Positions 1-29,448 of a DNA stretch of 29,448 nucleotides are shown here, piece after piece. Origin of the DNA: a virus. Each line of letters begins with the position of its first letter. Position 1 is the stretch's first letter. The position numbers and the translations under genes are program-made. Below the pieces are notes generated by a model. It was not told where the DNA came from, ran no database searches, and saw nothing but the letters and a program-made list of their open reading frames with translations. Location of the stretch: positions 1 through 29,448 of the IMG/VR virus record IMGVR_UViG_3300022848_000043; one strand, written 5' to 3'.

Positions 1-1219
1 ACTCTCGAAGATGCTCATTCTCAGGCTGTTCAATCGTTTCCTCCGGTGCATAGAACCGGCTAAAGCAAGCGAACGCATCGCCATCCTTAAACATGATTTC
101 AATCGCCGTAAGGTCTCGCTTTTCCGCTAGATCAACGCCAATTATGCATTCCTTGCCCAGAAAGTCCTCAATCTTTAGCGTCTCGTCTGATGCTTCCATG
201 TACCGTTGCACGTTGAAATAGGCATCGCGTGCCTGCACCCAAACATTCAGGTGCTTGGTTTTGAAGACCCCAGCCTTGCGAGGGCTTGTCAGCGCGTCCC
301 GTTGGCGGGTTAAAATGAAATCCTCACCTACCGAAACTCCAAAATTGGGATTGGCCTTGCGTAAAATTGCCGGGTCTGTCCAGTCGTCGCCCTCGTCAAT
401 CCCATACACCAGTGCAAACGTCTGTTCATCCTGGCGCGTGCCTTCCAACATTTTCTGCGCCTCGTCCTGCATCGCGTAGCAAGGCCCAGCAATGTTATCG
501 CCCGCCGTGGTGATGACCAACATCATAGGTTGCTCACGCGCACCCATGCCGGTCTCCATCGTGTTAAACATTCTATCGGTTTCATGCTCGTGGTACTCGT
601 CCACGATTGCCAACGTCGGGCTTGCCCCATCGCCAGGATTTCCGATCAGCGGCTCGAACCGGCTTTCATTGCTAAGGACGTGAAGATTGGAAGCGTTAAC
701 CCTTAGCCCATAGTGCGCGCACATGTCAGGCCGCTTTAGTGCCATCAATCGCGCTGGCCTGAAAACTTCCCAAGCCTGCTTTTCCGTGGTCGCGCCGCTG
801 TAAATCTCCGCGCCGTGTTCGCCGTCCGCCACCAGCATGTAAAGCCCGATAGCTGCAGCCAGCGCCGACTTGCCGTTTTTGCGCGGAACCAAAAGAAGAG
901 TGCGCCGGTATCGTCTCAGGTTATCCTTGCGCCGCATCCACCCAAAAACATTGCAGACCATGAAGACCTGCCACGGCTCCAGCTTGATAGTCTCTTTTTT
1001 CGCCGCCCACTTGCCCTTGGTGTGGGGCATCAACTCAATAAACTTCGCCGCCTTGTCCGCTGTATTCTTGTCGTACCGATAGGCAAACGCCGCGTCTTTC
1101 TGCCAATCCAAATCATCAAGGTGCCGCTGGCAAGCCATGACGACATACCGGCCCGCGTCGATCTTTCCGCTGATAACGTCGCGCGCATATTTTGCGGCAA
1201 CGGCTGAGAATGAAATCAC
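1..1219 (-). CDS. terL: Phage terminase large subunit (partial, C-terminus beyond the window)
   Basis: ATPase/nuclease that packages DNA into the prohead. I translated 406 codons on the minus strand, running off the left edge with no stop. A Walker A-like loop (VPRKNGKS, about residue 107) and a Walker B with catalytic acid (LAIVDEYHEH, about residue 200) are visible. An RNase H-fold nuclease motif (GVDLAEKRDLTAIEI) follows near residue 375, so most of the ATPase and the start of the nuclease domain are present. The start is GTG, overlapping the terminase small-subunit stop as GTGA. This is the HK97-type (YmfN-like) TerL family. The last part of the nuclease domain is missing only because the window ends. 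Confidence 0.95.
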   Translation of the reverse strand, partial: MISFSAVAAKYARDVISGKIDAGRYVVMACQRHLDDLDWQKDAAFAYRYDKNTADKAAKFIELMPHTKGKWAAKKETIKLEPWQVFMVCNVFGWMRRKDNLRRYRRTLLLVPRKNGKSALAAAIGLYMLVADGEHGAEIYSGATTEKQAWEVFRPARLMALKRPDMCAHYGLRVNASNLHVLSNESRFEPLIGNPGDGASPTLAIVDEYHEHETDRMFNTMETGMGAREQPMMLVITTAGDNIAGPCYAMQDEAQKMLEGTRQDEQTFALVYGIDEGDDWTDPAILRKANPNFGVSVGEDFILTRQRDALTSPRKAGVFKTKHLNVWVQARDAYFNVQRYMEASDETLKIEDFLGKECIIGVDLAEKRDLTAIEIMFKDGDAFACFSRFYAPEETIEQPENEHLRE

Positions 1220-1668
1220 CCCAGCGCCTTGAACGGATTAACATCAGCAGGCTTGCCCGCCGATACCTTAGACCGTGCCGCCGGGGTCAATCCAAACTCA
1301 GCCAGCAACGATTGCGCGTGCCGCATCGCCTCATTCCGCATAGCAACCTCCGGAGCCGCGCGGCGCATCCCGCTGTCTTGAGTGTAAACCCGCCCGCCGT
1401 CTTCGATAGCGGCGGTCATCAGTTCAACTTCTTCCAACCGGCTGGCCAATATCGCAAGCGCAACTTGATCATCTGGCGATGCAATCCCCATGCCCAAAAG
1501 AGTAGCCGAGATTTGCGCGAACAATTCAGACGCCCGTTCAGAAAGCCAATCCGGGCAACCGGCAACGCCAGGGTTTGCAGACGGCGCATCAGGGTTCATG
1601 CGGCAAGGCTGTGCAGTGCCAGAAAGCACTTTCAAATGGTCCGGTATTTTCTTTCGCCCGCCTGGCAT
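1216..1668 (-). CDS. terS: Phage terminase small subunit, P27-type
   Basis: DNA-recognition subunit of the packaging motor. The 150-residue product resembles the P27 family: a basic N-terminus (PGGRKKIPDHLK), a helical middle (DDQVALAILASRLEEVE) and the usual C-terminal signature EFGLTPAARSKV. An upstream in-frame TTG at 1677 is possible, but the ATG at 1668 with AAGG upstream fits better. Its stop overlaps the terL GTG, indicating translational coupling. About 100 bases upstream of it carry no gene. Confidence 0.9.
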   Translation of the reverse strand: MPGGRKKIPDHLKVLSGTAQPCRMNPDAPSANPGVAGCPDWLSERASELFAQISATLLGMGIASPDDQVALAILASRLEEVELMTAAIEDGGRVYTQDSGMRRAAPEVAMRNEAMRHAQSLLAEFGLTPAARSKVSAGKPADVNPFKALG

Positions 1669-1767
1669 TTCACGCAACCTTATTTCGTTTCAGTTTTGCA
1701 CGTGTAATAAAAACACTACCCACGCCGGTCCCGTTCCCACGGTGCTAGGGATTGACCCACCCCCTGC

Positions 1768-1956
1768 CTATTTATTGAGATTTCCGCATAAGAATTCCAC
1801 TATCCCAACGGGCATAGCGTCAACTTCATCGCATACCGCTATTGCTGTCTCGATCACTTTCCACAGCCGTTCGCCGCCTCGCGTGGCGATGTAGACCGAA
1901 CCGTCCGCGTCGCCTACTAGGCGCAGGGCTGGCGTCTCTGGTTGTCGTATGCTCAT
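1768..1956 (-). CDS. Small hypothetical protein, 62 aa
   Basis: Not recognised. The product begins MSIRQPETPALRLVGDADG and reads as a small alpha/beta protein. I chose the ATG at 1956 over an upstream in-frame ATG because it overlaps the stop of the preceding 49-codon gene as ATGA. It lies between an HNH nuclease gene and terS, a place where phages often carry small packaging-associated or accessory genes. Confidence 0.6.
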   Translation of the reverse strand: MSIRQPETPALRLVGDADGSVYIATRGGERLWKVIETAIAVCDEVDAMPVGIVEFLCGNLNK

Positions 1957-2102
1957 GTCATTTCCCACCGCTTAGGCACTACCGCCGACTTTGCCCTTGG
2001 CAGTACCTTTGGTGGCCCGCTGTTGCCCTTGGGCTGGTATCCATCAACCAGTGTGACGGGCTGTCTGTTCCACTCGGCCTTGATCCACTTGACTAGGCTC
2101 AT
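1953..2102 (-). CDS. Small basic hypothetical protein, 49 aa
   Basis: Not recognised. The peptide starts MSLVKWIKAEWNRQPVTLVD, is Lys/Arg-rich and ends in WEMT. An AGGGGAAAGA stretch precedes the ATG at good spacing, and its TGA overlaps the next gene's start (ATGA). This coupling is the main support for both small genes being real. Confidence 0.6.
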   Translation of the reverse strand: MSLVKWIKAEWNRQPVTLVDGYQPKGNSGPPKVLPRAKSAVVPKRWEMT

Positions 2103-2117
2103 GTTCTGTCTTTCCCC

Positions 2118-2360
2118 TTAGCACCAAATCGGCAGGCGGTCGGCCACGGTCCTGATCGGTTGGCTATAGTAACCCATTGGGCAAGGCGTCCGGTAAATCT
2201 TGTTTCGCCACAGCCTGTTTGCCTCGCGCGCTATCTGGTCCGGTGTTGCGTCTGGTGCCATGCCTTGTGGTGGTCCCATAGCGTTAGGCCCTAGCAATGC
2301 CACAGATGCCACGCTGATACGTTCGACGCTTGATGTGTAGTCAAACCAGTCTCGGGGCAT
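2118..2360 (-). CDS. Hypothetical protein, 80 aa
   Basis: Function unknown. The ATG at 2360 overlaps the stop of the upstream HNH gene as TGATG; a TTG one codon earlier is the only alternative. The product begins MPRDWFDYTSSVERI and carries a short helical stretch (DQIAREANRLWRNKIYR). Proximity to the HNH nuclease and terminase genes suggests a packaging-region accessory protein, but nothing in the sequence shows a reaction. Confidence 0.6.
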   Translation of the reverse strand: MPRDWFDYTSSVERISVASVALLGPNAMGPPQGMAPDATPDQIAREANRLWRNKIYRTPCPMGYYSQPIRTVADRLPIWC

Positions 2361-2731
2361 CAAGTCTTTCCCTTTGCTCTGGCCACGCGCTCTAGCAGGT
2401 CATCGCCGCTATACCGTGCCTCTAGGCTGGCCTTGGTGCCGTTGTGACACGAAACACAACAGGCTGTGAATGTGTTGTTCCAGAATAGTTCTGGATCGCC
2501 TTCATGCGGTATGTCGTGGTCTGTGACCCTTGCCGCCTTGGTTGCTCCCTTGCCTAGGCAGTATTCGCATAGCGGGTTGCAGTACAAGAACGCCTTAGAA
2601 AACTTATCCCATTCGGTTGTATATCCACGGTCGCGGGCTGATCCTCTGCGTTCGCGCGGTCGGTGTCGTGCTGTGATCTGGTGGGCTTTGCCTACTGTCA
2701 GGCGCTTGTGCTGTTCTGGCGCGCTAGGCAA
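2360..2731 (-). CDS. HNH endonuclease (terminase-associated type)
   Basis: Predicted metal-dependent nuclease, 123 aa. It shows a treble-clef zinc site (CNPLCEYC and CCVSCHNG) around an HNH core: TDHDIPHEGDPELFWNN then SCHNGTKA. The N-terminus (MPSAPEQHK, later a GYTTEWDKF-type segment) matches the layout of phage HNH proteins that sit beside terminase and stimulate cleavage of packaged DNA. The start is TTG, overlapping the 2OG oxygenase stop; no better in-frame ATG exists and no strong Shine-Dalgarno is visible, so coupling probably drives it. Confidence 0.85.
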   Translation of the reverse strand: MPSAPEQHKRLTVGKAHQITARHRPRERRGSARDRGYTTEWDKFSKAFLYCNPLCEYCLGKGATKAARVTDHDIPHEGDPELFWNNTFTACCVSCHNGTKASLEARYSGDDLLERVARAKGKT

Positions 2732-3188
2732 TGACGTTGAACGCTATGCTCGTGCGCGCCTGCGTTGCGGGCTGTGTCCAGTGTATCATATCAGCAGCGA
2801 AGATTAGCGCAGTGCCTGCCTTTGGCTTGTGGTCTGTTTGGCCATAGCAGAATAAGCCGCCGCTCTGAATGAAATACACGCCCGCCCATGCATTGATTGC
2901 GTTTGGGCCAGCCTTGATGTGGTCATGTGGTGCCAGGGAATCGCCTATTGCGTGCTCAACACCCCATGCGTCGATCTGTTCAGGATTGCCCGGAATGATT
3001 GATTGTAGCCATTCGGCAAGCGGTGCTGTGTCAGGGTCGGCGAACAGCGTCTTTGGTCCGGCCCATGATCCGCCAATGCCCAGCTTGCTTGATGGACTTG
3101 CGGCCTTCTGACGGCCGATAGCAGCAACAATAGCGGATCGGTGCCTCAAGGCGTCTTTGAATTTGTGGGTTTTCAGAATGTCGGTCAT
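2724..3188 (-). CDS. 2OG-Fe(II) oxygenase-like protein
   Basis: Predicted 2-oxoglutarate/Fe(II)-dependent dioxygenase, 154 aa, close to the small TIGR02466/2OG-FeII_Oxy_5 type. Visible features in order: PHDHIKAG (iron ligands around H88 to H90), WAGVYFIQ strand, KPKAGTALIFAADMIHWTQP with the distal iron ligand H136, and RTSIAFNV with R145 as candidate 2OG-binding arginine. The ATG at 3188 lies one base past the stop of the spike-base gene, with GGTGAT upstream. It sits in the head-spike region, so it could hydroxylate a virion or host protein; the substrate is unknown. The family is inferred from motif spacing only. Confidence 0.7.
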   Translation of the reverse strand: MTDILKTHKFKDALRHRSAIVAAIGRQKAASPSSKLGIGGSWAGPKTLFADPDTAPLAEWLQSIIPGNPEQIDAWGVEHAIGDSLAPHDHIKAGPNAINAWAGVYFIQSGGLFCYGQTDHKPKAGTALIFAADMIHWTQPATQARTSIAFNVIA

Positions 3189-3189
3189 A

Positions 3190-3450
3190 TCACCAAAGCG
3201 CAACCATGTTAGTAGCTGTAGTGCTGGTGCTGTTGATCCTAGTGCAGCGAATGGGCAGGATGCTGCCAGATGCGGCTCCCGTGAATGTCACCGCCGCCCC
3301 ATTCACGACGGCCACAACTACGCCGCCCACGCCCACGAACACGCCGCGCGTGGTGTTGGACAAGTCGGTGCTGTCGTGTGGTGTGATAGCCACCGCGTTG
3401 GACGCAGGGGCGTCGATACTGTCGGTGTAGTTCGAGAATACATCAGCCAT
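3190..3450 (-). CDS. GTA-type capsid spike base protein (RCAP_rcc01079-like)
   Basis: An 86-aa protein whose pattern matches the small spike-base family known from the Rhodobacter capsulatus GTA: a D-S-x-x-A-P start region (YTDSIDAPASNAVAITPHD), a Gly/Val strand (GVFVGVGGVVVAVVNGAAV) and the terminal SGSILPIRCTRINSTSTTA. In GTA this protein sits on capsid pentamers and holds the spike fibre. It is preceded by GATAGGAT before the ATG and follows the LamG-like gene, which would be its fibre partner. I matched it from memory of the family. Confidence 0.8.
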   Translation of the reverse strand: MADVFSNYTDSIDAPASNAVAITPHDSTDLSNTTRGVFVGVGGVVVAVVNGAAVTFTGAASGSILPIRCTRINSTSTTATNMVALW

Positions 3451-3481
3451 TAGTTATCCTATCATTGGATCGTGTGAGTTA

Positions 3482-3574
3482 TTATATGCCTTGAACAACC
3501 TGCACCAGGCCCATAGCCGCCAGAACCGCCAAGGCGTTATCACCGGCGCACGCGGTCAGCTTGTCATGCGTCAT
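3482..3574 (-). CDS. Tiny hydrophobic peptide gene, 30 aa
   Basis: The product starts MTHDKLTACAGDNALAVLAA and has a hydrophobic second half. Its ATG overlaps the TGA of the LamG-like spike gene (ATGA), and it fills the gap between that gene and the spike-base gene. Function unknown. Support is only the coupling and the otherwise unexplained 120-base gap. Confidence 0.45.
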   Translation of the reverse strand: MTHDKLTACAGDNALAVLAAMGLVQVVQGI

Positions 3575-4290
3575 GGCACCAGCGCCATAAACGAGTCGCT
3601 AAGATCACCGCGTTCGGTTTCGGTTATTTCCCTGTCGATTGCCAGAACGGAGAATACATCGCCGGGGGTGTATATTCCGAACGGAGAGAGTTTACCGATT
3701 GAAGGAGTTTCCCAAGCCGTCGAGTTCGTAGTGATGTCGAAAATTACCGATTTAGCAGATTGTGCCGCTGTGTATAACGCACCGCGCGTTGTTCCGGCGA
3801 ATAGTACATTGTCGAAGTATGCCGAGTTCAACGTGACCCCAGCAGTCGTAAGGGCAGTACTCCCGGCCCCGCTGTCTCCTAGCATTGCATACGGAGAGCT
3901 AGACGGGCCATTCATCAAAAGCACAAAAGTCCGCGCCAACGGCTTGAACGCCATTGCAAACGTCACGCGCTTGCTGGCTAGGTTCATACCCGTTTGCAGG
4001 GCATCGTTTGTTGTGTCGCTCTCGTAGTAATACGAGTCATTCGCAGCCTGCCTCAGCACCATCCGCGCGTCAGCCGTGGCTTGCAATCCGTGGTTTGCTT
4101 TCCCGCTGGAATCCGTCACGCCGCCGATTGCATTACCAAGTGTCGTCGAGGTTGTCCGCGCAGTGTCGGTAAATGTCGTCGCAAGCGATGGCTGCCAGTA
4201 CCAGCCGTCATCAGCGGGTGCGAACAGGGACGCGGGCGAAAACCCCGCAAGTGTTTGTGACCCCATTCTGAGGCCCATACCTAAACGCAT
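3571..4290 (-). CDS. LamG/concanavalin-like head spike or fibre protein
   Basis: 239 aa. After a short N-terminus the sequence reads like a LamG/ConA-like jelly roll: TDSSGKANHGLQATADARM, then RVTFAMAFKPLARTF and alternating beta strands, ending in DREITETERGDLSDSFM. This fold usually binds glycans. In GTAs the spike base gene is paired with a spike fibre gene, and here the two are neighbours, so a capsid-spike fibre is the most likely role (inference). The ATG has GAGGAC 8 bases upstream. A second in-frame ATG follows within a few codons. Confidence 0.65.
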   Translation of the reverse strand: MRLGMGLRMGSQTLAGFSPASLFAPADDGWYWQPSLATTFTDTARTTSTTLGNAIGGVTDSSGKANHGLQATADARMVLRQAANDSYYYESDTTNDALQTGMNLASKRVTFAMAFKPLARTFVLLMNGPSSSPYAMLGDSGAGSTALTTAGVTLNSAYFDNVLFAGTTRGALYTAAQSAKSVIFDITTNSTAWETPSIGKLSPFGIYTPGDVFSVLAIDREITETERGDLSDSFMALVP

Positions 4291-4447
4291 TTCATATTGT
4301 CCTCATAGCCCCCGGATATTCGGCGCGCCTTTGCGGGCTCCCGTTGTGAGGTGTTATTCTTGGCGCGGAAGGATGCGCGGTTTTGCTGTGATGCCTGCCG
4401 GATGGCGTTTAGTCGGTTATCTCGCGAATAGGTGTGGGCAGGTCGAA

Positions 4448-4467
4448 GGGCGGGCAGTTTCCCGCCC
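4448..4467 (-). other. GC-rich hairpin without U-tract
   Basis: GGGCGGG and CCCGCCC form a perfect 7-bp stem around a 6-base loop (CAGTTT). No T-run follows on either strand, so it is not a classical intrinsic terminator. It lies downstream of the tRNA-like sequence in the direction of transcription and could be a processing or pause element. Confidence 0.5.
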
Positions 4468-4525
4468 GCCGGAACGATCCTACTTCTAGGTTGTGCATAG
4501 TTCCAGATCATAGGTTGAGACACGA

Positions 4526-4600
4526 TACCGATGGCGGGAATTGAACCCGCGACCTGACTGCAATACGCGCTGCCTGCTCTCCCAACTGAGCTACACCGGA
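4526..4600 (-). tRNA. tRNA-like gene with irregular anticodon arm
   Basis: The minus strand shows a 7-base acceptor (TCCGGTG pairing with CATCGGT at six of seven positions, end pair T-T), a perfect D-arm (GCTC AGTTGGGA GAGC) and a perfect T-arm (GCGGG TTCAATT CCCGC). The 25 bases between them are 2-3 longer than normal and form no standard 5-bp anticodon stem with a U33, so the anticodon cannot be read. No CCA is encoded. It may be a degenerate tRNA, a tRNA mimic or a diverged phage tRNA. Confidence 0.6.
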
Positions 4601-4780
4601 GCCGCGCCTCATGTAGATCGCCCGACCGGGAATGCCCAATCCGCATAAGCGACCCGCATCAATCGCGGTTAAATAGCTTGCGCATGTGGCGTCGCGATGG
4701 GCGTGAGCCGGTGCAACGTCCGCGCGCTAGTCCTACCCATCGTCGGCCCTGAATGTCCGCTCTAGGCGTAGCGTGTCCTA

Positions 4781-4809
4781 GATGTAACGCGGATTCACTT
4801 AGCAGTCAA
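4781..4809 (-). promoter_or_regulatory. Possible minus-strand promoter ahead of tRNA-like and late genes
   Basis: On the minus strand TTGACT is followed after 17 bases by TACATC. The -35 is good and the -10 is weak. It begins just past the stop of the NusG-like gene and would serve the tRNA-like sequence and the late genes. Confidence 0.3.
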
Positions 4810-4819
4810 GTCGCGCCCA

Positions 4820-5383
4820 TCACGTCACCCTCTCCAGCTTATCAACTTGCGCGCTGCCCCGAATTCCTATGAGGCTGTCGAACCATCCCACGCCGCCGCG
4901 AATGCTGTTTATATCCACGCATTTCCCGGCTAGCGGCCCCTGCGTTATCCTAGCCACGTCACCGACGCGCAGGCGTTGAAGTTCAAGCCTAGCTTCTTCC
5001 AGCCGCTCCGCCTCTGTCGGCAGGCCTTGCAGTTGGCGGATCGTTTCGCTGGGGATGATGATGGGAACTCCGTTGACTGACATAGGCCCAATAATCATAC
5101 GGCGCAGGCGTAAGATGTGCCATTGCGGATAGTGCGTGAATTTAGCGTAGATCAGGCGCGTTATGCTGGGGCGTTGCCATGTGATTTTGCGGCCATGTGC
5201 CCAGCGTTGCATTTCCTCGAAAGGGTAGAATGCAAAGACGCCCTTGGCTTTCAGGGCCTCGCGGGCCGCGCGCTCCTTTTGTGGTGCTACCCATAGCGGA
5301 TGCCATGCCGGGGCGTCCATTTTGCCCGTCGTGATATCCATTGATCGGTCTAGTGGGAATGTGTCGCCGATGTGGTAGGTCAT
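4820..5383 (-). CDS. NusG/RfaH-like transcription elongation factor
   Basis: 187 aa with the NusG layout: an NGN-like domain starting at W27 (WHPLWVAPQKERAAREALKA, then GVFAFYPFEE) to about residue 115, a helical linker, and a KOW-like motif at residues 138-165 (LRVGDVARITQGPLAGK). Specialised NusG paralogs bind RNA polymerase and act as operon-specific antiterminators. This one lies immediately upstream of the late packaging and virion genes, so late antitermination is the natural inference. The ATG overlaps the stop of an 8-codon frame (MAQRRGIA) as ATGA, suggesting coupled translation. Confidence 0.8.
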   Translation of the reverse strand: MTYHIGDTFPLDRSMDITTGKMDAPAWHPLWVAPQKERAAREALKAKGVFAFYPFEEMQRWAHGRKITWQRPSITRLIYAKFTHYPQWHILRLRRMIIGPMSVNGVPIIIPSETIRQLQGLPTEAERLEEARLELQRLRVGDVARITQGPLAGKCVDINSIRGGVGWFDSLIGIRGSAQVDKLERVT

Positions 5384-5405
5384 GCGATGCCCCGCCTTTG
5401 CGCCA

Positions 5406-5492
5406 TCAGAACAGCCCCCGATAATAATTCTTACCGCATCTGCCGAACAGCGCCGAGATGCCCTTTTGTTGCGCGCGTTGTTCTGGCGTCAT
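5406..5492 (-). CDS. Possible 28-aa peptide gene
   Basis: Starts MTPEQRAQQKGISALFGRCG and stops as TGATG, overlapping an 8-codon frame that in turn overlaps the nusG-like start. The unbroken chain of stop/start overlaps is the only support. A GAGGA lies upstream but further than usual. Function unknown; it may simply be a translational relay. Confidence 0.35.
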   Translation of the reverse strand: MTPEQRAQQKGISALFGRCGKNYYRGLF

Positions 5493-5513
5493 TTTCGGCC
5501 CCGGTTCCTCTGC

Positions 5514-5660
5514 CTAGCTTATCGGCCTTCCGCGCCAAAATCCACTCTTAAGCGGCTTAGATAAAGCCCCGCGCGTGACACCGAAAGAGGCGGCGCATGC
5601 CTTGGTGCTTTCATAAGTCACGCCGTCATAGATCGTAGGCCGGGATGATGTGCCTCCCAT
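5514..5660 (-). CDS. Small HTH-like protein, 48 aa
   Basis: Overlaps the stop of the upstream HTH gene as TAATG. The segment GVTYESTKACAASFGVTRGA resembles the short helix-turn-helix seen in NUMOD-type DNA-binding modules of phage HNH proteins (a weak match by eye). It could be a free-standing DNA-binding peptide or the remnant of a larger homing-nuclease gene. Confidence 0.55.
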   Translation of the reverse strand: MGGTSSRPTIYDGVTYESTKACAASFGVTRGALSKPLKSGFWRGRPIS

Positions 5661-6097
5661 TATGCAATCCGCCCGGCAGAGGGCTGGCGCGCGAAAGTTA
5701 TGTTCAACCGCAGCGCCGCGTCGGCCACCCCCGATTTGCTAACTCCCATTATTGCCGCTGTTTCTTTTTGTGTCAGACCACCGGCGCAAGCCGTGCGATA
5801 TTCTTCATTCCGTGCCTCTAATTTTTTCCGATACGCGCTTTTCGGTTTTACGCGAATGTTTTTCAGGTGATAATTTACTATCTTCAAAGTAAACCCGGTA
5901 AGTGTAGCGATGGCTCCAGGCGATAGCCCACGTAAATGAGCCTCAACAACCCGTCGGCATGTTTCATGCGGCTTTGGCGCGGATTGTGGGCTGATGCGGC
6001 CTGTGCCTTCGCCTCTGGTGTATACTCGCCGAAAGGCCGCGTTGCATTTCTTCGCGTCAATCATCATTGCCTCTAGCGGTGTCATTGCTTTGATCAT
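5660..6097 (-). CDS. Protein with two helix-turn-helix segments, 145 aa
   Basis: Two HTH-like segments are visible: LSPGAIATLTGFTLKIVNYH (about residues 58-77) and LTQKETAAIMGVSKSGVADA (about residues 108-127). This suggests a DNA-binding regulator. It is followed by the small HTH-like gene and then by the NusG-like gene, so it may belong to a middle-to-late control group. The start is the ATG at 6097. Family not recognised. Confidence 0.65.
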   Translation of the reverse strand: MIKAMTPLEAMMIDAKKCNAAFRRVYTRGEGTGRISPQSAPKPHETCRRVVEAHLRGLSPGAIATLTGFTLKIVNYHLKNIRVKPKSAYRKKLEARNEEYRTACAGGLTQKETAAIMGVSKSGVADAALRLNITFARQPSAGRIA

Positions 6098-6132
6098 TGT
6101 GTGTCTCCCATTCGTTTCGCGGGGATTGCCCC

Positions 6133-6549
6133 CTATCCGATTCTGTCATTCATTCGCTGAGACGAGACTAAGCCCGCTGAGAATACAGCCGCTTGCACTC
6201 GTGACGGTATGCCCATCGTCGGCAGTGGCTTGTCGCTGTTGATCCAGTCAGCCCAGAATTTCAGCGTGACTACCGGCGCGGAACCTATTGGGTCGGTCCA
6301 GTCGTCTTCCCACCGCCTGTTGTGCAAGTAGGTCGCCGGGTGCAGCCAAGTGGCATCGGGGTTTTCCTTGCGCCACCAGCGATAGAACCCGGCAACAGCG
6401 TCCGTTGCGGCCTTGCGTGCTGTCTGGCCTAGCTGCTTCCATTTCCGTTCCGCAGCGGCGCGGGCTATCTTGCATGGTACCAATGCCCAGAATTCCGCGA
6501 ACGTGGTTTCAGTGACTAGCGGGGCGTCGTGGCCGAATAGGTCAGTCAT
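6133..6549 (-). CDS. Phage replication-associated protein-like, 138 aa
   Basis: The segment FAEFWALVPCKIARAAAERK followed by HPATYLHNRRWEDDW resembles the C-terminal domain common in phage replisome-organiser and DnaT-like proteins (an F-W-x-x-Y/V-P start and a P-x-T-Y-L-x-x-x-R-W-E-D end). The N-terminal DNA-binding part usual for such proteins is missing, so it may be a stand-alone version. The ATG overlaps the RNA ligase stop (ATGA). Confidence 0.55.
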   Translation of the reverse strand: MTDLFGHDAPLVTETTFAEFWALVPCKIARAAAERKWKQLGQTARKAATDAVAGFYRWWRKENPDATWLHPATYLHNRRWEDDWTDPIGSAPVVTLKFWADWINSDKPLPTMGIPSRVQAAVFSAGLVSSQRMNDRIG

Positions 6550-7259
6550 GCTACGAATTCCACCATAGGGTCCACCATAAAAATATCAGAACCGCCATCA
6601 CCTGAGCCAAAATACTTCCCGTCAACTTTGTTGGGATGAACATATTTTGCTAGAAAGTTAAAAGAGCCAGCAGTTTCAACCCGCCAGACAGCGCCTTCAA
6701 TCTGTTCCTGTGCGTCATGGAAACCACGTTCACCCGCCAAATCCATAGCCATACTGATGCTCACCCCAGCCCCGTCACTAACAACATGCGCGCCTTCAAC
6801 GCTCAATTCTTTGAAAAGACCACGGGCCTCATCGTGTGTTGTCCGCTCATTCTTATCAGTAAACACGTCAAAGGCGATTAGCGGCGTAGTCGGTTTGTAG
6901 ATTGTCCCGTGTGCTTGGTGCAGCCATTCCCCGCAAATACGCCAGCCTTCCGGCAGCGCATCCCATTTTCGATGCCTGACCCACGCTGCAAAAACTTGGT
7001 GCTGTTCACGAGGTGACGACTGCGCCAAATATCCAGACCTAACTAAAGCAACAATATCGCCGCCAACTCGGGCAACAGCAACATTGCTGCCGTCGAGTTT
7101 TTCTGTGACGATTACCCGATGTTTTTGCCCGCGCTTATTCTTACCGCCTTCAAAACAAATTCTTTCCTGCCCTTCATGACAAGAATAATCCTTCGGCCCT
7201 AACCGAGAGCCGGGCAAATGAGGAATTGAACCGTAGGCTTTTCTTCCAAGTGGCTTCAT
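6546..7259 (-). CDS. RNA ligase family protein (nucleotidyltransferase)
   Basis: 237 aa with the covalent nucleotidyltransferase motifs in order: motif I EKLDGSN (adenylated lysine K54), motif III-like ICGEWLHQAH (about 108-117), FDVF (130-133), motif IV EGAVWR (188-193) and motif V KYVHPNK (205-211). This is the RNA_ligase/Rnl2-like family, which seals nicked RNA with ATP. Only the catalytic domain is present and no polynucleotide kinase gene is nearby. A plausible role is repair of host or phage tRNA cut during infection; a tRNA-like sequence lies about 2 kb downstream (inference). Confidence 0.8.
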   Translation of the reverse strand: MKPLGRKAYGSIPHLPGSRLGPKDYSCHEGQERICFEGGKNKRGQKHRVIVTEKLDGSNVAVARVGGDIVALVRSGYLAQSSPREQHQVFAAWVRHRKWDALPEGWRICGEWLHQAHGTIYKPTTPLIAFDVFTDKNERTTHDEARGLFKELSVEGAHVVSDGAGVSISMAMDLAGERGFHDAQEQIEGAVWRVETAGSFNFLAKYVHPNKVDGKYFGSGDGGSDIFMVDPMVEFVA

Positions 7260-7296
7260 CGTCTTCCCTTTCCATTATCCATAGCACACCTCACCG

Positions 7297-7599
7297 CTAC
7301 TTGCGGTAGTCGTCTTCAAATCTGCGGCCCTTGCCCATGTTGCAATAATTGCATAGCACTTGCATGTTCCTGATATCCAATTCGAGTTCCGGGTATTTTT
7401 TGCGGGGCTTCACATGATCAACAACGATCCACCCGCCGCCGCCATGTTCCGGCGACCACCCACAACAACCACACTTCCGCCCATACTTGCGAAGCGCCTC
7501 ATATCGAATCTGCTTCCATTCCCATGACGCATAGAACGTATCGCGTTGTTTTTTGACTTTCCGAACCGTCGCTGCAATTTTTGCCAGTTTATCGGTCAT
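7297..7599 (-). CDS. HNH endonuclease, 100 aa
   Basis: The core reads CGCCG (first zinc pair), WIVVDHVKPRKKYPELELD (DH active site) and NMQVLCNYCNMGKG (Asn, then second zinc pair): a compact HNH nuclease. I prefer the ATG at 7599 (MTDKLAKIA, preceded by AGGAAACGG) over the GTG-type extension to 7713. The extension runs into the hairpin-rich gene-free stretch and adds no family sequence. It may be a free-standing nuclease or a homing nuclease. Confidence 0.8.
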   Translation of the reverse strand: MTDKLAKIAATVRKVKKQRDTFYASWEWKQIRYEALRKYGRKCGCCGWSPEHGGGGWIVVDHVKPRKKYPELELDIRNMQVLCNYCNMGKGRRFEDDYRK

Positions 7600-8073
7600 T
7601 TTTTCCGTTTCCTCATATCTTCCCCCCTTTCCTGCCGTGAGATAGTCACGGGGGCAGACTATGCCCAGCCTCGCGGCCCAGTACTCGGTATCCCTTCCCC
7701 GCAAGCGGGCCACCCATCACAGGCGTCTGCACCAGCATTTTCAAGGCCGCTGGTCAGCGTGGACCAAATTAACCGCAGTCTACGCGGAAATCAGGTTTCC
7801 CACACTGGTATTACCTACCGAGGGTTTCTCGAACTCACGGCTCCGGGGCGCAATGGGGTCAGCGTTGCCCGGAATTTTTTGGTTGATCCGAAAATGGCTG
7901 GACCCAAAACCGTAGCCACCTATTCAGGTCGTGGCCGAAACCTTTTTGGGAAGCTTTGGTGGACACGCTAGGCAATATGGCCTATATATTCCGTCGAGCC
8001 GTTGCACTTCCCATGCGACTAGCGGCTCAAAGGCGGTGTTGAGGTTAGTAGCCTCCACCGCCGCTTTCTTTTT
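7600..8073. other. 474-base stretch with no supported gene, rich in hairpins
   Basis: The only long gene-free gap in a unit whose genes otherwise overlap. Every frame on both strands breaks within about 140 codons, and none has a ribosome site plus a recognisable product. Several perfect stems are visible, such as CCGTGA-gatag-TCACGG (7635-7651), CCGC/GCGG and GGAAA/TTTCC near 7773-7800, and GAGCCG/CGGCTC near 7995-8027. It ends in a terminator that reads on the plus strand. It could be a plus-strand noncoding RNA antisense to the operon, or the scar of a lost gene. Confidence 0.5.
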
Positions 8074-8075
8074 CT
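8032..8075 (+). terminator. Intrinsic terminator on the plus strand
   Basis: GGCGGTG-tt-GAGG pairs with CCTC-CACCGCC (11 bp, one 2-base bulge, 7-base loop), followed by the T-rich tract TTTCTTTTTCT. On the minus strand only three Ts follow, so it faces against the surrounding genes. No plus-strand protein gene ends here. Confidence 0.7.
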
Positions 8076-8349
8076 AAGCAATTATGTCCGGCGTGTCCAC
8101 TAAAACTTTTACCCCAGGCCCTTCCAGCCTGATGCGCCGAATGAAGCTACTGTGCATAGAGTGATGGCGTGTGTTGCCATCCCAACGGACCAATACCGCG
8201 CGGCTATGGCGAGACGCTCCAGAGGTCAGCACCCCCTGGCGGTTGCCATTCGGATCGGCGCGAGGGAAAATGTTGCATTCCATAGCTTTTTGAGACAGGG
8301 CCACGATATCGCCCTCGTGGAAATCGGCGAAGTTTCTTGTGTCGGTCAT
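8074..8349 (-). CDS. Hypothetical protein, 91 aa, possible SH3-like barrel
   Basis: The product starts MTDTRNFADFHEGDIVALS and has short beta segments ending in RAVLVRWDGNTRHHSMHSSF, a pattern typical of small SH3/KOW-like barrels. Function unknown. The start at 8349 is set by the GGGAG of the repeated junction sequence, six bases upstream; longer in-frame extensions overlap the previous gene and are unlikely. It is the last gene before the gene-free stretch. Confidence 0.65.
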   Translation of the reverse strand: MTDTRNFADFHEGDIVALSQKAMECNIFPRADPNGNRQGVLTSGASRHSRAVLVRWDGNTRHHSMHSSFIRRIRLEGPGVKVLVDTPDIIA

Positions 8350-8362
8350 ATCAATCTCCCTT
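8347..8362 (-). repeat. Gene-junction repeat, copy 1
   Basis: On the minus strand AAGGGAGATTGATATG: it encodes the last residues of the upstream gene (KGD stop), supplies the GGGAG ribosome site and ends in the next gene's ATG. The same 16 bases recur at 8579-8594 and 9087-9102. Confidence 0.85.
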
Positions 8363-8581
8363 GCTGCCATCACCCGTGCGTTGAACCGTGATTTCAAAGT
8401 CTGCCAAGGTAAATTTTGCCAAATCAGCGCCAGCATTCCGCACCGCATCAACCAGGCATATCGCGGCCCCCACGCCAAGAACATTAAGACCGTCAATGCC
8501 TTTTTGGGCATCATCTTTGATCCAGTACACAAACTTTTCGCCCGCGATAACACTCATCAGCCAGTTTCTAAACCGATCCAT
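8351..8581 (-). CDS. Hypothetical protein, 76 aa
   Basis: Starts MDRFRNWLMSVIAGEKFVYW and contains a hydrophobic stretch (GLNVLGVGAAICLVDAV) that could be one membrane helix or a buried helix. It ends DGSKGD, the tail dictated by the junction repeat. Not recognised. Its ATG (8581) is set by the second repeat copy. It lies between the Dam-like methylase gene and an SH3-like small gene. Confidence 0.65.
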   Translation of the reverse strand: MDRFRNWLMSVIAGEKFVYWIKDDAQKGIDGLNVLGVGAAICLVDAVRNAGADLAKFTLADFEITVQRTGDGSKGD

Positions 8582-8594
8582 ATCAATCTCCCTT
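8579..8594 (-). repeat. Gene-junction repeat, copy 2
   Basis: Same 16-base sequence as at 8347 and 9087. Similarity to copy 3 extends further upstream on the minus strand, covering the DGNKGD/DGKKGD codons. Confidence 0.85.
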
Positions 8595-9089
8595 ATTGCC
8601 ATCCAGCGATTTGCGCCCAACCGGCCTTGACACCATCCCCAAAGACTTGGCGCGAAATAAAGCGGCAACGGCCCTTTGGCCGCTAGCGAGCAAAACGGTT
8701 CCGGTTCCGGGGCTTTTCCCGACCGTCCCATCTGGGCGCTCAAACTTGATCTTTGGTGATACGCAAAGATACGCATCCGAGCGCGGCACAAACTCCTGAT
8801 ACCAAGGCGCGGACGTTCGGTCAGGAACCAAAGCTATGCCGTTCCCGTGTTCAAAGAATTTAGCCAGCCAGATACGTTTAGTGCGCTGGTGGCCAAAAGG
8901 GGGGTTCATCCAAACAAAGCCATACCAAGGAACACCTAACCAAGATATCAAAAAATTATTAGTTGGGACGTAACGCGGGCCTCCGATAGGCGATGCCGGG
9001 TCTAGGTCGAATCCCTCGCCTAGCGCGTCAAATATGTATTTTGGGGTGTACCACTCGTCACTTTCTCCCGCCGCTTCGTACGATGCCAT
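8583..9089 (-). CDS. Phage DNA N6-adenine methyltransferase, Dam-like
   Basis: 168 aa, matching the phage N-6-adenine-methyltransferase (DNA_N-6-adenine_Mtase) family. It begins ESDEWYTPKYIFDALG, has FDLDPAS at residues 27-33, and a catalytic NPPF motif at 62-65 (FVWMNPPFG). The product methylates adenine in DNA, probably shielding phage DNA from restriction. Start and C-terminus (DGNKGD) are both defined by junction repeats. The compact size without a target-recognition domain is usual for this family. Confidence 0.88.
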   Translation of the reverse strand: MASYEAAGESDEWYTPKYIFDALGEGFDLDPASPIGGPRYVPTNNFLISWLGVPWYGFVWMNPPFGHQRTKRIWLAKFFEHGNGIALVPDRTSAPWYQEFVPRSDAYLCVSPKIKFERPDGTVGKSPGTGTVLLASGQRAVAALFRAKSLGMVSRPVGRKSLDGNKGD

Positions 9090-9102
9090 ATCAATCTCCC
9101 TT
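9087..9102 (-). repeat. Gene-junction repeat, copy 3
   Basis: Third copy of the same 16 bases, at the start of the Dam-like gene; the upstream gene ends DGKKGD. Confidence 0.85.
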
Positions 9103-9297
9103 CTTACCATCCAGCGCAGCAGATCCGCGCTTTAGAATGCGATCAATTATCCCGGCCCCACGCCACGCGCGGACAAGCGTGCGGCTGTAATCAACGGGAA
9201 CATTGCCCCCGGTGCGAACGTGGATATCCTCAACGCCCCAACCATCGCGCAGAGCGTCTGCAACAAGGCGGGTGCGGGCGGCAGCGTTATCCATCAT
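9091..9297 (-). CDS. Small HTH-like hypothetical protein, 68 aa
   Basis: Helical and Ala/Arg-rich; the stretch LRDGWGVEDIHVRTGGNV could be a winged or simple helix-turn-helix. It ends DGKKGD, the tail shared by three consecutive genes here. Start at 9297 or one codon later; both overlap the end of the VRR-NUC-like gene by 8-11 bases. Function unknown, possibly DNA binding. Confidence 0.6.
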   Translation of the reverse strand: MMDNAAARTRLVADALRDGWGVEDIHVRTGGNVPVDYSRTLVRAWRGAGIIDRILKRGSAALDGKKGD

Positions 9298-9607
9298 TCA
9301 CCCCCTTAATCACCATTCGCGCGCCGATAGCGGTCAGGGCCTCGTCTGTGCTGCGAACCGTAGTGACCTGGCCCTTCCATCCCGCGTGCCATTCCACCTG
9401 GTTAGGCCTTAGCTCCCGGTCCTTCTTGTTCACAGCCGTCGGGTCTTTAATTTCCATCAGCACGTTAGCACCGCGCCACCCTACGATTATGTCAGGCACG
9501 CCGCGCCCTACGTCCGCCAGATCGGCAACGGTTGCCCCTACGCCCCTTAGCGCCGCCACAATGGCAGGGTGATTGCCGTCTTTGCGCGCTCTTCCTCGAT
9601 AGGTCAT
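9287..9607 (-). CDS. VRR-NUC / PD-(D/E)XK nuclease-like protein, 106 aa
   Basis: The core GVPDIIVGWRGANVLMEIKD contains the nuclease triad D39, E52 and K54 in the spacing of the VRR-NUC fold. These act as structure-specific nucleases in recombination or replication. The ATG at 9607 overlaps the upstream methylase stop (ATGA); a longer in-frame start is disfavoured. It sits between two methylase genes. A type of modification-dependent or Holliday-junction nuclease is possible; specificity cannot be read. Confidence 0.75.
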   Translation of the reverse strand: MTYRGRARKDGNHPAIVAALRGVGATVADLADVGRGVPDIIVGWRGANVLMEIKDPTAVNKKDRELRPNQVEWHAGWKGQVTTVRSTDEALTAIGARMVIKGVNDG

Positions 9608-10134
9608 GTGCGCCCCCAGAAAACAGTCGGTCCAATGTGATTGGCGTCGAACAGATACCACGCGCAGTTATCCAGCCCGCTAGTCCCGTTCTGCATCCAC
9701 GACACGCGCCCGACGCTCACAATCTTGACGCACTTTACCATGTAAGGCGCGGCCTGTCGGGTGTGCATCCAATCGGCATCAAACAGCAACCAAGTCGGAC
9801 GTATTGCCGAAAAACGGTCAATCATCGGGTGTAATATCTGGCGAGTCCAAGGCGGGTTTGTTATGATATGACTGCCCGCTGCAAGCATAGATATTGGGGC
9901 TGTCAGCGCATCAAGCTTGTCAATGTCTTCATCGCGCGGATCAATGTCAAAAGCCTCTACGCAGCGATGCCCCGCTATGTAAAGAGGCTCGGTTATAGCC
10001 CCAAATCCCGCGCACGGCTCCACATATTTACACTTTGGCGGTAAATGCGGCAACAGGGGCAAAACCGCTGATGATGGCGTATCATAGGCATCCTGCTTGC
10101 GGCGCTTGAACTTTCCGGGTGCGCGTTTGGTCAT
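9604..10134 (-). CDS. SAM-dependent DNA methyltransferase-like protein, 176 aa
   Basis: Rossmann-type methylase motifs: motif I YVEPCAGFG (37-45), an acidic strand end DIDP (63-66) and motif IV ITNPPW (91-96). The NPPW motif suggests an N6-adenine or N4-cytosine amino-methylase. No clear target-recognition domain is visible, so it may be a small phage methylase or a divergent member with another substrate. The ATG overlaps the stop of the 28-aa ORF carried in the direct repeat (ATGA). Confidence 0.75.
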   Translation of the reverse strand: MTKRAPGKFKRRKQDAYDTPSSAVLPLLPHLPPKCKYVEPCAGFGAITEPLYIAGHRCVEAFDIDPRDEDIDKLDALTAPISMLAAGSHIITNPPWTRQILHPMIDRFSAIRPTWLLFDADWMHTRQAAPYMVKCVKIVSVGRVSWMQNGTSGLDNCAWYLFDANHIGPTVFWGRT

Positions 10135-10217
10135 GGTGTCTCAGCCTCCATTGAATTTATGACCCCGGCACGGCCCGAACCGTTAGACGATTTTCCGCGC
10201 CGGGGCAGGCTGGTCAT
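10131..10217 (-). CDS. 28-aa peptide gene inside direct repeat copy A
   Basis: Starts MTSLPRRGKSSNGSGRAGVI. It overlaps the cytosine MTase stop (TAATG) and the next methylase start (ATGA). A near-identical 27-aa frame exists in copy B, differing at two internal residues (N/I and S/A) plus the terminal codon. Basic, function unknown. The conserved frame with start and stop overlaps at both copies supports real translation. Confidence 0.5.
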   Translation of the reverse strand: MTSLPRRGKSSNGSGRAGVINSMEAETP

Positions 10218-10240
10218 TATTGCCCAGCTTTTCGAATTTC
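10138..10240. repeat. 103-bp direct repeat, copy A
   Basis: 99 of 103 bases match 11021-11123 with no gaps. It spans the last codons of the cytosine MTase (ANEIRKAGQ stop) and nearly all of the 28-aa ORF. Confidence 0.95.
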
Positions 10241-11020
10241 GTTTGCGTCAACGTCTGTCTCAGCGGCTAAGATTGCGTTGCCAATTAGTTCGGGGATTTG
10301 GGGCACAACGGCGTTTCCGAATCCGTTAAGCTCGCCCAAGAATTCGGGAAACCCATCGCCATCGCGTAAAGTGAAGCTGTCATTCCCCGGTCCCATCCCA
10401 GAAGAATAGGGCGGTAGCAAAGATGTTCCTGCTTTCCATTGTCCATCACTTTTCGGACTGTGGCCGCAGAGAAGGTCGCCTGTAAACTTGACTTTAGTGG
10501 GGTAGGCCACAATCCAGACACGCTCTCTGCGATGGGGCGCGCCCAAGGCCGCCGCCGGTATGTTTTCCCATTCCGCATCATACCCGCACTCGGCCAGGTC
10601 TGACAAAATTCGGCCAAACCATCCCCCTCGTTGTTCACTTGGGCCACTAAGCAACGCTGCGACGTTCTCCACGATGACGTATCGGGGTGATAACTCGCCA
10701 ATAAGTCGGACGATTTCGGACCAGAGGCCCGAGCGGGTGCCTTCTTTGATGCCAGATTGCTTTCCAGCGAAGCTAATGTCTTGGCACGGGAACCCGCCTG
10801 TGATGACATCAACGGCAATTCCATTCCGTCGAAGAATGTCGCCTGTGAGTTTGGTAACGTCTTCATAGCAAGGCACCTCCGGCCAATGTTTCGCCAGAAC
10901 CTTACGCGGGAAAGGCTCAATTTCGCAGAATGCAACCGTTTCAAAACCGCCGGTGCGCTCAAGCCCAAGAGAAAACCCGCCAATACCGCTAAACAGGTCC
11001 AGAACACGCAGCTTTGTCAC
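10217..11020 (-). CDS. DNA (cytosine-5) methyltransferase
   Basis: 267 aa with the canonical C5-MTase motifs: I LDLFSGIGGFSLGLE (7-21), IV GGFPCQDIS with catalytic C79, VI VENVAAL (117-123), VIII RRERVWIVA (164-172), a shortened target region, and X GFGNAVVPQIPELIG near the end. It methylates cytosine C5 in DNA and is likely an anti-restriction enzyme. I chose GTG 11020 (VTKLRVLDLFSG), which overlaps the 27-aa ORF stop as GTGA. A longer frame to 11125 would only translate repeat sequence in a different frame. Its C-terminus reads into direct repeat A. Confidence 0.93.
   Translation of the reverse strand: MTKLRVLDLFSGIGGFSLGLERTGGFETVAFCEIEPFPRKVLAKHWPEVPCYEDVTKLTGDILRRNGIAVDVITGGFPCQDISFAGKQSGIKEGTRSGLWSEIVRLIGELSPRYVIVENVAALLSGPSEQRGGWFGRILSDLAECGYDAEWENIPAAALGAPHRRERVWIVAYPTKVKFTGDLLCGHSPKSDGQWKAGTSLLPPYSSGMGPGNDSFTLRDGDGFPEFLGELNGFGNAVVPQIPELIGNAILAAETDVDANEIRKAGQ
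10285..11007 (-). CDS. 240-codon ORF overprinted on the cytosine MTase (doubtful)
   Basis: An open frame on the same strand, shifted relative to the MTase and almost entirely inside it. The product has segments such as SSWRTSQRCL, EFCQTWPSAGMMRNGKTY and SGLWPTP. I recall these as recurring in phage proteins of unknown function near or overlapping C5-MTase genes. No ribosome site of its own is obvious; a frameshift from the MTase would be needed or an internal start. It may be only a by-product of conserved MTase codons. Confidence 0.25.
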   Translation of the reverse strand: MFWTCLAVLAGFLLGLSAPAVLKRLHSAKLSLSRVRFWRNIGRRCLAMKTLPNSQATFFDGMELPLMSSQAGSRAKTLASLESNLASKKAPARASGPKSSDLLASYHPDTSSWRTSQRCLVAQVNNEGDGLAEFCQTWPSAGMMRNGKTYRRRPWARPIAESVSGLWPTPLKSSLQATFSAATVRKVMDNGKQEHLCYRPILLGWDRGMTASLYAMAMGFPNSWASLTDSETPLCPKSPN

Positions 11021-11100
11021 GTCTCGGCCTCCATTGCATTTATGACCCCGGCACGGCCCGAACCGATAGACGATTTCCCGCGCCGGGGCAGGCTGGTCAT
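11017..11100 (-). CDS. 27-aa peptide gene inside direct repeat copy B
   Basis: Starts MTSLPRRGKSSIGSGRAGVI and stops as GTGA on the cytosine MTase start. Just upstream, a 13-codon frame beginning MSIEANEIRKAGQ ends as TAATG on this gene, echoing the C-terminus of the MTase in copy A. It is the paralog of the 28-aa ORF at 10131-10217. Function unknown. Confidence 0.5.
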   Translation of the reverse strand: MTSLPRRGKSSIGSGRAGVINAMEAET

Positions 11101-11123
11101 TATTGCCCAGCTTTTCGAATTTC
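11021..11123. repeat. 103-bp direct repeat, copy B
   Basis: Direct-orientation partner of copy A, offset 883 bp; four substitutions. It covers the ANEIRKAGQ tail and nearly all of the 27-aa ORF, placed upstream of the MTase start. Confidence 0.95.
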
Positions 11124-11142
11124 ATTAGCCTCTATGGACATT

Positions 11143-11391
11143 TCACTCATTCCCAAGCCCCCGGAATACCCGCCGCAACACAAAAGCGCGGACCGTCGAC
11201 ACCACGAAAAAGAGCGCTGTTATTCCCGCCGACTGCCACGCGGTAAAGCCCAGCACCGTGAGCGTGATGACCCATGACAACACAAGCCCGATAATCGCGT
11301 TGGCTAGGGCCTCGGCTGCGTCTAACCCCATCAGTTCAGCCCTCTTAGCCGTCTCATGCGCTTGGCACACCGCCCGCCGATCAAGGCGCAC
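11143..11391 (-). CDS. Small two-helix membrane protein (DUF7220-like)
   Basis: Two hydrophobic segments are visible (IIGLVLSWVITLTVLGFTAW and SAGITALFFVVSTVRAFVL), preceded by AHETAKRAELMGLDAAEALA and followed by an Arg-rich end. This layout matches small phage inner-membrane proteins of the DUF7220 type as I recall them. Start either GTG 11391 (used here, keeps the ETAKRA helix) or ATG 11331, which overlaps the upstream stop as TGATG. Function unknown. Confidence 0.6.
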   Translation of the reverse strand: MRLDRRAVCQAHETAKRAELMGLDAAEALANAIIGLVLSWVITLTVLGFTAWQSAGITALFFVVSTVRAFVLRRVFRGLGNE

Positions 11392-11582
11392 TCAGCGGTT
11401 ATTTCAGCAATGCCAGCCTTTTTCCGTTCCATGCGCAGATGCAATACAGCCAACCGCCGTAATTCGTATTCATTTGCGAAGTGAAGCCACAGTGATCCAA
11501 GCCCATAAAGGCGTTTGGGCGGCTGGTTATGGCCGATCCCTGGCGCGGAATGTATTGCCAAGTTGGCGATACTTTCCAACAT
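11331..11582 (-). CDS. Hypothetical protein, 83 aa
   Basis: Begins MLESIANLAIHSAPGIGHNQ and includes a basic helical stretch (YELRRLAVLHLRMERKKAGI) and two cysteines. The ATG overlaps the HTH gene stop as TGATG. The GIGHNQPP motif recurs in many alphaproteobacterial phage proteins (from memory) but has no known function. Confidence 0.6.
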   Translation of the reverse strand: MLESIANLAIHSAPGIGHNQPPKRLYGLGSLWLHFANEYELRRLAVLHLRMERKKAGIAEITAECALIGGRCAKRMRRLRGLN

Positions 11583-11812
11583 CACAATTCCATCCGCGTT
11601 TGATCCGGCACCACCGGCTTTGCCTCTACATACACCGCGTATTTGCTGCCGGTCCCGGTTGGCATGAGGTGCGTGTCAATCGGATATCCGCGCTTGCGCA
11701 GAACGTGGATAATCGACGCAAGGCGGGTGCATTTGCATAGCTTGCGCGCAACCGCGTCCGTGATGCTGTGCCCCGCCTCGAGGTGGGCGCGAATGGCTTT
11801 GACTTGGCTCAT
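11582..11812 (-). CDS. Small winged-helix/HTH protein (HTH_39-like), 76 aa
   Basis: MSQVKAIRAHLEAGHSITDA opens a helix-turn-helix. The motif LASIIHVLRKRGYPIDTHLM matches the recognition-helix-plus-wing pattern of the HTH_39 domain common in phages. Probably DNA binding. The ATG at 11812 has GGAGG seven bases upstream and overlaps the previous stop (ATGA), so the longer upstream frame is rejected. Confidence 0.72.
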   Translation of the reverse strand: MSQVKAIRAHLEAGHSITDAVARKLCKCTRLASIIHVLRKRGYPIDTHLMPTGTGSKYAVYVEAKPVVPDQTRMEL

Positions 11813-11991
11813 TGCCACGCCTCCACCGGCACAGCGCCGTCCGGTTCTGGAAACAACTTGTCGGCCCTGAACGCGCGGACGCGTTTGCCGACCTGTGTTA
11901 CGCGCGAATATGTGCCTTGGTTTTGCAGTTCGCAAGCGTGAAGCATTGCCTCATGCTCGTTGGGGGCCATCCACTCATAATCTAAGGTCAT
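11809..11991 (-). CDS. Hypothetical protein, 60 aa
   Basis: Second gene of the leftward early unit; starts MTLDYEWMAPNEHEAMLHAC. Its start overlaps the ribbon-helix-helix stop (ATGA) and its own stop overlaps the HTH_39-like gene. No recognised domain; probably a small alpha/beta protein. Confidence 0.6.
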   Translation of the reverse strand: MTLDYEWMAPNEHEAMLHACELQNQGTYSRVTQVGKRVRAFRADKLFPEPDGAVPVEAWQ

Positions 11992-12152
11992 TTCGCCACC
12001 TGCACCCGATCAACCTTTTCGGCCTCAAGCGCCCGCATCAGGATATAGCGATTGCGGGACAGCCCTAGGCTCTTTGCAACAGCCTCAAGTGCGTTGTTTT
12101 GATCCGGGGTCAATTCGATAACCGCGCGGTCTTGGCTTTTTGGTACGCTCAT
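11988..12152 (-). CDS. Ribbon-helix-helix (Arc/CopG-like) regulator, 54 aa
   Basis: The pattern VIELTPDQNNALEAVAKSLG followed by LSRNRYILMRALEAE is a typical RHH: a beta strand with alternating residues, then two helices. AGGAG lies 8 bases upstream of the ATG. As the first gene of the leftward unit, directly beside the divergent promoter with an inverted repeat, it is the best candidate in the window for an early-gene repressor (inference). Confidence 0.72.
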   Translation of the reverse strand: MSVPKSQDRAVIELTPDQNNALEAVAKSLGLSRNRYILMRALEAEKVDRVQVAK

Positions 12153-12189
12153 TTAGCAATTCTCCTTTTCACATGCTTACCGCACTATA

Positions 12190-12225
12190 TAACGTGCTGT
12201 CAACCTTCGCTTAACGTGTTGACAG
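12190..12225. promoter_or_regulatory. Operator-like inverted and direct repeats between divergent operons
   Basis: A perfect inverted repeat, CTGTCAAC (12197-12204) and GTTGACAG (12218-12225), has centre spacing of 13. A direct repeat TAACGTG at 12190 and 12212 is 22 bp apart, two helical turns. The right arm contains the -35 of the plus-strand promoter; the left arm contains TTGACA on the minus strand. Binding here could control both directions. Confidence 0.6.
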
Positions 12226-12246
12226 GGATTTGTGGGCGTGTATTGT
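12219..12246 (+). promoter_or_regulatory. Sigma-70-like promoter of the rightward operon
   Basis: TTGACA, 16-base spacer, TATTGT. It lies 27 bases upstream of the first rightward ATG and its -35 sits inside the inverted repeat. Confidence 0.65.
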
Positions 12247-12272
12247 GAGTGCAGCAAATAGGAGCAGAGACA

Positions 12273-12458
12273 ATGACCACCCCTACCAAATTCACCACCG
12301 AAGAATTCGGCGCTTTGCCGCGTGATGAGAATTACCGCATTGGTTGTCTTGATGCCGTTTACGCGCGGATGACAGGTTTTCAGATAATGCAGCTTCAAAT
12401 AGATGATTTTGCCCGCGTTGAAACGCTGAAATCACCGTTGGGGGTTTACGACCAATGA
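12273..12458 (+). CDS. Hypothetical protein, 61 aa, first gene of rightward operon
   Basis: Starts MTTPTKFTTEEFGALPRDEN with AGGAG upstream. Acidic, no recognised domain. It is promoter-proximal, and its stop overlaps the next gene (ATGA), so it likely initiates coupled translation of the recombination operon. Phages often place small takeover peptides here, but nothing specific can be read. Confidence 0.65.
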   Translation: MTTPTKFTTEEFGALPRDENYRIGCLDAVYARMTGFQIMQLQIDDFARVETLKSPLGVYDQ

Positions 12459-12796
12459 CCCGCGCAACCAAACCCGCAACGCTGTTCATCTGCATTGTTG
12501 ACTACAACGGCCCTACGGCAGTTGTTGGATACCTCGGCGAACCGCATCGCCTTTTCGATGATGCCTGCGATGACTACGTTGAGGCCCGAGATAACGACCG
12601 GCCCGCATTCGTTCTGCGCCTTAACCTGAATGAAGGCACCCACGAGGATATCACCGGAGACTGTCACGACAGCATTGCACATTGGATACACCAGCGGGGC
12701 AAGACTGCCCCAGATTGGTTGCAGAATGATACCGACAGTTTTAGCGGCTCTAATTGCTGGGGGCCTCATTGCCGCTGGGGCAATTTCCTTATCTAA
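12455..12796 (+). CDS. Hypothetical protein, 113 aa
   Basis: Starts MTRATKPATLFICIVDYNGP; an acidic alpha/beta protein with a Trp/Cys-rich C-terminal end (SNCWGPHCRWGNFLI). The last 70 bases overlap another frame that encodes a membrane helix, so the true end of one of them may differ. No family recognised. Starts as ATGA on the preceding gene. Confidence 0.55.
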   Translation: MTRATKPATLFICIVDYNGPTAVVGYLGEPHRLFDDACDDYVEARDNDRPAFVLRLNLNEGTHEDITGDCHDSIAHWIHQRGKTAPDWLQNDTDSFSGSNCWGPHCRWGNFLI

Positions 12797-12857
12797 CGGG
12801 GGTCAACGCATTCGACGCCGTGATGAGGGCCAGTGCATTGAAGTGGGGGAGCGAAGC

Positions 12858-13022
12858 ATGGACACGCCCTGCCCGAATTGCGACGCTATAGATTGGAAGA
12901 CGGATTTCTGCACAGGCCATTACTACGCAGTCACATGTAGATCATGCGGGTTTTGCGCAGGAAACGGCAGGGATTTTTTGAAAATGGCCGCACCGACATG
13001 CACAATGGAGTTCCCGAAATGA
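12858..13022 (+). CDS. Small zinc-ribbon protein, 54 aa
   Basis: Two CxxC pairs (CPNC and CRSCGFC) frame a zinc ribbon of the restriction-alleviation/Lar-like size. GGGGGAG precedes the ATG at 12858. The same frame is open from an ATG at 12726, adding an N-terminal hydrophobic helix (VLAALIAGGLIAAGAISLS). If that start is used the product is a 98-aa membrane-anchored zinc-ribbon protein, but no ribosome site supports it. Confidence 0.6.
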   Translation: MDTPCPNCDAIDWKTDFCTGHYYAVTCRSCGFCAGNGRDFLKMAAPTCTMEFPK

Positions 13023-13261
13023 TACCTCTTGCTAAACGCAAACACTTCGCCAGTGCTACCAAGCACTATCCGGCCACAGGCACGAGCCTTGATGCAGAGA
13101 TCGAATTGCACGACAGGTTCCCACCACCGCCACCGAACCGTGTCGCGCCGTGGACGCTGTTGATCCTCGCAGCTATCGGCGCTTCAATTGCCACATTTAT
13201 CGTCGCGCCCTTTATTAAAGATATTCTCTTTGCGCTGTTTGATTGGGTGCTAGGGCGATGA
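13019..13261 (+). CDS. Small membrane protein, 80 aa
   Basis: A polar N-terminus with a proline run (FPPPPPNRVAPW) is followed by a hydrophobic segment (LLILAAIGASIATFIVAPFI) and a second amphipathic helix. Probably single-pass in the inner membrane. The ATG overlaps the zinc-ribbon stop (ATGA). Function unknown. Confidence 0.6.
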   Translation: MIPLAKRKHFASATKHYPATGTSLDAEIELHDRFPPPPPNRVAPWTLLILAAIGASIATFIVAPFIKDILFALFDWVLGR

Positions 13262-13338
13262 ATACCCGCCAACGCGCCCAGGAATGCCTGCGAGAGCGCC
13301 GCAAGTACACGCGCGGATCGCTAGATTGGACTACCTGA
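13258..13338 (+). CDS. Basic 26-aa peptide gene
   Basis: Starts MNTRQRAQECLRERRKYTRG, overlapping the previous stop (ATGA). A second possible small frame begins TTG at 13326 and stops as ATGA at 13409, near the annealing-protein start. Either may be a coupling relay; function unknown. Confidence 0.4.
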   Translation: MNTRQRAQECLRERRKYTRGSLDWTT

Positions 13339-13393
13339 CACGCGCCGCCGCCCGCTATTTGCAGATGTGCCGGGACAGTAGGAACGCAAAAGA

Positions 13394-14149
13394 ATGGACA
13401 CCGCAATGACTGACAAGCCGAAACCCGAGGGCCTTGCGCTATTGCGTGAGCCTTTCCCCGCGAACCAGATATCCAAGCTGCCGAAACCGACGAAACAGCA
13501 GACCGACGACGTTAAGGCCAATTACAAGCAAGGCATCCGCTGTCTTGAGTGTGGCCAATGGCACCATCCGAAGGTTGTGCATCTGGATTACGTCGGCCAC
13601 GCCGCGTTGACCAACCGCCTGCTGGATTGCGACCCGGAATGGTATTGGCAGCCTATGGCCATCGACGAAAGCGGCTTGCCTAAGCTATCCGGAACCGGAA
13701 TGTGGATACGGCTTACTGTCTGCGGTGTCACCCGCATTGGATACGGTGACGCGGAGGGGAAGACCGGCGGGAATGCCATCAAGGAAATCATTGGCGATGG
13801 TTTGCGCAATGCGGCCATGAGGTTCGGCGCGGCGCTTGATCTGTGGCACAAGGGACAGTTGCATGTTGATCAGGACGGCGATGACCCGATTGATTATAGC
13901 CACAAGCAGCAGGAAGCCAACGAGGCCGCGCACAACAAGGAACGTGCGTTCGCGATTTCCCGGTTGTCGTCAGCACCTGACTTAGCCGCGCTGCAAACCG
14001 TTTGGCGTTCGATTGGCGCAATGCAGAAAGATCAAGCCGTGATTGATGCCAAGGAAGACTTCAAGGGCGTGTTGCAAACCGAGGCGACATCAGCGGCCCT
14101 AGACGGGGATGGCATTCCAGATTTTGATGCAAAGGAACCGACGCAATGA
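13394..14149 (+). CDS. Rad52/Sak-like single-strand DNA annealing protein (probable)
   Basis: 251 aa. The central block VGHAALTNRLLDCDPEWYWQ, then GMWIRLTVCGVTRIGYGD and IGDGLRNAAMRFGAALDLW, is the conserved core of a widespread phage family whose fold is Rad52/Sak-like in my recollection. It would anneal single strands in phage recombination. The C-terminus is acidic, as in many ssDNA-binding partners. The immediate neighbour is a DEDDy exonuclease, supporting a recombination pair. Start MDTAM at 13394 has AGGA upstream; an internal ATG at 13406 is possible. Confidence 0.68.
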   Translation: MDTAMTDKPKPEGLALLREPFPANQISKLPKPTKQQTDDVKANYKQGIRCLECGQWHHPKVVHLDYVGHAALTNRLLDCDPEWYWQPMAIDESGLPKLSGTGMWIRLTVCGVTRIGYGDAEGKTGGNAIKEIIGDGLRNAAMRFGAALDLWHKGQLHVDQDGDDPIDYSHKQQEANEAAHNKERAFAISRLSSAPDLAALQTVWRSIGAMQKDQAVIDAKEDFKGVLQTEATSAALDGDGIPDFDAKEPTQ

Positions 14150-14814
14150 GCAATCAATTCCTATATCTCGACATTGAAACGATTCCCACCCAGGACCCCG
14201 AAGCGGGCGACAAGCTAGTGGCGGATGCCAAGCCCCCGGCGAACTACAAAACCGACGAGGCAATCGCCAAATGGCGCGACGGCAAGCGCGAGGAACTAAT
14301 CGCCAAAACCAGCTTTGACGGCGGGCGCGGTCATGTCTGCGCTATATCGTGGGCGTTTGATGACGGGCCGATTGAATCACTATTGGTTCGCGGCCAAATG
14401 GGGAAGCCGTTCAATGAACGGGAAGTGCTGGCAGCATTTTTCGCCAGCCTTGACCCGTATCACAGCGTCACAATCGTAGGCCATTATGTTGGCGGGTTTG
14501 ACATTAAATTCCTGACTCAGCGGGCAATCTGTCTTGGCGTAAGGCTGCCCCCGGTGAATGTCTGGCCCCGCGATGTGAAGCCTTGGGGCAAGGAAATCTT
14601 TGACACCATGACGGCATGGGCCGGGGCGCGCGATACTATCGGGCTTGACGCGCTTTGCGATATTCTGGGGATACCCGGCAAGGGTGACTTTTCCGGCGCG
14701 GACGTGGCCGGGGCATGGGCGCGAGGGGAATACCAGCGGATCAGCGACTATTGCGCCGAAGATGTTGAACGGGTGCGCGCTGTTCATAAGCGGTTTCAGG
14801 CCGTGGGGTTTTGA
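14146..14814 (+). CDS. DEDDy 3'-5' exonuclease
   Basis: 222 aa with the three exonuclease motifs: Exo I LYLDIET (D9, E11), Exo II VGHYVGGFDIKFL (D119) and Exo III YCAEDVERV (Y202, D206). The family resembles the predicted PolB-related 3'-5' exonucleases of phages (DNA_pol_B_exo2 type). It starts as ATGA on the annealing protein and probably resects or trims DNA for it. No polymerase domain is present. Confidence 0.85.
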   Translation: MSNQFLYLDIETIPTQDPEAGDKLVADAKPPANYKTDEAIAKWRDGKREELIAKTSFDGGRGHVCAISWAFDDGPIESLLVRGQMGKPFNEREVLAAFFASLDPYHSVTIVGHYVGGFDIKFLTQRAICLGVRLPPVNVWPRDVKPWGKEIFDTMTAWAGARDTIGLDALCDILGIPGKGDFSGADVAGAWARGEYQRISDYCAEDVERVRAVHKRFQAVGF

Positions 14815-14968
14815 CCACCACCCTTGGCCTGTCCTACGTCATTGCGCGCCTAGGGCAGGCTGGCAACGCCAAGGAACTGGCCACCACTGGGATAGCATCG
14901 GCGACTTATACAAGCGCCACCCGAATGTGATAGCCACATATGAGAAAATGAAAGGAATGAAGCCTTGA
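14811..14968 (+). pseudogene. Small gene apparently split by a -1 frameshift
   Basis: From a TTG that overlaps the exonuclease stop (TTGA), the frame reads TTTLGLSYVIARLGQAGNAK, then turns unlikely and stops at 14930. The natural-looking C-terminal half (HWDSIGDLYKRHPNVIATYE) is in the -1 frame and ends exactly as TTGA on the next gene. This looks like one small gene with a frameshift near 14880, or a programmed shift. No classical slippery heptamer is visible. Confidence 0.45.
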
Positions 14969-15276
14969 CTGACAACACCGAATGGCTACCGATTGACACG
15001 CTGCCGCCGCCGGGGGAACGCCCCATCCGCGTGTTTGTTCTGGTGCAGGGCCACCAATATCATAACGGCGCAAATTGGATACGGCAAAACACCGGAATAT
15101 CGCGGACGAAAAACACTGGGTTTTACCCCGAGGATATTGCGCGGATTGAAGCGGACAGCGGGATGGACGCCGGAACCGGAAAAGTCACTCACTATATACC
15201 CGACTTTTTGCCGCCATATCCCGAGCCATTGGATATCTGGTCATACCTAAAACTGGAAAGAATACGCCGTGAGTAA
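14965..15276 (+). CDS. DUF551-like phage protein, 103 aa
   Basis: The opening WLPIDTLPPPGERPIRVFVL and closing KVTHYIPDFLPPYPEPL follow the pattern of DUF551-type small phage proteins (W-x-P-I-x-x-x-P-P at the start, T-H-Y/W-x-P-x-x-x-P-P at the end). Role unknown. The start is TTG with GGAATGA upstream, overlapping the preceding stop (TTGA). Confidence 0.65.
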   Translation: MTDNTEWLPIDTLPPPGERPIRVFVLVQGHQYHNGANWIRQNTGISRTKNTGFYPEDIARIEADSGMDAGTGKVTHYIPDFLPPYPEPLDIWSYLKLERIRRE

Positions 15277-15541
15277 GAATGAAATTGACGCCATTAAATA
15301 TGAGATTGGCAAGCTGAAATCAGCCACCAGCGCAGCCGAGGCCCGGTTGGAAGCGGCAGAACTTTGCCACGCCGGTCTGACTGTCGGGGACTGGATCACA
15401 GTAAAAGTGAAATTGGGCGAATATGAAGCGCAGATTTTTGGCTGGCATTGCGACGGGCCAATTGTGCAACCTATCATTGCGGACGGTTCGGTCTGCGTGA
15501 TGCCCGTCTATGTTCCCAAGGACGGATGGAAGAAGCTATGA
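15269..15541 (+). CDS. Hypothetical protein, 90 aa
   Basis: GTG start overlapping the previous gene by 8 bases. The N-terminal third is a likely short coiled coil (YEIGKLKSATSAAEARLEAA). The rest is beta-rich and ends KDGWKKL. Unrecognised. Confidence 0.6.
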   Translation: MSKNEIDAIKYEIGKLKSATSAAEARLEAAELCHAGLTVGDWITVKVKLGEYEAQIFGWHCDGPIVQPIIADGSVCVMPVYVPKDGWKKL

Positions 15542-15993
15542 CTGACACAGCATTCCAAGCCACGTTTTCAGATTTTAAGGTCATCAAAGGACGCAAGGTT
15601 GCCCAGATTATTCTTGAGGTGCCGATAGAGGCGGCAGACGACGCGCTGCGTAAGCTGGGGGGCGTGCCACAGTTCGCTACGGAGCAGTGGGTGGCAGTGT
15701 GCCCGATTAAGGTGGACGCGCTCCCAGAGGCCCCGAAACGGCGCCGGGAATACACGCTGGCGCAAAAGGCGGGGATGCTGTGCGGCAACAAACGGTTCTG
15801 GGCATCCGTCGGGCAATTTAATGGCGAGCCGATGAATGTCCTAAACGCCGACGATGCTGCCGATTTTATGCGCCGTTATTGCGAGGTCACTACGCGCGCG
15901 GATATCATCGAAGGCACGGACGCCGGTGACAGGTTCAAGACGCTGGTGAATGAATTCAACGCATGGAACGGGCGCATTGGGAGACCGGAATGA
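15538..15993 (+). CDS. Hypothetical protein, 151 aa
   Basis: Starts MTDTAFQATFSDFKVIKGRK; contains AQIILEVPIEAADDALRKLG and a C-terminal block with NKRFWASVGQF. This arrangement is common in phage recombination and early operons of proteobacteria, but I know no function. ATGA overlap on both sides shows it belongs to the operon. Confidence 0.65.
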   Translation: MTDTAFQATFSDFKVIKGRKVAQIILEVPIEAADDALRKLGGVPQFATEQWVAVCPIKVDALPEAPKRRREYTLAQKAGMLCGNKRFWASVGQFNGEPMNVLNADDAADFMRRYCEVTTRADIIEGTDAGDRFKTLVNEFNAWNGRIGRPE

Positions 15994-16175
15994 GCAATAA
16001 GACCGAACTCGTAAGGCTCCCAAGCGGTCGGCTCGTTCGCGGCACCGTGATTGAGCGCACGCACGGCTATGGGTTGATTGTAAATTGGGCCGGGATGGTT
16101 GTGACGGGCAAGCCGCTCATGTCTCACGAGATTGAGATGATCGAAGCCGCTACGGCAATGAGGAATGAAGAATGA
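15990..16175 (+). CDS. Hypothetical protein, 61 aa, SH3-like
   Basis: MSNKTELVRLPSGRLVRGTV followed by short beta strands (GYGLIVNWAGM) suggests a small SH3-like barrel. ATGA overlaps at both ends. Function unknown. Confidence 0.6.
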   Translation: MSNKTELVRLPSGRLVRGTVIERTHGYGLIVNWAGMVVTGKPLMSHEIEMIEAATAMRNEE

Positions 16176-16528
16176 GCGGAATCATCCCTCAGCGCGAGGT
16201 CCACAAAAAAGGCCGGAAGCCCGCCAAGGTAAAAGCCCTGCGCGATGCACCACGGAACAAACACTGCAAGCTGCACATTCCTGGGGTTTGCCGTCAGCAA
16301 GATGAATACACAATCGGCGCTCACATGCGATTTTTCAGCGTAGCGGGCATGGCGGAAAAACCCGACGACGTATTCATCATAGACGCCTGCGATAGATGCC
16401 ACGATGTGCTCGACCACCGCGACCAGTGGGAGGCCAACGGGCTAGGCTGGGAAGACGTTCTGCGCGCCTTCATGTTCACGATATGGTCGCGGCGACAGTC
16501 GGGGCTAATCACGCTCGCGGGCGAATAA
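16172..16528 (+). CDS. YbcO/DUF1364-family nuclease
   Basis: 118 aa. The core CKLHIPGVCRQQDEYTIGAH, then AGMAEKPDDVFIIDACDRCH and DVLDHR, matches the DUF1364 family including E. coli YbcO of the DLP12 prophage, an HNH-like nuclease with a two-pair zinc site. It probably processes recombination intermediates, fitting the annealing protein and exonuclease upstream. It is the last gene of the rightward operon. Confidence 0.82.
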   Translation: MSGIIPQREVHKKGRKPAKVKALRDAPRNKHCKLHIPGVCRQQDEYTIGAHMRFFSVAGMAEKPDDVFIIDACDRCHDVLDHRDQWEANGLGWEDVLRAFMFTIWSRRQSGLITLAGE

Positions 16529-16543
16529 GACCCTGGCTGGTCT
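16528..16543. terminator. Weak hairpin between converging operons
   Basis: AGACC-ctggct-GGTCT, a 5-bp stem just after the rightward stop. No T-run follows. Possibly a rho-dependent or bidirectional stop. Confidence 0.3.
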
Positions 16544-16592
16544 CAGTTGTGCGGTTCGCCACTCTTTGAATTCCGCGCCCGCCAAATCGCTC

Positions 16593-16742
16593 CTATTGTG
16601 AACGCGCAGCTTGAAGCTGCTTTTCGAGCGCGGCCAGCTTTGGCTGATGCTCCGCGATTGTCTCGTAACAGGCCAGAAGTCCGTCTTTCTTCTTGGCTAT
16701 TTTCGCCTCAAGGTGTCGGATCAATTTACTTGTGTTTGCCAT
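16593..16742 (-). CDS. Small coiled-coil protein, 49 aa
   Basis: Starts MANTSKLIRHLEAKIAKKKD, a continuous charged helix with heptad-like Leu/Ile spacing to the end. AAAAGGAG lies upstream of the ATG. Function unknown; last gene of the short minus-strand cluster. Confidence 0.6.
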   Translation of the reverse strand: MANTSKLIRHLEAKIAKKKDGLLACYETIAEHQPKLAALEKQLQAARSQ

Positions 16743-16756
16743 TAGATACGCTCCTT

Positions 16757-16951
16757 TTAAATGTGCGTCGTTTCGCTCGGATGCCAGTTGCGTTCGCTTT
16801 TAACGCTGTCGTCAAGAACATGAATCATGTCGTGCTTGTCGGTTCGCGCTGGGTTGACGACGCTTAACCGGCCCGTTGCTGAATTTCGCACAACGTCATC
16901 TTTAACAACAAAAACACCGTATTTCTCTGAAATGTGGTCATAATTCGGCAT
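16757..16951 (-). CDS. Hypothetical protein, 64 aa
   Basis: Starts MPNYDHISEKYGVFVVKDDV. The ATG at 16951 has GGAG nine bases upstream, better than the in-frame ATG at 16966. The leader (ACAACCTAAAATGGAG) is nearly repeated before the next upstream gene. No family recognised. Confidence 0.6.
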   Translation of the reverse strand: MPNYDHISEKYGVFVVKDDVVRNSATGRLSVVNPARTDKHDMIHVLDDSVKSERNWHPSETTHI

Positions 16952-16967
16952 GTTTATTCGCTCCATT

Positions 16968-17183
16968 TTAGGTTGTGCGGTTTATTCGGCTTGCTAATTC
17001 CTCAGCAATGTCGGGGGCCGCATCAGGCCCAACCATCTGCCATCCTTTGCAATTGTCGGAATCGCAAAAACATGGCATCGCTAAGCGGTATTTAGACCCA
17101 ATCTCAATAAACCCAAGCTCTGCCCATTGGTCATCAAGGTTAGACCTTGCCGCGTACCTTTTTACAAACTCAGTTCTAGTCAT
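16968..17183 (-). CDS. Hypothetical protein, 71 aa
   Basis: Starts MTRTEFVKRYAARSNLDDQW; includes a CFCDSDNCKGW segment that could bind a metal. GGAGG precedes an ATG six bases earlier in another frame that stops at once, so the start at 17183 is likely but not certain. Its stop TAA lies within the repeated leader of the next gene. Confidence 0.6.
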   Translation of the reverse strand: MTRTEFVKRYAARSNLDDQWAELGFIEIGSKYRLAMPCFCDSDNCKGWQMVGPDAAPDIAEELASRINRTT

Positions 17184-17212
17184 CGGTCATTGCCTCCATT
17201 TTGGGTTGTTCG

Positions 17213-17311
17213 CTATGGAATACTCATCCACATGTGCGTTAGAATTTGCATCGCGAAAGCCAGTCCGGTTCCACTTAAAACGCCAGTCAGAAAAATTGCG
17301 CCGCTACTCAT
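17213..17311 (-). CDS. 32-aa single-pass membrane peptide
   Basis: Starts MSSGAIFLTGVLSGTGLAFA; almost entirely hydrophobic. A strong GAAGGAG lies six bases before the ATG. No relatives recognised. Tiny membrane peptides of this kind can modulate host envelope functions or superinfection, but that is not shown here. Confidence 0.55.
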   Translation of the reverse strand: MSSGAIFLTGVLSGTGLAFAMQILTHMWMSIP

Positions 17312-17321
17312 GTTGGCTCCT

Positions 17322-17783
17322 TCACTCTAGCGTTCTGTCATCAGGATTTCGGCTGTAATTGCACACCCGGTTTGCCTGATTGCGATTTACGTCTTGCCCG
17401 GCCATGTCGGAAATCTTGCCCAGCGCGTCAGCTTGGTCCAGAGAAGACCACCAGACCGTGCACATGTCAGCGCGCCGTGGGTGCTTCTTGGATAGCCTGC
17501 CGCCCGTCACACGGGTCGCAAGTGGCATAACCTCGACCGTGGCCCCCAGCGCCTCTATGCGGCGATGCATGGCCTTGCTTGCCGCGCCGTGGCCGAGATC
17601 AGCTAGAGCGCAGACGCGCATCACGTCACCAGACTGCAAGCCGCCGATGTCGATCAGGGCGGATAGGTCCGCGCGTTGTGTGCCGGGGGCGTCGGTAAAG
17701 ATGCACGCAGGCTCCACGCTCATATGTGACGCGGCGGATCGGGGGCGGTCAAATAGGTATGCAATTATTCTCATGCGCCACAT
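17322..17783 (-). CDS. Resolvase-like protein without DNA-binding domain
   Basis: 153 aa. The section LIDIGGLQSGDVMRVCALAD, followed by RIEALGATVEVMP, resembles the N-terminal catalytic domain of serine recombinases, in which a helix-strand D-x-x-x-V element is followed by G-x-x-V. The canonical N-terminal catalytic serine context is not preserved (MRIIAYLFDRPRSAASHMS), and no C-terminal HTH follows. It may be an inactive or repurposed regulator. AAGGTG precedes the ATG at 17783. Confidence 0.5.
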   Translation of the reverse strand: MWRMRIIAYLFDRPRSAASHMSVEPACIFTDAPGTQRADLSALIDIGGLQSGDVMRVCALADLGHGAASKAMHRRIEALGATVEVMPLATRVTGGRLSKKHPRRADMCTVWWSSLDQADALGKISDMAGQDVNRNQANRVCNYSRNPDDRTLE

Positions 17784-17791
17784 TTAGCACC

Positions 17792-17820
17792 TTGCGAACA
17801 GTAGCGCAATAGTCTAAAAG
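17792..17820 (+). promoter_or_regulatory. Possible plus-strand promoter
   Basis: TTGCGA, 17-base spacer, TAAAAG, ahead of the two plus-strand genes and in the gap between divergent units. Confidence 0.35.
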
Positions 17821-17864
17821 AGAACATGAGAACGAAACCGAACACGCCACAAAGGACCAAATCA

Positions 17865-18290
17865 ATGGGCACTAGATCAATCACCTATATCCACAATGGC
17901 AACCGCGAAGCGGACGTTCTGTGCGCAATCTACCGCCAAATGGATGGCCACCCGTCCTGCGCAGGAAAGGAAATCGCCGACATTTTGGGTGGCAAAACCC
18001 TTGTAAACGGCATGTCCGGCAACCGCGCCGAGATTGCGGACAGCATGGGTTGCGCCGCCGCCCAGCTTATCTCGGGGCTGAAAACGGAGGCTGGCAGCAT
18101 CTACATGACCAAGGCTGACGCAGGAGGCGAAGACTACGACTATCACATCTTCTTCGATGGCAATCAGTACAACCCAGAACCCGGAGCGGGAATTTCTGTT
18201 GAAGTTTATAGCTATAGAACGTCCGTCTGGACCGGACTGCTTTCAGCCTTTGACGGCGATGCAATCGAAGCCAGCGAAAACGAATATTAA
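17865..18290 (+). CDS. Hypothetical protein, 141 aa
   Basis: Starts MGTRSITYIHNGNREADVLC, followed by CAIYRQMDGHP. This opening (M-G-T-R-S-x-T, then YRQ-x-DG-x-P) is a pattern I have seen in a conserved bacterial and phage protein family of unknown function. Start chosen at 17865 with AGGA upstream, rather than the frame's first ATG at 17826. Confidence 0.7.
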   Translation: MGTRSITYIHNGNREADVLCAIYRQMDGHPSCAGKEIADILGGKTLVNGMSGNRAEIADSMGCAAAQLISGLKTEAGSIYMTKADAGGEDYDYHIFFDGNQYNPEPGAGISVEVYSYRTSVWTGLLSAFDGDAIEASENEY

Positions 18291-18302
18291 AGGACCCTAG
18301 CA

Positions 18303-18479
18303 ATGGCAGATAGCACACCAACAAAAGAACGCGGCGAGACGCTTAGGGAGGCGGCTAATATCCTTCGCGGAATGTTGCTATCGGGCAGATACACCCCCGA
18401 TCAACTCCCTGAGTTTATAGACAACCTCGCGCGCGCGAATGACATTCTCGTGGACGAAGCCACGTCCCTGATGCATTAG
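18303..18479 (+). CDS. Small acidic helical protein, 58 aa
   Basis: Starts MADSTPTKERGETLREAANI and is predicted mostly helical. AAAGGA lies upstream. It ends just before the strong terminator at 18493. Not recognised. Confidence 0.6.
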   Translation: MADSTPTKERGETLREAANILRGMLLSGRYTPDQLPEFIDNLARANDILVDEATSLMH

Positions 18480-18492
18480 GACCCCACAACGC

Positions 18493-18529
18493 AAAAAGCC
18501 CGCCACCGGATTAACGGGGCGGGCTTTTT
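18493..18529. terminator. Strong bidirectional intrinsic terminator
   Basis: AAAAAGCCCGCC pairs perfectly with GGCGGGCTTTTT around a 13-base loop. The A- and T-runs make it work in both directions, which suits the meeting point of the rightward genes and the leftward lysis-region genes. Confidence 0.9.
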
Positions 18530-18625
18530 CGTTTGGCAGGGGATGCCATAGCGTCGTCAAGTTTCAGCGAAACCCGATGGATACTCTCCGTTTTAGTATC
18601 GCCGCAGGTCCGCGCGGCCCGGTCG

Positions 18626-18948
18626 TTACATCGGCGCTCCGAGCGTCATTCGATTTTCGGGCGCAATCACTTTATTCCGTGGCTTGGTCGTAACAAGCCG
18701 ACCGTGCAGCTTGTGGGGCATGGCAACCGTCGAGCACTTCAACGGCGTCGTCGTCACTACTGCCCAGTTCCCGCCTTTGCCCATGAACAATTCTACCATG
18801 TTCCCAGCGTCGTCTAGGCCCCATGATTTCAAGGTCAGGCCATGCTCAACATTGAGATACGCGGCGACTTGGACGCGGGGGAAGCATTCTGCATTGGCTT
18901 GAGTTGCTGCGACTACCGCGAAGGCAGCCGCAAGGATCGTTTTAACAT
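18626..18948 (-). CDS. Secreted hypothetical protein, apparent frameshift at its start
   Basis: The main frame reads as a signal peptide (KTILAAAFAVVAATQANA) followed by a periplasmic domain with CFPRVQVAAYLN, GLTLKSWGLDDAGNMVELFM and GGNWAVVTTTP. That order is common in alphaproteobacterial exported proteins of unknown function. The only ATG with an AGGA ribosome site (18948) is one base out of frame; one extra A in the AAAA run (18940-18943) would restore MLKTILAAAF. No good alternative start exists, so it is mutated, misread or starts unusually. Confidence 0.6.
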
Positions 18949-18960
18949 GGGGTGTTCCTT

Positions 18961-19047
18961 TCAGTTTCTCTTGTGAAATTGCCACGGTCGCCAATCCCAC
19001 AGCACGTATATCAAACCGACCAGCAATGCCAAATCCAAGATTTCCAT
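18961..19047 (-). CDS. 28-aa membrane peptide
   Basis: Starts MEILDLALLVGLIYVLWDWR; one hydrophobic helix and a basic end. GAGGATGT precedes the ATG. Directly downstream of the 56-aa gene and close to the lysis cassette. It may be a lysis accessory (spanin-like size, but no such motif is visible). Confidence 0.5.
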   Translation of the reverse strand: MEILDLALLVGLIYVLWDWRPWQFHKRN

Positions 19048-19056
19048 ATTACATCC

Positions 19057-19227
19057 TCATTTAATCTTCGCCCGCAACCTGTCAGCCTCTGCCGTCCAGT
19101 ACGCGGCGCGCCCCTCGGCCTTCGCCAGCCTTATTTGGCGCAGTGTGTCTTCCAATCGGGGGTCAGTTTGATAGTCGTCATCTGCATTCTTATCTGGCGA
19201 GCGCCAGAATGCGAGATAAGCGTTCAT
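19057..19227 (-). CDS. Hypothetical protein, 56 aa
   Basis: Starts MNAYLAFWRSPDKNADDDYQ and continues as a charged helix (LRQIRLAKAEGRAAYWTAEA). GAGG lies upstream. It sits just after the holin gene in a position where spanin genes often lie, but no signal or lipobox is visible. Confidence 0.55.
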   Translation of the reverse strand: MNAYLAFWRSPDKNADDDYQTDPRLEDTLRQIRLAKAEGRAAYWTAEADRLRAKIK

Positions 19228-19282
19228 TGCAGAACCTCAGACATGGGCCGACTATAGCGCGCCTTGAGGTTGTGTCCATCGC

Positions 19283-19657
19283 TTATCGGCGCAACTTGCC
19301 GATTGATGCGTCAAGGAAATAAAACACGACAACCGTGCGCGCGGTCCAGTCGGCAAACCCGCCTAGGGCGTCGGTCGCACCCAAGCCCAGCACCTTATCG
19401 AAAATCAAAAGTTTGGCGAAATATACAAGCACCACCAGACCGAATAGCGCCCGCATGGCCTTTGCCATCCACGAGCCATCCCCGCGCGTCTGTGCTTCCA
19501 TCTGATTGGCGACTTGGGCAATGCGTTCTTCCGCTGCCATCCGCTCGCTATCGTTTGCCGCTGCCAGCCGATCGGCATTAGCCTTGCGCAATTCAGACGC
19601 CAGCCCGGATAGCCCGCCGCCGCCGATAAATCTGAGAATGAATTGCAGCCAGCCCAT
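19283..19657 (-). CDS. Phage holin, 3TM GTA-type
   Basis: 124 aa. An N-terminal amphipathic segment (MGWLQFILRFIGGGGLSGLA) and a charged helix precede two hydrophobic spans (MRALFGLVVLVYFAKLLIF and the C-terminal WTARTVVVFYFLDASIG). This layout matches 3TM holins of phages and GTAs in Rhodobacterales. It would form membrane lesions that release the endolysin. The ATG overlaps the upstream stop as TGATG, directly after the endolysin block. Confidence 0.8.
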   Translation of the reverse strand: MGWLQFILRFIGGGGLSGLASELRKANADRLAAANDSERMAAEERIAQVANQMEAQTRGDGSWMAKAMRALFGLVVLVYFAKLLIFDKVLGLGATDALGGFADWTARTVVVFYFLDASIGKLRR

Positions 19658-19860
19658 CAGCCCATCGCCCCGCGCAATCCAATCCCGACCAAGCCCATGT
19701 TGATCATCGCGGGCGCAGTCATGCCGGTGCCGGTGCGGATAGCGTCGGCGATACCCACGGCCCCGTGCAGCCCGTCAGTCGCAAGAAACAGACCGCCGAT
19801 CAAGGGCGCGACTGATGCCCACCACGTCAGCGATCTGGGCTTAAAATACTTGCGTGTCAT
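19657..19860 (-). CDS. Small lysis-cassette membrane protein, 67 aa
   Basis: Starts MTRKYFKPRSLTWWASVAPL; a hydrophobic helix (WASVAPLIGGLFLATDGL) and a second Gly/Ala-rich stretch. The start overlaps the endolysin stop (ATGA) and its stop overlaps the holin start. Position suggests a holin partner or antiholin (inference). Confidence 0.65.
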   Translation of the reverse strand: MTRKYFKPRSLTWWASVAPLIGGLFLATDGLHGAVGIADAIRTGTGMTAPAMINMGLVGIGLRGAMG

Positions 19861-20546
19861 TTTGCTTTCCTTCCGAACAGTGCCGCGATGATTGCCATGA
19901 TTGCCGCCATTAGCCCGCTGGGTTGTGGTGCTGGAGCGGGTGCAACGGGTTTCGGGGGCGCAGGGGCGGGCTGGACCTCTTTGGGTGCCTCAGCCTTACG
20001 CAAGATGGCCGAGATTGCCGCCGATGCGTCCACGCGCTTGGCGCTGCCCCAGTCCGGGCGATGGCTGGGGGTCACGCGAGTGTATTCGGTCATCGCGCCT
20101 TTATTTTGCCAGACGCCATCGAAGAACAGATCCCGCTCGGATTCCCGGCGCGGGATGATTTCCTTTGGCTTGCGCCAGTCCATGAATGATTTGCGCGCCT
20201 CAGCGATATCTCCGGCCTTCCATTTTTTAACCCAAGACGCCCGGCCAATCGCGCCCGTGTTCCAGTGGAATGACAACGCCCCGGCCAACTGCGCCTCGGT
20301 CAGTTCGTGGCCCTCGAAGGCTTTCAGAACGGCGGGCAGGTATTTTTCCTGCATTAGCCATATCCAGACTTCCAAGCACCGCATAATCGGTTGCGGGTTA
20401 TCCACGTATCGCTCAACATTGTGCCCGCTGGCGCTGGTGATGCCGACGCTCCAGGTCCAGACGTCAACGCTGTCTTTGTATGCCTGCCGGATAACCGCCT
20501 CGTGATGGGCAATTTCCAGCGCAATCCGTGTGGTCAAGGTTCTCAT
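19857..20546 (-). CDS. GH24 lysozyme endolysin with C-terminal hydrophobic tail
   Basis: 229 aa. The catalytic triad of T4-type lysozymes is visible as E16, D25, T31 in E-x8-D-x5-T spacing (HHEAVIRQAYKDSVDVWTWS), followed by GITSASGHNVERYVDNP and the family block AGALSFHWNTGAIG. After about residue 175 comes an Ala/Pro-rich linker and then a hydrophobic segment (SGLMAAIMAIIAALFGR) at the very end. The tail could anchor the enzyme in the membrane before lysis. It cleaves peptidoglycan at the end of infection. Confidence 0.88.
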   Translation of the reverse strand: MRTLTTRIALEIAHHEAVIRQAYKDSVDVWTWSVGITSASGHNVERYVDNPQPIMRCLEVWIWLMQEKYLPAVLKAFEGHELTEAQLAGALSFHWNTGAIGRASWVKKWKAGDIAEARKSFMDWRKPKEIIPRRESERDLFFDGVWQNKGAMTEYTRVTPSHRPDWGSAKRVDASAAISAILRKAEAPKEVQPAPAPPKPVAPAPAPQPSGLMAAIMAIIAALFGRKAK

Positions 20547-20568
20547 CCGTCTTTCCTTTCAGTTTCCC

Positions 20569-20793
20569 TTATAATGGCAATGCCAAGCCGCCCTGGAACA
20601 CGAAGGCCAATACCGCCATCACCAGAGCGGCGGCGACAAGTTTCACCAGCCATGCGACATGACCGTTTGTACTTTTCATAAACGCCTCAGCATTTTTCTG
20701 GTGAACCACCGTAGCCGCGACAAACTTTTCAATTTCCAAGACGCGCGCTTCAGTCTCTCGCATTCTGTGAGTGAGCGTTACCAAATCTGACAT
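20569..20793 (-). CDS. XhlA-like lysis-associated membrane protein, 74 aa
   Basis: An N-terminal coiled-coil-like helix (LTHRMRETEARVLEIEKFVA) is followed by a C-terminal membrane span (WLVKLVAAALVMAVLAFVF). This is the layout of XhlA hemolysin-type lysis proteins, and it heads the lysis cassette upstream of the endolysin. ATG at 20793 with AAGGAA upstream. Confidence 0.68.
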   Translation of the reverse strand: MSDLVTLTHRMRETEARVLEIEKFVAATVVHQKNAEAFMKSTNGHVAWLVKLVAAALVMAVLAFVFQGGLALPL

Positions 20794-20897
20794 TCCTTGA
20801 ACCTTCCGCGCCCATCGGGCCTAAATTTTGCGGCCTGCCTATCCTAAAAGGCATGTTTTGATAACCATCTCGACCGGCTATCTTTGGCCAAATAATG

Positions 20898-20936
20898 AAA
20901 CCGGGGGAGGCTTGCACGCCGTTGATCCCGGTTTTT
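20898..20936. terminator. Intrinsic terminator between tailspike and lysis genes
   Basis: AAACCGGG pairs with CCCGGTTT around a 21-base loop and is followed on the plus strand by a T-run. On the minus strand it is followed by the TCATTATTT stretch, so it could also act on leftward transcripts. Confidence 0.6.
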
Positions 20937-21022
20937 CCTTGCGTTCTGCGCGCGTGGCGCTAATGTGGGCCTGTCGGCTTCCTTCGTCTAGTCGCTCCTC
21001 TCTGTTGACCTCCCAAACTGAG

Positions 21023-21046
21023 CCCGCCTTGTGCGGGTTCTTTTTT
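21023..21046 (+). terminator. Terminator hairpin just after the tailspike gene
   Basis: CCCGC-cttgt-GCGGG with TTCTTTTTT following on the plus strand; minus-strand reading gives an A-run before and only a short T stretch after. It sits 8 bases past the tailspike stop. No other gene is seen in 20794-21053. Confidence 0.55.
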
Positions 21047-21053
21047 GTCTGGA

Positions 21054-23495
21054 TTACCAGGTTGATATGGCGGACCGCTTCCATGTGTTGGTTCCTGTGC
21101 AAACATAAACATAATCTGCCCCCCATTTTATGGTCCCAGCGGTTCCGTCTGCCGTTGCACTAGCAGGAATGTCCGCAGTCCGAATGCGGATAGCGTCTCC
21201 CGCAATATCCAACGCCTCGGTTGGTGTCGCGGTCCCGATCCCCCAAAGACCATCACTTCCTGCGTGTAGCAGCGCAGCGTTGTCGGCAACATCTTGCATG
21301 AACTCCACAGACGGAGTTATCCCAATTTTATTTCCGAACACCTGTGTGTTGCCTACGTTGCTGCTTAGCCATATGCATCGAGTACAAGCAGAATTGAAAA
21401 GATTGTTTGAGATTATGCCGATATCACCCTCGCCCGACGTGTCGCTTTCAACAAATATGTTGATCCGATCAGTCGCGCCCGTGAAGTGAAAAATGTGTCC
21501 GGTGATTATGTACTCAGAGCAGTTTTTCAGGTAAAAGTCATGCGGGATGCCGGAGTATTCTCCGCCTGTGTCCTCGTTATAGGTATTATTGTTCGACGCC
21601 ATTAGCAGCTTAACGCCGTCGATTAAGAAGTTGTCGTCACGAGAATTAACGTGGTTGTTTGTGAGAAAGAATAAGGGTTCGCGGCTGTTGTTGTACCGAA
21701 CGGCCTTTAGACCTATGCGGTTGCCGTTTAATACGCAACCGTCCATCGTGAAGCCTTCCGGCCCATGTTCCGGCATAGCACTGCCCGTTTCGGAAGCCAC
21801 ATAGCTGGCAGTTATGTCAAACTGTGTTGTGCTAACGTTTGTTACAGTGTGTAATCCGTTATAGCTGGTAGTGCCGAAGATAGTTGTTTTTGCACCCGTG
21901 CTGAAAATATGGGGAGGGTTGCTTACAGTGACACGAACCACCCCACCGCCCTGATCAGTAACGCCAGTAATTACACCAAGATAGTTATCGCTTAGAACAG
22001 CTATATAAGCGCCAAAAACGTAGCAGTTATTTAGGCTTGGGGCATAACATCCGGTTAGGTTAATACCGACCGGCGTGGAGAAGCGGGCTGATGCGTTTTC
22101 AAGCCCCAAGCCAAACCATGGGCCGTCATAAATCACGTTATCTAGGTATGGTCGGAAGCAACCCGTAAAATCAAACGGAGCATCAAAGTGGTCGCTGGTG
22201 TCGTTGTCGCCTCTCACGGTCACGTTAGTTACTACTATGCTCCGTTGGTGCGAAGCGCCGCCCTCCGGCTGCGTAACCCTAAGACCGTACCCGGAGTTTC
22301 CTTCGGTGACTATTTTGAAGTCTCGGAAATCAGCTTCTTGTTGCCGTCCCGAAGATACAATTTGAAAAGCGCCAGTTGTGTTACCCGACGGCACTACAAA
22401 TTCGGTGACGCCGTTGTGAGCGCCTCGCATTCCGTAGTCTTCATTCGCGGAAGTCGTTGACACGGCTGTTGATAGGAGGAATGTACCAGCAGGCCAGACC
22501 AAGATCGTTTCGGCGGCGATGGCCGCGTCCAGAGCGATCAAGGCAGCGGCGGAACAGGTCGCTGCGCCAGTCGGGTCCACGCCCCACGCTCCAGCGTTGA
22601 AGCCGCCAGTTTCTTGAATAACATCGAAGGCGACTGCGGTTCCTGCGTCGTTTTCAACGTGGGCAGTCGATCCAGATGCCAAGACGATATAGGTGTGATT
22701 GCCGTCGATAACCTTAACATATTCCCCAGCACTGAAGAAACTGTACCCTGTCGTGTCGGTCAGTAGTGCGGTAACAGTTAGGTATTGTTTTTTCAGTGTT
22801 ATAGTGTCCAGCTTTGCGCCATCCGTAGCAACGTCACGCCCGTCAACAGTTGCAAAGGCAACGTCGCTAGTCGTCAATAATGCTTGATCGCTGTCAATAC
22901 GTCTCCAGTCCTCCCACGTTGCGCTTGCCCTTCTGCGCGTGTAAAACATTGCGTCGGACGAAGTGTTGAACGCTAACTGAACTACGTTATTGTGGTTATT
23001 ACTGCGCATCACAAGGCAAACCCAGTTAAATCCTGAAGTAGGCTGGTTTGTCACACTGTTATAAACAAAATAGAAACCTGAGCTAGTAAGATTGTCCCAA
23101 TCGGTAGTCTCTTGAAGAGACTCACCCAGCCCAAATGGACCGCCGGTCCCGCCTGCTTCCATGCGCAGAACTCGGCCCGCAGTGGTGTCCAGCATGGAAG
23201 ATTGAAAAACGAGAGATGCGCTCAAGGCATCAGTTACGCTTTTAAGCGGCATTTGCCCCTGTTCTACAGCGGTGGCACTTTCGTTTCGATACAGCACTAG
23301 ATAGCTTGCACCGATTACAGAAAACCCTTCGCCCTCTGTCGTCGCCGCAAGCCCGGCGGCTGTGTCGGCGTAGATCGGAAAGCCTGACGCAGCCGCCAAG
23401 GCGACCAGCGCAAACTCCGCATTGATTGCCGTTTCAAGTTCGCCTTTTGTTGCAATTTTTGGGTCAGTGCCGGTTGTTGGTAGAACGAATGTCAT
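21054..23495 (-). CDS. Tailspike/tail fibre with beta-helix
   Basis: 813 aa. The N-terminus (MTFVLPTTGTDPKIATKGEL) and the block SSGFYFVYNSVTNQP with RRRASATWEDWRRID are typical of tail-fibre attachment and shaft regions. From about residue 300 a pectate-lyase-like right-handed beta-helix begins (AWGVDPTGAATCSAAALIA), rich in Asn/Gly turns. A C-terminal region with GIGTATPTEALDIAG follows. It probably binds and may cleave host surface polysaccharide. AGGACA precedes the ATG. The C-terminal end resembles a trimerisation tip, not an autocleaving chaperone. Confidence 0.8.
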   Translation of the reverse strand: MTFVLPTTGTDPKIATKGELETAINAEFALVALAAASGFPIYADTAAGLAATTEGEGFSVIGASYLVLYRNESATAVEQGQMPLKSVTDALSASLVFQSSMLDTTAGRVLRMEAGGTGGPFGLGESLQETTDWDNLTSSGFYFVYNSVTNQPTSGFNWVCLVMRSNNHNNVVQLAFNTSSDAMFYTRRRASATWEDWRRIDSDQALLTTSDVAFATVDGRDVATDGAKLDTITLKKQYLTVTALLTDTTGYSFFSAGEYVKVIDGNHTYIVLASGSTAHVENDAGTAVAFDVIQETGGFNAGAWGVDPTGAATCSAAALIALDAAIAAETILVWPAGTFLLSTAVSTTSANEDYGMRGAHNGVTEFVVPSGNTTGAFQIVSSGRQQEADFRDFKIVTEGNSGYGLRVTQPEGGASHQRSIVVTNVTVRGDNDTSDHFDAPFDFTGCFRPYLDNVIYDGPWFGLGLENASARFSTPVGINLTGCYAPSLNNCYVFGAYIAVLSDNYLGVITGVTDQGGGVVRVTVSNPPHIFSTGAKTTIFGTTSYNGLHTVTNVSTTQFDITASYVASETGSAMPEHGPEGFTMDGCVLNGNRIGLKAVRYNNSREPLFFLTNNHVNSRDDNFLIDGVKLLMASNNNTYNEDTGGEYSGIPHDFYLKNCSEYIITGHIFHFTGATDRINIFVESDTSGEGDIGIISNNLFNSACTRCIWLSSNVGNTQVFGNKIGITPSVEFMQDVADNAALLHAGSDGLWGIGTATPTEALDIAGDAIRIRTADIPASATADGTAGTIKWGADYVYVCTGTNTWKRSAISTW

Positions 23496-23504
23496 GGTGA
23501 TGTC

Positions 23505-25679
23505 CTATACGTCTGTGGTGGCTGTTACGCTGGCTGTGAATACCGATGCGCTTGCGTAGTCCCCGCGCGACCGGGCGAAATAGTAACGGGTTTTAGATGT
23601 GCCTAAGCCCGTTTCAGTGATGGTCACTGTAGTGTTCTGTGCGGCAAATATGGCGGCCCCAAGCAAGCTGGCCGCGCCGCTGCTGTCCGTGTCGCTGCCG
23701 TGGATTTCAATTGATCTGAAATCACCGTCGTTCGGCGTTTTGAATTCGACGACAATTTCATCCGCGCCGCCGGTTGCCGATCCGTTTGTTGGAATATCAA
23801 TGGTGATACTGACAACAGGCGTGACGCCCGTGATTTCCACAAACCCAGAATTGCCGTTTGTCCCGATTGCGCGCACGCGGATTTCGTACGTCTGGCCAGC
23901 CGTGCCCGTCATAAATCCGAAAACCTTGCTTGACCCATCGCGCACGGCCTCTCCTATAAGACCGCCGCTTTCATAATCGCCGCCCGTTTCGCGAAGCTGC
24001 CATTCGTAGGAAATAACGCTGGATGTTGACGGATCAAACGCAAACCGAATGCGCGGGATGGTGCTGCCGCCTGACCCAAGATTGACGGCATCGCCGGTTG
24101 TGACTGAGATTGCGCCAGGGTCTGCCGTTCCGTTGCGCGCGCTGATGTAGGTTTCGTTATAGACCGTTTCTTCGTCCGTCGCGGGCGTCCATGCGTAGAT
24201 CGATTCCGCGTGCTTTACGAGAGACGCAGGTAGGCGCATCGCAACTTCGCCGCTTTCGCCGATTGGGTCTAGGCCTGGGTGGATGTTTTCAATTTCGTAA
24301 ATGCCATCCAGCGCGTCATATGGCGATGGCAAGGCGATGGTAGCGGTTGCGCCGCCTACCAGATCAAACGCCTCTGGGGGCAGCGTGCCGCCAGCAATGC
24401 GCTCCTGCCTGCGAAGGCGCAGCCCTGTGATTTTGCGAACCCGCATTGCCTGCGTTGGGCTCCCACAAAATGGTAGGGCCAGCGTTTTGATTGAAGGAAT
24501 GCCACCGTCTGCCGTTAGGGCATCTGGGATTGACCAGGGCAACAATTCGGCGGTTTCATAATCGCGGGCGCTCGATAGATAGGTGACACGCAATTCATTC
24601 ACCAGATTAGCGCCTGGGACCATGTCTGGGAACTCGAACCCGTTGCCGAGAAGGTACGTTAGTGTTTCGGTCGGCGCGCGATAAACGCCGCCCGCATATC
24701 CCAGCTTTCCGCCCACGCGCACAAAGTCAGCCGCGCCGCTTATCATCATTGGGTTTAGCTGGTCCTCAATTTCGCCATCGGTCCAGACAACAGTTCCAGC
24801 GCAAGTGTATCGTGCCTCGCTTCCGCCTGAGTTAAGGGCGATTGAAACGTCGCAATCGTTCGGGCCGTCTGCGTTAAACGATGCGTGGATTTGCCCCTCA
24901 AGATAGGATCGGATCGGGTTTTGAGCTAGGGCATCGCGCACGCAAAGCGCGTGGTTTTCGGACCATTCCCAAGTGTCTGGATCATCTGGATCATGCGCGC
25001 CCTCGCGCGGGTCATAGATCAGCGACCACTGGCCCTCAACCTCGACCAGTGGCGGGCTAGACGGCCAGCGATCTGCACGTTCGCCTGACGTGCCAGCGTC
25101 CAGCTTTAGCCAAATCATAGTGCGGCCCTTCCAGGCGTCTGAGGTCTGCCACAAGTCCTCCCGCGAACCGCCAACATACGCCGCGCCAGTTGTAAAAGCC
25201 GTTGGCGGTGCTGTGTGGTCGCCCCGGCTAATCCAAACCGTGACGTGATTTAGAAACGGGTCAGCCGTTGCCGTTGCCCCCGATCCGCTCAAATCAAACG
25301 CATTGCCGGTCAAGGTCACCTCGCGCTTGTCAAGGTAAAGCGTAAAGCTAGACAAGTCAGAAGGCCGAGAATTCAAAAGCCATGCGCCCCAGATATGGAC
25401 GCCCTTTGTTGGCGTGCCGCACGGTGTTCCTGTCGCGCGCGTAGTGCCATAGACAAACCGATAAGACGGCGACGTGCTTGGAAGCGACAACTTAGCCGAT
25501 ATGTCCTGCGCTGACGGCTGGCCTTCGCCAAATATGGCGGAAATCGCACTATTAACTAAAGCAGTGAACGCTATATTCAACGCCACGTTTGTAACTGCCA
25601 GCGCGGCTGTTGCACTAATGCCAATTGCACCGGCAGCGGCAACAAGAACTGCAATGCCCTGTGCAATCAAATTCGGCAT
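23505..25679 (-). CDS. Tail tip / host-specificity protein (J-like)
   Basis: 724 aa. A hydrophobic N-terminal stretch (LVAAAGAIGISATAALAVTN) precedes a long beta-rich hub domain, with HIWGAWLLNSRPSDLSSF and the central WSLIYDPREGAHDP segments seen in J-like phage tail proteins. From about residue 520 two fibronectin-III-like repeats follow. It forms the baseplate tip that contacts the receptor and connects to the tailspike. The ATG at 25679 with GGGGGC upstream is preferred over a GTG two codons before; either overlaps the NlpC/P60-like gene. Confidence 0.82.
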   Translation of the reverse strand: MPNLIAQGIAVLVAAAGAIGISATAALAVTNVALNIAFTALVNSAISAIFGEGQPSAQDISAKLSLPSTSPSYRFVYGTTRATGTPCGTPTKGVHIWGAWLLNSRPSDLSSFTLYLDKREVTLTGNAFDLSGSGATATADPFLNHVTVWISRGDHTAPPTAFTTGAAYVGGSREDLWQTSDAWKGRTMIWLKLDAGTSGERADRWPSSPPLVEVEGQWSLIYDPREGAHDPDDPDTWEWSENHALCVRDALAQNPIRSYLEGQIHASFNADGPNDCDVSIALNSGGSEARYTCAGTVVWTDGEIEDQLNPMMISGAADFVRVGGKLGYAGGVYRAPTETLTYLLGNGFEFPDMVPGANLVNELRVTYLSSARDYETAELLPWSIPDALTADGGIPSIKTLALPFCGSPTQAMRVRKITGLRLRRQERIAGGTLPPEAFDLVGGATATIALPSPYDALDGIYEIENIHPGLDPIGESGEVAMRLPASLVKHAESIYAWTPATDEETVYNETYISARNGTADPGAISVTTGDAVNLGSGGSTIPRIRFAFDPSTSSVISYEWQLRETGGDYESGGLIGEAVRDGSSKVFGFMTGTAGQTYEIRVRAIGTNGNSGFVEITGVTPVVSITIDIPTNGSATGGADEIVVEFKTPNDGDFRSIEIHGSDTDSSGAASLLGAAIFAAQNTTVTITETGLGTSKTRYYFARSRGDYASASVFTASVTATTDV

Positions 25680-26071
25680 GTCCACGCCCCCAAAATATCA
25701 GCGCGGTTTACAGTCATTCCGGCCTCCGATTTACTGGCGAATTCGCCGTGGTTGATGCATACTGCCAAGGCCGCGCCGAACGTGTCCGCGCTTGCAATCA
25801 ATGCCAAATCGCCCACTTGGGGCGTGTCGGTTTCGGTCAAGTCAAACGTAGCCCGGCACCATGCAAGATATCCGCCAGCGCGCTTGAGTATCCGCGCCGC
25901 GCCTAGTGCCGTGCTGTAGCGCGCCTTGCAGCCTTCAAGCGGGTCCACGCCATGCAGCATTGAGAACGCCGCACAAGCCGCCGTGCAGTCACTGCGCAGG
26001 CCCCACGCAAACGGATTGCGCAAGTGCTTCCAAGCCGCGCCAAACGCTGCCAGGGGGGTCACTCCGGCCAT
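25667..26071 (-). CDS. NlpC/P60-like tail protein (DUF6950 type)
   Basis: 134 aa. The arrangement CTAACAAFSMLHGVDPLEGC, then YSTALGAARILKRAGG, then TPQVGDLALIASADTF, matches the small phage tail proteins (DUF6950) related to NlpC/P60 peptidases and occupying the GTA gp14 position. The active Cys would lie in the SDCTAACA segment. It probably opens peptidoglycan during DNA entry. It overlaps both neighbours by 13 bases. Confidence 0.72.
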   Translation of the reverse strand: MAGVTPLAAFGAAWKHLRNPFAWGLRSDCTAACAAFSMLHGVDPLEGCKARYSTALGAARILKRAGGYLAWCRATFDLTETDTPQVGDLALIASADTFGAALAVCINHGEFASKSEAGMTVNRADILGAWTCRI

Positions 26072-26640
26072 GATTTTGGATTGAACTTATTGCGGTTGGC
26101 GTTTTGGACGTGTCGCCCTGCGGTGTCGCCTGCGAAATCTGATAGCTGGTCCTCATATCCGTGAGTGATCGAGGCCGATGCCCGCGCGGATGGCCCAACG
26201 CCAATGCCTAAAACCATGTCATGCGCAAGGCCACCCTCTGCGCGTGACAGCGTTCCGGTTCGGCTGTCGAAGTAGCCTGTAAATAGCTCAACCGGATCTT
26301 CGTTCAGCGTGTTGCCGCCTGCCGTCGTCGTGGTCGCAAACCAAACCGTAAGCGTGCGCCCGCGAATGACCTTGCCGCGCTCGCCAAGCATATCAGCCAC
26401 GGTTGCCGCAACGCGCACGGTTGCCCCAGAGGTGGCAAGCCCGCCCGCTTCCGCCGGGGCTTGGAATTGTACCAGCTTGCCCGCGCCGGACCATGTTTGA
26501 CTGTCCCAAGATAAGTCACCAACGCCCGAGTGGATGCGGATCGTTTCACCAGGCCAATCGGCATACGTCAACAAAACTGGATAAAAATGCCCGCCAAGGT
26601 CCGTGATAAGGCCAGCCGATGCGCCGCGCGTTAAACCCAC
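26059..26640 (-). CDS. Phage tail hub/baseplate protein (GTA gp13-like position)
   Basis: 193 aa. Beta-rich; GGHFYPVLLTYADWPGETIR and VELFTGYFDSRTGTLSRAEG are typical of phage tail proteins placed between the distal tail protein and the NlpC/P60 gene. GTG start overlaps the previous stop by 10 bases. Likely hub component; assignment rests mainly on order. Confidence 0.7.
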   Translation of the reverse strand: MGLTRGASAGLITDLGGHFYPVLLTYADWPGETIRIHSGVGDLSWDSQTWSGAGKLVQFQAPAEAGGLATSGATVRVAATVADMLGERGKVIRGRTLTVWFATTTTAGGNTLNEDPVELFTGYFDSRTGTLSRAEGGLAHDMVLGIGVGPSARASASITHGYEDQLSDFAGDTAGRHVQNANRNKFNPKSWPE

Positions 26641-27386
26641 GGGTTGACCTCCACAAAGCCGCCCGCGTATTCATCCGAGAACACTTCCCGAAAATCCCAA
26701 GTGAAGCCAAATGTGCCTGATGCGGTTTGCACAGATCGGGGCACGTCAGCCGCTTCAAAGACAATTTCCTCGCCGTGACCGATGCTAACCAAACCCGTCA
26801 AAGTGAACGCCGCTGCCTTGTCTGTGCGGATTGTCGCCACGCCCGCCGCGTCTGACGTTGCGGTTTTCAAAACATAGGCGGTTTCTGTCGTGCTTCCGTC
26901 CGTTACGCTGATTAGTTCCGATGGGCGCGCAATGACCTGTGACGGTGGCAGGCCGGAAACCGTAAGTCCATAATAGCCGCTGTCGGTTACGGGTGCGCCG
27001 GACAAAGCGTAGTCTCCGTCGCCCCAATTTATATCCGTTCCGCCTTCGGTCCATACTAATTCGGTCCCGCTGTCGGTCCAAGTCAAGATTGTATTTCTCA
27101 GGTCTTGGCCTATCCGGGACAGATACCAAAGCGACGAAAGGCAAACGACGCGCGTTAGGTTCGGAGCGCCTGCCCATTGCTTGTTCAACATCCGCACATA
27201 GCCCGCGCCGTCTAGGTCCGTACCGATGCCTGAGACGTTGGCCGTTGCTACGCGCCGCGCGCGTTGGGCCGATGATGTGCGAGCACGCCCTTCGATTAGC
27301 CCGACCGATCTTGACTGAGGGAAAACGTCGGCAAGTTCCCAGCCTGTGAGTTGGAAGGGGGGCCACTTGATCACATTAACAGTCAT
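26631..27386 (-). CDS. Distal tail / baseplate protein (GTA gp12-like position)
   Basis: 251 aa. Starts MTVNVIKWPPFQLTGWELAD and is beta-rich throughout, ending in FREVFSDEYAGGFVEVNPWV. It directly follows the tape-measure gene, the place of the distal tail protein. The ATG overlaps the tape-measure stop (ATGA), so a GTG three codons earlier is less likely. Confidence 0.7.
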   Translation of the reverse strand: MTVNVIKWPPFQLTGWELADVFPQSRSVGLIEGRARTSSAQRARRVATANVSGIGTDLDGAGYVRMLNKQWAGAPNLTRVVCLSSLWYLSRIGQDLRNTILTWTDSGTELVWTEGGTDINWGDGDYALSGAPVTDSGYYGLTVSGLPPSQVIARPSELISVTDGSTTETAYVLKTATSDAAGVATIRTDKAAAFTLTGLVSIGHGEEIVFEAADVPRSVQTASGTFGFTWDFREVFSDEYAGGFVEVNPWV

Positions 27387-29428
27387 GGAGACCACCCCGA
27401 TTTGCTGTTTCTAAACGATGCCTGGGATTGCGAAACGGCTTGAGCGGTCAGGCCGGGCGCGGCCTGCCTGACAACCGCGCGGGATTCGTTTTGCGCGATT
27501 TCAACAAGGACACTAGGGTCACTGCGGAGGATAATTTCAACAGGACCGCCACCTCCTTCTCCCATCATGCGTTTCGACATTTCATGGGGAATGACTTGCG
27601 ACCCGCGCGGCAGGTTGATTATTTCACCGCCACGTTCATTGATCCGCGCCAGCCCGCCCGGCGCGTGGGGCGTGCCGTTTGCGAACCCGCCGCCGAAAAT
27701 ACCGCCCAGCAACTTTCCGAAGAACCCGCCGCCGCCTGATTTGCCGCCTGATTTTATGCCGCCTGACCATAGCATTTCAAACGCGCGGTTCGCCAGCATT
27801 TCCGCAAAACTCGCAAGAAGTCCCTTTAAGGTTTCGCCAAGCGACTTAGCCCCGGTAATCAAGCCCACGAACGCGCCGCGCATGATTTCTTTGGTTTCGG
27901 CCATGCGCTCTTTAAGCGTCTTGGTTTTTTCCGAAAGTTCATCAAGCGCCTTTGAACCCTTCCCGGTGCTGCCCCCGGTGCTTTCCAGTTCCTCGCCTAA
28001 TTCGGCAACCGATTCCGTCACCCCGTCAATCGCGCCTTCCGTTTCGACGGCGGTTTCTACGGTTGCATCCCGTAAAGATTTTAGGCTTTCCAACGGCGCG
28101 GAAAAGCTATCTGCCGCAGCCAATGCCGCAGCCCGATATCCAGCCGCAGCCGCTTCCGCCGCAAGCTGTGACTTCGCAAGCTCTTGTGTGATAACAGCCG
28201 AAGCACCTTGCAGATTGGAACCGAATACGTTGTTAAGCCCGCCCGCAATCGCCCATGTAAAATCAACCCATGCGCCAGCCATTCTGCGTAACGCGTTTGC
28301 AAAAAATACTTGGATATCCGCGCTCATAGCCGACACAGAATTAGTCACAAACGAAACGCCATCACCGATCCGTTGCCAAATCTCAATGGCCAAATCTTTG
28401 AGAGTAACCAGCGCCTCGCCCACGCCGCCAACCTTGGAAACCAACCGCGTGAACCTGACGATCAGTTCGCCAGCCCCAATCACCAGCACACCAAATCCCG
28501 TTCGCAAAATCGCCGTGCGCAAGCCTGCCAGAGAAAGGGAAAGTTTAGTAACAGCGCCTACAGCGGCAACGCCAATCGCCAGCGCAAAACGCCCCGCCAT
28601 AACGCTAGCAAACGCTGCAGCAATGGCAGCCATCCGGCCTATGTTCTCGCCTAGCGTTTCAACGATAACGCGCAACGCGCCACCATCGCGCATACCCGCA
28701 ACAAAGGCATCCGCAACAGCCTTCAAAGCCGGGGCAAGAGCCACAGCCAGCCGGTTAGATAGCGCCTCAGTTGCAAATGATATCCGGCTGAATGCGTCGT
28801 TTGCCTCTTCGACCTTAGCAGCGTCCACAGCCGAAATCGAAAGCCCCAGCTTATCGACTTCCGTTCGCGCCGCCCGGATAGCATCGCCGCCTTGGATTAA
28901 CAGCAGCGCCATTTCCTTGTTGCGAATACCTAGATCAGCCAGAAGGCTTGTCGTCTGTTGAGCCGAAAGGCCCAACTCCTTGATCCGGTCAGCGATTACC
29001 GCAACCCGTTCGTCGGCGTCCAGTTTAGTAAGGTCGCTGGCCTTTAGCCCGATTGTTTCCAGAGCGTCCGCCGCAGCGCCGCCTTTGCGCTCCGCATCGG
29101 ACAAGCCGCGCCCCAGCATCTGCATAGCTTTATTAAGCGCCGACGCATCAACCCCGGCATCGCCCGCCGCAATCTGCAAAGCCCTGAGAGCATCAATAGA
29201 GCCGTCGATTGACCGGGCAACCTTAGCTTGGCTATCAATGAAAGAAAGGCCATTCTTTGCCATCGCCACAACAGCCACGCCAAACGCCGCCGCCGCCGCC
29301 GCAAAGGCAACCTTAGCCTTCGCAGCAAAGGCCGACATGCCGCTTTGGCCACGACGCAATCCGCTATGAAACTTGGCACTGTCAAGTCCTAAATTAACCC
29401 GGAGTGCGCCGATTACTGCATTGGCCAT
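27383..29428 (-). CDS. Tail tape measure protein
   Basis: 681 aa. The N-terminus (MANAVIGALRVNLGLDSAKF) and the following helical, Ala-rich body with alternating membrane-like segments (AFAAAAAAFGVAVVAMA, ALAIGVAAVGAVTKLSLSLA) are typical. A Gly-rich C-terminal part (GGIKSGGKSGGGGFFGK) leads to RINERGGEIINLPRGSQVIP, the family's end motif. Its length would set a short siphovirus tail near 100 nm if the usual residue-to-length ratio holds. Complete in the window. Confidence 0.9.
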   Translation of the reverse strand: MANAVIGALRVNLGLDSAKFHSGLRRGQSGMSAFAAKAKVAFAAAAAAFGVAVVAMAKNGLSFIDSQAKVARSIDGSIDALRALQIAAGDAGVDASALNKAMQMLGRGLSDAERKGGAAADALETIGLKASDLTKLDADERVAVIADRIKELGLSAQQTTSLLADLGIRNKEMALLLIQGGDAIRAARTEVDKLGLSISAVDAAKVEEANDAFSRISFATEALSNRLAVALAPALKAVADAFVAGMRDGGALRVIVETLGENIGRMAAIAAAFASVMAGRFALAIGVAAVGAVTKLSLSLAGLRTAILRTGFGVLVIGAGELIVRFTRLVSKVGGVGEALVTLKDLAIEIWQRIGDGVSFVTNSVSAMSADIQVFFANALRRMAGAWVDFTWAIAGGLNNVFGSNLQGASAVITQELAKSQLAAEAAAAGYRAAALAAADSFSAPLESLKSLRDATVETAVETEGAIDGVTESVAELGEELESTGGSTGKGSKALDELSEKTKTLKERMAETKEIMRGAFVGLITGAKSLGETLKGLLASFAEMLANRAFEMLWSGGIKSGGKSGGGGFFGKLLGGIFGGGFANGTPHAPGGLARINERGGEIINLPRGSQVIPHEMSKRMMGEGGGGPVEIILRSDPSVLVEIAQNESRAVVRQAAPGLTAQAVSQSQASFRNSKSGWSP

Positions 29429-29448
29429 TTAGTGTTGCATCCCGTTTA
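29429..29448 (-). CDS. 3' end of an upstream gene (only the last codons)
   Basis: One frame ends NGMQH-stop directly before the tape-measure ATG (TAAATG). It is probably the tail assembly chaperone position, but 20 bases cannot show that. Confidence 0.25.

Follow-up and report, generated by a model that had tools for sequence, protein, structure and literature searches.

The window analysed here, 29,448 nt of the viral IMG/VR record IMGVR_UViG_3300022848_000043, carries on its minus strand an island of DNA methylase genes. In minus-strand order, the island consists of a DUF7220 gene, a 16-codon frame, one copy of a direct repeat (W2), a C5 methylase gene, the other copy of the repeat (W1), a second methylase gene, a 124-aa gene and a 68-aa gene. 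The DUF7220 gene (positions 11143-11391) and the 68-aa gene (9091-9297) form conserved left and right borders; compared with a related phage described below, the former has 84% amino-acid identity within a stretch of DNA that is 92.5% identical, and the latter has 90.6% DNA identity over 223 bp. The C5 cytosine DNA methyltransferase (10217-11020; PF00145, E-value 2e-43; phrog_363) has 267 residues and a GTG start. The second DNA methyltransferase (9604-10134; phrog_799, E-value 4e-29) has 176 residues and lies downstream of W1. On the plus strand, the window encodes a single-strand annealing-type protein, a phage recombinase (13394-14149; phrog_3290, E-value 4e-54). A tRNA-Tyr gene with anticodon GTA lies on the minus strand at 4526-4600.

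The two repeat copies, W1 (10138-10249) and W2 (11021-11132), both on the minus strand, are in direct orientation, 883 bp apart and identical at 105 of 112 positions without a gap. A preliminary description had claimed an ungapped direct repeat around the cytosine methylase with 99 matches in 103 positions, and this is what we find over that shorter span. The pair is the longest direct repeat of the window, the next family being 31 bp long, and it includes a stretch of 46 bp free of mismatches. The repeat is a real feature; an assembly artefact is an unlikely source, because the copies differ at 4-7 positions (a divergence of 4%) and because the same two-copy layout, around another gene, is present in two further assemblies.

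Homology to other C5 methylases extends no further than the inner edge of the repeat on either side. The methylases of other phages align only to 10258-11014, the space between the two copies, and their native C termini end a few residues past AILAAE, near the repeat border, where the window protein continues as TDVDANEIRKAGQ, encoded by the repeat. The final residues of the window methylase, ANEIRKAGQ, are thus repeat-derived. An open reading frame for 302 aa reads through the repeat from 11125, but this is probably not the real start, since relatives are homologous only from about 11014-11020 onwards; the GTG at 11020 is probably the start used. The ANEIRKAGQ tail noted earlier is present in both copies; in W2 it ends the 16-codon frame (11100-11150, minus strand; MSEMSIEANEIRKAGQ followed by a stop codon), which overlaps the stop of the DUF7220 gene. 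From its second methionine this frame begins MSIE, resembling helicase N termini (M-S-I/L-x-x-Y-R); the window phage may therefore once have carried a helicase gene, since lost, of which the frame would be a remnant. A candidate origin of ANEIRKAGQ at the 3' end of a helicase gene was not upheld: identity to the flank of La, a copy of the element in the related phage, is 15/25, but P = 0.08 outside the shared core, so this origin stays only a suggestion.

Each repeat copy contains a conserved intercistronic element of about 88 nt, hereafter referred to as E (10143-10230 in W1 and 11026-11113 in W2), that forms two hairpins and includes a Shine-Dalgarno sequence as well as an open, coupled frame. 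In W1 the Shine-Dalgarno sequence GGAGG precedes the 176-aa methylase, and in W2 the same motif precedes the GTG of the C5 methylase. The short frames are those of the preliminary description: 28 codons in W1 (10131-10217) and 27 in W2 (11017-11100), both on the minus strand, entered at TAATG and ending in a stop that overlaps the start of the next methylase (ATGA and GTGA, respectively). With two copies from the related phage, described below and termed La and Lb, four copies of E from two phage lineages are available. The frame is open in all four. In three of them its stop overlaps the next start, and their length differences are multiples of three; in the fourth there is no stop before the next gene, and the frame fuses with that gene in frame. 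The Shine-Dalgarno sequence is always just downstream. Judged from these sequences, openness and coupling of the frame appear to be kept.

All four copies fold alike, into hairpin 1, which presents the stop and restart codons in its loop, a hairpin 2 of 12 bp that contains a small inner helix, and then an unpaired Shine-Dalgarno sequence. The stem of hairpin 1 varies among the copies (GCTGG/CCAGC, GTAGG/CCTAC and GGCGG/CCGCC). Over the four copies, 97.6% of the cells are paired and three pairs have changed on both sides, compared with zero or one in a slid control. This support leans on hairpin 1, partly within flanking sequence; hairpin 2 alone has one two-sided change and is not distinct from a letter-shuffle control (136/500), and the 5-bp hairpin 1 of Lb arises by chance in about 9% of shuffles. 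Between W2 and La there are 14 substitutions in 69 columns, and all 21 pairs are kept (P = 0.002 under random substitution). By contrast, the same substitutions cause 7 amino-acid changes where 8.9 are expected (P = 0.17), about as many as under random substitution, and constraint on the RNA is therefore better supported than constraint on the peptide. The earlier reading of a 'mini-gene' in the repeat is doubtful at the protein level: the frame appears to be kept open and coupled, but a conserved peptide is not supported, and one copy's frame runs into the next gene. A role as promoter or terminator was also discarded: neither window copy has a sigma-70-type promoter-like site, and the strong hairpin has no T run and is not among the terminator-like sites.

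The related phage was located by a search with the DUF7220 protein and is present in two metagenome assemblies, L163 and L164, whose contigs agree fully across 6,817 bp. Backbone identity between this phage and the window is 92-95% (5-8% divergence). Its island, which likewise lies between the DUF7220 gene and the 68-aa gene, holds a helicase, an N4/N6 methylase (PF01555, E-value 2e-23), a small gene and a RusA-like gene, with one copy of E before the N4/N6 methylase (La, with the helicase upstream) and one after it (Lb). The same element thus brackets a different methylase at the matching place, which supports the earlier proposals of a repeat-bracketed methylase cassette and of a mosaic modification module. 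W1 agrees with Lb at 62/63, more closely than with W2 in the same genome (60/63), so that the upstream gene has seemingly been swapped at a constant downstream linker; on the simplest reading of these sequences, the downstream linker is common to both phages and the upstream gene was replaced. One pair of variable sites occurs in all four combinations across the copies of E, as recombination would give, although repeated mutation is possible. The copies look long-lived, because their divergence of 4% is near that of the backbone.

A second repeat also lies at gene borders. J, a 31-bp stop/start repeat, has three copies on the minus strand (J1, 9086-9116; J2, 8578-8608; J3, 8346-8376), found by repeat search against 0.01 expected by chance, at the borders of a Dam-like gene and a 76-aa gene. 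Every window copy joins a DG(K/N/S)KGD tail and its stop (DGKKGD in J1) to a Shine-Dalgarno sequence and an ATG. L163 has a single J, whose left flank matches that of J1 (90.6%, 223 bp) and whose right flank matches that of J3 (39 bp, 92%), and lacks the Dam-like and 76-aa genes there. In the early operon, the start region (AGGAGCCGAGACAATGACCA; plus strand, 12205-12520) is single-copy in the window and repeated in L163 (L166:10480-11120), where copies of ATGACCCGCGCAAC, which occurs once in the window, enclose an additional 86-aa-type gene.

We favour, as the probable explanation, that E works as a structured linker for translational coupling and, being directly repeated, also offers homology for the exchange of single-gene cassettes. 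The RNA of E would present the stop and restart codons of the junction in the loop of hairpin 1, followed by the 12-bp hairpin 2 and an unpaired Shine-Dalgarno sequence, and the short frame would bridge the stop of one gene and the start of the next, letting ribosomes that end the first gene pass to the second. As E sits in a direct repeat around single methylase genes within a variable island, copies of about 100 bp could serve as homology for the phage annealing recombinase, and the gene between them could be replaced, gained or lost with expression unbroken. Recombination across homology this short is plausible, because the phage encodes a single-strand annealing-type protein. The helicase/methylase junction that E fills in L163 (below) and J, as a parallel case, also count in favour of this account.

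A less likely account, which nevertheless deserves weight, is plain cassette mosaicism, in which a local duplication or a helicase deletion left E behind as a neutral remnant that acts merely as homologous sequence and has hairpins that are just a feature of GC-rich intergenic DNA. There are only two copies per genome, in keeping with this account, and duplication alone can bracket a methylase cassette: in an unrelated phage (L059:4926-7049), an Ime4-like and C5 methylase cassette is bracketed by a 92-bp direct repeat of 96.7% identity, unrelated to E, that is a duplicated 5' end of the next gene downstream. However, neutrality accords poorly with the retention of E by both phages at gene borders that differ, with substitutions that preserve its base pairs, with a Shine-Dalgarno sequence always just downstream of it, and with three of four frames that vary in length by multiples of three while the stop still overlaps the next start.

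The copy La marks a filled junction. In a table of 42 helicase loci, L163 among them, the methylase motif HNSDC starts 23-48 nt past the helicase stop in 38 of the 41 other loci, whereas in L163, where E fills the junction, the distance is 129 nt; two of the 42 have no such methylase at that place. In L203 the distance is 199 nt, a 50-aa-type small gene (L203:5381-5545) being inserted at the junction that E occupies in L163. Alignment places a clean insertion of about 93 nt at the L163 junction, and by eye its flanks carry a 5-base direct repeat, TACGA; the 5' ends of the copies of E are unequal. Such a clean insertion against junctions that are empty in 38 of 41 relatives, together with the copies at several junctions, the small size and the hairpins, would fit mobility. 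E might then be a mobile or copyable RNA-structured element of about 90 nt that targets the exact stop/start junctions of phage operons for insertion, keeps coupling through its own restart frame and marks exchangeable methylase cassettes, a proposal we consider improbable; a tiny mobile element that enters such junctions by transposition in trans, or by an RNA-based route, is more doubtful still. Against mobility, neither conserved terminal inverted repeats nor a target duplication was identified, the 5' ends differ among the copies, the upstream part being absent from Lb, and E was found in one lineage and one island only.

Searches for E elsewhere returned the same elements. A covariance model built from the four copies found only those four beyond chance among 80 C5-methylase, 80 second-methylase and 77 helicase loci. 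In IMG/VR, exact and degenerate patterns of E matched only the L163 and L164 contigs; a first pattern, bound to the window's own hairpin 1, had no match. BLAST found no E in phage and plasmid collections, and the Rfam 15 covariance models gave no match over E up to an E-value of 1. Four matches in a genome scan of GTDB, in unrelated taxa, were set aside as unsupported by the covariance model.

The earlier suggestion of a phase-variable module, that is, reversible or frequent deletion of the methylase inside one phage population, could appeal to the phage recombinase and to direct repeats that share 46 bp without a mismatch, but it is very improbable, as deletion between direct repeats is not reversible, the copies are nearly as diverged as the backbone, and the relatives found have neither the anticipated single-E allele, nor an inverted allele, nor a recombinant junction between copies of E.

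The swapping of single genes at phage gene borders poses an old question, that of targeted recombination at boundary sequences versus random recombination followed by selection. The coupling-linker reading bears on it: if E couples translation, this would explain how a border can promote recombination and yet leave expression unharmed. One phage lineage here offers several start-associated repeats (E and J) for which empty, single-copy and multi-copy states can be matched, and these repeats adjoin methylases, which protect against restriction.

Among known systems, boundary sequences lie at phage module borders and are explained by homologous recombination at the border (cited as a model in PMC3029335 and PMC3233612). 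Like them, E, and the J repeat too, lies exactly at gene borders beyond which related phages have different genes. E departs from boundary sequences in its greater length, its folding as RNA, its coupled frame and its Shine-Dalgarno sequence, and in having two copies per genome around a single gene. The promoter early stem-loops (PeSL) of T4-type phages were reportedly described by Arbiol in 2010 and Comeau in 2014. PeSL are stem-loop modules that recur between small genes and for which a part in gene shuffling has been proposed (as cited in PMC4503421). E resembles PeSL in having several copies between shuffled genes (both phages have two copies, and the genes enclosed differ), and differs from them in having neither a sigma-70-type promoter match nor a terminator-like T run, and in lying inside an operon with a coupled frame.

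The ESAS/SAS repeats of cluster K mycobacteriophages lie beside the translation starts of some non-structural genes, half of them with an inverted repeat just upstream, and their authors also propose them as recombination targets (PMC3203893). SAS is 13 bp long and present in 11-19 copies, whereas E has about 88 nt and two copies; according to those authors (PMC3203893), the ESAS inverted repeats do not support pairing as RNA, whereas E does. By direct reading, the sequence of E differs from the 13-bp SAS GGGATAGGAGCCC with its 17-bp inverted repeats. The ultra-small mobile elements of mycobacteriophages (MPME) are also, like E, small insertions that contrast with empty sites in close relatives, but they are 439 bp long with terminal inverted repeats (PMC3029335), whereas E has about 90 nt and no such repeats were identified in it. 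E thus appears to be a variant of the boundary sequence, PeSL and ESAS kind that is new in form.
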